Below are positions 1 through 64,000 of a stretch of DNA of 64,000 nt, piece after piece (within the stretch, counting starts at the first letter, position 1; each line of letters begins with the position of its first letter). Source of the DNA: an uncultured Desulfomonile sp. (GTDB lineage: Bacteria; Desulfobacterota; Desulfomonilia; Desulfomonilales; Desulfomonilaceae). The notes beneath the pieces were generated by a model. The model saw only the letters and a program-made list of their open reading frames with translations. It was not told where the DNA came from and made no database searches. The position numbers were made by a program, and so were the translations under genes. The stretch covers positions 62,001-126,000 of the forward strand of contig CAJBEZ010000036.1 in the NCBI GenBank assembly GCA_903952205.1, in the 5' to 3' direction.

Positions 1-1325
1 CCGCCAGATACGGAGTCTATTCGTCTCTCGAAAAATAGTGTGTTAAGAATAATCAGTTCGTCCAAAGTAAGCGGCGTTCCTTTTTTCTCCTGTCCGTAAA
101 CAAAAGCAGCGAACTCAAGAGAAGAGCTACCACCTCTCAAAACTACTCGTACCCCTGTATTGTCGCTTCTTGTGTAATCAGGAAGAGGCCGTCCGTAACG
201 AGCCTGTCCTCTGAAAATTTTGTCAACGCCGCGGCCGGTTTGCTCGACTAGGCCGATTCTTCTAAAACCTTCGGCTAATCGGGGATTACGAGGTTTCGGC
301 TCATGAACAAGTATGTTGGAAATTGTAATACCAGGAAGAAAACCCCCAGGATTTGTAATGATCATGTGATCCGGCCACCACTGAACATAAACGGCGCCCA
401 ACAAATTGTAATCCCGGTGTAGCAAGGCATTGTTCACGGCTTCCCTGAATCCTTCCGGCGAGTAGTCTGGGACGGGAACACGAACAAACCCTACGAGAAT
501 CTCTCGTTCTTCGTTTCTAGTGGAGAAGCGCGACTCTAATTCATTCAGCACTTTCACCACAGGACCGTAGAATACATCATTAACCTTTACATTACCTTCC
601 ACATCAAGCGCCTGAAAAAACACCTGATGAGTGGGGATAAGTTCTCTGAGCCTCTCTTCTTTACCAAGAAGTAAAAGTCCTGCAAGATTTGGGACAAGGC
701 CTCCATCCCGACTTTCGACGAGCCTCAATGCCTTCGCCAGATCATCGTCGGCAAGCTCCGTCAACGCCTGGGCGCCTTTGAGTCGGTATATGGTTTGTCG
801 GACTCGTTCAAACTCAAGTGGATCCAAATCATTGAATGAACTTGACTCAATCGTCAGGGCGGACATGTCCAGCATCCCCAGATCAATTCTTCTGGAGCGT
901 TGATCACGAGGGTAGAAGGGAACCGTTTGCGGTTTACCGTCAGGCCCGATTGCTCTCTTAAGTGATTTACCACTCGTGGTGGCGCAGGGTTCCGGATACG
1001 GATCGACCTCAATCGTTATTACGGTACCGTCGGGATGTTGGTTTGTCGATACTCGAGTATTGATGTTAGGGACAGTCCTGTTGAAGATAGCCGACTGGAG
1101 TTTTAGAGGATCGGTAACACTACCATGCCTCGGATTGGCCCCACTTATTCTTCCATCATCTTCGACCCCTATTAGCAAAACGCCACCGTTGGTGTTCGCC
1201 ATGGCAACAATTTCCTCAACAATATCCTTGTCGGAGAGCCTTACACGATCCGATTTAAATTCTCGTTCCAGAGACTCCCCCAAATCAACTAATTGCTGCA
1301 AACTATCCAAATTGATCATTCGCAT
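1..1325 (-). CDS. AlbA_2 (Schlafen-like) / HATPase_c_4 transcriptional regulator-type protein, C-terminally truncated by window edge
   Basis: I translated this by hand on the minus strand; the frame is open from ATG at 1325 to the left edge (about 441 codons), so the C-terminus lies outside the window. The N-terminus (LGESLEREFKSD, then MANTNGGVLLIGVEDDG) is the AlbA_2 / Schlafen AAA-4 nucleic-acid-binding domain. Around residues 290-390 come EGFREAVNNALLHRDY, WWPDHMIITNPGGF and GLVEQTGRGVDKIF, which are the hallmarks of the GHKL-like HATPase_c_4 domain of COG2865 proteins. Members are annotated as predicted transcriptional regulators or helicase-like ATPases, and no reaction is established. 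A second ATG two codons downstream (1319) is equally possible, and no strong ribosome site precedes either. Nothing links it to the amino-acid cluster that follows, from which about 115 bp separate it. Confidence 0.8.
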   Translation of the reverse strand, partial: MRMINLDSLQQLVDLGESLEREFKSDRVRLSDKDIVEEIVAMANTNGGVLLIGVEDDGRISGANPRHGSVTDPLKLQSAIFNRTVPNINTRVSTNQHPDGTVITIEVDPYPEPCATTSGKSLKRAIGPDGKPQTVPFYPRDQRSRRIDLGMLDMSALTIESSSFNDLDPLEFERVRQTIYRLKGAQALTELADDDLAKALRLVESRDGGLVPNLAGLLLLGKEERLRELIPTHQVFFQALDVEGNVKVNDVFYGPVVKVLNELESRFSTRNEEREILVGFVRVPVPDYSPEGFREAVNNALLHRDYNLLGAVYVQWWPDHMIITNPGGFLPGITISNILVHEPKPRNPRLAEGFRRIGLVEQTGRGVDKIFRGQARYGRPLPDYTRSDNTGVRVVLRGGSSSLEFAAFVYGQEKKGTPLTLDELIILNTLFFERRIDSVSG

Positions 1326-1440
1326 ACTCTAGAACTTTTGGGTTGGAACAACATCGTCCTATTTTTGATCACGTTAGCCTGTCCTGAAAATCAAACTAAA
1401 GTAGATGATTGCCCCAATGCCTCACTGGCCTGACAGTAAT

Positions 1441-2013
1441 CTAATCCGCGCTTGCAGACTCCCGAGAATTGTATTCCTTATAAAACCTGATGAAATAATC
1501 CACTCCAGACCACATGGTAAGCGCCAGCGCAATGTAAATCAGGATCGTGCCGATTTCGTTAAAATCGATCGTCAAATAAAAATGATAGTCGTAATGGATC
1601 ATCAATGGGATTATGGCGGCGAACTGGAAGAAGGCTTTCCACTTTCCGATGCGGCTGGGTTTCAACGTTGAATCCCACGATTTCGTCGTCGCCCGCAATG
1701 CGCTGACAGCCACTTCACGGCTGATTATCAACATCACGATCCACGCGTCGACACGATCCAGGGCTATGAGCATTATCAACGCCGATGTCACAAGCACCTT
1801 GTCGGCTATGGGGTCCAGAAATCGCCCGAATGAGGACTCAACCTTAAGGCGGCGGGCTATAAAACCGTCGAAAAAATCAGTTAACGAAGCGACGAAGAAT
1901 ATTGCGGCGGCGACCGCCGAAGGGAATCGGCCGGGGAAAAAGAGAAGCACGACTATTGGAGGAACCAGGAGCAGCCTTCCCAAAGTCAGAAAGTTAGGTA
2001 AATGTCTTTTCAT
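1441..2013 (-). CDS. pgsA: CDP-diacylglycerol-glycerol-3-phosphate 3-phosphatidyltransferase
   Basis: This is an integral membrane enzyme that makes phosphatidylglycerol phosphate from CDP-diacylglycerol and glycerol 3-phosphate, the committed step to anionic phospholipids. It carries the complete CDP-alcohol phosphotransferase signature D-G-x2-A-R-x8-G-x3-D-x3-D at residues 49-71, with D49, D67 and D71 as metal ligands, and hydrophobic helices on both sides. The frame extends upstream to 2064. I chose the ATG at 2013 (190 residues) because it overlaps the stop of the upstream kinase gene as ATGA, follows an AAGAGA-like ribosome site, and matches the usual N-terminus (PNFLTLGRLLLVP). It is the last gene of the long minus-strand cluster. 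The sequence distinguishes the family clearly, and PgsA is preferred over other CDP-alcohol transferases by its length and N-terminal pattern. Confidence 0.9.
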   Translation of the reverse strand: MKRHLPNFLTLGRLLLVPPIVVLLFFPGRFPSAVAAAIFFVASLTDFFDGFIARRLKVESSFGRFLDPIADKVLVTSALIMLIALDRVDAWIVMLIISREVAVSALRATTKSWDSTLKPSRIGKWKAFFQFAAIIPLMIHYDYHFYLTIDFNEIGTILIYIALALTMWSGVDYFIRFYKEYNSRESASAD

Positions 2014-3560
2014 GATCTCTTTTGAGGGCCTCGGGAAGCCCGTGGCGAACCCGGTTTCTCCCACGGGTAAATTGCCGTGGTCAAACGGTCAACCGGCAGG
2101 AAGACTTCGAAAGTTGATCCCTTGCCGGCCTCCGAGGTCACCTTGACCATTCCCTTATGCTCTTCAAGCAGAAGATGCACGTTGCTGAGGCCCATGCCGG
2201 CGCCCGTTGTTTTAGAAGTGAAAAATGGATTGAAGATCTCTGAAATATCGTCAGAATGTATCCCGACGCCATTGTCGACAAAAGCCAAGGATACTCCAGT
2301 TTTTGAATTCCTTACCGTAACCTTCAGTCTGCCCCCGTTCGGCATGGCTTCATAAGCATTTCGAATAAGGTGAAAGAAAACCTCTTCAATTGCAACGGGG
2401 TCGATATTCAATTCCGGGAGGCTCCCATCGACGTCCATCACAAAGTGGATCTTTTTGACGAGACTTTCAGGGAACGTTTGAACAACTTTATCTCTCGCCC
2501 GTTCAAGCAGCGGGATCAAATTGGTCTTCACAAAGTTGAACTTGTAAAATTTCGAATACTCAACATATTCTTCAATATCTTTGACCATTTTCTCAAGACG
2601 CGCCACATCGTTTATGATGACCTCGGTGTACCTTGAAGTTATGGAGTCTTTTTCGGCCATGCTGTGGAGCCTCAGGGCAAAGCCACCCAGGGAAGTCAGG
2701 CAGTTCCTAACCTCATGGGCCACCCCTTCAACCACCTTGCCCAACGCGGCAAGTTTTTCGGATTTTTTAAGCTGTTGCTCAACTTCGTACAGCCTGGTTA
2801 ATTCCGTCACCACGACAACGATGCCTTGGGCGCGATTTTTTTCCTTTATTATCGATGTTGAAAGATAACCGGGGAAAGTGGTGTTGTCTTTTTTTCTGAA
2901 ATGGAATTCTCCTTCGACCCTGCCGTCCTTCAACGTATCTTTAACCAGGTCCCGGTTCAGCAAGGTTCGAGCGTCGCCCCTCACGAGAAAATGTATGTCC
3001 CTGTCTTTAAGTTCCTCGAAGGTGTACCCCCAGAGATTAGAGGCCGCACGGTTGATGGACTGAATCCTGCCTCCAGCGTCAGTGGTTATAAGGGCTTCGT
3101 TGATAATCGTGGTGAGGTGGGCAAGATACTTCTCGCCCCTGTGTATCTGATTCTTGAGGCGCATGTTTTCTTCAACAAAGCGCCGGTTTTCAAGAAGACT
3201 CTCCACCAGTTCAACCGCTGCCTCGGGCGCAAATGGTTTCGTGAGAAAATCATCGGCCCCCATTTTCATCGCTTTAACGCCAATCTGCGGATTGGCGGCG
3301 GATGACATGAGAACTACTATCGTTCGGGGGAGTTTTTCCTTTGCAAATCTCAGAGCGTCAAATCCATCGATTTTTGGCATGTGGACATCAATTAAAGCTA
3401 CCTCCGGCGTTTCCTTGAGGAAAACGTCCTTTCCCTCGGAACCGTCAAATGCCTGGACCACCTCAAACCCATGCTCTTCAAAAACATCCCGGAGCATGTT
3501 GTTAAGGATCAGAGAGTCCTCCGCTATTAGTATTTTGGGGCTTGCGTTCCTTGATCCCAT
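2010..3560 (-). CDS. Hybrid sensor: REC - PAS - histidine kinase
   Basis: 516-residue soluble signalling protein. Residues about 9-125 form a receiver domain with acidic pocket E14/D15, phospho-acceptor D58 and K108 (FLTKPF). A PAS domain follows at about 145-260 (LITTDAGGRIQSINRAA). The dimerisation/phosphotransfer helix carries H282 (VAHEVRN), and the C-terminus holds the ATPase boxes NAYEAMP, DNGVGI and GAGMGLSNV. There is no membrane segment, so it probably senses an internal signal through PAS or is phosphorylated at its receiver by another kinase. Receiver-first kinases of this kind often feed a phosphorelay. It lies between the YHS protein (15 bp upstream) and pgsA (ATGA overlap), and no cognate regulator is adjacent, so its output is unknown. 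Confidence 0.9.
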   Translation of the reverse strand: MGSRNASPKILIAEDSLILNNMLRDVFEEHGFEVVQAFDGSEGKDVFLKETPEVALIDVHMPKIDGFDALRFAKEKLPRTIVVLMSSAANPQIGVKAMKMGADDFLTKPFAPEAAVELVESLLENRRFVEENMRLKNQIHRGEKYLAHLTTIINEALITTDAGGRIQSINRAASNLWGYTFEELKDRDIHFLVRGDARTLLNRDLVKDTLKDGRVEGEFHFRKKDNTTFPGYLSTSIIKEKNRAQGIVVVVTELTRLYEVEQQLKKSEKLAALGKVVEGVAHEVRNCLTSLGGFALRLHSMAEKDSITSRYTEVIINDVARLEKMVKDIEEYVEYSKFYKFNFVKTNLIPLLERARDKVVQTFPESLVKKIHFVMDVDGSLPELNIDPVAIEEVFFHLIRNAYEAMPNGGRLKVTVRNSKTGVSLAFVDNGVGIHSDDISEIFNPFFTSKTTGAGMGLSNVHLLLEEHKGMVKVTSEAGKGSTFEVFLPVDRLTTAIYPWEKPGSPRASRGPQKRS

Positions 3561-3575
3561 CTCGTCCAGCCTAAA

Positions 3576-3836
3576 TCAACTCCTGTCTAAAAAACGTTTC
3601 TGACATTCATCCGAGCAGAAATAATAATGCTTTCCCTTGATCGTCGTACGCCTGGATTCCCATGCGAGCACGTATTTCCCGCAAACCGGGTCTTTTGCCA
3701 TTTCGTTTATATCATGCTTCCGCACGCCCCGATCCAGCTTCTCGCCGGCCGATCTTGAACCAAGCGCCTTGATGGCCCAGCTCAGGATCCTGTACCCAAC
3801 GTAAATCCATATAATTGTAATGAGTATTTTAATCAA
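3576..3836 (-). CDS. Small membrane-anchored YHS/TRASH-type metal-binding protein
   Basis: About 86 residues. The N-terminus is one hydrophobic helix (IKILITIIWIYVGYRIL) followed by a charged linker. The C-terminal 40 residues form a YHS-like domain (KDPVCGKYV ... KGKHYYFCSDECQKRFL) in which three cysteines could bind a metal ion such as copper or zinc. The open frame extends to an ATG at 3902 deep inside folK. I prefer the TTG at 3836 because it follows an AGGA ribosome site by about 8 bases, overlaps the folK stop by 8 bp, and starts right at the membrane helix. YHS domains are known from metal-handling proteins. The role here is not known, although co-transcription with a sensor kinase immediately downstream is suggestive. 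Confidence 0.72.
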   Translation of the reverse strand: MIKILITIIWIYVGYRILSWAIKALGSRSAGEKLDRGVRKHDINEMAKDPVCGKYVLAWESRRTTIKGKHYYFCSDECQKRFLDRS

Positions 3837-4362
3837 ATAGATGTTCCTGTTTAAGATCAACAGCCTTGAACAGCCTGACATCCTGAACATCCTGCCGGTC
3901 AAGTCTCTCCAGCATTCGCCTGAGGGTCAAGTTCAGCCCCGGATGGACGACATCCGGGGCAATTTCGACCAGCGGGACCAGCACAAAAGCCCGGCTTTCC
4001 ATCCGGGGATGCGGGATTTCAAGCCCGTGCGCCAAAAACCGTCTGCCGCCAAACAACAGTAGATCAAGGTCTATTTTTCGTGACCGATCACTTCGATGCT
4101 GTCGATGCTTTCCAAGCGAACGTTCAATTTTTCTAAGATCATTCATCAATTCAAGGGGAGTCAGTTCAGTTTTCAACTCCACCGCCGCATTCAAAAAGTC
4201 CGGTCCATCATCCACAAGACCCACCGGAGGGGTCCTATAAATACTTGAAACCTTCGTGAGCGACACACGGGGAAGATCCCAGATCTTTTTGAGCGCCGCG
4301 TTCAGCGTGGCTTCAGGATCTCCCAGGTTCGCTCCAAGACCTACGTATGCGACCGACAGCAT
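3829..4362 (-). CDS. folK: 2-amino-4-hydroxy-6-hydroxymethyldihydropteridine pyrophosphokinase (HPPK)
   Basis: Transfers pyrophosphate from ATP to 6-hydroxymethyl-7,8-dihydropterin in folate synthesis. The product starts AYVGLGANLGDPEATLNAAL, the classic HPPK N-terminus. It continues with SSIYRTPPVG and FLNAAVELKTELTPLELM, and has the signature RKIDLDLLLFGG near residue 97 with the two Mg-binding aspartates, followed by IPHPRMESRAFVLVPL. The frame is open to 4437, but the ATG at 4362 (177 residues) fits the family start and overlaps the upstream FAH gene by 22 bp. The C-terminal tail after the HPPK core (rich in Arg, Asp and Gln) is somewhat longer than needed and overlaps the start of the YHS gene. 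No other folate gene is nearby. Confidence 0.9.
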   Translation of the reverse strand: MLSVAYVGLGANLGDPEATLNAALKKIWDLPRVSLTKVSSIYRTPPVGLVDDGPDFLNAAVELKTELTPLELMNDLRKIERSLGKHRQHRSDRSRKIDLDLLLFGGRRFLAHGLEIPHPRMESRAFVLVPLVEIAPDVVHPGLNLTLRRMLERLDRQDVQDVRLFKAVDLKQEHLFD

Positions 4363-5105
4363 GAAGCCCAGCCCTCTACCCTGTTCACGAGTGACCCTAA
4401 GCTCTCGATCCGAACTTCGACCGTGTCGCCGTCGCACATCGGGCCAATGCCTGAAGTTGTTCCAGTCGCTATAACGTCCCCTGGGAACAGTGTCATTACG
4501 CCTGATATGAACTCGACCAGTTTAAACGGGTTAAATATCAGGTTGGAAGTTCTCGATGACTGCTTCGATTGGCCATTTAGCAACAAGTCTATCTTCAGGT
4601 CAAAGGGATCAAGTTCCGTCTCAATCCAGGGGCCCAAAGGACAGAAGGTGTCAAACCCCTTGGCCCTGGTCCACTGACCGTCTTTGTTCTGGAGGTCCCG
4701 GGCGGTCACATCATTGAGGCATGTGTACCCGAGGATAAATTTACCGGCGTCTTTTTCGGAAACTCCTTTGGCCTCAATGCCGATCACGATCGCAAGTTCA
4801 GCCTCGTAGTCAACACGGGCGCTCTGACGAGGCATGATTATGGTGTCTCCGGGACCGATAACGCTCGAAGAAGGCTTCAGAAACAGCAAAGGCTCTTCCG
4901 GAAGTTTCATGTTTAGTTCTTCGGCGTGGTCACGATAATTGAGACCCACGGCCACTATCTTCGAAGGCTCACATGGGGCAAGCAGCCTTGCTTCGGAGAG
5001 CCCAATCGGGCCACTGGCGGCGTCTGGACCACCCGGCCTGATTTCATTGTCCTGAAGTGTTCCGGAAAAGATCCCCTTGTCGGTTTGAAATCGCACCAGC
5101 TTCAT
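4341..5105 (-). CDS. Fumarylacetoacetate hydrolase (FAH) superfamily protein
   Basis: 254 residues, the size of the single-domain FAH family (YcgM/HpcE-like hydrolases, decarboxylases and isomerases of 2-oxo acids). Family signatures in order are VAVGLNYRDHAEE, FLKPSSSVIGPGD, the metal-binding stretch VDYEAELAIVIG, LGYTCLNDVTARDLQ and the C-terminal IATGTTSGIGPM. The acidic metal ligands are intact, so it should be active, probably as an oxaloacetate decarboxylase/tautomerase or acylpyruvase-type enzyme. The substrate cannot be read from sequence. Its ATG overlaps the dapB stop as ATGA, implying translational coupling to lysine/diaminopimelate synthesis. No known step of that pathway needs an FAH enzyme, so a clean-up role on a pathway-related oxo acid is only a guess. 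Confidence 0.85.
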   Translation of the reverse strand: MKLVRFQTDKGIFSGTLQDNEIRPGGPDAASGPIGLSEARLLAPCEPSKIVAVGLNYRDHAEELNMKLPEEPLLFLKPSSSVIGPGDTIIMPRQSARVDYEAELAIVIGIEAKGVSEKDAGKFILGYTCLNDVTARDLQNKDGQWTRAKGFDTFCPLGPWIETELDPFDLKIDLLLNGQSKQSSRTSNLIFNPFKLVEFISGVMTLFPGDVIATGTTSGIGPMCDGDTVEVRIESLGSLVNRVEGWASCCRSHT

Positions 5106-5914
5106 TTTGCCGCCCTCAACCCGAGGACATCCCGCATGTCATAGAGGCCCGCAGGTTGTATCACAAGCCAGAGAGCGGCCTGGACAGCCCCTTTGGCCAA
5201 TGCGTCCCTGCTGTGGGCTTTATGAGTCAGCTCAATTCTCTCTCCATTGGTCGCAAACATTACAGTGTGTTCGCCGACTATGTCGCCTGCTCGAACGGCC
5301 ATTATCCCTATTTCTTTTGGCTTTCTGGCGCCGACGATACCCTGGCGTCCGTATACGCCGACTTCTGAGAGATTTCTCTTCAGCTTTGCCGCGATAATCT
5401 CGGCCAGCTTGACCGCTGTTCCGCTCGGAGCGTCTTTCTTAAGGTTGTGATGGGATTCCATTATTTCGATATCATAGTCGTCACCGATCACTGACGCCAC
5501 CTGTTCAACAAGATTGAACAGAAGATTGACTCCCAGACTCATGTTTGGGGCCATCAGACACCTGATCTTCGATCCGGCTTCGGCTACTATGGTCTTCTGA
5601 TCTTCAGACAATCCCGTAGTGCCTATAACTATGGCCTTGCCCGCCCTGGAGGCTTCTTCAACATTTCTTACCGTGGCGGCCGGGGAGGAAAAGTCTATAA
5701 TGACGTCACAGGTCTTAATCGCCGACTCACAGTCATCAGTGACCCGCACACCCAGTGACCCTATGCCCGCCAATTCTCCGGCGTCCTTTCCGATAGTCGG
5801 GTTTCCGGGCGCCTCCAGGGCCCCAGAGATCTCTATTGAATCGTTTTCGTGGGCCAGGGCGATTATCCTTTTTCCCATTCGCCCCGCTGCGCCGCTTACC
5901 AGGACCTTAATCAT
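5102..5914 (-). CDS. dapB: 4-hydroxy-tetrahydrodipicolinate reductase
   Basis: NAD(P)H-dependent reduction of the dihydrodipicolinate precursor to tetrahydrodipicolinate in the diaminopimelate/lysine pathway. 270 residues, the standard length. The N-terminal Rossmann motif is VSGAAGRMGKRI. FSSPAATVRNVE and GTTGLSEDQ follow. The catalytic/substrate signature is ESHHNLKKDAPSGTA, with the paired histidines and the lysine, and GEHTVMFATNGERIEL closes the tetramerisation domain. AGGAGA precedes the ATG at a good distance. It lies 13 bp after dapA and overlaps the FAH gene by 4 bp. The identification is secure. Confidence 0.97.
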   Translation of the reverse strand: MIKVLVSGAAGRMGKRIIALAHENDSIEISGALEAPGNPTIGKDAGELAGIGSLGVRVTDDCESAIKTCDVIIDFSSPAATVRNVEEASRAGKAIVIGTTGLSEDQKTIVAEAGSKIRCLMAPNMSLGVNLLFNLVEQVASVIGDDYDIEIMESHHNLKKDAPSGTAVKLAEIIAAKLKRNLSEVGVYGRQGIVGARKPKEIGIMAVRAGDIVGEHTVMFATNGERIELTHKAHSRDALAKGAVQAALWLVIQPAGLYDMRDVLGLRAAK

Positions 5915-5927
5915 CTTTTCTCCTGAA

Positions 5928-6800
5928 CTATATCAAGTTGAGTTTGCTCAAAACATTCCTGATCTTTTCCAGACTGGCGCTCGCCGGAGGACAAAGAGGC
6001 AACCTGAATTCAGGCTCGATCTTTCCCATGAGGCCAAGAGCGGCTTTTATAGGTATCGGGTTGGTTTCCACGAACATTGCCTGGCAAAGTTCAAAAATTT
6101 CGAAGTGTATCGCCCTCGCCTTGTCTATTTCTCCGGCCAACATGTGTCTCACGAGGGCGGACATTTTGTCCGGTATGATGTTCGTGACAACTGAAATGAC
6201 GCCCTTTCCGCCCAGCGCCATGAGAGGAAAAGTCATCTGGTCGTCCCCGGAGAGCACGTCGAAATCAGGACCGCAAAGCCTAATGACTTCACTCATCTGT
6301 AGTATGGACCCTGACGCCTCTTTTACTCCAACAATATTGGGCAGCCGGGAAAGCTTTTCCATAGTCGAATTCTCGATGTTGACACCGGTGCGTCCCTGAA
6401 TGTTGTAAAGCACCAGCGGTATGTCAACGGCTTCGGCTATCGCCTTAAAATGCCTGTAAAGGCCTTCCTGCGTCGGCTTATTGTAATATGGGGAAACCAG
6501 AAGCGCAGCGTCCACTCCGACTTTTTTCGCGTGCCTCGTTAATGATATCGCTTCTTCCGTGCTGTTCGACCCTGTGCCGGCTATAATCCTGACCTGACCC
6601 GCAACCTCTTTCACCGTCATTTCAACTACACGGTTGTGTTCTTCGTGGGACAGTGTGGGAGATTCACCAGTGGTCCCGCAGGGAACGAAACCGCTGACTC
6701 CACCATCCAGACCAAAACGAATCAGGCCTTTGAAAGCTTTTTCATCAACCTGACCGTCTTTGAATGGCGTTACTATCGCCGTGAACGCTCCAGAAAACAT
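5928..6800 (-). CDS. dapA: 4-hydroxy-tetrahydrodipicolinate synthase
   Basis: Condenses pyruvate with aspartate semialdehyde, the first committed step to diaminopimelate and lysine. 290 residues, typical length, TIM barrel. Visible motifs are the pyruvate-binding GTTGES (T43/T44), Tyr132 in LYNIQGRTG and the Schiff-base Lys160 in VGVKEASG, then SGDDQMTFP. The usual proline in the YN-x-PGRTG motif is glutamine here (YNIQGRTG), a mild substitution. It sits between lysA (12 bp upstream) and dapB (13 bp downstream), so the three lysine genes are one transcription unit. The N-acetylneuraminate lyase/DapA superfamily is broad, but the neighbours settle the call. Confidence 0.96.
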   Translation of the reverse strand: MFSGAFTAIVTPFKDGQVDEKAFKGLIRFGLDGGVSGFVPCGTTGESPTLSHEEHNRVVEMTVKEVAGQVRIIAGTGSNSTEEAISLTRHAKKVGVDAALLVSPYYNKPTQEGLYRHFKAIAEAVDIPLVLYNIQGRTGVNIENSTMEKLSRLPNIVGVKEASGSILQMSEVIRLCGPDFDVLSGDDQMTFPLMALGGKGVISVVTNIIPDKMSALVRHMLAGEIDKARAIHFEIFELCQAMFVETNPIPIKAALGLMGKIEPEFRLPLCPPASASLEKIRNVLSKLNLI

Positions 6801-6812
6801 TACTCGCTCCTT

Positions 6813-8084
6813 TTATTTAGCCTCGAGAATATAACCGGGGATGATCTCTCCCCTGATCAGATCTTCATAGTTTTCTCTCTGTCTAATTAAATAGTAGTTC
6901 GACTGGTCAACCAAAACCTCGGCCGAACGCGGTCTTGAATTATAATTGGACGACATGGAAAAACCATAGGCCCCGGAAGACATCACAGCAAGTAATTCTC
7001 CGGGATCAGGATCGTCCATTTCGCGACTTCTGGCAAGAAAATCGCCTGACTCACAGATGGGGCCAACGACATCAGCGACAATTTTCCTGGTAGGCCCATC
7101 ATCTTTCGCTACTTTTATGATTGAGTGATAGGCCTTGTAAAGGCTTGGTCGCATCAGGTCATTCATGGCCGCGTCCACAATAACGAAGTTTTTGTCCGAA
7201 CTCTGTTTTTTGTAAAGGACCTGTGTAGCCATTATTCCGGCGTTGCCAACCAGGACTCTCCCCGGTTCCATGATCAGCGAAACACTCATGTCTGAAACAA
7301 GATCAAGCACCGCTGCGCCATAATCCCCTGGGGCCGGAGGCGTCTCCTGATCGTAAGGAATACCCAGACCACCGCCGACATCAAGGTACCTGATTTCAAC
7401 GCCGCCGTCTCTAAGCTTCCTCAATAGTTTTCTAAGTATGGACACCGCCTCGAGAAAAGGGGCCAGTTCGGTCAACTGACTGCCTATGTGGCAGTCAAGC
7501 CCAACAGGATCAATCCCCTCAAGCCTGTCGGCCTGCATATAGATGTCCAGGGCCTGTTCAATGGGGACCCCAAACTTGTTTGATTTAAGTCCGGTCGAAA
7601 TATATGGATGAGTGAGAGGATCCACGTTGGGGTTTACACGAAGGGCTACCCGAGCCTTTTTTCCTTTAGCCGAGGCCCTCTGATTTAGAAGCTGAAGTTC
7701 TTCTTCCGACTCCACATTAAACATCAATATGTCTGCGTCCAGAGCGAGATCCATTTCAGCGGCTTTTTTCCCTACGCCTGAATAAACTATTTTCTGGGAG
7801 GATATCCCAGCGCGAAGGGCCCTGAAAAGCTCGCCTCCGGAAACTATGTCCACACCCCCGCCAAGATTGGAGAAAATCCTCAGTATGGCAAGGTTTGAAC
7901 AAGCTTTCATTGAAAAGCATATCAAATGGGGGACGTTGGAAAACGGCTCCTCAAATATTTTGAAATGTCTCTCGAGTGTACCGCGACTGTAAATGAAGAT
8001 TGGGGTCCCAAATTCCTCAACTATTCTCCGTACCGGGACCTGCTCGCAGTATAGTTCGCCATTCTTGTAACTGAAATGATGCAT
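6813..8084 (-). CDS. lysA: Diaminopimelate decarboxylase
   Basis: PLP enzyme that converts meso-diaminopimelate to L-lysine. 423 residues, the expected length for a fold-type III (alanine-racemase-like) decarboxylase. Lys60 in CFSMKACSN is the PLP lysine. RVNPNVDPLTHPYISTG, LDCHIGSQL, the phosphate-binding LDVGGGLGIPY and EPGRVLVGNAG are in place. The catalytic cysteine motif is GPICESGDFLA, and the C-terminal SSGAYGFSMSSNYN contributes the active-site tyrosine. The short N-terminus before the barrel (FSYKNGELYCEQV) is typical. It follows the FN3 lipoprotein by 16 bp and leads dapA. Confidence 0.97.
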   Translation of the reverse strand: MHHFSYKNGELYCEQVPVRRIVEEFGTPIFIYSRGTLERHFKIFEEPFSNVPHLICFSMKACSNLAILRIFSNLGGGVDIVSGGELFRALRAGISSQKIVYSGVGKKAAEMDLALDADILMFNVESEEELQLLNQRASAKGKKARVALRVNPNVDPLTHPYISTGLKSNKFGVPIEQALDIYMQADRLEGIDPVGLDCHIGSQLTELAPFLEAVSILRKLLRKLRDGGVEIRYLDVGGGLGIPYDQETPPAPGDYGAAVLDLVSDMSVSLIMEPGRVLVGNAGIMATQVLYKKQSSDKNFVIVDAAMNDLMRPSLYKAYHSIIKVAKDDGPTRKIVADVVGPICESGDFLARSREMDDPDPGELLAVMSSGAYGFSMSSNYNSRPRSAEVLVDQSNYYLIRQRENYEDLIRGEIIPGYILEAK

Positions 8085-8100
8085 TTCGGATTATCCTGAA

Positions 8101-9141
8101 TTAAAAATTGTATCTCAATGCTTCCGACGCTGTCCTTGCTGATTCTTCGCCAGGGCGGTTTTTTGCAAACGCTGTCACAGCGTACCGGTAAACTCGACCT
8201 TTAATAGCCTTAGTATCCAGCAACCAGGGTGTTTTGAGCGGTTCCGGATTCACCTTTTGAAAAACTTCGCCGGATTCGGACCTGTATACATTGTAAAATG
8301 TATCTTCATTCTCGATCTTGACCGGATTCCAGTAAACTCTTACTCCCTCGCGCGTCATGGCGACATTAACATTTTCAGGCGCTCCCCAGTATAAACTGGG
8401 AGCCACAGCTTCGGACTCGACCGAAGGTACGGATTTCAATATAGTCCCTCTGGCGGATTTGACGGACCGTACCACATAAAAATACTTGGTATTCTTCGTC
8501 ACGTCCTTGTCGACAAACCAGGGTTCCCTGCGCGAGGCGCTACCAATTTCCTTCATTTTCGATACATCTTTTTCCGTTCCTCTGAGAATCTGGTATCGAT
8601 CTATTTTTTCTTCCTCGGGTATCTTCCATTGAAGCCTTATGTGACCTTCTTCCGGTTTTGCCGTCAGGTTGGTCGGCGCAGGAGGAGGAGCGTCGAAAAA
8701 AACTTCCAGAGCGTTACCGATGGGGCTCTCACGACCCCTCAGGTTGTATGCGGTCACATCGTATGAATAGATCTTTCCCGGCGAAACGTCCCGATCCTGG
8801 AAGATCACCTCATTGTCCCTGATCGTGGCGTTGGAAGGCGCCTGAAAATCTATGTTCGCGAACAACTCTCTCTTGTCCCGACAATCCACACAGTCCTCAT
8901 CCAAATCTCTGGACCCTCTGTAAACCTTGAATCCCGACAGGTCCGTCAATGATGAACCGTCCGTATTCGATGACGGTACCGCCCATTTGAGCACGATCTC
9001 GTCGGGAAAAACATCCGCATTGATGATTCTGATTTCCGCTGGAATCCGTGCGACCGCGGGTCTCGGGCTGGTCTTGTAACCGCATGAAAAGACAGAAATA
9101 GTAACAACCGCAAAAAGAATCGCAATTACGAGCTTATTCAA
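8101..9141 (-). CDS. Secreted lipoprotein with fibronectin type III repeats
   Basis: About 346 residues. The N-terminus is a lipoprotein signal peptide (LVIAILFAVVTISVFSC, Cys near residue 18) followed by GYKTSPRP. Three fibronectin type III-like modules follow, each with the pattern P-x-N-[LV]-x ... L-x-W-x-[IV] ... Y-x-[IV]-x-R ... Y-x-Y-x-V (for example LRWAV-type, LQWKIPEEE, VYWNPV and the repeated Y-Y-V/Y-D-V strands). No enzyme domain is visible. The frame is open to 9264 inside argH; the TTG at 9141, just behind CAGGAG, gives a clean signal peptide and starts 20 bp after argH. Gammaproteobacteria keep the tiny lipoprotein LptM just before lysA. This larger protein occupies the same place and shares the C-G-x-K-x-x-x-P start after the lipid cysteine, but homology is not shown. 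Confidence 0.8.
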   Translation of the reverse strand: MNKLVIAILFAVVTISVFSCGYKTSPRPAVARIPAEIRIINADVFPDEIVLKWAVPSSNTDGSSLTDLSGFKVYRGSRDLDEDCVDCRDKRELFANIDFQAPSNATIRDNEVIFQDRDVSPGKIYSYDVTAYNLRGRESPIGNALEVFFDAPPPAPTNLTAKPEEGHIRLQWKIPEEEKIDRYQILRGTEKDVSKMKEIGSASRREPWFVDKDVTKNTKYFYVVRSVKSARGTILKSVPSVESEAVAPSLYWGAPENVNVAMTREGVRVYWNPVKIENEDTFYNVYRSESGEVFQKVNPEPLKTPWLLDTKAIKGRVYRYAVTAFAKNRPGEESARTASEALRYNF

Positions 9142-9161
9142 GATCTCCTGACGTTTATCCT

Positions 9162-10544
9162 TTAGTCGGCCTCGCTGTTCAAATAACCGCTGCGCCGGAG
9201 AAAGTCCTCTCCCTCTTCTATCTGCCGAATCACGCTTCTCTTGCCTGTGGCGCCCTCCTGACATCTTGATTCGACCATTTCTTCCGGGGTCGGAGGATTA
9301 AATCTCTTGTTGGTCGGTTCTCCCCTAATAATTGCCCCTACACTGGCGTGCGCTTCCCTGAAGGGAATCCCCTGTCGCGCCATAGCGTCGGCAACATCCG
9401 TAGCGGCCAGATATGGCGCTGAAGCGGCTTCCAGCATTATCGCCGCGTTGAATTTGATTCCTCCCACCAGGCCTGACATTACTCTAAGACTCGCAAGCGT
9501 AGTGTCAAGCGAATCGAAAACCGGTTCCTTGTCCTCCTGGAGGTCCTTGTTGTATGTAAGGGGCAATCCCTTGAGGATGGTGAGCAATGTAATCAGATCA
9601 CCATAAACACGCCCGGTCTTGGCCCTGATCAACTCACACGCGTCCGGGTTTTTTTTCTGAGGCATAATGCTTGAACCCGAACAATAAGCGTCCGGTAGTT
9701 CAATAAAACCGAATTCCGATGTGGACCATATTATAAGTTCTTCCGACAAACGTGACAGATGGGTCATGACCAGGGAACAATTGAAAATGAACTCCGCTAC
9801 AAAATCCCTGTCCGACACAGCGTCCATGGAATTTCGGCTCAAACCGGCAAATTTCAATGATTCAGCGACCATCTTCCTGTCAATTGGGAAGGTGACCCCG
9901 GCAAGGGCCGCCGAACCAAGAGGCATAACATCTATCCGTTTGTCCGAGTCCACAAAACGTTCCCAGTCGCGACGGAACATCTCAAAATAGGCCATGAGAT
10001 GCTGCGAGAGCCTTACGGGCTGGGCCCTCTGCAAATGCGTATAACCAGGAAAGATAAGATCAATATGGTTTCTGGCCTTTTCAATCAAGGCCCAGTTCAA
10101 ACCCAGCAAAACCTTTTTTATGAGAACTGACTGATTCTTCAGAAACAATCTGAGGTCCAGAGCGATTTGATCATTCCTGCTCCTCGCAGTATGCAGCCTC
10201 CCCGAAACTTCCCCTATTTTATTTTTCAGGGCTTCTTCAATGTTTATGTGTACATCTTCCAGATCTTCCCTGAATTCGATTCGGCCTTTTTCGAAATCGT
10301 CAAGGACAGAGCGGAGACCTTCTTCAATCCTGTCTGCGTCATCAGTGGGTATTATCTTCTGGGCCCCAAGCATCCGGACATGGGCAATACTTCCCTGGAT
10401 ATCCTCCCTGAACAATCGGCGGTCAAATCCGATGGAGGCGTTAAACCCGGCAAAAAGGGGGTCCATACCCTCTGAAAACCTCCCTTTTCTGATACCTGAG
10501 GAATCGGTCGTCGCAGCCGTTTCTGTTTGTTGTTCTTCCATCAT
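9162..10544 (-). CDS. argH: Argininosuccinate lyase
   Basis: Splits argininosuccinate into arginine and fumarate, the last step of arginine synthesis. 460 residues, typical. The fumarase/aspartase superfamily regions are all present: DVHINIEEAL, the catalytic LHTARSRNDQ, GYTHLQRAQPVRLSQH, and the signature loop GSSIMPQKKNPD with the catalytic serine. The tail FREAHASVGAIIR is also family-specific. Two ATG codons are adjacent at the start. The gene lies 19 bp after argG and is followed by the FN3 lipoprotein. The function is not in doubt. Confidence 0.97.
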   Translation of the reverse strand: MMEEQQTETAATTDSSGIRKGRFSEGMDPLFAGFNASIGFDRRLFREDIQGSIAHVRMLGAQKIIPTDDADRIEEGLRSVLDDFEKGRIEFREDLEDVHINIEEALKNKIGEVSGRLHTARSRNDQIALDLRLFLKNQSVLIKKVLLGLNWALIEKARNHIDLIFPGYTHLQRAQPVRLSQHLMAYFEMFRRDWERFVDSDKRIDVMPLGSAALAGVTFPIDRKMVAESLKFAGLSRNSMDAVSDRDFVAEFIFNCSLVMTHLSRLSEELIIWSTSEFGFIELPDAYCSGSSIMPQKKNPDACELIRAKTGRVYGDLITLLTILKGLPLTYNKDLQEDKEPVFDSLDTTLASLRVMSGLVGGIKFNAAIMLEAASAPYLAATDVADAMARQGIPFREAHASVGAIIRGEPTNKRFNPPTPEEMVESRCQEGATGKRSVIRQIEEGEDFLRRSGYLNSEAD

Positions 10545-10563
10545 TTTCTGATACTGTCTCGGG

Positions 10564-11781
10564 CTATCGTTTGCCGGATTTTCCCATAAGAGATCCGATT
10601 CGAAGCCTTAGGGCGTTGAGCCTGATAAAACCTTCAGCGTCGGCCTGGGAATAAACATCGTCCTCTTCAAATGTCGCAAACCTCTCATCATAGAGGGAGT
10701 TTTCGGATTTTCTTCCTGTGACTGTCACTCCACCCTTGTAAATTCTCAGCCTGACCTCACCGGAAACCACCAAAGCGGCTTCGTCTATGGCCTTTTGAAG
10801 CATCTTTCGCTCCGGGGAAAACCAGTAGCCATTGTAAACCAGCCCCGCATACCGCGGGATCCATTCGTCCTTAAGCCTCGTGACTTCGCGATCAAGCGTG
10901 ATCGATTCGATAGCGCGTCTCGCCGCATGTATCACGGTTCCACCCGGAGTTTCGTAAACACCTCGGCTTTTCATGCCGACATAACGGTTCTCAACCAGAT
11001 CCACGCGTCCCACTCCATGTCTGCCGGCGAGCCTGTTAAGATGATCCAACAAGTTTGCGGGTGTCATTAGAGTTCCATTCACCGCTACCGGGTCGCCGGC
11101 CTCGAACCTAATGACAACATTCTCCGGTTTGTCCGGGGCTTTCCTTGGATCAACGGTCAAGATGAACATATCCGCAGGGGGTTCAGCCCAGGGATCTTCG
11201 AGAATCCCTCCTTCAAAACTCAGGTGCAGCAGGTTTCTGTCCATGCTGTATGGTTTTTCAGCAGTTGAAGTTACCGGGATCTTGCGACTTTTCGCGTAGT
11301 CGATGAGTTCGGACCGGGACTTGAAATTCCAGGTTCTCCAAGGGGCTATGACCTTTATCGAGGGATCAATCGAGTAGTAAGTCAGTTCAAACCGTACCTG
11401 GTCATTTCCCTTGCCTGTGGCTCCGTGGCTAACAGCGTCGGCGTTCTCTTTTTCAGCGATTTCCATCTGCGCCTTGGCTATGCAGGGCCTGGCTATCGAG
11501 GTCCCCAGAAGATACGCGCCTTCGTAAACAGCATTGGCCCGAAACATCGGAAAAACAAAATTTGTTACGAAATCTTCCTTGAGATCAACGACATATAAGG
11601 ATTCAGCTCCCGTGGCCTCAGCCTTCTCTTCAAGAGAATCAAGCTCTTCTCCCTGTCCAAGATCTGCGGCGAAAGCTACGACCGGGCATTCATAAGTTTC
11701 CACAAGCCACTTCAGGATTACTGATGTGTCAAGTCCTCCGGAGTAAGCCAGAACTATTTTTTTTACATCCTTACTTTTCAA
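10564..11781 (-). CDS. argG: Argininosuccinate synthase
   Basis: ATP-dependent joining of citrulline and aspartate. 405 residues, standard length for the family. The N-terminal PP-loop is [17 protein letters not shown], and [22 protein letters not shown] and [14 protein letters not shown] mark the synthetase domain. The start is a TTG (residues shown as MKSKDV) preceded by GGAGGA. The spacing to argF upstream is 42 bp and to argH 19 bp, so the arginine genes are co-transcribed in pathway order F-G-H. Confidence 0.97.
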
Positions 11782-11823
11782 TTTTCCTCCAGAAACAATT
11801 CATACTCACTTCATGATACCCTT

Positions 11824-12723
11824 TCAGTGACTCAATAGTAATTCTAGAAGGGCTTTTTGGACATGCAGCCTGTTCTCGGCCTCCTCCCATACGAGTGAAT
11901 CCTTGGATTCGAGCAATTCCTCAGAAATCTCCTCGCCGCGATGGGCCGGCAGACAATGAAGAATATAATAAGGCTTTGCCGCATGTTCAAGAATCTCGGA
12001 GTTCAACTGAAAACCCTGAAAGGCTTCCTGACGGGCCAACGTTTCTCCCTCCTGTCCCATCGAGGCCCACACGTCAGTTGATATAGCCTGCGCCCCTGTG
12101 ATTGCGTCAACAGGATCACGCGTCAGCCTCACATTGTCCCTGTCAATTGGAACCACTGGATCGTATCCTTTCGGACACGCCAGGACGAGAGAAAAACCAA
12201 GTTTCTGGGCAGCGTAAATCCAGGAATTCGCTACGTTGTTTCCATCTCCTACCCATGACGCTTTCATGTTCATGATATCCAGCCCGACCTCTCTTAGTGT
12301 GAGAAGATCGCCGAGTATCTGGCAGGGATGGGACCTGTCCGTCAACGCGTTTATTATCGGTATACCGGACCAGCGAGCAAACTCTTCAATTATTTCCTGG
12401 CCAAAAGTCCTGACAACAATTGCGTCGAGATACCTCGAAAGGACACGGGCAGTGTCACGAATAGGTTCTCCACGGCCAAGCTGTATGTCACGGGAATTAA
12501 GAAAAATCGCGTGACCACCCAACTGTTGAATACCCACATCGAAAGAAACCCTTGTCCGGGTTGACGGCTTGTCAAACAGGAGTCCTACACTCTTGCCTTT
12601 AAGGGGCTCCGCCGGGCCTTTGCCGGGTTCGCCTCTCTTCATGGCCTCGGCCCTGTCAATAACATCCATGATGTCTTGTTTCGAAAAATCATTCATGCTT
12701 AGGAAATGTCTAATGTGTTCCAT
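11824..12723 (-). CDS. argF: Ornithine carbamoyltransferase
   Basis: Carbamoylates ornithine to citrulline. 299 residues, a little shorter than the 305-335 usual for the family but with every site present: the carbamoyl-phosphate motif STRTRVSFD, RDTARVLSRY, the ornithine-side HPCQILGDLLTL, and the catalytic cysteine in LHCLPAHRGEE. The aspartate carbamoyltransferase alternative is excluded by HCLP. It starts 4 bp after the argD stop, which indicates coupled translation. Confidence 0.96.
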   Translation of the reverse strand: MEHIRHFLSMNDFSKQDIMDVIDRAEAMKRGEPGKGPAEPLKGKSVGLLFDKPSTRTRVSFDVGIQQLGGHAIFLNSRDIQLGRGEPIRDTARVLSRYLDAIVVRTFGQEIIEEFARWSGIPIINALTDRSHPCQILGDLLTLREVGLDIMNMKASWVGDGNNVANSWIYAAQKLGFSLVLACPKGYDPVVPIDRDNVRLTRDPVDAITGAQAISTDVWASMGQEGETLARQEAFQGFQLNSEILEHAAKPYYILHCLPAHRGEEISEELLESKDSLVWEEAENRLHVQKALLELLLSH

Positions 12724-12727
12724 TTCG

Positions 12728-13930
12728 CTATTCCATTATCTTTGCCAATGAGGCTTCCAGAATTGTTATCATCTCTTCAATTTCTTGACCTGAGATTATC
12801 AGCGGCGGTAAAAAACGAATAACCGTATCAGATGTGCAGTTTACAAGGACCCCACTATTTCTCATCATCGTTACAAGGTCAGCGCCCGGAATATTTAGTT
12901 CGATGGCCTGCATGAGTCCCATTCCTCTGACCAGTCTCACAACGCTGTATTTCGGGGCCACGTCTTCAAGCCGGGATCTGAGATAACCACTCATGATCCT
13001 TACCCTGTCCAGGAACCCCGGCGACAGGATTTCCGTCAACACCGCAACACCAGCGGCTGATGAGAGAGGATTGCCTCCGAACGTCGTAGCGTGATTTCCC
13101 GGTTTGAATGAGTCAGCCACTCGGTCTGTAGCCAATAGGGCGCCAATAGGGACCCCTCCGGCCAGTCCTTTTGCCAGCGTCATTATGTCCGGCTCAATAC
13201 CGAAGTTTTCATACGCGAACAACTTTCCTGTCCTGCCCATTCCGGTCTGCACTTCATCGAGTATGAGCAATATTCCCTTGTCATCGCAGAGTTTTCTGAC
13301 CTTAAGCAAATATTCGGGAGGTGGAATCTGGATTCCGCCCTCACCCTGAATTGGCTCGATCATAATAGCCGCTGTCTCGGGATTGATTGAACGCTCTAAT
13401 GACTCGTAATCCCCAAAGGGCACATGAGAAAAACCCTGTGTGTGAGGTTCAAAACCATCCCGGTATTTGGTCTGGCCTGTTGCGGCAAGAGTTGCGAGCG
13501 TCCTGCCGTGAAAGGAATTTTTCATAGTAATGATGTGATACCGTTCGTGTTCTCCCCTGTCATGAAAGAACTTTCGAGAGAGTTTTATAGCTCCCTCGTT
13601 GGCCTCAGCCCCGGAATTGCAGAAAAACGCCTTGTCGGCGAAAGAATTTTCCGTCAGCAGTCTTGCGAGTTCTATCTGAGGCTGTATATGGAAAAGATTT
13701 GAAACGTGTATGAGTTTTCCCGCCTGTTCGCAAATAGCTTTCACCAGGACTGGGTGTGCATGTCCAAGGGGGCATGCGGCGAGTCCTCCAACAAAATCCA
13801 GGTATTCTTTGCCTGCGCTGTCCTTAACATGCGCTCCTTTCCCTTCAACAAGCATGATGGGAGAGCGACCATAGGTGTTAAAAACATATTCCTTGTTGGA
13901 AGAAATAAAATCCATTGTTTCTGTTGTCAT
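12728..13930 (-). CDS. argD: Acetylornithine aminotransferase
   Basis: PLP-dependent class III aminotransferase, 400 residues, that converts N-acetylglutamate semialdehyde to N-acetylornithine; many family members also serve as succinyldiaminopimelate aminotransferase. Visible sites are CNSGAEANEGAIKLSRK, FHGRTLATLAATGQ, LDEVQTGMGRTGKLFAYE and the PLP lysine in TLAKGLAGGVPIGA. The neighbours are argB (116 bp upstream) and argF (4 bp downstream). The adjacent lysA-dapA-dapB genes make a double role in arginine and diaminopimelate synthesis plausible but unproven. Confidence 0.95.
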   Translation of the reverse strand: MTTETMDFISSNKEYVFNTYGRSPIMLVEGKGAHVKDSAGKEYLDFVGGLAACPLGHAHPVLVKAICEQAGKLIHVSNLFHIQPQIELARLLTENSFADKAFFCNSGAEANEGAIKLSRKFFHDRGEHERYHIITMKNSFHGRTLATLAATGQTKYRDGFEPHTQGFSHVPFGDYESLERSINPETAAIMIEPIQGEGGIQIPPPEYLLKVRKLCDDKGILLILDEVQTGMGRTGKLFAYENFGIEPDIMTLAKGLAGGVPIGALLATDRVADSFKPGNHATTFGGNPLSSAAGVAVLTEILSPGFLDRVRIMSGYLRSRLEDVAPKYSVVRLVRGMGLMQAIELNIPGADLVTMMRNSGVLVNCTSDTVIRFLPPLIISGQEIEEMITILEASLAKIME

Positions 13931-14046
13931 TTGGGTCTCTCGGTTTGCCTGACATGATGATAGTACCGCTTGGGTGTTAGGGTTGAATCTGAGTCAGAAC
14001 CAATTAATTTGGCCGCGGGAATTACCATGGAAAACATGACCGGTTT

Positions 14047-14955
14047 TTATAGCCCCGGGGCTTTTTCTCGAACTATTTCAGTGCCTATACCCTCATCTGT
14101 GAGAATCTCGAGCAGAAGCGCATGTGGGACCCTGCCGTCAATTATGTGCGCTTTTGGAACTCCGCCTCTGATCGCAGACAGACAACACTTTATTTTGGGA
14201 ATCATGCCGCCTGAAATAGATTCATTCTCTATAAGGGTTTCAGCGCCTTCCTCTGATAAGCTTGAAATAAGCCTGCCGGCGGAATCCAGGACTCCAGGGA
14301 CATCTGTGAGCAATATAAATTTTTCCGCCTTTAGCGCCGCCGCCATGGCGCCTGCAGCGGTATCGGCGTTGATGTTATACGGTTTTTCCTGGGGCCCTGC
14401 GCCCACAGGGGCGACAACAGGAATGAATCCTCTATCTTCAAGGGCAGAGATCAGGTCGGGATTGATTCGTTCAACTTCGCCAACCAGCCCCAGGTCTTCA
14501 TCTGTATCGGCAAGCCTGGCGGGCCTCGCTTTTTTGGCCTTGATGAGTCCTCCGTCTCGACCGGAGACGCCAACAGCCTTTCCACCATAGGAATTGATGA
14601 GAGAAACCACATCCTTGTTGACTTTGGCTACAAGAACCATCTCCACCACATCCATGGTCTCTTCGTCAGTGACTCGGAGTCCTTTGACAAAACGGCTTTC
14701 CTTACCGAGTTTCTTCAGTAGGGCCCCTATCTGGGGACCGCCTCCATGAACTATAGTCGGTCTAACCCCTATAAAACTCAATAGAGCGACATCTTCAGCG
14801 AAATCTCTCTTGAGTGATTCGTTCGTCATAGCGCTTCCGCCGTACTTTATAAGGATGCGCTTTCCCCGAAAGTTTCTGATGTATGGGAGGGCCTCCGCAA
14901 GTATGCCTGCCCTGGTAGCCGGAGTGATGGCGTCTGTATTATTATGGTTTATCAT
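14047..14955 (-). CDS. argB: Acetylglutamate kinase
   Basis: Phosphorylates N-acetylglutamate, usually the arginine-inhibited step in bacteria with a cyclic pathway. 302 residues, amino-acid kinase fold. Motifs are ILIKYGGSAM (phosphate-binding Lys and Gly-Gly), IVHGGGPQIG, RFVKGLRVTD, LVGEVERINPDL, NINADTAAGAMAAAL and GGMIPKIKCC. An N-terminal extension of about 30 residues (EALPYIRNFRGKR) precedes the kinase core. Such an N-helix is characteristic of the hexameric, arginine-sensitive enzymes, so feedback inhibition by arginine is likely. It is the promoter-proximal gene of the cluster. Confidence 0.96.
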   Translation of the reverse strand: MINHNNTDAITPATRAGILAEALPYIRNFRGKRILIKYGGSAMTNESLKRDFAEDVALLSFIGVRPTIVHGGGPQIGALLKKLGKESRFVKGLRVTDEETMDVVEMVLVAKVNKDVVSLINSYGGKAVGVSGRDGGLIKAKKARPARLADTDEDLGLVGEVERINPDLISALEDRGFIPVVAPVGAGPQEKPYNINADTAAGAMAAALKAEKFILLTDVPGVLDSAGRLISSLSEEGAETLIENESISGGMIPKIKCCLSAIRGGVPKAHIIDGRVPHALLLEILTDEGIGTEIVREKAPGL

Positions 14956-15100
14956 TTAATGGCCTTCGGTTAGTAACGAATCCTTAACCACGGTTTAATC
15001 CGGGTAATGTTTTTGCAGCGTTACTTTCAGCCAGTCAAAGGCGTACCAAAATTTCTATTTTAACATGAATCTTTTCATTTTGATAACTAAAATTATAGAA

Positions 15101-15979
15101 TCAGGAGTCTTTGACCGCCTCAACTATCATTTGATGTCCTAATTTCGAGAATCGAGCTGTTTCGTCGATCAACTTCCGAAATGGCGCAAGTGGATGGCCT
15201 CGATTATTAATTTCTCTCTCAGGGTGATACAGCTTTTTTCGAAGATTGAAGGACCTTGTCCTTATAGAGATTCTCCGGAAGCCTACTGATTTCAACAGCT
15301 TTGTAATCGTTACCGGATCAAAAAGAATTATGTGATCTGAACCATTTAGATAGACCCATTCGGGACCGTTAACAATCCGGGAAAGAGAGTTAAAGTTAGT
15401 GGTTGCCAACCGCAGGAATCCCCCCGGCCGTAAACTGCCGTAAACTCTCTTCATACATTGAACAGGAGATTCGAGGTGTTCTACGACATCCCAGACTCTT
15501 ACGGCGTCGAAGGTTTCCCTTTCAACGACAAAATCTTCCGCCGACGAAACGATGATGTTTTTGACGCCTTTCTTATTGAGATTGGAAATCGCGTCCCGGT
15601 TGATTTCTACGGCCCATGTCTTCCACCCCAGGTCCCTGGCTACACTGAGGAACCATCCTCTTCCCGCTCCTATTTCGAGAATTCTGTTCAGCTTTCTGTA
15701 TGTCGTAAATATAGCTAATTCCCGGCAGATCCGACTGATCTGCGCAGAAGAAATCTGATCTTCACCCATGGAACCGGTCCCTGAAATTCTCTGAAAGTCC
15801 CTGTGCGCCTTCAACCTCGGGTTCACATAAACAAGCCCGCAATTCTTGCAACGAACGTGACAAAAACCTTCCTTTTCAAAGAGAAGCTCTGTTTCCGTAT
15901 AACCGCAGAGGTCGCAGGCCACTTCGATCTTTTCATTGATCTTGGGATATTTTGATTCCGACGTCACATGGAACTCCAA
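15101..15979 (-). CDS. Class I SAM-dependent methyltransferase with N-terminal zinc ribbon
   Basis: 292 residues. Near the N-terminus two CxxC pairs (CDLCGYTE and CKNCGLVYVNPR) form the zinc-binding motif common to methyltransferases in sugar or envelope pathways. The Rossmann core shows LEIGAGRGWFLSVARDLGW (SAM motif I), VEINRDAI (motif II), FDAVRVWDVVEHLESP (motif IV) and LRPGGFLRLATTNFNSLSR (post-motif). The translation start is a TTG with a GGTGA site; a GTG four codons later is an alternative. No glycosyltransferase cluster is adjacent and the substrate is unknown. It is separated from argB by about 145 bp and is divergent from the HD gene. Confidence 0.85.
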   Translation of the reverse strand: MEFHVTSESKYPKINEKIEVACDLCGYTETELLFEKEGFCHVRCKNCGLVYVNPRLKAHRDFQRISGTGSMGEDQISSAQISRICRELAIFTTYRKLNRILEIGAGRGWFLSVARDLGWKTWAVEINRDAISNLNKKGVKNIIVSSAEDFVVERETFDAVRVWDVVEHLESPVQCMKRVYGSLRPGGFLRLATTNFNSLSRIVNGPEWVYLNGSDHIILFDPVTITKLLKSVGFRRISIRTRSFNLRKKLYHPEREINNRGHPLAPFRKLIDETARFSKLGHQMIVEAVKDS

Positions 15980-16019
15980 GGATTTGTCACCATGACTTTT
16001 CTAAAATATTTGAGTTATC

Positions 16020-16039
16020 ACAGATTATCAACAGATTAT
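16020..16039. repeat. 11-bp spaced direct repeat (ACAGATTAT twice)
   Basis: The sequence ACAGATTAT occurs at 16020-16028 and again at 16031-16039, one helical turn apart, in the 152-bp divergent region between the methyltransferase and the HD gene. The surrounding TTATCACAG / TTATCAACA / TTATGAC steps resemble degenerate DnaA boxes. It could be a protein-binding site or chance. Confidence 0.4.
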
Positions 16040-16131
16040 GACGCCATTGGCGTGTGAGCCGCCTTGATTAGTTGGGTGAACCGTGATAATGACCCTAAAA
16101 CAATATATTAGTATTTTCCAGGAGCTTAGAT

Positions 16132-16731
16132 TTGGAGCTTAAAGCAATTGCTGATTTCCTCTTTGAAGTTGGGATGCTTAAGCGCACTCCTCGTTCCGGA
16201 TTTCAATTCCTTGGAACTGGCAAGGAAACCGTTGCCGAACACAGCCTTCGTTGCGCGGTCATCGGTTATACGCTTTCCAGAATGTCCGGCGCCGGAGACA
16301 CCGCAAAGGTTGTTCTGATGTGTCTTTTTCATGATCTGGTGGAGGCGAGGACCGGCGATCTCAATTATGTGAACAAGAGATACGTGACAGCGGATGAGGA
16401 CGCTGCGGTCAGAGATATGACGGCAAACCTGCCTTTCGGTGAAGAAATAAGATCGCTCACTCATGAATTTAATGAAAAGGCGTCTTTGGAATCTCATTTG
16501 GCTAATGACGCGGACCAGATTGAGATGATTCTTCAGCTTAAAGAACTGGGAGACCTCGGAAATCCGTATTCGGGAGAATGGATATCCACCGCTACGAAGA
16601 GACTACGGACAGATGAGGGCAGTCGCCTCGCACGTAGTATAATGAACACCGACTTCTCAGCGTGGTGGTTCAAGGATAAGGATGATGATTGGTGGATACA
16701 CGCTGTCAAAACAGAGTTGAGTGAAAAATAG
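16132..16731 (+). CDS. HD-domain phosphohydrolase (YfbR/HDDC2-like 5'-deoxynucleotidase family)
   Basis: 199 residues. The metal-binding HD pattern is complete: H in VAEHSLRC, HD in FHDLVEARTGDL, and the late aspartate in NDADQIEMILQLKEL. The arrangement (AEHS ... HDLxE ... DxxE) is that of the YfbR/HDDC2 group, which dephosphorylates deoxyribonucleoside 5'-monophosphates with a divalent metal. The start is TTG, supported by GGAG seven bases upstream. The downstream CHAT-like gene begins about 80 bp later on the same strand, so the two may share a transcript. The specific substrate cannot be told from sequence. Confidence 0.82.
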   Translation: MELKAIADFLFEVGMLKRTPRSGFQFLGTGKETVAEHSLRCAVIGYTLSRMSGAGDTAKVVLMCLFHDLVEARTGDLNYVNKRYVTADEDAAVRDMTANLPFGEEIRSLTHEFNEKASLESHLANDADQIEMILQLKELGDLGNPYSGEWISTATKRLRTDEGSRLARSIMNTDFSAWWFKDKDDDWWIHAVKTELSEK

Positions 16732-16813
16732 CCGGGTGTGTTGGCTTTCGATTTCATTAATGGTTTTTCAACCTGAATCAACACTGGAGAAAAATCTCAA
16801 AGGCGGTGGAGAT

Positions 16814-18808
16814 GTGATACGCCGAAAAAACCCAATTTTGGCTTTGGCGTCATTATCAGGGATTCTTTGCTTAAGTCTGACCTTGCTTTTCATTGGCGGC
16901 CCAGTTTCCTGTCAAGCTCAGGGCCTGACAATAAACACCGACGAATGGCCGCCGAGCGGGGCTAAGGCCTCAGGAGCCGGTGACGCCGCCACTCGGTTTT
17001 CCAACTCGTCCGGACGCCTGCTTAGGTCATCAGAAGATTCCAAGCACAAATATCAGTGGCTTTTCAAACAACCCCAGCAGCAGGAGACCGACACCGAGAT
17101 TAGCAGGACCAGGCTTCTGGAAAAGTTTGATAAAGAGGTCAGAGAGGCTAGAAGGTTGTACCTGTCGGGAGAAGTTGAAAACGCGGTACTCAAGTATAGA
17201 AACGCCATTGATCAGTTCGAGTACATTCTCGAAGATACGCCTCCATCACATCCACTATTGAAAGATCTCGAAGAAAGATTTTCGATATTTGAAGAAATCA
17301 CTACAAAAATTCTTGGTCCTGTGAGTTCTGATATCAAGGAAGAAGATTCCCCCAGACTATTCCATTTGATGGAGAAAAGGAGGCTCGCCCGCCGTGGGCT
17401 AGCTCTAAAAAAGGCTGGCGCTATTCAGCCTTTCGATGTGCCTGAAATCCTTTCGAACAGAGAATACGATATTCTCAACCAACTCATCAGCTTAAAGGAA
17501 GAGAAGGTTGAAGAGCCCACACGAATAAATGAAGATGAATTGAGAAACGAATTGCTTGGAATCAGGCGTGAAATTCAAAAAACAGCTCCGAACTGGATGC
17601 TGTTTCGCAAAGGGATTCCTGTAACTCTTGGTGAGATACAAAACGAAACCTTAGCTCCTCACGAAATGATAATGGACTTCAACCTCATGACGGACAGAGC
17701 TTTGGTTGGCATGATATCCAAAGAGAAAGCCATTTACTCGCAGGCCCCAGTCTCCAGAACTGAAATAGACAAAGCCGTACACAATCTTCAGGAAAAACTG
17801 AGAGAATATTCGACGGGTGATCAGTCAACATTTATGGGGCATGCCTGGAAAGAGCCTTGTCGAAGGGTATACAGGCACCTTATAGGGAAAATACCCGCTC
17901 TTCCCAAGGACAAGACCACACTGCTGGTAATTCCGGACCGGTCCCTATGGTACATTCCTTTCTCTCTCATGCTGGACTCCGAGGACAGACCGTTTGGACA
18001 GGATCGACTGATAACCATGATTCCTTCCGCGGACATACTCAAAGGAGTCAGATTCAAAGTCGATAAGAAACCGAAAAACAACCCTCAAAATGACCTACTC
18101 GTCTTTGAATCCATTCCGTGGGTATCCGAAGAGAGCCTGCGAGAGACATCATCCCCGGAAAAATCCACAAAGAAATCAGCCAGTAAACTCACCGAAGGGG
18201 AAAAGATCGAAAAGCTGATACTGATGAACAGTGTCTACCCAAGGCCTTCTGATATTGTTGTGGGGGTTCAGAAAATATTCAAAAATTTCGAAGTGTTTGT
18301 AGGACCTACGGCCACTGTGGACAGATTCCTGGAAGCGAAACCACGTTCCGAGATCCTGGCCATACTTGCCGTGCCTTTGGGGGTTCAGGACACCGTTTCT
18401 GGCGAAACCCAACCCAAATTCTTCTTTTCTCCTGACAAAACAGGTGAAAGGCGTTTCCTTGTGAAGGATCTGTTCTCAGTTCCCATGTCAAACGGACTGA
18501 CACTTCTGCCAATTTCCTGGTTTGAGATTAAAGATCCTGAAAATTTAAACGGAGAAGGTCCGTTGCTGCTTAATCTGGCCCTTCTTTATTCGGGCTCAAA
18601 GCTGACTCTCATAAATTATTCGGACCCTAACTGGGGAGCCGAACAACCTTTCCTTTCTACGATCCTGAAGAAAATGGCGGCAAAGGAGTCCCCAAGTCAA
18701 GCCTTAGCGGACGTTCCACGAGAGCTTCCTGCGGGGATGGATTCCTCATTCAGCGGGAAACCACCTTCCTGGTCCGGCTGGATCCTTCTCGGCGATCCTG
18801 GAAAGTGA
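16814..18808 (+). CDS. Secreted or membrane-anchored CHAT-like protein lacking the catalytic His/Cys pair
   Basis: About 664 residues. A hydrophobic stretch (LALASLSGILCLSLTLLFIGG) near the N-terminus is a signal peptide or anchor. Residues about 90-170 are helical and charged, TPR-like (ARRLYLSGEVENAVLKYRNA). From about residue 270 the order of elements matches a CHAT peptidase domain: LLVIPDRSLWYIPFSLM, ITMIPSADILKG, then ILAILAVPLG where active members have an HG motif, LTLLPISWFE where they have a SACE-type cysteine, GEGPLLLNLALLYSG, and a closing SWSGWILLGDP. Both catalytic positions are therefore replaced, so proteolysis is unlikely. The frame opens at 16721 inside the HD gene; the GTG at 16814 behind GGTGGAG gives a proper signal peptide and is preferred. 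The CHAT assignment is by motif order only. Confidence 0.62.
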   Translation: MIRRKNPILALASLSGILCLSLTLLFIGGPVSCQAQGLTINTDEWPPSGAKASGAGDAATRFSNSSGRLLRSSEDSKHKYQWLFKQPQQQETDTEISRTRLLEKFDKEVREARRLYLSGEVENAVLKYRNAIDQFEYILEDTPPSHPLLKDLEERFSIFEEITTKILGPVSSDIKEEDSPRLFHLMEKRRLARRGLALKKAGAIQPFDVPEILSNREYDILNQLISLKEEKVEEPTRINEDELRNELLGIRREIQKTAPNWMLFRKGIPVTLGEIQNETLAPHEMIMDFNLMTDRALVGMISKEKAIYSQAPVSRTEIDKAVHNLQEKLREYSTGDQSTFMGHAWKEPCRRVYRHLIGKIPALPKDKTTLLVIPDRSLWYIPFSLMLDSEDRPFGQDRLITMIPSADILKGVRFKVDKKPKNNPQNDLLVFESIPWVSEESLRETSSPEKSTKKSASKLTEGEKIEKLILMNSVYPRPSDIVVGVQKIFKNFEVFVGPTATVDRFLEAKPRSEILAILAVPLGVQDTVSGETQPKFFFSPDKTGERRFLVKDLFSVPMSNGLTLLPISWFEIKDPENLNGEGPLLLNLALLYSGSKLTLINYSDPNWGAEQPFLSTILKKMAAKESPSQALADVPRELPAGMDSSFSGKPPSWSGWILLGDPGK

Positions 18809-18881
18809 TTTTAGATGATGGGTTTCACAGATTGGCAGACACTACCGTCGCGCATTGAAGATCGAAAATAGTTCCGCAGAA

Positions 18882-19151
18882 TCAAGAGTTCGCAGCGCTA
18901 GCCGCCAATCTTCTCGAAAGTCTGGATATCGATCTTGAAGCGGTGTTCTTGTGGAAAATCCCCTTGGTCACGCCTTTGTTTAGTAATGACGTTGTTGCGT
19001 TTAACAGATTGGAGGCGTCATCTGTCTTTTCTTCAACCGCTTTGAGGTATTTCTTCACGGCTGTTTTCACTTTTGATTTATAGGACATATTTCTAAGGCG
19101 TTTTTTCTCGTTTTGCCTCATTCTCTTCAAAGCCGACGGATGATTAGCCAT
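18882..19151 (-). CDS. rpsT: 30S ribosomal protein S20
   Basis: 89 residues, basic, helical; binds 16S rRNA in the small subunit. The product opens MANHPSALKRMRQNEKKRLRN, the family signature. SYKSKVKTAVKKYLKAVEE, the alanine/leucine middle and KGIFHKNTASRSISRLSRRLA at the end match S20 throughout. AAGGAG precedes the ATG. It stands alone, convergent with the CHAT-like gene and divergent from hypF, as is common for rpsT. Confidence 0.97.
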   Translation of the reverse strand: MANHPSALKRMRQNEKKRLRNMSYKSKVKTAVKKYLKAVEEKTDDASNLLNATTSLLNKGVTKGIFHKNTASRSISRLSRRLAASAANS

Positions 19152-19283
19152 TAATAGCTCCTTCTCAAAGTCACCCTTAGACTCTTTCGCAACCTGCTTG
19201 ATATGGATTTCACAGCCTGAAGCGCGGCGGTTAAGGGTAGACCCGCCTTTTACTACCGAATTTTTCTATATCTCAGAAAAACG

Positions 19284-19289
19284 TATAAT
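19284..19289 (+). promoter_or_regulatory. Possible -10 box for hypF
   Basis: A perfect TATAAT lies in the rpsT-hypF divergent region. The 17-bp-upstream hexamer (TTTTTC) is a poor -35, so this is only a candidate. On the opposite strand a TTGACT at 19293-19298 could belong to rpsT, but a matching -10 is not clear. Confidence 0.3.
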
Positions 19290-19431
19290 AAGTCAATAGA
19301 TTTTTTGCGCCGGCTGTAAAATGGAGGCCTCTTCCCTTTGGGTTCAAAAAAGGCTAATTTATGTCAAATTGAAAAAGTTATCGTATTGCCGGGCCGTGTT
19401 CCGGGATTCGCTACCGGGTACAACTCCACTT

Positions 19432-21795
19432 ATGCCAGTCTCACGAAAACAGCTCATTCTTAAAGGCACACTTCAAGGAATAGGATTCAGACCCACAGTT
19501 TATCGCCTTGCGACAAATCATGGTCTTTCGGGCTGGGTGATTAACACAACAGAGGCCGTGCGCATCGAAATCGAGGGGACAGACATCCAGTGTGAGAAGT
19601 TCATTTCTGAATTGCCCGGCGCAATTCCACCGCCAGGGCAAATAGAGACCTTCGACGTTGCGGAAATCGACCCAATTGGAGGGACTGGCTTCAATATTCA
19701 GACAAGCCTTGCTACGAAACGGGAAATAACTCCTATCCCCCCGGACGTGGCCGTTTGTGACATGTGTGTGGAGGAGCTTTTTGACCCTCATAACAGAAGA
19801 CACCTATACCCATTTATTACGTGCACGCTATGCGGCCCACGATTTAGCGTTGTTCGCTCATTTCCCTATGATCGGGAAAGAACGTCCATGGCCGATTTTG
19901 TCATGTGTGAGGAATGCCGGTCCGAATATGAGAATCCTAATGACCGTCGTTTCCATTCCCAGACCAATTCTTGTCCAAAATGCGGCCCGAAACTTTCCCT
20001 GTTGGACTGTCACGGAAATAGAATCTCCGGTGATCCAATTCCAGAATCCATTAGGCTACTCAAATCGGGGATGGTAGTCGCCATAAAAGGCATAGGCGGC
20101 TTTCACCTGGCGGTGGACGCACTGAACGACGTGGCCGTTCAACGATTGCGAGGCCGTAAAGGCAGAGCTGAAAAACCCTTTGCCGTCATGGCGTCCGGGG
20201 TTCAGGAAGCTCATACTTATTGCAGTATAGACAGTGACGAATTACAGGTGTTGACATCAGCGGCGGCCCCTATTGTTCCGCTCAGGACTCAAGGGCAAAA
20301 AACGCCCACCAGCATTGCCCCGTTTGTTGGAACTCTGGGGGTGATGCTGCCTTATGCCCCGGTTCACCATCTGCTGTTCAAACATCCTTATTTTCGGGGA
20401 ACTGATTCTCTGTCTTTACTCGTGATGACTTCGGGCAACAAATCCGAAGAACCGATAGCAGCGGGAAATGAGGAAGCTCTTGAGAGACTGGGACTCATAG
20501 CGGACGCTTTTCTGGCGCATGATCGCGAGATTGTTTTAAGGACGGATGACTCGATTGTCAGAGTCATAAACGGTCGTCCTTCGGTCTTTAGAAGGTCCAG
20601 GGGATATGTTCCGATGAGTTTCCCTGTGGATAACGCAGGCGGAGTTCATAGTACCAGAACAATTGATTCCGGGTTATCGGACCGGCTGGAAATTGACAGG
20701 CCGCGGGAACCTACTGTACTTGGTGTTGGAGCGGACCTGAAAAATGCCCCTGCGATTCTGGACGGAAAATATCTGACACCCGGACCACACGTGGGAGATC
20801 TTGAGTCTCCCGAGGCTCAAGACTATTTTCTCCGGTCGATAGAAACTTTGACAAGTTATCTTGAGGTAACTCCGTCCATAATAGCCTATGACCCACATCC
20901 GGCCTACTTCAGTTCCAATCTGGCCACACACAATGAAAAATGTCTTGTGCCGGTCTTTCACCACCACGCTCACGCTATTAGCCTACTATTTGAACACGGT
21001 CTTAATGAGCCTACTCTTTTTGTAGTTTTTGATGGAACCGGTTATGGTGAGGATGGGACAATATGGGGCGGAGAATTTCTCCTGGCTGACAGGCGTTCTT
21101 TCCAACGACTGGCCAGGCTGAGCCTGTTTCCGCTAATAGGAGCCGAATCCGCTATCAAAGAACCATTAAGAATTGCAGCCGGCATCCTTGCAATTTCCAA
21201 TGCCGGGGTCATACCGGAAAGCGCCATGGGATTATTTAGAGATTTGACGCCCAAACCCGCTTTATGGTTGGAGGCGTTGAAAAAGGGTATTAATTGTCCC
21301 TTGACATCTTCCGCCGGCAGGCTTTTCGACGCCGCTGCGGCAATAGCCGGTTTTAGGCGCTCTGTTACTTTTGAAGGACAGGCCGCAATGTGGTTGGAGT
21401 CAATAGTTGATGAGTCGGAAAACGGATCATACGAAATCCATTTCCGGGAAACCAACATATTGGAATGTGACGTGGAATATTTGCTCAGCGCAATGGCCGA
21501 TGACGCAATGCAAGGAACGTCCTCCAACAAGCTCTCGGCTCGTTTTCACAATTCAATGGCTGACCTGATTGTAAAAACAGTCCGGAGAATTTCCGGAGGC
21601 TCTTCTTCCAATATGGTCGGTTTGACGGGAGGCTGTTTTCAAAATAAAAGGTTGACGGAACTGACATCCGATAAGCTGCAAAAAGCAGGATATAATGTTT
21701 TGCGCCATGGCGCCGTTCCTGTTAATGATGGTGGGATTGGCATTGGACAAGCCGTGGCCGGCAGAGAAATATGGGCAAGGCGCTCTCATTTGTAG
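19432..21795 (+). CDS. hypF: Carbamoyltransferase HypF
   Basis: Uses carbamoyl phosphate and ATP to make the thiocarbamate that HypE turns into the cyanide ligand of [NiFe]-hydrogenases. About 787 residues. Domains in order are: an acylphosphatase-like domain (KGTLQGIGFRPTVYRLA), two zinc-finger pairs (CDMC ... CTLC and CEEC ... CPKC), a YrdC-like domain (AIKGIGGFHLAVDA ... RGRKGRAEKPFAVM, MTSGNKSEEPI), and a Kae1-like C-terminal domain with HHHAHA, FDGTGYGEDGTIWGGEF and GLTGGCFQN. The frame is open to 19321. I place the start at ATG 19432, directly before the acylphosphatase domain; no strong ribosome site supports any candidate. It is followed at 43 bp by hypC. Confidence 0.95.
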   Translation: MPVSRKQLILKGTLQGIGFRPTVYRLATNHGLSGWVINTTEAVRIEIEGTDIQCEKFISELPGAIPPPGQIETFDVAEIDPIGGTGFNIQTSLATKREITPIPPDVAVCDMCVEELFDPHNRRHLYPFITCTLCGPRFSVVRSFPYDRERTSMADFVMCEECRSEYENPNDRRFHSQTNSCPKCGPKLSLLDCHGNRISGDPIPESIRLLKSGMVVAIKGIGGFHLAVDALNDVAVQRLRGRKGRAEKPFAVMASGVQEAHTYCSIDSDELQVLTSAAAPIVPLRTQGQKTPTSIAPFVGTLGVMLPYAPVHHLLFKHPYFRGTDSLSLLVMTSGNKSEEPIAAGNEEALERLGLIADAFLAHDREIVLRTDDSIVRVINGRPSVFRRSRGYVPMSFPVDNAGGVHSTRTIDSGLSDRLEIDRPREPTVLGVGADLKNAPAILDGKYLTPGPHVGDLESPEAQDYFLRSIETLTSYLEVTPSIIAYDPHPAYFSSNLATHNEKCLVPVFHHHAHAISLLFEHGLNEPTLFVVFDGTGYGEDGTIWGGEFLLADRRSFQRLARLSLFPLIGAESAIKEPLRIAAGILAISNAGVIPESAMGLFRDLTPKPALWLEALKKGINCPLTSSAGRLFDAAAAIAGFRRSVTFEGQAAMWLESIVDESENGSYEIHFRETNILECDVEYLLSAMADDAMQGTSSNKLSARFHNSMADLIVKTVRRISGGSSSNMVGLTGGCFQNKRLTELTSDKLQKAGYNVLRHGAVPVNDGGIGIGQAVAGREIWARRSHL

Positions 21796-21838
21796 AAAAT
21801 AGGACTGCGATGGATTTCACTTTTAGAGGTTAAATTTA

Positions 21839-22078
21839 ATGTGTTTAGCTATTCCAATGAAACTCGTTGAGATTACCGGGCCGGGTGTCGGCAAAGTTGA
21901 CGCAGGCGGCGTAAGAACCGACGTGAGCCTGGCAATGGCCCCAAATGCCGTAATAGACGACTATCTGATCATACACGCTGGTTTTGCGATTGAGGTGCTG
22001 GACAAAGAGGAAGCCATGATCCGGCTGGATTTGTTCAAAGAATTGGCGGAAGCAACGCGAGATGAGGTCCCGGATTGA
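21839..22078 (+). CDS. hypC: Hydrogenase maturation chaperone HypC
   Basis: 79 residues. It begins MCLAIPMKLVEI; after removal of Met1 the N-terminal Cys binds the Fe(CN)2CO unit and docks to HypD and to the hydrogenase large-subunit precursor. The small OB-like barrel follows (VDAGGVRTDVSLAM, DDYLIIHAGFAIEVLDKEEA). The stop overlaps the hypD start as TTGA, so the two products are made together, as expected for partners. Confidence 0.96.
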   Translation: MCLAIPMKLVEITGPGVGKVDAGGVRTDVSLAMAPNAVIDDYLIIHAGFAIEVLDKEEAMIRLDLFKELAEATRDEVPD

Positions 22079-23154
22079 AAATCAAAACCGAACAGCAAGC
22101 GGCCGGAAAACTTTCCAATGACATAAATTTAATTCTTCACGACTACGATGGAACCATGAAGTTCATGGAAGTGTGCGGGACACATACCATGGCCATTCAT
22201 TCCTCCGGCGTCAAGAGTCTTTTGAACAAAAAGATCTCCCTTGTTTCTGGACCTGGCTGCCCCGTATGTGTGACAGAAAAGCTTTTTATCGATCAGGCCA
22301 TGTTTCTGGCGGAACAACTTGGGGTTTGCCTGATAACCTTTGGCGATTTAATCAGGGTCCCTGGGTCTAATGGATCCCTTGCGGATTTGCGTTCCCGTGG
22401 AGGTCTGGTCAAGGTTGTCTACTCTCCGATGGACTCGATTGAGATTGCTCTTGAGTTGGCCCCACAACCGGTTGTTTTCCTTGGGATAGGCTTTGAAACG
22501 ACTATCCCGACCGTGGCTGTGACTGTCAAGACCGCATTTGAGAGAAAAGTCGGCAATCTCTTTATACTTCCTGCCTTCAAGACAATTCATGAACCTCTAA
22601 AAATACTCGCGTCCAATAAAGATTTAACTGGTTTCCTTTTACCGGGCCATGTGTCGGCAATCATCGGGGTGGATTCATACAGCTACCTTGCTGACGATTT
22701 CAAAAAGCCCGGAGTTGTGGCGGGTTTTGATGGACTCGACATTCTCTACGCATTACGAAGTCTTGTAAAGATGACGGTCAGCGGCAAGCCCGGCATCGAA
22801 AACAATTATAAGACTGTCGTCAGGTCTGAAGGGAACATCTTCGCTAGAAAGCTCATTGATGAAGTATTTGAACCTGCCGACACGTCGTGGAGGGGCCTGG
22901 GATTAATTAAGGGCAGTGGTTTAGCTTTTAAGGCTCCTTACGACACTTTCGACGCCCTCAAAAGATTCCCCATGCAACTTCCGGACGCGCCTGATGATCC
23001 TCGCTGCAAATGCGCCCTCATCCTTACTGGGACATTGACTCCCAACCAGTGCGGCCTTTTTGGCAGAGAATGCGTCCCCGAAAACCCGGTTGGGCCTTGC
23101 ATGGTATCATCAGAAGGGACCTGCGCCGCATACTACAAATATGGAGGGACCTAG
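22075..23154 (+). CDS. hypD: Hydrogenase maturation iron-sulfur protein HypD
   Basis: 359 residues, the usual size. It is the scaffold where iron receives its CN and CO ligands. Signatures are EVCGTHTMAIHSSGVKSLL, SGPGCPVCVT, FLGIGFETTIPTVA, LLPGHVSAIIG, and the C-terminal [4Fe-4S]/redox cysteines in NQCGLFGRECVPENPVGPC with the final EGTCAAYYKY. The start is a TTG that overlaps hypC by four bases. The stop is one base before the hypE TTG. Confidence 0.96.
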   Translation: MKIKTEQQAAGKLSNDINLILHDYDGTMKFMEVCGTHTMAIHSSGVKSLLNKKISLVSGPGCPVCVTEKLFIDQAMFLAEQLGVCLITFGDLIRVPGSNGSLADLRSRGGLVKVVYSPMDSIEIALELAPQPVVFLGIGFETTIPTVAVTVKTAFERKVGNLFILPAFKTIHEPLKILASNKDLTGFLLPGHVSAIIGVDSYSYLADDFKKPGVVAGFDGLDILYALRSLVKMTVSGKPGIENNYKTVVRSEGNIFARKLIDEVFEPADTSWRGLGLIKGSGLAFKAPYDTFDALKRFPMQLPDAPDDPRCKCALILTGTLTPNQCGLFGRECVPENPVGPCMVSSEGTCAAYYKYGGT

Positions 23155-23155
23155 A

Positions 23156-24178
23156 TTGACTCCTAAATTCACGTTCAGCTCCATTTCTTTGGCCCACGGC
23201 GGTGGAGGAAAGATGACTGGGCGGTTAATTCGCGACATGATTCTTCCCAGGTTGGACAGAGGAAAACTTGGAGCGCTGCCGGACTCAGTTGTGTTATCCG
23301 GTTTCGGCGAAAAAATAGCGTTCACCACAGATTCTTTCGTAGTCTCCCCCATCTTTTTTCCTGGAGGGGACATAGGATCATTAAGCGTTCACGGAACGTG
23401 CAACGACCTGTCATGTTCTGGGGCCCGTCCGGCGTATTTGTCGGTCGGTCTTATACTGGAAGAAGGTTTTCCCGTTGAGGAACTCGCCCGAATCCTTGAT
23501 TCCATGTCGGAGGCCGCAGACGCTTCCAGCATAGAGATAGTGACCGGAGACACAAAAGTCACTCCAAAAGGAGCCACAGATAAAATATTTATTAATACGG
23601 CAGGGATTGGGCTTGTTCAGCCGGCGGCTCAACTCAATCCCTCACGCATTGTTCCCGGTGACGCGATAATTGTGAGTGGCCCCGTTGGCAATCATGGGAT
23701 GGCTGTTATGTTGAGCCGTGCGGAGTTCTCTTTTGACTTTGAGGTGAAGTCCGATTCGGCCAATGTGTGGCCGATTGTGGAACAATTGTTGAAACTTGAA
23801 GAGGGTCTCAAGTTTCTCAGGGATCCCACCAGGGGTGGACTCAGCGCTACTCTGAATGAGATAGCGAGTCTCACCAATTTCACAGTCTCGGTTGATGAGG
23901 CGTTTATACCTGTGGCTCCAGCGGTTTCAGCGGCTGCGGAGATACTTGGCGTCAATCCCCTTGAGGCCGCAAATGAAGGAAGGATTGTAGCGGTCATCGA
24001 CCATCGAGAAATCGATCATGCTCTTGACATGCTTAAGGATTGTCCTTTGGCCACAGGCGCTTGCTTCATCGGGACAATCACTTCAGAGAGAAAACCACGA
24101 GTAGTGATCAAGACGCGAATCGGTGGATCGAGGATCCTTGCGGAGCCATCGGGAGAGCTTCTTCCAAGAATTTGTTAA
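23156..24178 (+). CDS. hypE: Carbamoyl dehydratase HypE
   Basis: 340 residues. ATP-dependent dehydration of the C-terminal thiocarbamate to thiocyanate. The open frame begins at 23060 inside hypD, but TTG 23156 is placed seven bases after GGAGGG, starts one base past the hypD stop, and gives the normal N-terminus (LAHGGGGKMTGRLIRDMIL). AIR-synthase-like motifs are AFTTDSFVVSPIFFPGGDIG, GTCNDLSCSGARPAYLS, GDTKVTPKG and LRDPTRGGLSATLNEIA. The protein ends PRIC, so the essential C-terminal cysteine is Cys340. hypA, hypB and any hydrogenase structural genes are not in the window. Confidence 0.96.
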   Translation: MTPKFTFSSISLAHGGGGKMTGRLIRDMILPRLDRGKLGALPDSVVLSGFGEKIAFTTDSFVVSPIFFPGGDIGSLSVHGTCNDLSCSGARPAYLSVGLILEEGFPVEELARILDSMSEAADASSIEIVTGDTKVTPKGATDKIFINTAGIGLVQPAAQLNPSRIVPGDAIIVSGPVGNHGMAVMLSRAEFSFDFEVKSDSANVWPIVEQLLKLEEGLKFLRDPTRGGLSATLNEIASLTNFTVSVDEAFIPVAPAVSAAAEILGVNPLEAANEGRIVAVIDHREIDHALDMLKDCPLATGACFIGTITSERKPRVVIKTRIGGSRILAEPSGELLPRIC

Positions 24179-24256
24179 GCGTCTTTCAAATTTTTAGAGT
24201 CGCTCCGGTTATTGCAACCTGACTTTTGTATCACCTTTTTGCTAGGGGAAATCGAA

Positions 24257-25588
24257 ATGACTCAGGAAACAAATCCTGAAACAATTGAAAATTCTGGTGC
24301 GCCTTGCGCTGTCAGCAACTCTGCCAAGTCTTCCACGGGTAGAAGCGAAAACAATCCTTACGCCAACGCACTCATGCAATTTGACAGGGCGGTCGCGCAT
24401 CTTGACCTTAAACGGGGTGTGGTCGACATGCTCCGTTGTCCTAAAAGGGAACTTACAGTTAATTTTCCCGTGATGCTGGATACCGGTCAAATACAGATGT
24501 TTCGCGGCTACAGGGTCCATCACTCAGTTGTCAGAGGTCCTACAAAGGGCGGGATAAGGTATTCCTCCGACGTAACGCTCGATGAAGTTAGGGCCCTTGC
24601 CATGTGGATGACATGGAAATGCGCATTGATGAATTTGCCCTATGGGGGAGCGAAGGGCGGAGTTGTGGTAAATCCCAAGCAACTTTCGAATCGTGAACTG
24701 GAGAGGCTTACACGGAGGTACGCAACGGAGATTAGTGTGCTGATGGGCCCGGAGAGTGACATCCCGGCTCCAGATGTGGGCACAAATCCTCAAGTTATGG
24801 CCTGGATCATGGACACCTATTCCATGCATCGCGGATTTTCCGTCCCCGCGGTAGTAACAGGGAAACCGGTTGAAATAGGAGGATCACTCGGCAGGACAGA
24901 GGCTACAGGGCGCGGAGTTGGCTTTTGCATAATCGAGGCGTTAAGAATGAGGGGAATAAGTCCTGGTGACGCTACAGTAGCTATCCAGGGATTTGGAAAT
25001 GTGGGGTCAGTCGCCGCGAGGATGGTCCATGAAATGGGTATGAGGGTGATCGCCATAAGTTGTTCCACTGGCGGCCTATACAGATCAGACGGTATCGACC
25101 CACTCAAAGTCACACGACATCTCGAGCATGGTGGGTGCATGACTACTTTTGAAGGAGCTGATTCAATTTCGAACGAAGAGTTGCTTACGTTGGATTGTGA
25201 CGTTTTAATAGCAGCCGCCGTTGAAAATCAAATCACATCGTTCAACGCCGACAGGGTAAAGGCAAAAATTCTGGCAGAGGGCGCCAACGGGCCGACGACA
25301 CCTGAAGCGGATGACATTCTTAAGGAAAAGGGCACTTTCGTTATTCCCGATGTCCTGTGCAACGCGGGAGGCGTCACTGTGAGTTATCTCGAATGGGTGC
25401 AGGACCTCCAGTCATTTTTCTGGCCTGTTGACGAGATCAACAGAAAACTCCAGTACCTAATGGCGAAAGCATTTGAGAGCGTATCAGAAACAGTTCAACA
25501 ATATATGGTTTCAAGTAGAGAGGCAGCGCAGATTCTTGCTATTCAGAGAATATCAGACGCTATTTTGATTCGCGGGATTTACCCTTAG
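24257..25588 (+). CDS. gdhA: Glu/Leu/Phe/Val dehydrogenase (glutamate dehydrogenase)
   Basis: 443 residues. Oxidative deamination or reductive amination linking glutamate and 2-oxoglutarate. Visible are FRGYRVHHSVVRGPTKGG, the catalytic-lysine region MNLPYGGAKGGVVVNPK, the catalytic aspartate in DIPAPDVGTNPQVMAW, the nucleotide-binding VAIQGFGNVGSVAA, and CDVLIAAAVENQIT with LAEGANGPTTPEA. The length and motif style are those of small hexameric enzymes. Cofactor choice (NAD or NADP) is not decided here. The frame is open to 24212, but the ATG at 24257 follows AGGGGA by seven bases. An N-terminal tail of about 25 low-complexity residues precedes the domain. It starts 78 bp after hypE. Confidence 0.92.
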   Translation: MTQETNPETIENSGAPCAVSNSAKSSTGRSENNPYANALMQFDRAVAHLDLKRGVVDMLRCPKRELTVNFPVMLDTGQIQMFRGYRVHHSVVRGPTKGGIRYSSDVTLDEVRALAMWMTWKCALMNLPYGGAKGGVVVNPKQLSNRELERLTRRYATEISVLMGPESDIPAPDVGTNPQVMAWIMDTYSMHRGFSVPAVVTGKPVEIGGSLGRTEATGRGVGFCIIEALRMRGISPGDATVAIQGFGNVGSVAARMVHEMGMRVIAISCSTGGLYRSDGIDPLKVTRHLEHGGCMTTFEGADSISNEELLTLDCDVLIAAAVENQITSFNADRVKAKILAEGANGPTTPEADDILKEKGTFVIPDVLCNAGGVTVSYLEWVQDLQSFFWPVDEINRKLQYLMAKAFESVSETVQQYMVSSREAAQILAIQRISDAILIRGIYP

Positions 25589-25623
25589 AAACTTCAGAAC
25601 AAAGGTCTGTCATCTCAAACGCA

Positions 25624-26850
25624 CTATCGAGAACCCAGTCGCCAGTTTTCTAAATCTTCAATTATTCTACGGCCAATTGAATATTTGTCCAGGAGCTTTG
25701 GCGTCGCTCTTGATCCATTTTCCAAGAAATTTACAATAGTGGCGCCGAAGTCCTTTTCGAGCGCATCGTCTTCGTTCAATACCATTACATTACATGCCTG
25801 AACGCTCATCGCACGTTGTTCCTGTTCACCGGAACCGTGGCTCTCTGGAATTACTACCGCTTTCACGCCGGTTAGCAAAATCTCGTTAACTGTATTATAA
25901 CCGGCTCTCGAAATCACCAGGTCGGCGTGATTAAAAAGATCAATAAGGTCCATCGTGAAACTTAGAAACCGTACACCTGTCGCTGAGGGGTCCGCACGAA
26001 GGGCCTCGCCGGCTTTAGAATCAAGGTATGTATCCAGGACAACCACTACCTGGTAAACTGATTTCAGGTTATGTCTGTTGATAAAGTCCAGTATTCGAAC
26101 CGAAAGTTCCTTGACCCGACCACTTCGTCCCAGAGACACTACGATTAGAGGTTTGTCCGGCAGTCCGAATCTATCAAGCGCCTCTGTCCTGTCAGGGAGT
26201 TCGTCAAAGGTCTTATTGGTTATTTTCCCCAGATAATTTATTTTCTTTTCCAGCTCAGGATCATTTCCAAGAAATTCCTTATTGATATCAATTACATTTC
26301 TTTCTTCAAGAACATACATGAAATCGTAGAGGGACCCTATGTTTATTGATTCAGACCGGTGTCTGGGATTTTGATATGGAATCTCGAGTAGAGGGACCCA
26401 TTTCATGATACCTCTGCAGATGTGGGCCAACGCAAAATCCACCGGCCCGCCTTTCCTCATCCATTTTTTCATGAGCAGGGGGATCAGTTCACTCATCTGA
26501 CCCGTCATGTTATGTTCTATGATCAGTGCGTCAGGTTGCAGAAAATCAAAACTGGCCAGGATAAGACGCTGACGAAAGTCAAAAATCCTTTCCAGTTCGA
26601 ACCCGCAAAGATATCTAGATGTTAGTTGATTGTCCGCTCTATCTATATCGAGTTTTACTGAGGGAAGCTTGATGACTTCGATGTCTTCCCTGAAAAAAAC
26701 CTGCGGAACAGATGTGCCTGAAATCACCAGAAAATCTATATCAGGCCGCCATTTCTTGATACCGGTTATAACCGCTGATGTCCTGAATGCGTGCCCCACC
26801 CCTATGGAATTATGTGTATAAACGAGTATGCGTTTAATATGGTGAGTCAT
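25624..26850 (-). CDS. MurG-like glycosyltransferase (COG4671-type, GT-B fold)
   Basis: 408 residues. It begins ILVYTHNSIGVGHAFRTSAVI, the glycine/histidine loop typical of predicted GT-B glycosyltransferases related to MurG. The C-terminal half has PLIVVSLGRSGRVKEL, FLSFTMDLIDLFNHADLVISRAGYNTVNEIL (acceptor/donor cleft) and VIPESHGSGEQEQRA, which correspond to the UDP-sugar binding region of the family. There is no transmembrane segment. Donor and acceptor are unknown, and no polysaccharide cluster surrounds it. It is convergent with the dehydrogenase and 98 bp downstream of the ABC operon on the same strand. Confidence 0.75.
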   Translation of the reverse strand: MTHHIKRILVYTHNSIGVGHAFRTSAVITGIKKWRPDIDFLVISGTSVPQVFFREDIEVIKLPSVKLDIDRADNQLTSRYLCGFELERIFDFRQRLILASFDFLQPDALIIEHNMTGQMSELIPLLMKKWMRKGGPVDFALAHICRGIMKWVPLLEIPYQNPRHRSESINIGSLYDFMYVLEERNVIDINKEFLGNDPELEKKINYLGKITNKTFDELPDRTEALDRFGLPDKPLIVVSLGRSGRVKELSVRILDFINRHNLKSVYQVVVVLDTYLDSKAGEALRADPSATGVRFLSFTMDLIDLFNHADLVISRAGYNTVNEILLTGVKAVVIPESHGSGEQEQRAMSVQACNVMVLNEDDALEKDFGATIVNFLENGSRATPKLLDKYSIGRRIIEDLENWRLGSR

Positions 26851-26948
26851 TTTGTGATTAAAGTCCTGACAAACTCGCAGTATGGGCTACTAGCAACTTC
26901 ATGAAACGAATGAAAATTTGCGAATCTCATCTTTGTGATTTGTTCTGA

Positions 26949-27983
26949 TTAGATCACACAACCCAGCGCATCGCAACCCCGTAGATCAAGAGACTCGGCA
27001 AAGTGACAGGCCACAAAGTGTTGCGGGCCAATTTCTCTCAGAGGGGGATAGTCTTCGGAACATAGCTTTTGCGCATACAGGCACCTAGGATGAAATGGGC
27101 ATCCTGGAGGTGGATTGATTGGATCGGCGGGATCGCCTTTCAGTATTATTTTCCTTCCCATCAATTCGGGCTTTGTGCTTGGAACGTTTGACATAAGCGC
27201 TTCGGTATAGGGATGCCTTGGCCTCCCAAACAGATTCTCCGCCGGCGCATATTCTACAACACGCCCCACATACATCAGCACGATTTTCTTGCTGAAATGC
27301 CTTACCAGGCCCAGATCGTGAGATATGAAGAGATAGGCTATACCCATCCGTTGCTGGATCTCAAGCGCCAGGTTGACTATCTGGGCCTGTACGGAAACAT
27401 CCAGCGCAGACGTGGGTTCATCGGCAACCAGTAACCGAGGGAACAACGCCATAGCCCTTGCCACGCTAATCCTTTGTCTTTGACCCCCAGAAAATGCATG
27501 GGGATATCTGTTCAGATGCTGAATCTTGAGCCCAACCATTTCGATCAGTTCTCTAACACGCCCTTCAAGTTCAGCGCCTTTGGCCAATTTATTCACAACA
27601 AGGGGCTCAGCAAGAATTTCACGAACCGTCATTCTGGGATCGAGAGACGCAAAAGGGTCCTGGAAAATCATTTGGGCGTATCGACGGTAAGGCTTCATCT
27701 CAGAAGGGGTCAATGCCGCAAGGTTAATTCTTTCAACATCATCCTCCGGTTTAAACCATATCTCACCGTTTGTCGGCCGGTATGCTCCCATGATCATCCT
27801 GCCGACCGTGGTTTTTCCACAACCAGATTCACCCACCAGACCAACTGTTTCGCCTGGTTCAATTGTAAAACTTATCCCGTCTACGGCTTTTACATGCCCT
27901 ACAACTTTCCGGAACACGCCCCTTTGAATGGGAAAATGTTTCTTAAGGTCTTTAACTTCAAGCAGAGGGCTGGATTGACTCAA
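26949..27983 (-). CDS. Peptide-type ABC transporter ATPase (DppF/OppF family)
   Basis: 344 residues. Cytoplasmic ATPase with Walker [16 protein letters not shown]-loop [12 protein letters not shown], signature [14 protein letters not shown], Walker [13 protein letters not shown] and H-loop [10 protein letters not shown]. The C-terminal oligopeptide extension is present ([18 protein letters not shown]), a feature of OppD/DppD/DppF proteins in which the cysteines may bind an iron-sulfur cluster. It starts 9 bp after the paired ATPase gene and is the last gene of the five-gene transporter operon. Confidence 0.93.
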
Positions 27984-27992
27984 AAGATCACC

Positions 27993-29006
27993 TCACGCAC
28001 TGATGCAAATTCGTGGGCAGGCTACAAAATGCCTATCCCCCACCCTTGTAAGTTCGTACGGCTTGTCGCGGCAGATGGTAGCCCCGCCACACTCCATGCA
28101 CCTACCATAGAACGGACATCCAACAATGTTTGTTAGCGGGTCCGGCAAAGTGCCTTCAATAGTGGCCAGTTCTGTTCTAACAGGAGTATCGATACCCGGA
28201 ACTGATCTTAGAAGAGCCTGAGTATAGGGATGTAGGGGATTTCTAAATATTATGTCAACTGGGGCCTGTTCCATAACTCTGCCAAAATACACGACCAGGA
28301 CATCGTCACTAATGTCCGATATTACCCCGAGGTTATGCGAAATGAATAGAATCGCCATGCCGAATTCGTCCTGCAAGTCTTTGAGCAGAGCTAGAATTTG
28401 TGCCTGTATAGTAACATCCAGGGCGGTTGTCGGTTCATCCGCTATCAGAATACGGGGGTTGCATATAAGCGCCATGGCAATCATGGCCCTCTGACGCATT
28501 CCGCCGGATAATTGGTGAGGATATGCGGCTATCCTTTTCTCCGGTTGGGGAATTCCAACTCTCTTGAGCATCTCTACGGCCCTGTGCATTGCCTCTGCGT
28601 GTGAAACATCCGAATGCAGGGTAAGGGCCTCAATTATCTGGGAACCAACTGTGTGCACAGGACTAAACGAATTCATGGGTTCCTGAAAAATCATCGAGAT
28701 GTCTTTTCCCCGGATACTTCGAGCTTCGGCGCCCTTTGGTTTTAGAGTAACGAGATCCAGACGATCTGACCCATCTTCCCTATTTTCAGTGTGAAGCCAT
28801 ATACTACCGTTTACTATGCGGCCTGGAGAGGGCACAATTCTGAGTATAGATTGGCCTATGACGCTCTTTCCACTGCCGGACTCGCCTACTATGCCTAGCG
28901 TTTTGCCGGGCTTGACTGAAAAACTAACACCATCAACCGCCCGGGCGACGCCTTCATCGAGGAAAAAATGGACTTTTAAATTGTCAACTTCCAGAATAGG
29001 GTCCAT
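27993..29006 (-). CDS. Peptide-type ABC transporter ATPase (DppD/OppD family)
   Basis: 337 residues. Walker A GIVGESGSGKSVIGQS, Q-loop MIFQEPMNSFSPV, signature SGGMRQRAMIAMAL, Walker B ILIADEPTTALD and H-loop LFISHNLGVI, with the C-terminal oligopeptide domain (VGCPFYGRCMEC). Its MRQRAMIA signature is that of the D-type partner, so together with the F-type ATPase it would power import as a heterodimer. It lies 6 bp after the permease gene. Confidence 0.93.
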   Translation of the reverse strand: MDPILEVDNLKVHFFLDEGVARAVDGVSFSVKPGKTLGIVGESGSGKSVIGQSILRIVPSPGRIVNGSIWLHTENREDGSDRLDLVTLKPKGAEARSIRGKDISMIFQEPMNSFSPVHTVGSQIIEALTLHSDVSHAEAMHRAVEMLKRVGIPQPEKRIAAYPHQLSGGMRQRAMIAMALICNPRILIADEPTTALDVTIQAQILALLKDLQDEFGMAILFISHNLGVISDISDDVLVVYFGRVMEQAPVDIIFRNPLHPYTQALLRSVPGIDTPVRTELATIEGTLPDPLTNIVGCPFYGRCMECGGATICRDKPYELTRVGDRHFVACPRICISA

Positions 29007-29012
29007 CAGTTA

Positions 29013-30125
29013 TTACCTCGAGTATGGGTCGACGGCGTCACGAAGGCCATCCCCAACAAAATTAAAGGACAACACGATAAGAATGACGAAAAACACGGGG
29101 ATAAGCAGCCATGGGTAAAGGGCCACCGTTGTAACGTTCTGCGCTTCCTTTAAAAGGACCCCAAGGCTGGTGATCGGTGGGCGAAGACCAATCCCGAGAA
29201 ACGACAGAGCGGTTTCAGCCAGGATCATACCTGGTATGGCTAGTGTAACGGATACAATAATATGACTGGTAAATGATGGAAGCAAATGTTTAAAAATTAT
29301 TCTGGCGTCAGAGGCTCCTAAGAATTTTGCCGCTAGAACAAATTCCTCTTCTCTTAGAGACATAAGTTTTCCCCGGACCATCCTGGCCAAATCCGTCCAA
29401 CCTACAAGTGACAATATAAGGGTGATTGCAAAGTAGACCTTCATTGCGGGCCAGTGAGGCGGCATCGCTGCGGAAAGCCCCATCCAAAGGGGAATACTAG
29501 GGAAGCATCTGATGACCTCTATGATTCTCTGAATGACGCCATCAGGCCAACCGCCAAAATATCCTGATATTCCTCCGAGTGTTACTCCTAGCAGGAGACT
29601 TAGAAAAACTCCTATCATCCCTATAGATAGAGAGATCCGAGTCCCGTACAGGCATCTAGAAAAGACATCCCGGCCCATCCTGTCTGCGCCAAAGAGAAAA
29701 AGTGTACCGGGTTGTTCGACTCCAAAAAGGTGCCTGTTCCACTCCCAAACCCCCCAGAAGAGATAGGGGTCTCCTTGGACAAACAATTTTATAGGGAAAT
29801 GCGTTCCTGGAATTTCCACTACCACTGCGCGATGCTTTTCCATATCAAGTTCCAGGATAGACTGTCGAACAAAAGGCCGGCTTAGCCTTCCCTGGTCATC
29901 AAAAAAATGAATTCCCGTTATTGGGGCGAATATGGCTTCCAGGTGTCTCGTGTCCTTGTTGTATGGCGCAAGGAACTCGCAGAATATAGCTGTAAAGTAC
30001 ATGCCCGCTATTGATATCAAGCCTATCATGGCGAGTGTATGCTTCTGGTATTTCCACCAGATAAGCTTCCTTGTGGAGGCGTTCAAATATTTTAGCTGAT
30101 TTTTACTTATAAGATCTTCTGTCAT
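29013..30125 (-). CDS. Peptide-type ABC transporter permease (DppC/OppC family) with periplasmic insert
   Basis: 370 residues. N-terminal OppC_N anchor (LAMIGLISIAGMYFTAIFCEF), then an unusually long periplasmic segment of about 110 residues, rich in aromatic residues, before the GADRMGRDVFSRCLYGTRISLSIG start of the BPD_transp_1 domain. The EAA loop is KFLGASDARIIFKHLLP, and the end is VILIVLSFNFVGDGLRDAVDPYSR, as in all DppC proteins. Inserts of this type occur in a subgroup of OppC permeases. The first codon overlaps the dppB-type stop as ATGA. Confidence 0.92.
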   Translation of the reverse strand: MTEDLISKNQLKYLNASTRKLIWWKYQKHTLAMIGLISIAGMYFTAIFCEFLAPYNKDTRHLEAIFAPITGIHFFDDQGRLSRPFVRQSILELDMEKHRAVVVEIPGTHFPIKLFVQGDPYLFWGVWEWNRHLFGVEQPGTLFLFGADRMGRDVFSRCLYGTRISLSIGMIGVFLSLLLGVTLGGISGYFGGWPDGVIQRIIEVIRCFPSIPLWMGLSAAMPPHWPAMKVYFAITLILSLVGWTDLARMVRGKLMSLREEEFVLAAKFLGASDARIIFKHLLPSFTSHIIVSVTLAIPGMILAETALSFLGIGLRPPITSLGVLLKEAQNVTTVALYPWLLIPVFFVILIVLSFNFVGDGLRDAVDPYSR

Positions 30126-31120
30126 AAGCCCTCTCGAGCTCCAAACCGTATCCGGGGATCAACCCAGGCAAGAAGGATATCCGACAACAAAGTCCCGACA
30201 ACCGTAAGGCTACTCAAAAACATGATGAAAGTACCCGCCAATTGCATATCTTGACTCATTAATGCGCTCAAAAGAAGGGGTCCAGTGGTGGGCAAATTCA
30301 ATACTACCGCAGTAATTGCAATCCCTGAAATCAATTCGGGCAGTGTCCAGCCGATTGTGCTGACGAGAGGGTTTATTGCCACACGCACCGGGTATTTTAA
30401 GATGAGGTGAGTTTCGGATAGCCCCTTTGCTCTGGCCGTGACTACATAAGGCTTGCGAAGTTCGTCCAGCAAGTTGCCGCGAATAATTCTGATGAATTTA
30501 GCCGTATGGCCGAGTCCGACTATGACCACTGGAATCCAGAGATGCTTGAACAGATCTAAAACTTTCGCGAAACTCCAGGGAGCGTCCGCATACTCTGGCG
30601 AGAAAAGTCCTCCAATACTCAATCCCAGATATGCGTAGGACACCCACAAAAGAATCAGGGCCAACAAGAAATTTGGGGTAGCCAACCCGATAAAACCGAA
30701 AACCGTCAGTAAATAATCTAACCACGAGTATTGCCGAACCGCTGAGTAAACGCCTATGGGCACAGCCACGGCCCATGTGAACAGAAGAGTGCATACGGAA
30801 ATTATGACCGTCAATTGGAGTCGTTCACCGATCAATTCCGAGACAGGCTTGTTCCATTCGAATGAATGCCCAAAATCCCCGTGAAGAAAGTTCCACGCCC
30901 ATTTGAAATACTGCATGTAAATGGGTTCATCCAATCCGAAACGTTTTTTTAGAGATTCCAGTTCCGCGTGGTCGACTGTTTCACCGCTAGCGCTCAATTG
31001 AGAAACATAAGTTGTTAGAAAATCTCCTGGAGGCAATTGAATGATGGTGAAAGAAATTATGGATATTGCAATCAGGGTCGGAATCATTATTAATATGCGG
31101 CGAATTATGTATGCGAACAT
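30122..31120 (-). CDS. Peptide-type ABC transporter permease (DppB/OppB family)
   Basis: 332 residues, multi-spanning. It opens FAYIIRRILIMIPTLIAISIISFTIIQLPPGD, the standard OppB/DppB N-terminus. KKRFGLDEPIYMQYFKWAWNFLHGDFGHSF follows, then the transmembrane core with EAA loop TARAKGLSETHLILKYPVRVA and the family ending LLSDILLAWVDPRIRFG. It pairs with the C-type permease, with which it overlaps by four bases. It is about 87 bp downstream of the binding-protein gene. Confidence 0.93.
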   Translation of the reverse strand: MFAYIIRRILIMIPTLIAISIISFTIIQLPPGDFLTTYVSQLSASGETVDHAELESLKKRFGLDEPIYMQYFKWAWNFLHGDFGHSFEWNKPVSELIGERLQLTVIISVCTLLFTWAVAVPIGVYSAVRQYSWLDYLLTVFGFIGLATPNFLLALILLWVSYAYLGLSIGGLFSPEYADAPWSFAKVLDLFKHLWIPVVIVGLGHTAKFIRIIRGNLLDELRKPYVVTARAKGLSETHLILKYPVRVAINPLVSTIGWTLPELISGIAITAVVLNLPTTGPLLLSALMSQDMQLAGTFIMFLSSLTVVGTLLSDILLAWVDPRIRFGAREGL

Positions 31121-31207
31121 GAAACGATTCCTTTGCGCGAACTCATAAATAGTGGAACGGCTTGACTGTCAATATTCACCAGACACAAAAACTCCCTGTT
31201 GACCACC

Positions 31208-33136
31208 TTATTTTACTCCAGCTTTTTTGAGTTCGAACGAAAACTGCTCCGGGTGGATTGGGCCAGGATTCGGATAAATCCAGCTTTGCAAATCTTTCTG
31301 GGGTAAATTAAACATCTTTTTGGAGACCACATAGTAGTCCGGAGGGTCCTGGACAAGCCCTATCACCCAAAGATTTCTTTCATTTGCGGCTATTATCTTG
31401 GTGAATAGTTCCTTTTGACGTTCAGGCGACACAGTTCTCAAAATTTCATCATATATGTCCATGAGTTCTTTGATCTCCGCTGGCGGCTCCTCTCCTTTGG
31501 CGCCACTACTCTGAAACCACTGGCCATAAAGAGGCGCATTCAGGCTTTCAGAACTGAACGGGAAATACCATCGGGGATCGAGAAGACATTCAAGCCCTCC
31601 GTCACCGGGCCACAAAGCTATATCATGAGAAGCGCTCTGCGTCCTCTGCCTGAACAACTCCATGGTTTCAGATTTGACCTCTGTGTCAATTCCGACCATT
31701 TTAAGATTGGAGGCTATGATTTCCGCGCTGTCTACCCAACCGGGCATAGCGGTGACAACGTCCAGAGCAATCTGGACGGTTCGTCCGTCAGACAGGATTC
31801 TCTTGCCGTCTCTGCCCATTTTCAGGCCCATCTCGTCTAATAGAGAGTTCGCTTTTTCAGGATTAAACTCCGTATAGGCCCGTTCATAGGACTCGCTGTA
31901 AAATCCGGATTCTTTTAGAGGAGCCGCCTGCCTGACGATGCCCTTACCCCGGCAAACTATCTTGTTGATCTCCAATCTGTTGACAGCGTGGGAAACAGCT
32001 ATCCTGAAACGCCTGTCGGAGAGGACCTGCCTTATCAACGGGTCCTTATGGTTGAGGTTCGGGGCCATCAGGATTCCAACTGAAGCCGAAAGGGTCTTTG
32101 GAACAAGCCTGAAGTTTCCGCTGGCCGAACTCGCCAATAACAGGACCGTGTTCTGCATGCTTCCGAGATGCCGCCCCTGCATGTCAATTTCTCCGGCAAT
32201 CGCTTTGAGGACTATCGTCTTTGGCTCGGCTACAAGTTCATGAACGATTGAATCTATATATGGCAGTTGGTTACCTTCTGGGTCCACTTTCCAGTAATAT
32301 GGATTGCGAACAAGCGTAAACCTTTTTGAAGGAGCCGGCGTCTTGGTAATCCATGCGCATAAAGAAGGGAACTTATTACTTATGAACATTGCATGCCTGA
32401 GATTTGAAACGTCATGAAACAGCTTGGCCCAGGAGGTCACATTGCGTTCTTTGATGAGCTGTTCAAGCTTTTCGGGGGGCGCGTATTTCTTGTGAAAGTT
32501 CTTTAAGTAATGTTTTGGCTTGGTTACAAGTTCCATCCCGTGGGGACAAGCCAGTTGTTTTAGAAAAATGCTGTATGGCTTTGCGAACTCAATTCTAAAG
32601 GTGTAGTCATCTATCTTTTCAACCCTCGGAGGCGCTCCATCAGGAGAAAGCCAGTTAGGAATTGTAACCGTGAGTTCCTTGTCAAACAGAATGTCATCGA
32701 AGTAAAACATTACGTCATCAGCGGTGAAAGGCTCTCCGTCAGACCACCTGACGCCTTTTACGAGATGAAAAGTGTAGATTCGGCCAGTATCGTCGACCTC
32801 CCATGATTCGGCCAAATTTGGTTCAACTTCGAACTCCGGGTTCCAACGGACCAATGGCTCATAAAGTATTCTTCGGACACCAACCAGATCAGACATTCCT
32901 GTGTAGGCCCTGCGCCAATTCCCTCCATGATTACCGGTATGATCAATTGGTTTAACAATTACTGGAGTCGGAGGGAGTCTTTTTTCAACTGATGGTAAAT
33001 CACCCGAATTTACGATCTTTGAGAAGAAAGGAACCTCGTTGAAGGCGTAAACGCAGGGAGCCCATAGAATTAAAACCAGGAATTGAGTCAGGTTTATGAA
33101 TCGGGCTAGCATCTTTCCTGCTGACCAATCTGACAT
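31208..33136 (-). CDS. Extracellular solute-binding protein, family 5 (peptide/oligosaccharide type)
   Basis: About 642 residues, at the large end of the family. A signal peptide (FINLTQFLVLILWAPCVYA) precedes the mature chain. SBP_bac_5 features are IGGNWRR-like N-lobe sequence, LVRWNPEFEVEPNLAESWEVD, VKGVRWSDGEPFTADDVMFYF, YTFRIEFAKPYSIFL, FTLVRNPYYWKVDPEGNQLPYID and RFRIAVSHAVNRLEINKIV. The start at 33136 is chosen because GAGGGA lies five to six bases upstream; ATG 33142 is too close to it and ATG 33112 remains possible. The large mature form resembles binding proteins for long or modified peptides or sugars, but the ligand is not known. It is the first gene of the transporter operon. Confidence 0.9.
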   Translation of the reverse strand: MSDWSAGKMLARFINLTQFLVLILWAPCVYAFNEVPFFSKIVNSGDLPSVEKRLPPTPVIVKPIDHTGNHGGNWRRAYTGMSDLVGVRRILYEPLVRWNPEFEVEPNLAESWEVDDTGRIYTFHLVKGVRWSDGEPFTADDVMFYFDDILFDKELTVTIPNWLSPDGAPPRVEKIDDYTFRIEFAKPYSIFLKQLACPHGMELVTKPKHYLKNFHKKYAPPEKLEQLIKERNVTSWAKLFHDVSNLRHAMFISNKFPSLCAWITKTPAPSKRFTLVRNPYYWKVDPEGNQLPYIDSIVHELVAEPKTIVLKAIAGEIDMQGRHLGSMQNTVLLLASSASGNFRLVPKTLSASVGILMAPNLNHKDPLIRQVLSDRRFRIAVSHAVNRLEINKIVCRGKGIVRQAAPLKESGFYSESYERAYTEFNPEKANSLLDEMGLKMGRDGKRILSDGRTVQIALDVVTAMPGWVDSAEIIASNLKMVGIDTEVKSETMELFRQRTQSASHDIALWPGDGGLECLLDPRWYFPFSSESLNAPLYGQWFQSSGAKGEEPPAEIKELMDIYDEILRTVSPERQKELFTKIIAANERNLWVIGLVQDPPDYYVVSKKMFNLPQKDLQSWIYPNPGPIHPEQFSFELKKAGVK

Positions 33137-33188
33137 GAACATCCCTCACGTTGGAACTCGCTCGACATAAGAAAATGACAATCCACGC

Positions 33189-33665
33189 CTAGAATGGAAT
33201 GTCATCATCCGGAGGAGGTGGGGCGGACGACCCCTTGCTTTCAGATCTCAGTTTGCCGGTCGGTTGAGCTGGTCCACCTGATGGGACATTTCTGCTGAAT
33301 CCTTCATCCTGACTTCTAGATTGACCTCCAGCGCTACCCAGAAGAATCATGTCATTGGCGACTATTTCTACTGTAACTCGCTTGTTGCCATCTTGATCTT
33401 CCCATTCCCTGCTCTGTATGCGACCTTCGACAAATACCTGTTTGCCCTTGCTCAGGAACTCACCGCAGATTTCACCAAGACGTCCCCAAGCGACAATTCT
33501 ATGCCACTCTGTTTTTTCTTGATCATTTCCGTCCTGGTCCTTCCACCTCTGCGAAGTGGCAAGTGAAAAAGTGGCGACGGCTTTCCCCGATGCGGTATAC
33601 CGAACTTCAGGATCCTTCCCCACATTTCCCAGAAGAAGCGCCTTGTTTAGAGACCTCTGGGCCAT
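33189..33665 (-). CDS. ssb: Single-stranded DNA-binding protein
   Basis: 158 residues. The N-terminal OB fold opens AQRSLNKALLLGNVGKDPEVRYTASGKAVATFSLATS, followed by TEWHRIVAWGRLGEICGEFLSKGKQVFVEGRIQSREWEDQDG. A disordered Gly/Pro/Ser linker leads to the acidic tip DDDIPF, which recruits replication and repair partners. It stands alone and is divergent from the acetyltransferase fusion gene. The identification is secure. Confidence 0.97.
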   Translation of the reverse strand: MAQRSLNKALLLGNVGKDPEVRYTASGKAVATFSLATSQRWKDQDGNDQEKTEWHRIVAWGRLGEICGEFLSKGKQVFVEGRIQSREWEDQDGNKRVTVEIVANDMILLGSAGGQSRSQDEGFSRNVPSGGPAQPTGKLRSESKGSSAPPPPDDDIPF

Positions 33666-33799
33666 TGTCGCCTCCCTCCCTGTGATACAAACACAGGAAA
33701 AAAATTGCCGTAATCTTATCGGAAAGGTTATCCTCTATGAAATCAAGTACGCTTGTCAAGTTTAAACGGTCAATATCGCTCCATTGAAGGAGAAACACC

Positions 33800-35149
33800 C
33801 TGACAACTAGACGTAGGATATTGGAATTACTGAAGGAAGCACCAATAACGGCCAAAGGATTATCTCAGAACATTGGTGTTTCCGAAAAGGAAGTCTATGA
33901 GCATTTGCCACATATAGAAAAGTCCTTGCGAATGTCGGGTGGAATAATTTGTGCGCCTGCGCGTTGTCTAGAATGTGGTTTTATTTTCAGGAAAAGAACT
34001 AGATTCACAACACCGAGCAAATGCCCTGTATGCCGATCAGAGGCCATATCGCCTCCTTTGTACCTTTATACGCCAAAGGTTTCAAAAAAAGTTGACCGGC
34101 AAAATGATAAAAATGACGTAACATCAATGAAGGTCTATTTAAAGCCAGAAAGGTTTCCTGACATGGAACTATCGGATCATCATAAAACAGACGAATTGGA
34201 AAAAGTTTGCGAGTTTCAAGAAGACCAGTGGCTTCCTTCGCAAGAAAACAGGATACGCAATGTCATCGCCGAAATGGCGCGTTCCTGCAACGATGATAAA
34301 ACCGTTGACCATATCGGCGCTGCTTTAATTCCCTCTAAAGATGAAATAATTCGAATCCTCGGGATGCTCCAGGATGTCCTTTTTCCAGGTTTCTTCGGTA
34401 AACAGGAATTGAGCCCATCGACCCTCGAGTACCATTTAGGCGCCGAGTTGGTGAACCTGTTCGAAGCCCTTTCAACACAACTGTCAAGAAGCATAAGGCA
34501 TGAGTGTCGCAGGACCGACAGCCTTTGCGTGAAATGTGTTCAGAAAGGTCGGGATGAAGCGATCACCTTCATGGAAAAATTACCTACATTAAGACAAGTG
34601 TTGGGTCTTGACGTCAAGGCTCATTATGATGGAGATCCTGCGGCCAAGAGCCTTGATGAAATAGTTTTTTCCTATCCGGGGCTATATGCGATTTTCGTCT
34701 ACAGGGTGGCTCACGAGTTATTCCTGAGGAGTATCCCTCTCATGCCAAGGATTATGACTGAACACGCTCATTCCATCACTGGAATCGACATTAATCCTGG
34801 AGCTACAATTGGTAAAGAATTCTTCATCGATCACGGAACCGGAGTGGTTATAGGTGAAACCACGAACATCGGCGATCGAGTCCGAATTTATCAGGGAGTT
34901 ACATTGGGAGCCCTGTCTGTTCCTCGAGAATCAGAGGGAGGCAACTCATTGAGGGGACAAAAACGCCATCCAACAATTGAGAATGATGTTACAATATATG
35001 CGCAGGCCACCATTTTGGGGGGCGAAACAGTAATTGGCGCCCGGTCGGTTATTGGCGGTAATGTCTGGCTCACATCTTCGGTCCCACCGGACACCACGGT
35101 CCTGATAGAGCCGCCAAGTCACATATTCAAGGATGAACGAGGCAAATAA
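33800..35149 (+). CDS. HTH + zinc ribbon fused to serine O-acetyltransferase (EpsC/CysE type), probable CTG start
   Basis: About 449 residues. Residues 1-45 form a winged-helix/HTH (TTRRRILELLKEAP ... ISEKEVYEHL-like). Residues about 55-85 form a zinc ribbon with two cysteine pairs (CLECGFIF and CPVCRSEA), as in COG3357 predicted regulators. The rest is a serine acetyltransferase of the EpsC class: a helical N-domain, YPGLYAIFVYRVAHEL, then the left-handed beta-helix GIDINPGATIGKEFFIDHGTGVVIG, with active-site His and Asp, and KRHPTIENDVTIYAQATILGG. It makes O-acetylserine for cysteine synthesis from sulfide. The canonical start would be TTG 33821, which cuts helix 1. An in-frame CTG at 33800 restores it and lies seven bases after AAGGAG; a TGA 15 bp further upstream bounds the frame. 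The domain pairing implies DNA binding by the enzyme, which is inferred. Confidence 0.85.
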   Translation: MTTRRRILELLKEAPITAKGLSQNIGVSEKEVYEHLPHIEKSLRMSGGIICAPARCLECGFIFRKRTRFTTPSKCPVCRSEAISPPLYLYTPKVSKKVDRQNDKNDVTSMKVYLKPERFPDMELSDHHKTDELEKVCEFQEDQWLPSQENRIRNVIAEMARSCNDDKTVDHIGAALIPSKDEIIRILGMLQDVLFPGFFGKQELSPSTLEYHLGAELVNLFEALSTQLSRSIRHECRRTDSLCVKCVQKGRDEAITFMEKLPTLRQVLGLDVKAHYDGDPAAKSLDEIVFSYPGLYAIFVYRVAHELFLRSIPLMPRIMTEHAHSITGIDINPGATIGKEFFIDHGTGVVIGETTNIGDRVRIYQGVTLGALSVPRESEGGNSLRGQKRHPTIENDVTIYAQATILGGETVIGARSVIGGNVWLTSSVPPDTTVLIEPPSHIFKDERGK

Positions 35150-35200
35150 AAAAGGGCTCTATCCCAAATCTTTGCTCTGACACTAAACTGTCCGAGAGTA

Positions 35201-35229
35201 TTGAAGACAATTAACGTTTTTGTTAGGAT
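35201..35229 (+). promoter_or_regulatory. Candidate sigma-70 promoter for ilvC
   Basis: TTGAAG at 35201-35206 and TAGGAT at 35224-35229, with a 17-bp spacer, about 48 bp before the ilvC start. Each hexamer matches the consensus at four of six positions. No leader-peptide attenuator is visible in the short 5' region. Confidence 0.4.
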
Positions 35230-35276
35230 GATTAAATTGAGTTGTTTTGAAATAAAATCATTTCTGGAGAATAAAT

Positions 35277-36284
35277 TTGGCAAAGATATTTTACGATCAT
35301 GACGCTGACCCATCTTTTTTACAGGGCAAGACGGTTTCAATCATAGGATATGGCAGTCAGGGACACGCTCATGCCCTTAATTTGTCGGATTCAGGCGTCA
35401 AAATAGTTGTTGGTCTCGACAAATCCAGTCGCAGATGGACTAAAGTAGGACAAGATGGTCTTGAAGTCATGGAGGTGGATTCCGCAACCCAAAACGCCGA
35501 CATAATCATGATACTGGTTCCTGACGAAATTCAGGCAAGCCTATATCGTGAAAAGATCGCCCCAAATCTGGGCAAAGGGAAGATCCTAGCTTTCGCCCAC
35601 GGTTTTAACATTCATTTTGGCCAGATTACACCACCACAAGATATTGATGTTTTCATGATTGCGCCCAAAGGGCCCGGGCATCTAGTGCGTAGAATGTATA
35701 AGACCGGATTCGGGGTACCGGCCCTGCTGGCCGTCCATCAAGACGCGAGCGGCAAATGCAGGGAAACCGGCATGGCTTATGCCAGAGCCCTCGGCGCTAC
35801 CAGGGCCGGCCTAATTGAAACTACTTTCGCAGAAGAGACTGAAACAGACCTTTTCGGAGAGCAGGCGGTTCTTTGTGGAGGCGTGACAGAGCTGATCCAG
35901 GCTGGCTTCGAAACATTAGTGGGAGCTGGTTATCAGCCTGAAATAGCTTATTTTGAATGTTTACACGAACTCAAGCTTATAGTGGACTTGATTTATGAAG
36001 GCGGAATAGGTCGGATGAGGTATTCAGTTAGTAATACGGCAGAGTATGGAGATTTGACACGCGGACCACGAATTATAACTGAACAGACAAGACAAGAAAT
36101 GAAAAAAATCTTGAACGAAATCCGCAGTGGAGAGTTTGCAAGAGAATGGATCCTGGAAAACGCGGCGGGTCGGCCGGTTTTCAAAACCAAAGAAAGATTG
36201 GGGACCGAGCACCCAATTGAAAAAGTCGGCCATGAATTAAGATCGATGATGAGCTGGATTTCTTCGGGTTTGGAAGAAAAATAG
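35277..36284 (+). CDS. ilvC: Ketol-acid reductoisomerase
   Basis: 335 residues, class I length. It isomerises and reduces acetolactate or acetohydroxybutyrate in branched-chain amino-acid synthesis. The N-terminal Rossmann domain has [26 protein letters not shown]. The catalytic knotted domain has [38 protein letters not shown] (Mg-binding Asp and Glu), [33 protein letters not shown] and [13 protein letters not shown]. The start is TTG with GGAG eight bases upstream. The loop [13 protein letters not shown] carries serine and arginine after the second strand, as in NADPH-preferring forms. It is monocistronic here. Confidence 0.96.
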
Positions 36285-36325
36285 TTGAAAATTATTTCCG
36301 GTAGTCTCCTTCACCTGATTGAACT

Positions 36326-36351
36326 GGGCACGGCCAGATGAAATCGTGCCC
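36326..36351 (+). terminator. Possible terminator of ilvC
   Basis: GGGCACG (36326-36332) pairs with CGTGCCC (36345-36351) around a 12-base loop, 42 bp after the ilvC stop. Only three T residues follow within the next six bases, so it is a weak intrinsic terminator at best. Confidence 0.4.
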
Positions 36352-36402
36352 CGTTTCGAACACTGGAATTTACAAGATTATAATTTATAAATTGAGGCCG
36401 GA

Positions 36403-36432
36403 GAGCCCTGATTATTTTTCCAGTCAGGGCTC
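36403..36432. repeat. Nine-bp inverted repeat hairpin in the ilvC-AAA gap
   Basis: GAGCCCTGA (36403-36411) is a perfect complement of TCAGGGCTC (36424-36432) across a 12-base, T-rich loop. No T tract follows, so it is not a standard terminator on the plus strand. It lies within the 296-bp gap 36285-36580, which otherwise shows no gene. It could be a second stop for ilvC readthrough or a regulatory structure before the AAA gene. Confidence 0.5.
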
Positions 36433-36580
36433 CAAACCGTAACAACATTTAATTAGGATGTCTTGCCCGCATTCACATTTTATGATTTTGCGCTATGTGT
36501 CTAAGTTAACTGGGAATGGTGGCCCTGACGCATGACGACACGAGAAGTGGACACTTTTATCAGAAAGGTTCTTTTCGGTT

Positions 36581-37798
36581 ATGATCAGAAGTATCAAAAT
36601 CAAGAATTTTAAGAATTTCAAGGAAGCCGAATTTGATGTTAGGCCTCTAAATATTTTTCTCGGACCCAATGGTTCTGGAAAATCAAATCTGGGGAATTTT
36701 CTTCTGATGCTTAGTTTCCTTGCGTCTGGGCCTCTTAGCAGCGCCTTTGGTCCCGGTCCCTTTACTTTTAGACAAACATTGAGTCGTAAACATCGAGATT
36801 CGGAGGATGGCCAGGATTTTGATCTGGGGTTAGAAATAACGCTTCAAGTTGATGACATTAATTATACCTATCGTCTTGTTTTTACCGAAATTAGACGAAA
36901 CGAATATCTTATCAAGGAAGAAACACTACAAGAAATCCAGGGAGAAATTCTGTTCACTATCTCTGATGTTAAGGCTCGCGAATCAAAAATGGCCCAAATG
37001 AGGAAAGGGCATGCTTGGAATGACGCTGAAAAACGAATTAGATCAGTTGCGCAATACCTGTCAAAAATAAAAAGGTACAGATTTGTACCAGATTTGATCA
37101 AAAAACCTACTGCAATTCAGGATTCGTATTTATTGGATCATACTGGAGAGAATCTTGCGGCAGTACTCCACTACCTCGAGAAAAACTATCCTGATAATTT
37201 TTACCGTACTGTCGAGGAGGTCAAAAGAGCCGTTCCAGGAATAAAACGAATTTTTACACCCCACTTAGGAGATCCTGGGCAAGTTGGCATAGGGGTGGAA
37301 GAAGAACAAAAAACCGGATATTTTGTGGGCCCTCAGCTTTCGGATGGATTCCTCGTCTTTCTATCTTTATGCACTCTATTTAATTTACCGGACCAGCCTC
37401 GCATATTCTTCGTAGAAGAACCGGAGACATTCCTGAATCCAAATCGATTAAGGGTGCTCTATGGGCTCATAAACCGATATGTGGCCGACAATCCTAACAA
37501 ACAGGTTTTGATGAGTTCTCACTCTCCGTATTTCATAGATTGGTCAGATAACGCGCCGGAGGACCTAACCTTGATGTTGGAAAAAGATGGTTGGGTTGAG
37601 TTGCGAAACTTGAAGGGCTCTCGTGATCTACGACATTTTCTAGAGGAAGACCCGTGGGGTCGTGATTGGGTGGAAAAGTTTTTTAGAGCTGATTTTGCTG
37701 ACGACCCTTTGCCGAAGTTCTGTCCCCAAGAAAAAGAAACATTAGTCGGCGAAATGGCTATCCCTGTCGAGATTGAACAGAACAAAACCGAACCTTGA
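36581..37798 (+). CDS. Stand-alone AAA_21-type ATPase (RecF/OLD-like ATP-binding protein)
   Basis: 405 residues. It begins IRSIKIKNFKNFKEAEFDV, with Walker A LGPNGSGKSNLGNFL at about residues 28-40. Walker B is IFFVEEPETFLNP, and VLMSSHSPYFIDW supplies the switch histidine. The middle is a helical/charged insert. This is the pattern of SMC-like AAA_21 ATPases, which occur in OLD nucleases, retron effectors and many defence modules, but also alone with unknown roles. The C-terminus shows no TOPRIM domain, and no partner gene lies on either side: a 296-bp gap precedes it and a 256-bp gap follows. Codon use looks more A/T-rich than the neighbours by eye. The function is not assignable. Confidence 0.8.
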   Translation: MIRSIKIKNFKNFKEAEFDVRPLNIFLGPNGSGKSNLGNFLLMLSFLASGPLSSAFGPGPFTFRQTLSRKHRDSEDGQDFDLGLEITLQVDDINYTYRLVFTEIRRNEYLIKEETLQEIQGEILFTISDVKARESKMAQMRKGHAWNDAEKRIRSVAQYLSKIKRYRFVPDLIKKPTAIQDSYLLDHTGENLAAVLHYLEKNYPDNFYRTVEEVKRAVPGIKRIFTPHLGDPGQVGIGVEEEQKTGYFVGPQLSDGFLVFLSLCTLFNLPDQPRIFFVEEPETFLNPNRLRVLYGLINRYVADNPNKQVLMSSHSPYFIDWSDNAPEDLTLMLEKDGWVELRNLKGSRDLRHFLEEDPWGRDWVEKFFRADFADDPLPKFCPQEKETLVGEMAIPVEIEQNKTEP

Positions 37799-38054
37799 TC
37801 TCACTTGCACAGAAAAACGACGATTCTGATCCAGAACATGTGGTCATTTCATGCCATTCAGTTTTGAATCGCGACACTGTTTATGTTTCAAGATAACAAT
37901 AATACGATGGGTGAGCCAGGAATCTTAAAAATTGTACGTTCAAAAATGAAACAAGTAGCAGAATAATTTGGAACATGATAATTATTGGGATCGATATCTT
38001 TCAAAACCGTCACCCGGCAAAGATTAAATCATCATCATAAGAAGGAGCGCTGAG

Positions 38055-38984
38055 ATGGGTTTTTTGCAGATCCTGACTTACTTGAGTGGCTTGGTTTTCG
38101 TGATCGCATTCGCTGCAAAATTATTAAAGTATGCGACGATGCCGATGCACGTACGGTGGGAACTGTATCCAATACCTCATGAGGGGAAAGAATGGGGTGG
38201 ATCTTTTTATGAGGAAGTGGATCATTGGAAAAAGACACGTCACAAAGATCACATGGCCCAATACAGGTTCATGGTACCAGAAGTTCTTTTTATAAAGGCC
38301 TTGCATGAGGATAACAAGTCTTTATGGTATTGGTCGTTTCCGTTTCACATGGGGCTCTACCTATGTATTGGCGGCTTGGCTTTCTTAGCCATTGGAGCGG
38401 TTTTACAGATTTTGGGCATGGTTCCTCAGAATTCAGCTCTCGCAAGTCTATTTCAGTCATTGACCATCGTTTTGGCTGTTCCGGGCTATGTATTGGGAAC
38501 AATAGGGATACTAGGGCTTATCGTTAAAAGAAAAACCGATTCCGGCCTTGCTGACGTCACGGCTCCAATAGATTTCATGAACCTGATATGGCTTGGGCTA
38601 CTGTTTGTCACAGGCTTCATAGTGTGGCTTCAGGACCCTGGCTTTGTAGTTTCCAGAGCATATTTTGTGAGTCTTTTGACATTCAGCCCGATGAAGGAAC
38701 CAATGGGCCTCATTCATGTGATAAACCTTTTGGTATTCATAGGTTTCTGGGCTTACTTCCCTTTTACTCACATGACACACATGGTGTCCAAGTATTTCAT
38801 GTGGGACAAGGTAAAGTGGGACGACGATCCAAACAGAGGGGATCCAGGAATGGACTCCAAGATAAAGAAGTATCTTGCCTATCCAGTTACCTGGTCAGCC
38901 GAGCACGTGGACGCCCAAGGGGGCAAGAAGAATTGGGCCGATGTTGCCACCAGCAATCCTTGGGAAGCTAAGGAACAGAAATAA
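38055..38984 (+). CDS. NarI/DsrM-like membrane cytochrome b subunit
   Basis: 309 residues, five or six membrane helices. The first helix (LTYLSGLVFVIAFAAKLL) is followed by a hydrophilic stretch of about 70 residues. Further helices then carry histidines suited to bind two b-type hemes (FPFHMGLYLCIGG; GLIHVINLLVFIGFWAYFPFTHMTHMV). The FTHMTHM end is typical of the nitrate-reductase gamma superfamily that includes DsrM, TmcC and HdrE. It would pass electrons between menaquinone and the iron-sulfur subunit encoded 14 bp downstream. GAAGGAG precedes the ATG. Which named complex it belongs to cannot be settled from sequence, because no DsrJ, DsrO, DsrP or multiheme cytochrome gene is adjacent. 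Confidence 0.82.
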   Translation: MGFLQILTYLSGLVFVIAFAAKLLKYATMPMHVRWELYPIPHEGKEWGGSFYEEVDHWKKTRHKDHMAQYRFMVPEVLFIKALHEDNKSLWYWSFPFHMGLYLCIGGLAFLAIGAVLQILGMVPQNSALASLFQSLTIVLAVPGYVLGTIGILGLIVKRKTDSGLADVTAPIDFMNLIWLGLLFVTGFIVWLQDPGFVVSRAYFVSLLTFSPMKEPMGLIHVINLLVFIGFWAYFPFTHMTHMVSKYFMWDKVKWDDDPNRGDPGMDSKIKKYLAYPVTWSAEHVDAQGGKKNWADVATSNPWEAKEQK

Positions 38985-38998
38985 GTGGAGGAGTTGAT

Positions 38999-40615
38999 AT
39001 GAGACCTGAAGAAATATCGAAAAAAACCGAGCAGCTTGTTAATATTAAGATCGAGGATTTGCCTCCTCTTCCTCCTCCTTATACGAATTATGAAGAAACC
39101 CCTATCACCCCATTGAAGGAAGAACAGAAAAAGAAGTGGGAACATTCACTTGATGGCGTGAGTGCCCTGACCCTTCCAAGACCGGAGACTCCGGAGGAAG
39201 AAGAAAGACTCGTCAAGTTATTTCTAAGTGGTCTTGAGAAACTCATGACCAAGGAAAATAACTGGACATTTCTTCAGCCCTTGATGCTATCGATGGAATA
39301 TTGCGCTAAGTGTCAAACTTGCGCTGACGCGTGTCCGGCTTTTGAGATGAGCGGCAGAAAAGACATATACAGACCAACCTTCAGAGCTGACGTTTTGCGG
39401 AAGATAGCCAAGAAATATTTGAGCCCGGGAGGGAAAATACTTCCGGGTTTCAGGGGCCATGACATTGACCTCAATTGGGAGACTATAGCCAGACTGGCCG
39501 AACTATCCTACAGATGCACACTATGCCGGCGTTGCACATCGGTATGCCCGGTAGGTGTCGACAATGGCTTGATGAATCACGAATTACGTAAGATTTTCAG
39601 TCAGGAAATGGGAATTGCCGGCCCGGAGATTCATGAAAAAGGATCCGTAAAGCATCTCAAGTTTGGTTCCAGTACTGGGATGACTAAAGCGGCAATAGCG
39701 GATATCATAGAATACCTTGAAGACGACATCGAAGAAAAAACCGGCAAGAGCATCAAAATCCCTCTGAACAAAAAGGGCGCTGAGATTCTCTTGATCCACA
39801 ATGCGGGTGAATTCATGGCATGGCCTGAAAACCCGATGTCATTCGCAATTCTTTTTGACGCTGCAGGGATAGATTACACGCTGTCTACAGAATTAACGGG
39901 GTACGACGGAGTCAATTATGGGCTTTGGTATGATGACGTTCAATTTGCGCGGGTGGCTTTAAAACATCTGGAAATAGCCCGTGACCTAGGTGTAAAGAAA
40001 ATAGTCATAGGTGAATGCGGTCACGCGCATAAAGCCCTTTCTGTGATCGCGGATAGACTGCTTCCCGGGGAACAGATGATACCCCGTGAGAGTTCATATA
40101 CTTTACTCAACGAGATAGTAAAATCCGGCAAGATAAAGTTTGATCCCTCCAAGAATGATTTCCCTGTAACATTGCATGACCCCTGCAATGTAGTTAGACT
40201 AATGGGCATAGTTAAACCCCAGAGAGAGGTGCTTAACGCTATATTTCCCCCGGGGCGTTTCAGGGAAATGGAGCCGCACGGCGTGGAAAATTATTGCTGT
40301 GGGGGTGGATCCGGTTTTGCGATCATGAGTTCCGGAAACTTTACCGACTGGAAACGTCTTGTTTCAGGTCGAAAGAAACTTAGTCAAATACTGAACGCGT
40401 TTCAGGGAGAAATGGACCCTTCAATTAGAAAAATGGTCTGCGCCCCGTGCTCAAACTGCAAAGGCCAGATCAGGGACATGCTTGAAAGCTACGAAGTATT
40501 TGAAAAGACAGGGATTTGGTATACCGGCCTAGTCGAACTGATGGTTAACGCTATGGTTGATCAGGAAAAGCCATTCCTTGAATGGCCTGGTGACGAGGAT
40601 GATGACGACATGTAG
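38999..40615 (+). CDS. HdrD/DsrK-like iron-sulfur protein
   Basis: 538 residues. A proline- and glutamate-rich N-terminus of about 85 residues leads to two [4Fe-4S] motifs (CAKCQTCADACP and CTLCRRCTSVCPVG). CCG-domain cysteines follow: LHDPCNVVRLMG, YCCGGGSGF and CAPCSNCKGQ, the ligands of the special cluster that handles thiol/disulfide chemistry in HdrD and DsrK. The end is very acidic (EDDDDM). With the preceding cytochrome b it forms a two-subunit DsrMK/HdrDE-type module, probably coupling menaquinol oxidation to a disulfide acceptor such as DsrC trisulfide, or the reverse. That role is inferred from the family. It is followed by a strong bidirectional terminator. Confidence 0.85.
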   Translation: MRPEEISKKTEQLVNIKIEDLPPLPPPYTNYEETPITPLKEEQKKKWEHSLDGVSALTLPRPETPEEEERLVKLFLSGLEKLMTKENNWTFLQPLMLSMEYCAKCQTCADACPAFEMSGRKDIYRPTFRADVLRKIAKKYLSPGGKILPGFRGHDIDLNWETIARLAELSYRCTLCRRCTSVCPVGVDNGLMNHELRKIFSQEMGIAGPEIHEKGSVKHLKFGSSTGMTKAAIADIIEYLEDDIEEKTGKSIKIPLNKKGAEILLIHNAGEFMAWPENPMSFAILFDAAGIDYTLSTELTGYDGVNYGLWYDDVQFARVALKHLEIARDLGVKKIVIGECGHAHKALSVIADRLLPGEQMIPRESSYTLLNEIVKSGKIKFDPSKNDFPVTLHDPCNVVRLMGIVKPQREVLNAIFPPGRFREMEPHGVENYCCGGGSGFAIMSSGNFTDWKRLVSGRKKLSQILNAFQGEMDPSIRKMVCAPCSNCKGQIRDMLESYEVFEKTGIWYTGLVELMVNAMVDQEKPFLEWPGDEDDDDM

Positions 40616-40634
40616 ATAGGGATTGAGTAAGAAC

Positions 40635-40671
40635 AAAAAACGGTCGGTTCAATATGAGCCGACCGTTTTTT
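40635..40671. terminator. Bidirectional rho-independent terminator
   Basis: Six A, then a 10-bp stem (CGGTCGGTTC at 40641-40650 with GAGCCGACCG at 40656-40665, one G-T wobble), a 5-base loop and six T. It is symmetric and serves both the HdrD-like gene (+) and the oxidoreductase operon (-), which converge here. Confidence 0.93.
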
Positions 40672-40688
40672 GTTTGAGAGATCAGCTC

Positions 40689-41639
40689 TTATTTTTCAGG
40701 TTTCTCACTGCATAACTCTACAAGTTTATTCCACCTTTCAGTGACTTTGTCCTGAATTTGCTGAGTAAAACGTTCATCCAAATGCCTGTAACGACCTTGC
40801 CCTTTAAAGTAATCGGAAACGGGTTTTAGTTCTTTCGGTTTCCTATTGAGCTTCCATGCCCCGTTTTCTACTTCATATAGCGGAAAAACACCTGTATCAA
40901 CGGCTAATTGTCCGTATTCTATAGCCTTGTTGGGCGGTACTCTCCAGCCGGTAGGACAGACAGACAGAATGTGAATGTATGACGGCCCATTAACTTCTTT
41001 CGCTTTTTGAATCTTTTTCTGAAGGTCGGTAAAAAAAGTTGGGCATGCCGTCGCTGTATAAGGAATCCCATGGGCTGCGGCAATGGCAACCATATCTTTT
41101 TTCCATGTCGATTTGCCCTCAGGTTCCAGTTTTCCTGTTGGAGATGTCGTTGTAGTCGCCCCGATTGGGGTAGACGACGATCTTTGAATACCTGTGTTCA
41201 TATAGGCTTCGTTATCCACACACACATAAATAACTTTGTGCCCGCGTTCAATCATGCCGGACAACGCCTGGAATCCGATGTCCGTAGTTCCGCCATCCCC
41301 ACCCATGGCCACAATTGTAACATCTTTGTTTGGGATCCTTCCCTTGCGGCGTAAGGCCTTTAGGCCCGACTCCACGCCGGAGGCTACCGCAGCCGCGTTC
41401 TCGAATGCCACGTGAATCCAGGGGATGTTCCAGGAGGTCAGTGGGTAAGGCGAAGAAATTATTTCCATGCATCCGGTGGCCATAGCCATGATCATGTCGG
41501 GCCCAATGGCTTTAAGGACATGCCTTACCGCAAGGACCTCCGCGCAACCCTGGCAAGCGCGATGACCGGAACTTATGTATTCTTCCATCGAGAAATTCTT
41601 TATTGGTTTAATGACTTTCTTTTTTTCGGTATCAGCCAT
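40689..41639 (-). CDS. porB: 2-oxoacid:ferredoxin oxidoreductase, beta subunit (TPP-binding; pyruvate type likely)
   Basis: 316 residues. Thiamine-pyrophosphate subunit with GHRACQGCAEVLAVRHVLKA, CMEIISSPYPLTSWNIPW and the TPP/Mg motif MGGDGGTTDIGFQALSG, then VDNEAYMNTGIQRSSSTP. The order of short subunits in this operon (gamma, delta, alpha, beta) is that of four-subunit archaeal-type pyruvate or 2-oxoisovalerate oxidoreductases. Cysteines in the N-terminal CQGC and CMEI motifs match the cluster-binding pattern of the family. Start ATG 41639 follows GGAG by six bases; a TTG at 41651 is an alternative. It is last in the operon. Confidence 0.9.
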   Translation of the reverse strand: MADTEKKKVIKPIKNFSMEEYISSGHRACQGCAEVLAVRHVLKAIGPDMIMAMATGCMEIISSPYPLTSWNIPWIHVAFENAAAVASGVESGLKALRRKGRIPNKDVTIVAMGGDGGTTDIGFQALSGMIERGHKVIYVCVDNEAYMNTGIQRSSSTPIGATTTTSPTGKLEPEGKSTWKKDMVAIAAAHGIPYTATACPTFFTDLQKKIQKAKEVNGPSYIHILSVCPTGWRVPPNKAIEYGQLAVDTGVFPLYEVENGAWKLNRKPKELKPVSDYFKGQGRYRHLDERFTQQIQDKVTERWNKLVELCSEKPEK

Positions 41640-41662
41640 GTTATTCTCCAATCAGGCGTCGC

Positions 41663-42826
41663 TCAACCTCGCACACCATGAATGTTGTAGCCTTGATTTT
41701 TATTAGCCAGAGCCGTTTCAAGCATCTTGATTATGTCTTCCGGCGTAACATCTCTACCGCCCAAACCTGCAATCACATTATATATATTGGGGCGCTCCTT
41801 CTCGTGATACATTATCGATTGAATTTCAGTGGTTACCGGACCGTTTGCAGCCCCGAATGAAACCGCACGATCAAGCACCAATAAATTCTTGGCGCCTGAA
41901 ATGGCGTTCTTAATATCGTCTACAGGTAGAGGTCTCCATAATCTAAGTTTAACCAGACCGACTTTTTTCCCTTGCTCTCTCATTTTATCCACAGCCAATG
42001 ACGCTGTCTCGCAGATGGTTCCCATGCCTAAAATTAAAGTTTCCGCTTCTTCGGTTTTATAAAGCTCTACCGGTGAATATTTTCTTCCGGTGAGAGCAGC
42101 CAACTCATCCCAAGCCTGTTTAATAACAGGGTAAGAATTCCAAAGGGCCTGGTCCTGTGACATCTTGGCTTCAGCATAAATCTCCGGCATTCCAAATGCC
42201 CCCATAGTCACCACTTTGTCCGGATACAGTTTATAAAGGGGTTTAAATGGCGGGATATATTTTTGGGCCATTTCCTTGGTCCAAAACTCAATCGGTTCTA
42301 TAACGTGGGTCAGGTTGAATCCGTCTACGTTTATCATCACAGGTAAAGACACTTTGGGATCTTCGGCCACTCTGAACGAGTGAAAGATCGAATCGTAGAC
42401 CTCTTGTCCATTTTCGCAGAATACTTGAATCCAACCTGAATCCCTCACCATCATTGTATCTGAATGGTCGTTCCAGATTGACAACGGCGAACTGAGAGCC
42501 CGATTGGCCAAGAACATAACCATCGGAAGCCTCATGGAGGATGCTATGAAAACAATTTCAGACATTAGAGCCAGGCCCTGGGCGGCTGTGGCTGTGAATG
42601 TTCGAGCACCCGCCGCGGACGATCCACAACATACGCTCATGGCGGAATGTTCCGACTCGACCGGAACAAACTCGGCGTCAAGTTCCCCAGAAGCGCACAA
42701 CTCCGACAAATGCTCCACGACGTGAGTTTGAGGGGTTATAGGATAGGCCGCTACAACATCAACATCGCATAGTCCCACTGCCTCGGCTGCAGCGATTGAA
42801 ACTTCTATACCTACTTTCCGGCCCAT
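41663..42826 (-). CDS. porA: 2-oxoacid:ferredoxin oxidoreductase, alpha subunit
   Basis: 387 residues. Contains the pyrimidine-binding and transketolase-like domains: AEAVGLCDVDVVAAYPITPQTHVVEHLSEL, FVPVESEHSAMSVCCGSSAAGARTFTATAAQGLALMSE, and the second half GKKVGLVKLRLWRPLPVDDI with LVLDRAVSFGAANGPVTTEI. The start is ATG 42826, directly after GAGGAGG and next to the delta stop; the open frame runs further upstream to 42865. It couples oxidative decarboxylation of a 2-oxo acid (pyruvate most likely) with CoA to ferredoxin reduction. Pyruvate and 2-oxoisovalerate enzymes cannot be told apart with certainty by eye. Confidence 0.9.
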   Translation of the reverse strand: MGRKVGIEVSIAAAEAVGLCDVDVVAAYPITPQTHVVEHLSELCASGELDAEFVPVESEHSAMSVCCGSSAAGARTFTATAAQGLALMSEIVFIASSMRLPMVMFLANRALSSPLSIWNDHSDTMMVRDSGWIQVFCENGQEVYDSIFHSFRVAEDPKVSLPVMINVDGFNLTHVIEPIEFWTKEMAQKYIPPFKPLYKLYPDKVVTMGAFGMPEIYAEAKMSQDQALWNSYPVIKQAWDELAALTGRKYSPVELYKTEEAETLILGMGTICETASLAVDKMREQGKKVGLVKLRLWRPLPVDDIKNAISGAKNLLVLDRAVSFGAANGPVTTEIQSIMYHEKERPNIYNVIAGLGGRDVTPEDIIKMLETALANKNQGYNIHGVRG

Positions 42827-42828
42827 CT

Positions 42829-43119
42829 TTAGTCCTCCTCCATCACGATGGCTTTGGCGGGGCATTCATAAGCGCAAATGCCGCATCCTTTGCAATAATC
42901 GTAATTCCAAACAAAAATGTTTTTCTCCAGGTCAGGAGAGATTACGGCGTCCGGGCACATCACGTAGCATCTCCAGCACCTAATGCACGCGTTTTCATCA
43001 TATTTAGGTTTCTGCGAACGCCAGGTTCCGGTATGATAACAGGATGCGTTCCCCGGTTCAGTTATAACTCCGCCGGCTTCTATCTCCTGCCAGCTTATTT
43101 GTTCCATGGGTTTAGTCAC
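42829..43119 (-). CDS. porD: 2-oxoacid:ferredoxin oxidoreductase, delta subunit (2x[4Fe-4S])
   Basis: About 96 residues. Small ferredoxin-like subunit with two cluster motifs, CIRCWRCYVMCP and CKGCGICAYECP, that passes electrons from the TPP site to free ferredoxin. I use the GTG start at 43119, which lies six bases after GGGAGG; the open frame extends to ATG 43143. It sits between gamma (67 bp upstream) and alpha, the usual arrangement. Confidence 0.92.
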   Translation of the reverse strand: MTKPMEQISWQEIEAGGVITEPGNASCYHTGTWRSQKPKYDENACIRCWRCYVMCPDAVISPDLEKNIFVWNYDYCKGCGICAYECPAKAIVMEED

Positions 43120-43186
43120 TATTGCCTCCCTTAATCTCCTCATTTGACTCGGTGAGGGTTAAGTTTAATTGAGCCTGCAAATCATG

Positions 43187-43732
43187 TCAGCAAATTGTCG
43201 TTTCTTCGAAAGCTCTTTTCATAGCTTCAATATTTCTAGCCGCAATTTTCCCAAAACGTTTTTTGAAGGGTTCAATCAAGGAATCTACGCTGACAACTTC
43301 TATCGCTTTGACCAAAGCTCCAACCATTGTAGTGTTGGTTATGGGAAGCCCAATAACCTCCTTGGCGATCTTGGTGGCGTCGGTCAAAGCCAGGCGACCT
43401 TCAAAGGAAATTTGTTTGCGGATGGTCTCGGGACTTTCCGAGGAATTGATGACAAGCAAACCGTCTTTGCTGAGTCCATCTACCGGGTTTGCTATATCGA
43501 GCAAAGAGGGATCAAGAACAATAACCACGTCAGGTTTATAAACCTTGGATCTCAATCTAACCGGCTTGTCGTCGACACGAGCAAATGCCACGACGGGCGC
43601 TCCCCTGCGTTCAGGACCAAAACTGGGAAACGCCGTGGCGAACTTCCCCATGTCAATAGCAGCCTGGGCGACTAATTCAGCCGATGTTACGGCCCCCTGA
43701 CCCCCTCTGCCATGGAATCTTATCTCGATCAT
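43187..43732 (-). CDS. porG: 2-oxoacid:ferredoxin oxidoreductase, gamma subunit
   Basis: 181 residues. It begins [26 protein letters not shown], the POR_N-like gamma signature, and includes [28 protein letters not shown] and [12 protein letters not shown], all typical. It binds CoA and completes the four-subunit enzyme. It begins 12 bp after the HTH gene at 43745 and so appears co-transcribed with it. Confidence 0.92.
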
Positions 43733-43744
43733 AATTTCTCCTTT

Positions 43745-44152
43745 TTAATCAAATTCCTGGTTTTCTCTGAGTTGGATTTTTCTGATGTCGGAGTACTTGA
43801 GTTGGTCGTTTAAGATTTCGATACAGCTTATTATATTCAGTTTAGCCTGGGAAAGCTCCAATATTTCAGAACTCAACAATTCTTTTTTTTGCAGGCGTGC
43901 CTCTATTCGTTCATTTAACAGATTTAGGTGCCTCATGTCCGTGTTGAAAGAATCTTCTTCTTCAGTTGTGTCTGAATCATTTATGTCTGAAATTGTCTGT
44001 ATTAGCTTGACATCCCATTCATCGGTCTTTTTCCACCGGGCTATTGTAGCGGGATGTACTCCCAATTTTTTAGCCATTTCTTTGTTGGTAATTCTACCAC
44101 GATCTTGTAGAAATGTTTTTTCGGCGTTTTTTCGATCCTGGTTCTTTTTCAT
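43745..44152 (-). CDS. Small HTH protein resembling the N-terminus of phage terminase small subunits
   Basis: 135 residues. Residues about 8-50 read AEKTFLQDRGRITNKEMAKKLGVHPATIARWKKTDEW, an HTH whose sequence style (GRITNKE[LM]A..LGV...TI.RWK..D.W) is that of terminase small subunits (phBC6A51/gpP-like). An acidic linker follows, then a helical, coiled-coil-like C-terminus rich in Leu, Glu, Asn and Lys (about residues 65-135). No terminase large subunit, portal or other phage gene is near. It is 12 bp upstream of the oxidoreductase gamma gene on the same strand and looks like the first gene of that operon. It may be a domesticated DNA-binding protein acting as regulator, which is inference. 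Confidence 0.7.
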   Translation of the reverse strand: MKKNQDRKNAEKTFLQDRGRITNKEMAKKLGVHPATIARWKKTDEWDVKLIQTISDINDSDTTEEEDSFNTDMRHLNLLNERIEARLQKKELLSSEILELSQAKLNIISCIEILNDQLKYSDIRKIQLRENQEFD

Positions 44153-44204
44153 TCTAGTTCCAGACGCGTCATGTTGATGTTCTGGTGTGTACCAAATATT
44201 AATT

Positions 44205-44232
44205 ATTATCAGAAAAAAGCTGAATCATTCAA
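44205..44232 (-). promoter_or_regulatory. Candidate promoter of the HTH-por operon
   Basis: On the minus strand TTGAAT (44232-44227) and GATAAT (44210-44205) are 16 bp apart. The -10 matches five of six and the -35 four of six consensus bases. The predicted start lies about 45 bp before the HTH gene. Confidence 0.4.
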
Positions 44233-44297
44233 TCAATATTTCATGTTTCAACAATCTGAAAAATGTAACTTCATATTAAAAGACCGATGGATTTCAG

Positions 44298-46172
44298 TTG
44301 TCGAAAGTTGGCAATACCGGCATGCATGTTAATGAAACATTTCTGAAAAGCCTCCCTACAAGTCCCGGCGTATATCTCATGGAAGACAGCGACGGCAATG
44401 TCATCTATGTAGGAAAGGCTGCAAATCTTAGGAACAGGGTTCGCAACTATTTTTCCAAAACAGGCGACGAAAGGCCAAAGGTCCGCTTTCTTGTGCAACA
44501 TATTGCAAATATCAAGACGATCCTTACGAATACTGAAAAGGAAGCTTTACTCCTCGAAAACAATCTCATAAAAGAACATCGTCCCAAATATAATGTCAAT
44601 CTGAGGGATGACAAGTCGTTCTTTTCTCTCAGGTTAAATTTATCCCATACTTACCCGCGATTGACATTGATTAGAACCCAGAAAATCAAGACTGACGGCG
44701 CAAGGTATTTTGGACCTTATTCCTCGGCTCATGACGCACGGATAACCTTAAGTCTGATTCGAAGAATTTTTCCTTTGAGACAGTGCTCTGACCGCCAGAT
44801 TGCCACTGTCAGGAGACCATGTTTGAACTGCCAGATGAATCGTTGCGTGTGTCCTTGCACAGGAACTGTTGACCCTCGTGAATACAGGAGAATGGTTGAA
44901 AATGTCTCTCTGTTCCTGGAAGGAAAAAATGAGGAACTGATCAAAACACTGAAAAAAGACATGGAAACGGCTTCTGAAAACTTGCGATTTGAAGAAGCGG
45001 CAAGAATCAGGGATAGTCTTTATGCTATTGATCGCACTTTACAGAGGCAGAATGTTTCTTTTTTCCATTTCAAGGATCAGGACGTGTTCGCTGTCCTGGA
45101 AGAACCTCGGGACACTTACGTGGTGGAGATACTTTCTTTCAAGAAAGGAAACCTTCTGTCCGAACAATCATACATCATAAGAAACTCTACCCTGGAACAC
45201 CATGAGATCCTAACGTCCGCCATAAAACAATTTTATCACAATTCTAGCGTCGTGCCTCCAGAAATCATTGTGCCAAAAAGTCTTGAAAGTCAAGAAGTTG
45301 TAGAATTATGGCTTTCTGATATACGCGGCTCCCGGGTCAAGATCAAGGTGGCAATGAGAGGAGCCGGCGCCAGACTGATAAGACTAGCCATAAAAAACGC
45401 TGAAATGGCCCTTGAACGTGAAGAACAAAGAAAACTGGCCGCCAACGCATTGGACAAGCTGGTTGGGAAATTGAAATTGGCCAGCCCACCCAAACTAATA
45501 GAGTGCTATGACATATCAAACATTAGCGGTTCTGAGGCGGTAGGGGGAAAGGTGGCGTTTCTTGACGGAAAACCCTTAAAATCCGCTTACAGAAAATTTA
45601 AGATTCGTGATTTTCAGGATCAAAACGATCCGGGAATGATTCATCAAGTCATTCTCAGACGCATCAACCACATAGATAAGGACCCTCTGGGAGACCTGCT
45701 GATAATAGACGGAGGCAAATCACAATTGAACGCGGCACTCGAGGCTCTCAAAGATCTAGATCCAGACTTAAGACCGCGTGTGATCTCAATCGCCAAGGCG
45801 CAGAGCCCTGACGAGAATGACCAAATATACGAACCAAACAGGAAAAATCCTCTCAATTTCTCCAAAGGAGATTCATGCCTGTTGGCAATTATGAAAATTC
45901 GCGATGAAGCGCACAGGCATGCCCATTCATTCCATACGAGCCGCAGGAAGAAATCCGTCATCCGTTCAGCCCTGGAAAATGTTCCAGGGATCGGTGAAAG
46001 AAAAAGAACCGCCTTGTTAAAAACTTTTGGAAGCCTAAAAGGCATTCTAGAGGCTAAGGACGAACTACTTAATAACGTACCAGGAATTGGTCCAAAAGAT
46101 ATTATCCGAATAAGAAGACATTTTTCCAACAATGGGACAAGAGGTTCTGAGATAGGCTCAGATAAACCCTAG
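44298..46172 (+). CDS. uvrC: Excinuclease ABC subunit C
   Basis: 624 residues, full length. It makes both incisions beside UvrB-bound DNA lesions. The N-terminal GIY-YIG domain shows PGVYLMEDSDGNVIYVGKAANLRNRVRNYF. A UVR motif (ENLRFEEAARIRDSL) contacts UvrB, and the RNase H-like domain has IECYDISNISGSEAVGG and LLIIDGGKSQLNAAL. The end has two helix-hairpin-helix units (LENVPGIGERKRTALLKTFGSLKGI and NNVPGIGPKDIIRIRR). The cysteines CLNCQMNRCVCPC fit the [4Fe-4S] site seen in UvrC. The start is TTG 44298 or ATG 44322; neither has a strong ribosome site. Confidence 0.96.
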   Translation: MSKVGNTGMHVNETFLKSLPTSPGVYLMEDSDGNVIYVGKAANLRNRVRNYFSKTGDERPKVRFLVQHIANIKTILTNTEKEALLLENNLIKEHRPKYNVNLRDDKSFFSLRLNLSHTYPRLTLIRTQKIKTDGARYFGPYSSAHDARITLSLIRRIFPLRQCSDRQIATVRRPCLNCQMNRCVCPCTGTVDPREYRRMVENVSLFLEGKNEELIKTLKKDMETASENLRFEEAARIRDSLYAIDRTLQRQNVSFFHFKDQDVFAVLEEPRDTYVVEILSFKKGNLLSEQSYIIRNSTLEHHEILTSAIKQFYHNSSVVPPEIIVPKSLESQEVVELWLSDIRGSRVKIKVAMRGAGARLIRLAIKNAEMALEREEQRKLAANALDKLVGKLKLASPPKLIECYDISNISGSEAVGGKVAFLDGKPLKSAYRKFKIRDFQDQNDPGMIHQVILRRINHIDKDPLGDLLIIDGGKSQLNAALEALKDLDPDLRPRVISIAKAQSPDENDQIYEPNRKNPLNFSKGDSCLLAIMKIRDEAHRHAHSFHTSRRKKSVIRSALENVPGIGERKRTALLKTFGSLKGILEAKDELLNNVPGIGPKDIIRIRRHFSNNGTRGSEIGSDKP

Positions 46173-46454
46173 AACGTTTTATCGGGGAGGCCTTTCCCAG
46201 AGCCATAGACAAGTAGATGCAAGAAATTCAAGTAATTAGAGCGTCATTCAATAAACTGTTAGTCCAACTACCATCTTTTCAGATTTTGATTTACTATCCG
46301 CAAACATTTGGGTTTAAGTGATAAATTTAAGATTTCCGAATATTCTCTCGGAATGCTGAAAACTTTGTGCATAGATGTTCCCTGTATTGATCAAATAAAG
46401 GCAATATCGTAAAAGGTTACTGTTGAACTAAAAATTTACAAAGGAAATGTCAAG

Positions 46455-47381
46455 TTGAGAATTCTACTAGCTGAGGACGATGTCATAACTCGTCGCCTCT
46501 TGGAGGCTCAACTCAAGAAATGGGGCCATGAGGTCGTGCCTTGCTCGGATGGTCAACAGGCGTGGGACCAATTAAACAAGGATGAATCTCCGAAACTCGT
46601 AATTTTGGACTGGATGATGCCCGTCATGGATGGGTTGACTGTAAGCAAGAAAATACGAGAGTTAGAAACCAGGCCTTATACTTATATCATACTGCTCACA
46701 GCGAAAAGTCGAAAAGAGGATATTGTTGAAGGTCTTGAAGCAGGGGCTGACGACTATATTACCAAACCGTTCGATCCGCAGGAACTCCGCGTCAGAATAA
46801 GGGCTGCCATAAGAATTGTTCAACTTCAGGAAGATTTACTGGAGGCCTTGAAAACATCAGAATTTCGCGCAACTCACGATTCGCTCACTGGTCTGTGGAA
46901 TCGCTACGCAATTCTCGGGATCCTTGAAAAACAACTGGCTCGCTCAACCCGAGATGGTTGCGAAATTTCTGTTATTATGGCGGACGTGGATCATTTCAAG
47001 AAAGTTAACGACAATTATGGTCACCTTGCTGGGGATGAAGTTTTGCGTCAAGCTGCCCGTAGAATGAAAAACTTACTGAGACCCTATGATGATGTTGGAA
47101 GATATGGGGGTGAAGAATTCATTTTGGTCCTGCCGGGATGCAACGCCGAATCCGCTGTAAATATTGCTGAAAGAATTAGATTGGAGTTTGAAAAAACTCC
47201 CGTTGTAAGTTCTGAAGGGACTTTTCCGGTTTCTTTAAGCTTTGGAGTAGCTACAACCAAGGGGAAAGATTGCTCAAGGACTGATGACATAATTGGATTG
47301 GCGGACGACGCATTGTACAAGGCCAAGGAGAGTGGGCGTAACCGTGTAGTGTTTGCAGGAGAACTTGGCTCAAGAACTTAA
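46455..47381 (+). CDS. Response regulator with GGDEF output (diguanylate cyclase)
   Basis: 308 residues, PleD/WspR-like. Receiver domain residues 1-120 with ED acidic pair (LLAEDD), phospho-acceptor Asp in LVILDWMMPVMDG and KPFDPQEL. The GGDEF domain has the active-site motif GRYGGEEFILVLPG and DHFKKVNDNYGHLAGDEVLR, so it should make cyclic di-GMP. An RxxD inhibitory site is not obvious before GGEEF. The start is TTG, with AAGGA about nine bases upstream. A gap of 282 bp to uvrC holds no gene; a 6-bp hairpin (TTCCGA/TCGGAA) lies in it. No kinase is adjacent. Confidence 0.93.
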   Translation: MRILLAEDDVITRRLLEAQLKKWGHEVVPCSDGQQAWDQLNKDESPKLVILDWMMPVMDGLTVSKKIRELETRPYTYIILLTAKSRKEDIVEGLEAGADDYITKPFDPQELRVRIRAAIRIVQLQEDLLEALKTSEFRATHDSLTGLWNRYAILGILEKQLARSTRDGCEISVIMADVDHFKKVNDNYGHLAGDEVLRQAARRMKNLLRPYDDVGRYGGEEFILVLPGCNAESAVNIAERIRLEFEKTPVVSSEGTFPVSLSFGVATTKGKDCSRTDDIIGLADDALYKAKESGRNRVVFAGELGSRT

Positions 47382-47447
47382 ATATCAAGTCCTTTGTTTG
47401 CAACGGGCTTCGTGACAATTTCTTCAAAGGCAAGGAGACTCAACGAG

Positions 47448-48218
47448 CTAGAGGGTATTCACAAATGACTGAACAGCGGAATTAAATTCTTCAGGTTTTT
47501 CCATCATGACCAGATGACCGGCTTCCGGAATCTTGACCATTGTTGATGACTTTATCTTCCCATTCAAATATTCCGAATACTTGACAGGTGTCAGAGCGTC
47601 TTTTTCACCAACTACAATCAGCGTGGGCACATCAATTTCGTGAATTTGATTCATGATATCGAATTTGTCACATGCCGTCAGGTCACCATGTATTGTAAGG
47701 GGATTTGACTTACAATATTTGTCTACCATAAGTGTTTTAAGATGATTCGGACTTGAACTTGACAAGCAATATTCCGCTAGTTTCTTTAATGACTTAGACG
47801 GATTATTTATAAGCCCTTCCAGTATAAACGGATGGACTCGAAGACGGGCTCCCGAGCCAATCAAACCCAGGGCAACGAGCCATGTCCTGCGCCTGACGGC
47901 GATCCACAATGCGATTGCGCTTCCCAGTGAACATCCCACCAATACAACCCGCTTCAGCCCCATGACCTCGACAAACCGTTCGACCCAATCGGCATAGGCT
48001 GAGATCGAAGTTTCCCCCGGAGGCTCAGAAGCCCCATGCCCGGGTAAATCCAAAGCTAATACAGAACCTGGCATTTTAATACCGTCAACTTGACTTCGCC
48101 AGTCTTCCCTATCTCCCCCTGTGCCGTGCACAAACACCATGACCATTTTGTCAGGGTCAAAATCATTCGGCCTGGATTCATATCCAATCAGTCTGCCATC
48201 CAAAAACAATTCGGACAT
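47448..48218 (-). CDS. Alpha/beta-fold hydrolase
   Basis: 256 residues. The fold landmarks are an oxyanion-hole loop VFVHGTGGDREDW, nucleophile elbow VLVGCSLGSAIALW (Ser in G-x-S-x-G), acid LIVVGEKDALTPVKYSE and catalytic His in PEAGHLVMMEKPEEF. The lid region is short. Such enzymes act as esterases, lipases or C-C hydrolases, and the substrate is unknown. It lies 42 bp downstream of glgC on the same strand, so it may belong to the response regulator-glgC transcript. Confidence 0.85.
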   Translation of the reverse strand: MSELFLDGRLIGYESRPNDFDPDKMVMVFVHGTGGDREDWRSQVDGIKMPGSVLALDLPGHGASEPPGETSISAYADWVERFVEVMGLKRVVLVGCSLGSAIALWIAVRRRTWLVALGLIGSGARLRVHPFILEGLINNPSKSLKKLAEYCLSSSSPNHLKTLMVDKYCKSNPLTIHGDLTACDKFDIMNQIHEIDVPTLIVVGEKDALTPVKYSEYLNGKIKSSTMVKIPEAGHLVMMEKPEEFNSAVQSFVNTL

Positions 48219-48260
48219 TAAAAGGCCTTTCTGTATTCCGATATGGACTATGGATCGATA

Positions 48261-49505
48261 TCAATCCAATCTCATCCCCCGTGGGACCACCACAACCCCA
48301 CCGTCAGAAATTGTAAAACGGCTTTTGTCTTCTTCATGATCCAGACCAATGGTTATACCGTCTGGAATCGAAACCTCATGATCAATTATGGCCTTGTTTA
48401 TTCTTACGCCTTTTCCAACCCTGCATTTATCCAGAAGGACTGAATTTTCGACAACACTGTTCTGTCCGATCAACACTCCGTGCGAAAGAACTGAACGAAT
48501 TGTTCTGGCGCCGGATATAATACACCCCCCGGAAATAATGCAGTCTGTGGTTCCTACTCCCTCTGGAATACTGCAATTGCCGTCAAGAGATGCGACAATT
48601 TTTGCTGGTGGAACTTGTTCCTGATAAGTTCTTATCGGCCATCCCACGTCGTACAGGTTGCATAACGGATTTTCAGAGCAAAGGTCAATGTTGGCGGCCC
48701 AATAGGCGTCAAGTGTCCCTATATCCCTCCAGTAAGCCCTGTCCTCGTTATTGGCTTCCCTAAAACCATGAACATATACTTTGTTGGATTTGATCATTCC
48801 AGGCACGATATCTTTTCCAAAATCGTGAGAGGAATCGGAATTCTTGGCGTCGTTTATTACATTCTTAACCAACGCTTCTGTATTGAAAATATATACACCC
48901 ATGGACACAAATGACCTGTTCGGTTTCCCTGGGATAGTTTTAGGCTCATCAGGTTTTTCTTCCCAATCAACTATTCTGAAATCATCTTGGCAACCTATGA
49001 CTCCAAATGCTCTGGCTTCTTCCCTTGGGGCTTCAACCCCGGCAACTGTGAGGTCTGCACCTTTTTCCAAGTGAAAGGCCAACATATCATTGTAGTTCAT
49101 CTTGTAGACGTGATCACCGGAGAGAATCAAAACTCGTTTAGGGCGTTCTCTTTGAAGAATGTAGACATTTTGATATATGCTGTCGGCCGTTCCTCTGTAC
49201 CAGCGATCAACATTTCTCTGTTGAGGCGGGACACATTCAATAAATTCTCCCAATTCATGATTGAAAATGTTCCAGCCAAGCCGAATATGGCGATCAAGTG
49301 AAAGAGATCGGTACTGGGTCAGAACATAAATGCGCCTGATATCAGAATTGAGACAGTTAGAAAGAGTAAAATCAACTATTCTGTATATTCCGCCAAATCT
49401 CACCGAGGGTTTCGCTGTGGCTTTTGTGAGTGGGTAAAGGCGTTCTCCCTTGCCTCCTGCCATCAGTATGCACAGGGTATCTCTCATTTCTTTTTTCAGG
49501 TTCAT
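48261..49505 (-). CDS. glgC: Glucose-1-phosphate adenylyltransferase (ADP-glucose pyrophosphorylase)
   Basis: 414 residues. Makes ADP-glucose for glycogen. Nucleotide site CILMAGGKGERLYPLTKATAKPSVRFGGIYRIVDFTLSNCLNSDI. Other conserved stretches are GTADSIYQNVYIL, LSGDHVYKMNY and DIGTLDAYWAANIDL, and the C-terminal left-handed beta-helix (ISGGCIISGARTIRSVLSHGVLIGQNSVVENSVLLDKCRVG) is complete. Its ATG overlaps the stop of the response regulator gene by four bases. No other glycogen gene is in the window. Confidence 0.95.
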   Translation of the reverse strand: MNLKKEMRDTLCILMAGGKGERLYPLTKATAKPSVRFGGIYRIVDFTLSNCLNSDIRRIYVLTQYRSLSLDRHIRLGWNIFNHELGEFIECVPPQQRNVDRWYRGTADSIYQNVYILQRERPKRVLILSGDHVYKMNYNDMLAFHLEKGADLTVAGVEAPREEARAFGVIGCQDDFRIVDWEEKPDEPKTIPGKPNRSFVSMGVYIFNTEALVKNVINDAKNSDSSHDFGKDIVPGMIKSNKVYVHGFREANNEDRAYWRDIGTLDAYWAANIDLCSENPLCNLYDVGWPIRTYQEQVPPAKIVASLDGNCSIPEGVGTTDCIISGGCIISGARTIRSVLSHGVLIGQNSVVENSVLLDKCRVGKGVRINKAIIDHEVSIPDGITIGLDHEEDKSRFTISDGGVVVVPRGMRLD

Positions 49506-49855
49506 TGATCCAACAACCTTTTGATTTCAGTTTTGAGTTTGGAAGTGTCGGATGATTTTACTACATAAGCGTCCGCTCCCCATGTGGTAAAATCGTCTTT
49601 GTAATGGCTGTACGCGGTATTGAGGATTGTCGGGATTCCCTTATCTTTTCCGAGTAGTTTTTCGAGTGTCTCAATTCCATCCATTCCAGGCATCTGGATG
49701 TCTAGGACTATCAGATCCGGTGGATTTTCGTCCACTTCCTGTAGCGCCTGTTGACCAGAATTTGCAAGAGTTACATCATAACCCTCTTCCTCCAACTCCA
49801 TTTTGTACAATTCACAAATATGTTTTTCATCATCAACGACTAGGATGCGCTTCAT
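49502..49855 (-). CDS. Single-domain response regulator
   Basis: 117 residues, receiver domain only. Asp-Asp pocket in ILVVDDEKHICELY, phospho-acceptor Asp in LIVLDIQMPGMDG, switch Thr in ILNTAYSHYKDDF and Lys in YVVKSSDTSKL. No output domain, so it must act by protein contact or by relay. The frame is open to 49867; ATG 49855 gives the conventional start. The stop overlaps the glgC start as ATGA. A 216-bp region 49868-50083 upstream holds no gene. Confidence 0.9.
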   Translation of the reverse strand: MKRILVVDDEKHICELYKMELEEEGYDVTLANSGQQALQEVDENPPDLIVLDIQMPGMDGIETLEKLLGKDKGIPTILNTAYSHYKDDFTTWGADAYVVKSSDTSKLKTEIKRLLDQ

Positions 49856-50083
49856 TAATCGCCTCACATTCTAACGTAAAAAACCTGTAAGCGAATTTCT
49901 GTTTTTCGGTACCCACTTTTTCAGATTATCAAAACAACCGTATTACGAAAAGTGAAAGAATTCTTATTTTGAAATTTTATTTTAGCCGTGTCGTACAAGA
50001 TGCCTGTCGATGCCGTAAGTCTTTGCTAATCTTTACCCCGAAAGGCTGGACATATTTCGAATTTTTCCAATTATAGCGTTTGT

Positions 50084-50764
50084 TTACCTGGCAATTGATC
50101 TACTCACATCTTCTCTAATTTTATCAGACATCTCCTTTACGGCTTTGTTTAAAGCTTCCACTATAGATTTCGGTTCGGTGTCCTTACTCGGCGCTTTCAC
50201 AGTGTAAACCTTTTTAAACAGTTCTCCCTTGCCTATGATTTCCGGCTCAAAATCGATTAGCTTTATTTCCGCTTCGATCAAACCTGAGCCTTGCCGATCA
50301 CTGACAAGACCCTCGAATTTCTTTATTGCCCCTTCAAGCCCGTAGCGGTAAGAAACATTGCTTGTTTGATCTACCGCCTTCCTGAATAACCCTGAAGATT
50401 GCAAATCCCTCATTACCAACTCAGTAAGCGTTTCAGAAGGGTCCTGAATCCACGCGTGGCTGGTAACAATTCTTTTGTCGGATCTTGGCTCGGCTATTTT
50501 AAGGAATTGTGTGTCTACTGAGGAGTCTGTCAGGAAACGATATACCATGATGGTTTCGGAACTTACCGGTTCCTTGCTGGGATTGGGCGCAGGGTAATTT
50601 ATGGCGTGAAAAGCGACTTTATCTTTGTCCCACAGTGCGCAACCTGAGAAGGCCATTAAACCTATCAGAAATATCAATAGAATTTTTGAGGCCCTAGAAA
50701 TGTTTGATGGATACTTCTTGAATAAATTTTTTGGTAGCAATTGAAAACTACCCATGGTCTCCAT
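50084..50764 (-). CDS. ABC-type transport auxiliary lipoprotein (PqiC/LptE-like fold, Mla-associated)
   Basis: 226 residues. A signal sequence ends in the lipobox LMAFSGC, so the mature protein is lipid-anchored. The rest fits the ABC_trans_aux family: YRFLTDSSVDTQFLKIAEP, SHAWIQDPSETLTELVMRDLQSSGLF, an Arg/Tyr-rich beta sheet region and the C-terminal helix IVEALNKAVKEMSDKIREDV. Such proteins are found with MCE/Mla and Pqi systems and interact with the MlaD partner to carry lipid across the periplasm. It is about 127 bp after the mlaD-like gene, on the same strand, as the last gene of the cluster. Confidence 0.78.
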   Translation of the reverse strand: METMGSFQLLPKNLFKKYPSNISRASKILLIFLIGLMAFSGCALWDKDKVAFHAINYPAPNPSKEPVSSETIMVYRFLTDSSVDTQFLKIAEPRSDKRIVTSHAWIQDPSETLTELVMRDLQSSGLFRKAVDQTSNVSYRYGLEGAIKKFEGLVSDRQGSGLIEAEIKLIDFEPEIIGKGELFKKVYTVKAPSKDTEPKSIVEALNKAVKEMSDKIREDVSRSIAR

Positions 50765-50891
50765 GCCTACCCACTCTTGGGAAAGTTGGGGTAATTTGAA
50801 ATTCCTGGATCAAAATTCGGCAATGGGGGGACACGCCCTTTAACCTTCATCTGTGTTTATTCTGAAGGTGATTCCAGCCGATCAAAATCTC

Positions 50892-51764
50892 TTACCTACT
50901 TTCACCGGATTTCTCGCCAGGTCCGAAAATTATGCTCGACGGTTTGTTTTTAATCATTCTGGTGAAATCGATTAAATTATCGGCGCTCCGATCCAATTTT
51001 TGGGTTAGCAAACTAATATTGTTGTCTGTTCTGCGAATCATTCTGTCTGCGTTCCTCATTGTTTCTGTACTGGCTTGTAAGAATTCATTGGTCTTTTCCA
51101 AGGTTTTGGTAATAGACTTTCCTAATTGAGCTCTTGCAAGGTCGTCGTTGATTTTCCTTGAAGCTTCCTTGATTTCTCGGATGGCCTCTGACGCGTCAGC
51201 GCCTATTGAATCCACTTTAGAATCGGACAAAATTTTGTCCAGTTTTGAAGAGACACGTAACAAATGGTTCGACATTCGCTCAATGTCTAGGGCTTTCAGC
51301 TTTTGAAAAATGTTTTCCAATGCGGCCCCTATTTCTTTGATATCAGATGAATACGTCGGGATGACCTTGTACCTGGGCGTAAAATCCAGTTCTATCGGCT
51401 CCTTGTATTGATCTGGTTTGAAAGTGTCGATTTCCAAATATTTCAAACCCGTCAGTCCGAGCAGATTCATTTTTATTCCAAGATCATCCGACAGTTTAAA
51501 ATTCCGGTTAAGCCCCATGACAACTTCGATAAGAAGTCCATCCGGCGCCATGCGAATCTTTTTTACTCGACCGACCGGCACCCCCCGAAATTTTACAGGA
51601 CTATCCGATTCCAAACCCTGCACACTCTCGCTGAAATACGCTACTACGGTCTGAGGGTTTTCAAAATAACGTGACGCGCCTAACCAGATGAGCATGGAGA
51701 CCGTCAACAGTAAGCTTGCAACCAAGAAAAGCCCTATCTTCAACTTTGTTGACTTTGCGCGCAT
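50892..51764 (-). CDS. mlaD: MCE-domain lipid-transport protein (MlaD-like)
   Basis: 290 residues. N-terminal anchor helix (LKIGLFLVASLLLTVSMLIWLGAS), then the MCE domain: VVAYFSESVQGLESDSPVKFRGVPVGRVKKIRM, with GLTGLKYLEID. The C-terminal 130 residues are helical and charged (LRVSSKLDKILSD, ASRKINDDLARAQLGKS), a coiled-coil tail that is longer than in E. coli MlaD. MCE proteins form hexameric rings through which phospholipids pass between the two membranes. It follows the ATPase gene at 16 bp. Confidence 0.92.
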   Translation of the reverse strand: MRAKSTKLKIGLFLVASLLLTVSMLIWLGASRYFENPQTVVAYFSESVQGLESDSPVKFRGVPVGRVKKIRMAPDGLLIEVVMGLNRNFKLSDDLGIKMNLLGLTGLKYLEIDTFKPDQYKEPIELDFTPRYKVIPTYSSDIKEIGAALENIFQKLKALDIERMSNHLLRVSSKLDKILSDSKVDSIGADASEAIREIKEASRKINDDLARAQLGKSITKTLEKTNEFLQASTETMRNADRMIRRTDNNISLLTQKLDRSADNLIDFTRMIKNKPSSIIFGPGEKSGESR

Positions 51765-51780
51765 TATGAGTCTCCCGTTG

Positions 51781-52542
51781 TCAATTTAAACCGCCATGAA
51801 AAAAATCTCTCACCCTCTTGTCTGAAACATCTTGCTCAAGTTCTTGGGGTCTTCCACGGGCTATAATGGTTTTTTCCGATGGGTCTAGGAGAATTACACT
51901 GTCGGCCACCGAATAAACGCTTCTCAACTCATGAGTTATCAGAACTACAGTAGTTCCCATGAAAGAATTTATTGAACGAATCGTCTCATCAAGTTCAGAA
52001 CTCGTCAGTGGATCTAAACCGGAGGAAGGCTCGTCAAAGAAAAGGATGTGAGGATCCAGGGCCATTGCTCTAGCCAAAGCGGCCCTCTTTTGCATGCCCC
52101 CACTCAGTTCTCCAGGCAGTTTTTTTGCAGAATCCTGAAGTCCAACCAATTCGAGTTTCATGGCTACAATTTCTTCTATCACGGTTTGAGGCAGTGACGT
52201 AAACTGGGTCAAAGGCATTGCAACATTTTCGGCTACGGTCATGGAAGTGAAAAGAGCTCCAGACTGAAACAGCACACCTATTTTTCGCAGTATCTCTATC
52301 TTGGGCTGTTCCGAAATTGGTTCCATTTTATCGTCGCCGTAATATATTTCACCTGAAGCCGGTTTTAGCAACCCAACCATAGCGCGAAACAAGGTTGTCT
52401 TCCCGCACCCAGACCGGCCCATGATTGCGAAGATCTTGCCTCCGGGGATTTCGAAGGAGATGTCGCGAATGACTGTCTCTCCGGCATATCCAGCCGTCAG
52501 GTTTCTCACAGAGATTACTGAAACGTAATGATTGTCGCTCAA
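51781..52542 (-). CDS. mlaF: Lipid ABC transporter ATPase (MlaF-like)
   Basis: 253 residues. Walker A GRSGCGKTTLFRAMVG, Q-loop VLFQSGALFTSMTVAENVAMPL, a hallmark of MlaF, signature LSGGMQKRAALARAM, Walker B ILFFDEPSSGLDP and switch His VLITHELRSVYSVAD. It energises the MlaE permease. The order permease, ATPase, MCE protein, lipoprotein mirrors mlaE-F-D-(auxiliary). Confidence 0.93.
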   Translation of the reverse strand: MSDNHYVSVISVRNLTAGYAGETVIRDISFEIPGGKIFAIMGRSGCGKTTLFRAMVGLLKPASGEIYYGDDKMEPISEQPKIEILRKIGVLFQSGALFTSMTVAENVAMPLTQFTSLPQTVIEEIVAMKLELVGLQDSAKKLPGELSGGMQKRAALARAMALDPHILFFDEPSSGLDPLTSSELDETIRSINSFMGTTVVLITHELRSVYSVADSVILLDPSEKTIIARGRPQELEQDVSDKRVRDFFHGGLN

Positions 52543-52612
52543 TTGTTAACCTTCAATACTATGTTGTTGCTATTGTGGAGCAAATTAATTGGACGTGAGG
52601 TTGCGCTAATGC

Positions 52613-53749
52613 TCAAAACGACCATATGCGGGGAAAATAATAAAACAGTACGGCAAACAGGGCATTTGTAACCGTTAGGACGAATATACATGTCACTACA
52701 GCCGATGTCGTGGCGTACCCAACACTTTCAGCGCCTCCTCTAACCTGAAAACCCCTGAGACAACCTATAGAGGCAATCTCGATTCCAAACACAAGGCTTT
52801 TGATCAAGCCCTTTGTCACGTCACTAATCTCAAGTACTCTTTTAACCTGATTGAAGTAGGCTGTCGGGGTTATGTCAAGAGAGAAACCAGCGACTACGCA
52901 TCCTCCAATAATACCCACGATGTTGGATATCATCGTCAAACAGGGGGCGGCAATCGCCACTGCAATGATTCGTGGACAGACAAGGTACAATATCGGATCT
53001 ATTCCTAAAACTCTAAGAGCGTCAATCTCCTCAGAGACCTGCATCGAACCTATGTGCGCCGCATATCCCGCCCCCGAGCGTCCGGAAATTATGATCGACG
53101 TCAACAAGGGGCCCATTTCAAGACAGATGGATACGCTCACGAGGTCAGCGACAAAGATATTCGCTCCAAATTTGCGAAGTTGGATGGCAGCCTGAAAGGC
53201 TAGAATGCACCCCATGAGGAAACCAAGCGCAGTCACTATGGGAACAGCGTCCACACCCGCTTTTTCGAATAGCTTAGCCAATCCCTCCCACTTAATTGAA
53301 CCCGAGCGCCGGAGACCTGACCAGAAAGCGTCAACGACTCCTCCTATGAAAGTGATCATATCGGCGGAACTATTCCTGAGATTAGATATCCCGTGCTTGA
53401 TTTGCGTCGCGACATCAGGCTCATCGATTCCGTCCAGGATTCCCATGGTAGCGTGAGAGTCTGACAGGCGGCTCTCCAAGAAACGTTTTCCCCCTGACGG
53501 AATGTTTATCAACGTGGCATTGTTACTGAATTTGTTACAATTCCGGACAAAATTCCTGATTACGGCTATACCGGCTCCATCGAGATAATCAAGTCCTCCT
53601 AAATCGAGTTTTACATTTATAAGCGGCTGAGCTTCTAATATGTTCAATAATTCCCGATCGAGAGCAACGGCTTCTTCGACCGACGCATTTCCAGTGATCT
53701 CTATCAGGAGTTCATCAAACGATTGTTGTCTAAATTTTATTTGAAACAT
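52613..53749 (-). CDS. mlaE: STAS-MlaE fusion permease
   Basis: 378 residues. The first about 100 residues form a STAS domain (KLDLGGLDYLDGAGIAVIRNF), the role played by separate MlaB in E. coli. Residues 120-378 are the MlaE permease (FWSGLRRSGSIKWEGLAKLFEKAGVDAVPIVTALGFLMG ... ISGRSGAGYAAHIGSMQVSEEIDALRVLGIDPILYLVCPR), with five membrane helices. The fusion replaces MlaB. It is the promoter-proximal gene of the cluster. Confidence 0.93.
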   Translation of the reverse strand: MFQIKFRQQSFDELLIEITGNASVEEAVALDRELLNILEAQPLINVKLDLGGLDYLDGAGIAVIRNFVRNCNKFSNNATLINIPSGGKRFLESRLSDSHATMGILDGIDEPDVATQIKHGISNLRNSSADMITFIGGVVDAFWSGLRRSGSIKWEGLAKLFEKAGVDAVPIVTALGFLMGCILAFQAAIQLRKFGANIFVADLVSVSICLEMGPLLTSIIISGRSGAGYAAHIGSMQVSEEIDALRVLGIDPILYLVCPRIIAVAIAAPCLTMISNIVGIIGGCVVAGFSLDITPTAYFNQVKRVLEISDVTKGLIKSLVFGIEIASIGCLRGFQVRGGAESVGYATTSAVVTCIFVLTVTNALFAVLFYYFPRIWSF

Positions 53750-53822
53750 TTGATTCTCGGGGCTAGGACCAAGTCAACCTCTCAATCAAGCCGCATAAAG
53801 TAAGATTGCCGGCGCTCCACAC

Positions 53823-55802
53823 TTAATCATTGAAATCGAAGAACTCTTTCAAGTCGCTAAGCGACCTCGTCATAGGACTCTTTTGCAGACTCTGAAAAAA
53901 CATCTTGCCATAACTTTTTGACAGAATTCTAGGATCCATGACACATAAGGCGCCTCTGTCGTTTCTAGTTCTAATGAGTCTCCCCAGTCCCTGTTTCAAG
54001 GCAATTACAGCCATTGGAACCTGAAGCAGAAAAAAGGGGTTCTTTCCTGCCGATCTCAAAAGATCAACGCGAGTTGACAAGATTGGATCGTCGGGAGGAG
54101 CGAATGGCAATTTATCTATTATGACACACGACAAAGATTCACCTTGAACATCAACCCCTTCCCAAAAGGACGATGTCCCCAAGAGCACCGCTCCGCTCTT
54201 GGATTTGAATTCCTCGATAAGCCTCGATTTCGGCCTCGTGCCTTGCAGGAGTAACGGGAAGCTCATGGTTCCTTTCAACTTTTCATAAACACTTTCCATA
54301 TTCCTGATAGACGTGAAAAGCACAAACGCTCTACCTTGGGTCACCGAAAGGATTTCTCCAATGTTTTCCGCCAAGAGCGAGACAAATTCTCCGGAATTAG
54401 GTTCCGGCATTGATTTGGGGATATAAAAAAGAGTTTGAGCGCCATAATCGAAGGGGCTCCCGAGGATCACCTCTTTAGGGGAAAATGTTCCATTCAGTCC
54501 AACACTGGATCTAAAATATTCGAATGATCCACTTGTAGCCAACGTGGCTGAGGTAAAGACAAGACTTGGAATTTTCTCGTACAATCTTTTCCGCAAGGCT
54601 GAGCCAACCTCTATCGGACACGCGTGCGCGCTGATGACCCGATCTTTTTTCTCGATCCATGTCGCATAGTCTTTGGCGGAAGAAGTTCCAAATATAGTGT
54701 CTATTTCGATGCGAAGATCCTGAACCCTTTGGATCAGGATCTTGAGTTCTTCTCTCGCCTTGGGGCTAGCCGATATCATAGAAGACAAACTGTCTAGAGA
54801 TTGAGACAAGTTTTCTCTGGCCTCCATGACACGTCTGTCAGTTGAGTCTATTTTAGCTTTTTGAATTTGAATGTCCTCAAATATACCAAACAAATTCCTT
54901 GCGTTATCGTCTGTTTTTCTGAGTTCCCTCTCAAATTTCTCTCCATGAATTTCGGCCTCAGTGAGTTGGAATCTGCAATCTTTAACAAACTTTCTAATCT
55001 TGTGGACTCCGCAATGGAACCCAAAATGTTGAGTCACCGCTTCTTCAAAACCATGCGCTTCATCAATTATCAGGGCGTCGAAACGCGGTATGACCTCCCC
55101 TCTGCCGCTTGACCTAACAGCCATATCAGAAGCCAGCAGACTGTGATTGACTACAACCAACTGAACATCACCAGCCTTATACCTCATTTTCTGGACGAAG
55201 CATCGCTCAAAGTCCTCACAGCTACGCCCCAGACATGTTTCAGCCGTAGAACAGATCTCCGACCAGACACGACTTTCGTCCGGGAGGGAATCTATTTCGA
55301 CTCTGTCTCCTTCGCCCTGAACCAGGGTTAATTGGTACCATTTCAGAATTTTTTCGAGAAGTTCGCTTTCCCATTGCTCGTAAAAACTCGCCTGTCGGAG
55401 AAAGTCCCTAAGCCTTCTGTGGCATACAAAATTGCTTCTGCCTTTCATAAGGGCCGCTTTGAGGTCGGGGAAAATGTTTTCTTTCACAAAGGGGATGTCT
55501 TTGAAGAAAAGTTGTTCCTGAAGATTTTTAGTCCCAGTCGAAATGGCGACTTTTTTTCCACTTAGAACAGCGGCTACCAGGTAGGCCAAAGTTTTTCCAG
55601 TCCCGGTCGGAGCTTCAATGATCAGGGTATCATCAGCCATCATCGCTGAGAGGACTGCTTCGCTCATGGCAAGTTGCTGTCCCCGAAATTCATATTGAGC
55701 GATAGAACTTGCCATAATCCCATCAGGTCCAAAAATATCGTGGATTTTACCTATACTTGAATCTTTGTTGTCGTTCTCTCTCAATCGCTTACAACCAGTC
55801 AT
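53823..55802 (-). CDS. dinG: DinG/XPD-family ATP-dependent helicase with iron-sulfur cluster
   Basis: About 659 residues. Motif I EAPTGTGKTLAYLVAAVL, Ia STGTKNLQEQL and motif II IIDEAHGFEEAV. The Fe-S cysteines lie between I and II (CSTAETCLGRSCEDFERCF). Motif V/VI is LGTSSFWEGVDVQGESL and KQGLGRLIRTRND. The organisation matches DinG/YoaA 5'-3' helicases that act in repair of stalled forks and R-loops. The frame runs to 55862 within the cobB copy. I give ATG 55802, just past the cobB stop; ATG 55838 is an alternative and neither has a clear ribosome site. Confidence 0.87.
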   Translation of the reverse strand: MTGCKRLRENDNKDSSIGKIHDIFGPDGIMASSIAQYEFRGQQLAMSEAVLSAMMADDTLIIEAPTGTGKTLAYLVAAVLSGKKVAISTGTKNLQEQLFFKDIPFVKENIFPDLKAALMKGRSNFVCHRRLRDFLRQASFYEQWESELLEKILKWYQLTLVQGEGDRVEIDSLPDESRVWSEICSTAETCLGRSCEDFERCFVQKMRYKAGDVQLVVVNHSLLASDMAVRSSGRGEVIPRFDALIIDEAHGFEEAVTQHFGFHCGVHKIRKFVKDCRFQLTEAEIHGEKFERELRKTDDNARNLFGIFEDIQIQKAKIDSTDRRVMEARENLSQSLDSLSSMISASPKAREELKILIQRVQDLRIEIDTIFGTSSAKDYATWIEKKDRVISAHACPIEVGSALRKRLYEKIPSLVFTSATLATSGSFEYFRSSVGLNGTFSPKEVILGSPFDYGAQTLFYIPKSMPEPNSGEFVSLLAENIGEILSVTQGRAFVLFTSIRNMESVYEKLKGTMSFPLLLQGTRPKSRLIEEFKSKSGAVLLGTSSFWEGVDVQGESLSCVIIDKLPFAPPDDPILSTRVDLLRSAGKNPFFLLQVPMAVIALKQGLGRLIRTRNDRGALCVMDPRILSKSYGKMFFQSLQKSPMTRSLSDLKEFFDFND

Positions 55803-55824
55803 GCCTTGAATAAATAATTTGGGG

Positions 55825-57240
55825 TTAACTTTTATCATCCGTCTTGGTAAAAGACGTCTCATGGTAATTCCGGGCCTGATTCAAAATACCCGTAGCCCAT
55901 AAAGGCGCCCCGAGAGTGTGCAAATGAAGATAGGTCCCCAGCGCCTTATACCGGAATATACCATCAACAGAACCATTTATTCCGTGTCCCCGAATAACTT
56001 TGAACGCGTAAGAGTTGGTGTTGATATTATCTGAAGGAATGAATGAATAATGAAATTCATGGCCTTTAAGTACCGATCCCACGGGGAAAAATGGATTTGA
56101 AACGACGACGTTTACGACCATGTATCCATGTCCCTGAGGTCTTCTCTCAAGTACTGTCTCAACGTCAAAAACACCAACCATTGGATAAGTTGTTTCGTCT
56201 ATGGTTAATTGTCTGGCAAGATACATTAACCCACCACATTCAGCGTAAACAGGTAGGCCTGATTTTATAGCCAAAAGCAAAGACTCCTTGAATGTTGTGT
56301 TCTTGGCCAGAACTTCAGCGTGCGTCTCCGGGAAACCTCCGCCAATATAAAGGGCGTCGACTCGCGGCAGTGGCCTTGGTTCCAGGGCTGTAATCTCAAC
56401 CAAAGTGGCCCCTGTTGACGTCAATGCCTGCAGGTTCTCGGGATAATAGAATTGAAATGCAGAATCCCTCAAGATGCCGATTCTAAGATTTTCGTGTTCT
56501 AACATGGCCCCGGATTGGTTTTCCAAAATCCTAGGGCAATCAAGAGGATCTGCGGACTTGGCCAATTTCATCAAATGGTCCAGATCTATTGACCTTTCCA
56601 CCAGATTGGCCACTGTCTCAACAATTTCATTGGCGCCGGAGTGTTCGGAAAGAGGGAGAAGTCCCAGATGCCTTTGAGGGAAATCCTCAAGATACAGTTT
56701 GTTTATGGCCCCGATAACGGGTATTGAACAATACTCCTCGATAGAATCCCTGAGTGTTTTTTCGTGTCTCGGTCCAGCAACTCTATTCAAGATTACCGAC
56801 TTGATCAAAACATCAGAATCAAGCGCTTGACATCCGAGCACCAGAGCCGCCGCTGTTCTTGTCATTTTAGAGGCGTCCACTACTAAAATTACCGGAGTCT
56901 TGAGTAATTTCGCCAACTCGGCGGAACTGTATTCCCCAGAAGCGTTAACGCCATCGAATAATCCCCTGTTTCCCTCGATTATAGATACATCTTGGTCTTT
57001 CGCCCACTTGCAAAAGGACTTTTTTAGAGTTTCCCTGTCAAATAGATATGAATCCAGATTCCTACAGGGACGCTGAGCCGCCTTGCCTAACCAGCCGGCG
57101 TCAATATAATCCGGTCCTTTCTTGAAGACTGCGACGGACAATCCTCGTCTTCTCAAAGCGGCGGTGATTCCTATTGAAAGTAAGGTCTTGCCTGATCCGC
57201 CCCTTAGAGCTCCGATAATTATCCTCGGCGCATTTTGCAT
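55825..57240 (-). CDS. CobB/CbiA-type amidotransferase (DsrN-like), copy 1
   Basis: 471 residues. N-terminal P-loop synthetase domain (GALRGGSGKTLLSIGITAAL, GPDYIDAGWLG, EGNRGLFDGVNASGEYSSAELAKLL) and C-terminal glutamine amidotransferase with nucleophile Cys in YAECGGLMYLARQL and the His in LKGHEFHYSFIP. The family amidates the a and c carboxylates of cobyrinate or, as DsrN beside dsr genes, the siroheme of sulfite reductase. Placement near dsrABD and absence of any other cobalamin gene in the window favour siroheme amidation. A second full-length paralogue lies 22 bp upstream; the pair shares the same motif order but differs in many positions. Confidence 0.88.
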   Translation of the reverse strand: MQNAPRIIIGALRGGSGKTLLSIGITAALRRRGLSVAVFKKGPDYIDAGWLGKAAQRPCRNLDSYLFDRETLKKSFCKWAKDQDVSIIEGNRGLFDGVNASGEYSSAELAKLLKTPVILVVDASKMTRTAAALVLGCQALDSDVLIKSVILNRVAGPRHEKTLRDSIEEYCSIPVIGAINKLYLEDFPQRHLGLLPLSEHSGANEIVETVANLVERSIDLDHLMKLAKSADPLDCPRILENQSGAMLEHENLRIGILRDSAFQFYYPENLQALTSTGATLVEITALEPRPLPRVDALYIGGGFPETHAEVLAKNTTFKESLLLAIKSGLPVYAECGGLMYLARQLTIDETTYPMVGVFDVETVLERRPQGHGYMVVNVVVSNPFFPVGSVLKGHEFHYSFIPSDNINTNSYAFKVIRGHGINGSVDGIFRYKALGTYLHLHTLGAPLWATGILNQARNYHETSFTKTDDKS

Positions 57241-57262
57241 TCTATGTGTCCCAAAGAATCAG

Positions 57263-58699
57263 TTACTTGATATTTTCTTCCAATGAACAAGCGTCGGATT
57301 TTATCTTCCTGGCGACACGGAAATTTTTGGCCTTTCGGACAATAGAACCTGCCCATTCCGGCTCACCTAGAGAATGGATATGAGTGTAGAGCCCCAGAGC
57401 GTTTTTGACCGCAAGGCCATCGTGCGCGCCATCAATTCCTTGTCCACGCAAAACATCGAAAGCCCAAAACTCTTGATTTGGATAATCCAACACCATTGTC
57501 GAATAATGAAATTCGTGTCCTCGCAAAGTTAGGCCGCCATCAAAAAAAGGGTTGGACCCTCTAGCTTTGAGTTCAACATATCCCAAACCCTGTGGTTTCC
57601 GATTCAATACTGATTTGGCCGAGAAAACACCCGCCATCGGAAATACCTTAGTGTCTATCACGAGGCTCTTGGCTAGAAACATCAACCCTCCACATTCCGC
57701 ATACACCGGCCCTCCAGATTCAACAAATGATTTTATTGATTGCCGAAATATAAGGTTTTCAGCAAGTCTTTCGGCGTGTGTTTCGGGAAATCCGCCACCG
57801 ATATAAAGCGCGTCTATATCCGGCAAAGGTTTGGACTCAAGGGAATTTATTTCAACTATGTTCGCTCCATTCAAAATTAACGCTTCAAGGTTTTCCGGGT
57901 AATAAAACTGAAAAGCGGCGTCGTGAAGAATACCTATCTCGATACTATTGACGCTTCCTGTCTTGAGCAGCTCAGGTTCCAGATTCAGCAGATGAGAGTT
58001 AGGAGGAATTGGGCCTTGAAAGGCTATCCTCTCTATTTCCTCCAAATCTAAACCACTCTCTATGATTGCCCTGGCTTCTTCCACGAAATCGATGGCCGAT
58101 GGATGCTCCTGTATGGGTAATAAACCAAGATGTCTTTGAGGAAAGTTCCTGAGCTTCATACTGGGAATAACTCCCACTACTGGGATTGTGGTTATTCGCT
58201 CAATCGCCTGCCTAACTACATGTTCGTGCCTCGTCCCTTTGATCCTGTTCAGAATTATGCCTGAGATCTGAAGCTCCGGATCAAACTGTTGACATCCCTT
58301 AACTAAAGCGGCGGCAGTTCCCGTCATCTTGGAGCAATCAATTATCATCAGTGTGGGACTTCGCAAAAGCTTAGACAATTCAGCGCTGCTCGAAGACCCA
58401 CTATTGTCAACACCGTCGAAAAGACCTCTATTTCCCTCGATTATGGAAATATCTGAATTTAGAGATCTTCTGATGAACGAATTTAAGACGGTCTCTTCGG
58501 AGAAGAGGTGTTGATCTAGATTATAACAGGGCCTCCCGGCGGAAAGACTCAACCATCCCGCGTCTATATAGTCCGGCCCCTTTTTGAACACGCTAGGAAC
58601 CAGACCCCTTTTACGAATAGCAGCCACAAGGCCTACAGTTACAAGTGTCTTGCCTGATCCACCTTTAAGAGCAGTGATGAGAAGACTGGGGATCCTCAT
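57263..58699 (-). CDS. CobB/CbiA-type amidotransferase (DsrN-like), copy 2
   Basis: 478 residues. Domains as in copy 1: TALKGGSGKTLVTVGLVAAI, GPDYIDAGWLSLSAGRPCYNLDQ, EGNRGLFDGVDNSGSSSSAELSKLL, then the amidotransferase with YAECGGLMFLAKSL and LRGHEFHYSTMV, and YIGGGFPETHAERL. Both catalytic centres are intact, so both copies appear functional. It begins only 3 bp after the stop of the unrecognised 459-residue gene, suggesting translational coupling. The overall likeness of the two copies indicates tandem duplication followed by divergence. Possible tasks are amidation of different side chains or different substrates, such as siroheme and cobyrinate. Confidence 0.88.
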   Translation of the reverse strand: MRIPSLLITALKGGSGKTLVTVGLVAAIRKRGLVPSVFKKGPDYIDAGWLSLSAGRPCYNLDQHLFSEETVLNSFIRRSLNSDISIIEGNRGLFDGVDNSGSSSSAELSKLLRSPTLMIIDCSKMTGTAAALVKGCQQFDPELQISGIILNRIKGTRHEHVVRQAIERITTIPVVGVIPSMKLRNFPQRHLGLLPIQEHPSAIDFVEEARAIIESGLDLEEIERIAFQGPIPPNSHLLNLEPELLKTGSVNSIEIGILHDAAFQFYYPENLEALILNGANIVEINSLESKPLPDIDALYIGGGFPETHAERLAENLIFRQSIKSFVESGGPVYAECGGLMFLAKSLVIDTKVFPMAGVFSAKSVLNRKPQGLGYVELKARGSNPFFDGGLTLRGHEFHYSTMVLDYPNQEFWAFDVLRGQGIDGAHDGLAVKNALGLYTHIHSLGEPEWAGSIVRKAKNFRVARKIKSDACSLEENIK

Positions 58700-58702
58700 T
58701 TG

Positions 58703-60082
58703 TTATACTTGGATGTCTTCAAGAGAGATAATTTCATCAGCGAATGAAAGGGTCTGCCAATTCTGGAATACGGTAAAAATGTGGTTGACCAGGTTTTTAC
58801 TGATTATTTTAAAATCAGGAGCTCTTTTATCATAAGACTCCAATATTGTAACGAACACCTCTGTCCATTCCTGGATGGTTTTCAATCGTGCTATTTTAAC
58901 AAAATTGTGACAAAATTTTGTCATGTCACTGTCCAGATAATTTCTGGCGATAATGCCTCTTATAAAACCGCGCATTATGCCCTCGAGGAATCCGTCCCCC
59001 AACCAGACAAAATCCCCTACCCCGTCAATGCGATCGAGTCTGGCCCTCACCGTGATGTTGGCTAAAAACATTATCAGAGCGTCATTTATGTTTTCCTCCG
59101 AATCCTCAGTGAAGATGATTCGATTTCCATATTGCCTGACGGTTATCAACTTTAAATCAGGATTTGGAGATAACTTGGCGATGAAATCTCCAGCAGCCAG
59201 ATGCCATGGATAAATCTCCCGGAGTGATTCAAGATCGAAAAAACAGGTGAGTATGTAGGCGACTCTTTCAATCATCTTAACCGCTAAGTCTTCTTTAATC
59301 TCTCTATAACCATTGTCTGTATCCCAAAAGGTAAAAACAGCTTGCTTTCCTGGGACCAAACTTGAGACATGGAATTCATGATAGCCTCTGAACCACTCTC
59401 CCAAGAACATCAAGTTGGGTGTTTCAGTAATATTTGAACTACGGTCCGACGAATCGCTTATGAAATAAACTTCGGGAACAAATCTCTGATCGCCCATGGT
59501 TCCCAAGAATCTCATCAAATTATAATCCTGCTTGATTCTTGAAATTCCTCGATCGGTCAACGCTACATTCGCCACAAACCATAGCTGGTCCCGGCCACTG
59601 TGGACTCTGACTGAGGCCGGGAAATAATCAGCGCCTCTTTTTTCAGCAACCAGATCTATCAACTGGATTTCTTTATCAAACCACTGGGCCTTTTTCTTGA
59701 CAATTTCTTCAAATTCTTCAAAGTTCTCGACAATAAAAGTTTGTATTGCCGTCAAATATGAACGGTAGGTTAAGGAACCAATCTTTAGGATGGAGGAATC
59801 TTTACAAAGCGGGACTGCGCTCTTCAGGAATTCAGAGTTGAGAATTCTCGTTTGCGAGTCTGCTGATGATAGCATGAATCGAAAATCGGGCATTTTGTTT
59901 GACATATTTTGTTTTATATCATGCACGCGGTCTTTAAAGATTTGAGGAACCCGATTTACGCCGAGCCGGTTCTCCCTTGGCAAGTTAAGCATATTAGTCT
60001 CTATTGAAAAGAATGTGAATAGATTCATCTGTGGCTGCTGTATCGGCGACAAAATCCTCTGACATGTGTCCCTTATTTTCAT
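58703..60082 (-). CDS. Uncharacterised 459-residue protein coupled to DsrN-like genes
   Basis: I do not recognise the family. The protein is soluble, without signal peptide or membrane helix, mixed alpha/beta, with a helical C-terminus. Around residues 150-240 the text VANVALTDRGISRIKQDYNLMRFLG, FVPEVYFI and NLMFLGEWFRGYHEFHV has the rhythm of an N-lobe and hinge of an aminoglycoside-phosphotransferase/kinase-like fold. Later, YPWHLAAGDFIAKL and KLITVRQYG lie where a catalytic HxD-like loop would be. This likeness is faint and unproven. The ATG at 60082 has a weak AAGAAG site upstream; inner ATGs exist. The gene leads an operon with two amidotransferases and is divergent from dsrABD, which suggests a task in sulfite reductase or siroheme maturation. 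Confidence 0.78.
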   Translation of the reverse strand: MKIRDTCQRILSPIQQPQMNLFTFFSIETNMLNLPRENRLGVNRVPQIFKDRVHDIKQNMSNKMPDFRFMLSSADSQTRILNSEFLKSAVPLCKDSSILKIGSLTYRSYLTAIQTFIVENFEEFEEIVKKKAQWFDKEIQLIDLVAEKRGADYFPASVRVHSGRDQLWFVANVALTDRGISRIKQDYNLMRFLGTMGDQRFVPEVYFISDSSDRSSNITETPNLMFLGEWFRGYHEFHVSSLVPGKQAVFTFWDTDNGYREIKEDLAVKMIERVAYILTCFFDLESLREIYPWHLAAGDFIAKLSPNPDLKLITVRQYGNRIIFTEDSEENINDALIMFLANITVRARLDRIDGVGDFVWLGDGFLEGIMRGFIRGIIARNYLDSDMTKFCHNFVKIARLKTIQEWTEVFVTILESYDKRAPDFKIISKNLVNHIFTVFQNWQTLSFADEIISLEDIQV

Positions 60083-60101
60083 AAAACTTCTTGAACAGTC
60101 T

Positions 60102-60130
60102 ATTCAAACGAACTCACTGAGTGAGTTCAA
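60102..60130 (-). promoter_or_regulatory. Candidate promoter for the 459-residue gene and DsrN operon
   Basis: On the minus strand TTGAAC (60130-60125) and TTGAAT (60107-60102) are separated by 17 bp, and the start codon is at 60082. Each hexamer matches four of six consensus bases. The 19-bp dyad lies almost entirely between the two hexamers, a common repressor position. Confidence 0.4.
60110..60128. promoter_or_regulatory. Perfect 19-bp dyad, probable operator in the dsr divergent region
   Basis: GAACTCACT (60110-60118) and AGTGAGTTC (60120-60128) are exact complements around a single central G. A second, smaller dyad TTGAA-N7-TTCAA lies at 60091-60107. The 311-bp region 60083-60393 has no gene. 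A site of this length and symmetry is what a dimeric repressor or activator would bind; no regulator gene is adjacent. Confidence 0.6.
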
Positions 60131-60182
60131 TTGATGAGAAGTCTGAGAAGATGTTATTTACTAAAAATGTTGGATTTTTTTC

Positions 60183-60211
60183 TTGACTTGATGAAGCCAT
60201 TTGCATTAAAT
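60183..60211 (+). promoter_or_regulatory. Candidate sigma-70 promoter of dsrABD
   Basis: TTGACT (60183-60188) and TTAAAT (60206-60211) with a 17-bp spacer. The match is five of six and four of six. It predicts a leader of about 175 bases before the dsrA ATG, long enough for post-transcriptional control. Confidence 0.5.
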
Positions 60212-60393
60212 TTTTAAGAATCTTCAATTCGGTGGCCTTTTTCATTCATGCTCTATAAATTCGCTGGTTTGAATACATTTTAAATTTGCATGAAGAACTT
60301 GAACAGTCGGGTCTACCGGCGTTTTTTTTCTGGTCACTCGAATAGATCGCGATTAGTTGAAACGAAGACCCAAGTAGAGAGGAGGAACCTTTA

Positions 60394-61683
60394 ATGGGAA
60401 AACACAATACCCCTATGCTTGATGAATTGGAAAAGGGTCCGTGGCCCAGTTTTGTTTCTGATATCAAGCAGCAGGTGGCAAACGGAAAACATGTTCTTAA
60501 AGAAGCTCCAGATGACCTATTAGGAGTGATGGAATTGTCTTACGTGGACAAGGTCACCCATTGGAAACATGGTGGAATCGTTGGCGTATTCGGTTACGGC
60601 GGCGGGATCATTGGACGTTATTGCGATCAGCCTCAAATGTTCCCCGGCGTGGCGCATTTCCATACAGTGCGTGTGAACCAACCTTCTAGCAAATTCTATA
60701 CCGCCAAATACTTGAGAGAGCTTTGTGATCTGTGGGAACGCCACGGAAGCGGCCTCACCAACATGCATGGATCAACTGGCGATATCGTGTTCTTAGGCAC
60801 AACCACTGATCATCTTGAGCCTCTATTCTTTGAAATGACTCATGAACTGAATCAGGACCTCGGCGGCTCAGGATCTAACCTGAGAACCCCCGAGTGTTGT
60901 TTAGGTCAATCCAGGTGCGAATTCGCTTGCTATGACACTCAGGAAGCCTGCGACAACCTTACTCACGAATATCAGGACGAATTGCATCGACCAGCTTTCC
61001 CTTACAAGTTTAAGTTCAAGTTTGATGGTTGCCCGAATGGTTGCGTGGCCTCCATTGCGCGTTCGGACATGTCTTTTATCGGAACCTGGAGAGACAACAT
61101 CCGTATCGACCAGGCCGCAGTTAAGGCTTACGTGGGCGGAGAATTTGCTCCTAACGCGGGCGCTTATTCAGGTCGAGATTGGGGAAAATTCGATATCCAG
61201 AAGGAAGTTGTTGATCTTTGCCCCACAGGCTGCATGAGATGGGATGGATCCAAACTTGAAATAAATGATAAAGAATGCGTCCGCTGCATGCATTGCCTGA
61301 ATGTTATGCCCAGGGCTCTGAGAAAAGGTCTGGACACTGGAGTTTCAATACTTTTTGGCGCAAAAGCTCCGATCTTGGAAGGCGCCCAGATGTCAACTCT
61401 GACCGTTCCTTTCCTAAAAATGGAATCACCCTTTTCTGAAGCTAAAGATCTTGTCGAGAAAGTTTGGGATTGGTGGATGGAAGAAGGCAAGAACCGTGAG
61501 CGTCTAGGTGAATTGATTCAGAGGAAAACCTTCCAGGAATTCCTGAGAGTCTGCGAACTGGATCCTGACCCACGAATGGTTGATGAGCCGAGATCCAACC
61601 CATACATTTTCTGGAAAGAAGAAGAAGTCGAGGGTGGATGGACCCGAGACATCGACGCTTTCCGAGCGAAACATCAGAGGTAA
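60394..61683 (+). CDS. dsrA: Dissimilatory sulfite reductase, alpha subunit
   Basis: 429 residues. DsrA2B2 reduces sulfite with six electrons, delivering sulfur to DsrC as a trisulfide. The siroheme/[4Fe-4S] ligands are in CCLGQSRCEFACYD and DGCPNGCVAS. The inserted ferredoxin domain has VVDLCPTGCMRWDG and ECVRCMHCLNVMP. The N-terminal block KHGGIVGVFGYGGGIIGRYCDQP and LTNMHGSTGDIVFLGT are strictly conserved in dsrA. AGAGGAGG precedes the ATG. It is the marker gene of dissimilatory sulfate/sulfite metabolism; the reductive type is assumed from the presence of dsrD. Confidence 0.98.
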   Translation: MGKHNTPMLDELEKGPWPSFVSDIKQQVANGKHVLKEAPDDLLGVMELSYVDKVTHWKHGGIVGVFGYGGGIIGRYCDQPQMFPGVAHFHTVRVNQPSSKFYTAKYLRELCDLWERHGSGLTNMHGSTGDIVFLGTTTDHLEPLFFEMTHELNQDLGGSGSNLRTPECCLGQSRCEFACYDTQEACDNLTHEYQDELHRPAFPYKFKFKFDGCPNGCVASIARSDMSFIGTWRDNIRIDQAAVKAYVGGEFAPNAGAYSGRDWGKFDIQKEVVDLCPTGCMRWDGSKLEINDKECVRCMHCLNVMPRALRKGLDTGVSILFGAKAPILEGAQMSTLTVPFLKMESPFSEAKDLVEKVWDWWMEEGKNRERLGELIQRKTFQEFLRVCELDPDPRMVDEPRSNPYIFWKEEEVEGGWTRDIDAFRAKHQR

Positions 61684-61698
61684 AGGGAGGTCAACAAG

Positions 61699-62817
61699 AT
61701 GCCTTACGATCCCAGTGAACCGTTGAAAGATAGAATTACTGATATTGGCCCCAGACACTATGGGGAATTCCTTCCACCCGTGATTAAGAAAAACAAGGGC
61801 AAATGGCTGTATCACGAAATTTTACAGCCAGGGGTGCTTGTTCATGTCGCCGAGTCTGGAGACAAGGTCTTCAGTGTTCGTGTCGGTGGCTGCCGTTTGA
61901 TGAGTGTCGAGCATCTCCGTGAGATCTGCGACATAGCCGACAAATACTGTGACGGTTATCTCAGATTCACCACTAGGAACAACATTGAGTTCCTTCTGGC
62001 CGATGAATCCAAACTAAAACCCCTGGTTGACGATCTCAAAAGCCGCAAGTTCAGTGGCGGATCTAACAAATTCCCCGTTGGCGGGACAGGGGCGGGCGTC
62101 ACCAACATAGTTCACACTCAGGGCTGGGCTCATTGCCACACCCCGGCGATTGACGCTTCTGGAGTGGTCAAGGCCGTCATGGACGCAATTTATGATGAAT
62201 TCGACCACATGAAACTACCGGCCCCAGTTCGCGTATCTCTTGCATGCTGCCTCAACATGTGCGGCGCAGTTCATTGCTCTGACATCGCCATTCTTGGTAT
62301 TCATCGCAAGCCACCTATGGTGGATGGTGAGTGGATCGATAAACTCTGCGAATTGCCACTTGCGATAGCAGCGTGCCCGACAGGGGCTATTAAGCCGGCT
62401 AAAACGGCAGATGGAAAGAAAAGCCTTGAAGTCAAAGCTGAAAGGTGTATGTTCTGCGGCAACTGCTACACCATGTGCGCAGCAATGCCTCTGGCGGACG
62501 AAGTAGGAAGTGGAATAGCCATTCTGGTCGGCGGAAAGTTGTCGAATAGAATCAGCAAGCCCAAGTTCTCGAAGGTCGTTATTCCGTTTATACCCAACGA
62601 ACCACCTAGATGGCCATCAACCGTCGCAGCGGTCAAGAATATTATTGACGTTTACTCCAAAGACGCCCATAAATATGAGCGGCTTGGGGACTGGGCGGAG
62701 AGAATTGGCTGGGAAAGATTCTTTGAGAAAACCAATATTCCGTTTACTCATCATCTAATTGATGATTACCGTTTTGCATACACAACATGGCGGCAATCGA
62801 CTCAGTTTAAGTTTTAA
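61699..62817 (+). CDS. dsrB: Dissimilatory sulfite reductase, beta subunit
   Basis: 372 residues. Partner of DsrA that carries the catalytically active siroheme in known structures. Visible are [57 protein letters not shown] and [16 protein letters not shown] for the cluster/siroheme site. The ferredoxin domain has [11 protein letters not shown] and [12 protein letters not shown]. It starts 15 bp after dsrA behind GGGAGGT and ends 20 bp before dsrD. Confidence 0.98.
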
Positions 62818-62837
62818 TCGGTGGAAAGGAGCTTTCC

Positions 62838-63074
62838 ATGACCGAGGAAGAAGCAAAAAAAATTATCCTTGAAGCGCTGCAAGGCAAATCAGCGGCTAAA
62901 TCCAAGTTTTATCTCAAGGATTTTTACGCTATGATCCCTGACATGAAGGCTAGGGAAGTAAAAAACATTGTTAACCGGATGGTTTCCGAGGGTACACTGG
63001 AATATTGGTCCAGCGGGAGCACCACGCTGATCGGTCTGAAAGGTATGGGTAAACAGCATTCAGAGGAAGATTAA
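62838..63074 (+). CDS. dsrD: DsrD, activator of dissimilatory sulfite reductase
   Basis: 78 residues. Winged-helix fold: LKDFYAMIPDMKAREVKNIVNRMVSEGTLEYWSSGSTTLIGLKGMG. In sulfate reducers this small protein binds DsrAB and raises its activity; despite the fold it is not known to act as a classical regulator. AAGGAG precedes the ATG. dsrD is restricted to organisms with the reductive Dsr pathway, supporting a sulfate or sulfite reducer. It is followed by a strong terminator. Confidence 0.96.
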   Translation: MTEEEAKKIILEALQGKSAAKSKFYLKDFYAMIPDMKAREVKNIVNRMVSEGTLEYWSSGSTTLIGLKGMGKQHSEED

Positions 63075-63126
63075 TATTCGACCCTAGTGTTGTTGGACTG
63101 ATCTCAAAAATTAAATAGCCGCAACG

Positions 63127-63159
63127 AAGAGGGAGACCTATATAAAAGGTCTTCCTCTT
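63127..63159. terminator. Bidirectional terminator after dsrD
   Basis: A 13-bp stem (63127-63139 with 63147-63159, one G-T wobble) and a 7-base A/T loop (63140-63146); a T-rich tract follows. It lies between the convergent dsrD and PrmA-like genes and overlaps the latter's stop codon. Confidence 0.8.
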
Positions 63160-63838
63160 AATCTTTGTGACCACTATCCTTTTTTCTGAAAACCATTCCG
63201 TTCCACTCGCTCATACGGACAGTATCTTCTAGGTCTGTCTTTTCTCCGGAAAACTCTCTCTGAATTAAATCAACCATTGAGTCAGGTATCCCTGACAGAA
63301 TGAGATAATGTCCCGAGCGAGCAATGAGTTCTGTTTTAAGCCGTCTAAGGACTGGAGCGGCCAAATTTGCCACCACAAGGTCAAATGTGCATTTAACTGC
63401 GTCTAAAGGACCAACGTAAAAATGTGGGCGTCTCTCATGAGCTTCGGGACGAAGAGTATAATTGAGAACGACGTTCCTCTGGGCCAGCCAGATGGCGGCA
63501 GGATCCAGGTCACAAGCTACTATGAAACCACACCCCAAGGCTTCGGCGGCTATGGCAAGCACACCTGTGCCTGTCCCAATATCGAAGAGGGATAGCGGTT
63601 GCCGACTGCCTGCCATTTGATTGATTGTCTTTTCCAGAAGTTCTAGAGCGATCAGTGTAGTCGGATGATCCCCTGACCCAAATGAAGCGCCGGGATCCAC
63701 CACAATATTGAAGCGGTCCGATTCTGTGCGCCAACAATCCCAGTAGGGAACTACCCTCAAAGTGTCCCCTACATCAACAGAAACCAATCCACCAGTCCAC
63801 CATTTGCCCATGGATTTAGGCCTATTTCGCTTTTTCAT
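63158..63838 (-). CDS. Short PrmA-like (ribosomal protein L11 methyltransferase family) protein
   Basis: 226 residues, versus about 290 for PrmA. The methyltransferase domain is complete: NIVVDPGASFGSGDHPTTLIALELLE (the PrmA-specific DPG-x-x-FG-x-G-x-HPTT signature), SLFDIGTGTGVLAIAAEALG (SAM motif), ACDLDPAAIWLAQRNVVLN and VVANLAAPVLRRLKTEL. What is missing is the N-terminal domain that recognises L11. An in-frame TAA lies three codons upstream of the ATG, so the gene is not simply mis-started. It may still methylate L11 or have another target. Confidence 0.8.
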   Translation of the reverse strand: MKKRNRPKSMGKWWTGGLVSVDVGDTLRVVPYWDCWRTESDRFNIVVDPGASFGSGDHPTTLIALELLEKTINQMAGSRQPLSLFDIGTGTGVLAIAAEALGCGFIVACDLDPAAIWLAQRNVVLNYTLRPEAHERRPHFYVGPLDAVKCTFDLVVANLAAPVLRRLKTELIARSGHYLILSGIPDSMVDLIQREFSGEKTDLEDTVRMSEWNGMVFRKKDSGHKD

Positions 63839-63897
63839 CAGACGTTACCTATCCATTTGAATGAAATCCATGAACAAAATTGGAACCACAGACTCAA

Positions 63898-64000
63898 CTA
63901 TGGGTTGGAAATCTCATATTGCTCCTGGTGCAAATTCTGGTCCGGATTCAGCTCTATGGTTATCCTGTGCTTCTTCTGGATTTCTTCCAGTTTTTCGCTT
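63898..64000 (-). CDS. C-terminal end of an RNase E/G family-like protein (partial)
   Basis: Thirty-three codons and a TAG stop on the minus strand, open to the right edge. The text SEKLEEIQKKHRITIELNPD ends shortly after in NLHQEQYEISNP. The closing HQEQYEI resembles the QEQFDV tail of RNase E/G-type ribonucleases. The frame is the only one of three on that strand that runs clean with coding character. The call rests on a few residues only; it is 59 bp upstream of the PrmA-like gene on the same strand. Confidence 0.45.
   Translation of the reverse strand, partial: SEKLEEIQKKHRITIELNPDQNLHQEQYEISNP

Follow-up and report, generated by a model that had tools for sequence, protein, structure and literature searches.

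DsrN uses glutamine and ATP and is regarded as the enzyme that adds an amide to the siroheme of dissimilatory sulfite reductase; it belongs to a group of amidotransferases that act on related tetrapyrroles. It has its fold family in common with the cobyrinate enzymes CbiA/CobB and is homologous to CfbB, the Ni-sirohydrochlorin a,c-diamide synthase. We examined a window, by which we mean the whole 64,000-nucleotide stretch of DNA from an uncultured Desulfomonile sp., in which the initial annotation had pointed to two such genes near dsrABD and suggested that they carry out two separate amidations or serve two substrates. In the accessible portions of the literature we found no report of paired dsrN genes, or of either of the two residues (DsrN-371 and DsrB-176) on which the present analysis turns.

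A tandem dsrN pair near dsrABD

The two genes had been described as complete members of the CobB/CbiA family, of 471 and 478 residues, each with a P-loop and the amidotransferase Cys/His, and this description was borne out. Copy A (471 aa, His-type; 55825..57240, minus strand) and copy B (478 aa, Leu-type; 57263..58699, minus strand) are intact open reading frames, identified as DsrN through profile matches, tree placement and conserved residues, and both lie above the cut-offs of TIGR00379 (A 433.3 and B 405.6 bits; cut-off 261.4) and NF002204 (431.3 and 411.1 bits; cut-off 254). They have Pfam CbiA and GATase_3 domains, share 52% identity across 467 aligned columns, and both keep G14, G17 and K18 of the P-loop, the GATase Cys335 and His439/His441. 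At the columns conserved in other DsrN, copy A keeps 80 of 81 and copy B 79 of 81, and dN/dS is low (0.07-0.16) wherever dS was usable, which was the case for five of the 21 pairs of A copies and eight of the 15 pairs of B copies.

A gap of 22 bases separates the two copies, which form part of a minus-strand run of tight or overlapping genes leading from a 459-aa gene (58703..60082) through B and A to a DinG/YoaA-type helicase gene (53823..55862; ORF and profile), the latter overlapping the end of A by 38 bases. This run is oriented away from dsrA (60394..61683), dsrB (61699..62817) and dsrD (62838..63074), which lie on the plus strand and were recognised from their ORFs together with profile (dsrA, dsrB) or Pfam (dsrD) matches. 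The pair had been placed next to a divergent dsrABD; the dsr genes are indeed divergent and nearby, but the 459-aa gene sits between B and dsrA, with a divergent gap of 311 bases between it and dsrA. Its product has no Pfam or NCBIfam match, and relatives of it occur near dsrA in many Desulfobacterota stretches. Its predicted model (mean pLDDT 81.7) has a small-molecule kinase, N-acetylhexosamine 1-kinase, as best fold match (Z 13.5, rmsd 4.8, 255 aligned), with a Foldseek E value of 1.6e-4 and low TM-scores, and the gene may possibly encode an unnamed dsr-linked protein of kinase-like fold. A search of positions 53000 to 64000 against Rfam gave no match at gathering score, and no riboswitch at this threshold near the A/B pair; a cobalamin riboswitch was seen in one (L152) of seven stretches from relatives and the genome's own cbi cluster, and scans for promoters and terminators gave results near chance level.

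The A/B tandem is present in 12 of the 18 family genomes. Ten have the whole adjacent pair (G000, G001, G003, G005, G006, G007, G008, G012, G013 and G016), and in two (G004 and G011) it is cut by contig ends. In G010 roughly 100 kb lies between the copies, of which one adjoins the 459-aa gene and the other dinG; a single copy is visible in G014 and G017, G002 and G015 are undecided, and the family survey obtained no DsrN from G009. Because gene order recurs across the family, with the A-copies of relatives also beside dinG, the arrangement is beyond chance. The tree does not firmly resolve A and B as two clades, and AU tests are compatible with both a single-clade A (p 0.50) and a single-clade B (p 0.58). 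A DsrAB tree built by a quick method places the ten rows with duplicates in a group next to the two singles, at a support of 90; they were not together in an earlier, smaller tree, which did not reject their togetherness (p 0.23). The pair may have been gained after the split between duplicates and singles, or it may have been lost in the singles.

Outside the family a second DsrN appears from these surveys to be rare. None was found in 186 DsrN-bearing genomes of the phylum sample, with scoring limited to four candidates in each genome, and in the six phylum-sample genomes with a second match that match was CbiA. We had considered the duplication to be exclusive to the family, which is not quite the case given that two of 49 genomes reached via named loci (G430 and G458) also have two DsrN. 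Those of G430, a Nitrospiraceae MAG (L180, L181), are both His-type and 79% identical, and may represent a real pair or mixed strains. A further observation concerns L068, where a second, partial DsrN-like stretch (13052-13651) whose match contains an internal stop lies 6 kb from the intact gene.

The initial annotation had proposed that both proteins be placed in a tree, and had named clustering of one copy with cobyrinate enzymes as the outcome that would speak against it; this outcome did not occur. A 73-row tree, whose bootstrap had not fully converged, unites A, B and the family single copies with DsrN and separates the 19 CbiA rows from them, with 100/100 for each grouping (five short fragments were left out before the counts). 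Their linkage to dsrAB, in the window and in relatives, and their P-loop, Cys and His residues agree with membership of DsrN, and neither copy clusters with or is encoded among cobalamin enzymes. Three NF002204 matches exist in the whole genome, namely A, B and one on contig C60; the last is a CbiA whose neighbours are a CobD-CobQ fusion, CbiB, CbiC, CbiD, CbiE, CbiL, CbiF and CbiH. The suggestion that the two substrates are siroheme and cobyrinate has been dropped because the genome's CbiA is this third gene, inside the cbi cluster, and a cobyrinate role for A or B is rejected in view of that gene and of their placement in the DsrN clade. The more general idea that two copies suggest two jobs has fared better and is supported here.

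Two other genes of this genome deserve mention. The cobalamin cluster holds an 884-aa fusion of a CobD-like aminotransferase and cobyric acid synthase (L001, 7645-10299), and contig C92 encodes a 269-aa NIR_SIR protein (L166, 660-1469, minus strand), a relative of sulfite reductase subunit C that scores 75.8 against a cut-off of 324.1 bits and is a candidate for a second siroheme protein.

Residue 371 of DsrN and residue 176 of DsrB

Column 371 of the alignment is the only well-covered column that separates all A from all B copies. In the window it is occupied by His371 of copy A (codon 56128..56130, minus strand; motif PQGHGYM) and Leu372 of copy B (codon 57584..57586, minus strand; motif PQGLGYV). 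All 14 A copies have His and all 11 readable B copies have Leu, the twelfth (L131) being partial; the cut B copy of G004 has Leu too, and both family single copies have His. Among 86 other DsrN, drawn mostly by their likeness to copy B, 85 have His and one (L108) has Leu. Leu is also the residue of CbiA (19/19) and of seven of eight plasmid-borne CbiA/CobB, the eighth having Phe. A CbiA-like diamidation by the Leu type is an idea weakened by the single-copy Leu-type DsrN of Desulfovibrio-like genomes. A search by sequence found no solved structure of CbiA or DsrN. In an AlphaFold model of A (mean pLDDT 92.1) residue 371 falls in a strand (370-378) of the amidotransferase half, for which the nearest solved fold is GatD (Z 20.9, rmsd 3.8, 213 aligned); that of the other half is dethiobiotin synthetase (Z 18.7, rmsd 3.0, 199 aligned).

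The Leu type recurs in other lineages. A phylum survey of 60 stretches from 44 families gave 54 His and six Leu, five of the latter in the Desulfovibrio-like family f38 and one in f67. Within the order of G077, where 36 of 39 stretches were readable (L302, L314 and L316 gave no readable DsrN), f38 has 12 Leu and one His (the latter on a G770 contig that is probably foreign to its bin), f113 has nine His and one Leu, and the remainder are all His (six in f111, three each in f112 and f114, one in f115). In f38 the Leu-type gene stands alone, and 5/5 and 12/13 stretches of the two sets, respectively, are Leu. For the Desulfomicrobium-like g279 (DsrB 88-99% to 2XSJ_B) we predicted His beforehand, and found it in all seven readable stretches of eight. 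The L108 genome has one DsrN, of the Leu type, and one CbiA-like gene, and of the two copies of G458 (recorded as Desulfatitalea sp. BRH_c12) one is His-type and dsr-linked, whereas the second is Leu-type and falls with those of f38. Six changes of state are needed on a quick tree that includes f38, f67, L108 and this second G458 copy; judged from these sequences, the Leu type arose repeatedly.

Two loci deserve comment. The Leu-type DsrN of the Desulfatitalea genome (L183, 8800-10230, plus strand) lies away from dsr, beside hypF- and hypD-like genes; it groups with Desulfovibrio-like DsrN and is likely the result of gene transfer. The G770 bin has two dsr loci (L304 and L305), one with a DsrB 94% to 2XSJ_B and a His-type DsrN, the other with the Leu type; it is probably a mixed bin in which the His contig, L304, is foreign.

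We scanned 801 columns of the sulfite reductase (429 of DsrA and 372 of DsrB) against the DsrN type, and DsrB-176, a column thus found with known labels, was the only one to split Leu-bearing from His-only genomes without overlap; the next best column overlapped by 0.367. Its codon in the window (62224..62226, plus strand; motif LPAPVRV) encodes Pro. The 28 Leu-bearing genomes have Pro (23), Ile (3) or Met (2), and the 131 His-only rows have Gln (71), His (30), Lys (25), Arg (2), Leu (2) or Phe (1). Omitted from these counts are small loci duplicating larger ones, and likewise L092, which comes from the genome of L182. With three repeated genomes removed, the residue is polar in 125 of 128 His-only cases, and the three non-polar exceptions are all in f52. 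In the window's family, where column differences between duplicates and singles are readable only with the wider set, the two singles have Gln, the ten duplicates have Pro, and the undecided G015 has Pro. G500 and G557, both of f113, combine a Leu-type DsrN with Ile176.

With this column excluded from the building of the DsrAB tree, both traits switch together in five of five independent pairs, for which the p value of 0.0625 is the minimum reachable, 0.05 being out of reach with five pairs. The pair test used 85 His-only rows (phylum-wide rows with both DsrA and DsrB, 30 randomly chosen earlier rows, and the family's two singles). The pair test and the scan omitted L184, L185 and L188 (repeats of L241, L239 and L240) and also L304, which is His-type with Gln in agreement with the rule, and both counted L182 as having both types since its genome has a Leu copy. 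Of 20 later-fetched stretches (L321 and L334 gave no readable DsrN), 18 were readable for both residues and all 18 agree with the rule: the ten Leu-type stretches have Pro in nine cases and Ile in one, and the eight His-type stretches have Gln in four, His in three and Lys in one. This test is only partly independent, given that nine of the ten Leu genomes are from f38, which was already used, and the His genome G073 had been seen earlier as L138.

DsrB-176 corresponds to residue 181 of 2V4J_B by the alignment rows, and lies a few residues ahead of ACC. 2V4J_B has Pro here, 3OR2_B Ile and 2XSJ_B Gln, and the A. fulgidus DsrB (3MM5_B) has Met at the aligned place. We take 2XSJ to be the desulforubidin of Desulfomicrobium norvegicum, and 3OR1/3OR2 are presumably from D. 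gigas. The ACC belongs to the CXnCCX3C motif, which binds the siroheme-coupled cluster according to the accessible part of PMC10229431, where 2V4J and 3MM5 are also named.

What the two types may do

We consider it reasonably probable (roughly 0.6) that the products of the two DsrN types are amidated siroheme-family cofactors of different chemistry, with DsrB-176 adapted to what the Leu type makes. dsrN would have duplicated within the window's family, with copy A retaining the common His at column 371 and copy B taking the Leu of the second DsrN type. The His and Leu types would then finish the tetrapyrrole differently, the Pro at DsrB-176 would fit the product of the Leu type, and the two-copy cell would make both products for its DsrAB. 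From these sequence patterns we infer a specificity set by column 371, two different products, and the delivery of both of them to DsrAB. The need for two products would not be general, because a lone Leu-type DsrN suffices in f38, f67 and L108. Counter-evidence is provided by G430, with its two His copies, and by the three His-only stretches of f52 with a non-polar DsrB-176. If the proposal is right, it would bear on two old questions, namely the reason for an amidated siroheme in dissimilatory sulfite reductases and the reason for the partly iron-free pigment of some of them (desulfoviridin). A matched pair of residues in enzyme and target names residues to mutate and organisms for cofactor extraction, and the 371/176 pair may make it easy to tell the two types apart by sequence in environmental data.

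Two more specific forms of this model may be considered, each tentative and to a similar degree. One concerns the metal, such that the His type would act on iron siroheme, with His371 sensing or binding iron, and the Leu type would accept metal-free sirohydrochlorin of the kind present in desulfoviridin-type sulfite reductases. The distribution of Leu in Desulfovibrio-like and of His in Desulfomicrobium-like genomes is in its favour, as are the Pro, Ile and Gln of 2V4J_B, 3OR2_B and 2XSJ_B. It is also in line with the desulfoviridin table in the accessible part of PMC8069399, which gives +/- for Desulfovibrio and Desulfococcus and - for Desulfobulbus, Desulfobacterium, Desulfobacter, Desulfosarcina and Desulfomicrobium, and the available text of PMC10229431 has sirohydrochlorin in the DsrAB of D. 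vulgaris. The pure metal reading is nonetheless disfavoured because the Archaeoglobus DsrB has Met at 176 alongside siroheme, as the enzyme is shown in that portion of PMC10229431. In addition, CbiA has a cobalt substrate and yet Leu, and the f113 genomes G500 and G557 have Leu with Ile. A bolder version is slightly more doubtful again, namely that DsrN-371 (His or Leu) sets and DsrB-176 (polar or non-polar) reads two chemotypes of siroheme amidation, the Leu one being desulfoviridin-type with metal-free sirohydrochlorin, and that bacteria with paired dsrN make both and build a sulfite reductase whose two tetrapyrroles are finished differently.

The other form concerns the position or number of the amides, in that the two types might amidate different acetates and two-copy cells might end up with an amide at another place or with a siroheme diamide. 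CfbB and CobB amidate the a and c positions (PMC7242693, in its accessible part), and a,c-diamide synthases have Leu or Phe at column 371 as counted above. Set against this, of the 16 columns that distinguish DsrN from CbiA copy B of the window retains all 15 others, and the lone Desulfovibrio-like copies are Leu in a group with a described monoamide. Matthews 1995 reportedly found this monoamide in Desulfovibrio-like organisms.

The proposal of two DsrN types must also be weighed against other readings. A duplicate kept for dosage or redundancy, with no new task, would suit two copies that are still 52% identical with intact active sites, but it is unlikely in view of the strict His/Leu split across genera, the association with DsrB-176 and the retention of both copies in G010 despite their separation. 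That A and B are unlike subunits of one enzyme is suggested by their adjacency across 22 bases, but is highly improbable given the separated copies of G010, the Leu-type genes standing alone in other families and the active-site residues present in both. Least probable of all is service of one copy to cobyrinate or to the other sulfite reductase-like protein, since although the genome does encode that further NIR_SIR protein, its CbiA lies in the cbi cluster and both copies are dsr-linked members of the DsrN clade.

Comparison with described amidotransferases

The locus most closely resembles DsrN as described in the accessible part of PMC10504309, where it is the siroheme amidase of dissimilatory sulfur metabolism, with the same clade, dsr linkage, domains and conserved residues. 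It differs in that the genome has two copies, one of each residue type; that part of the paper mentions neither duplicates nor types. With CbiA/CobB the pair has the fold family in common and copy B also shares the Leu at column 371, but A and B are only 33-36% identical to their own genome's CbiA, fall in another clade and have no adjoining cbi genes in the stretch seen. CfbB is likewise a homologous enzyme with a sirohydrochlorin-type substrate (PMC7242693, in the part available), but both copies score below the cut-off of 560 bits of its model NF033195 (A 422.7 and B 397.4 bits).
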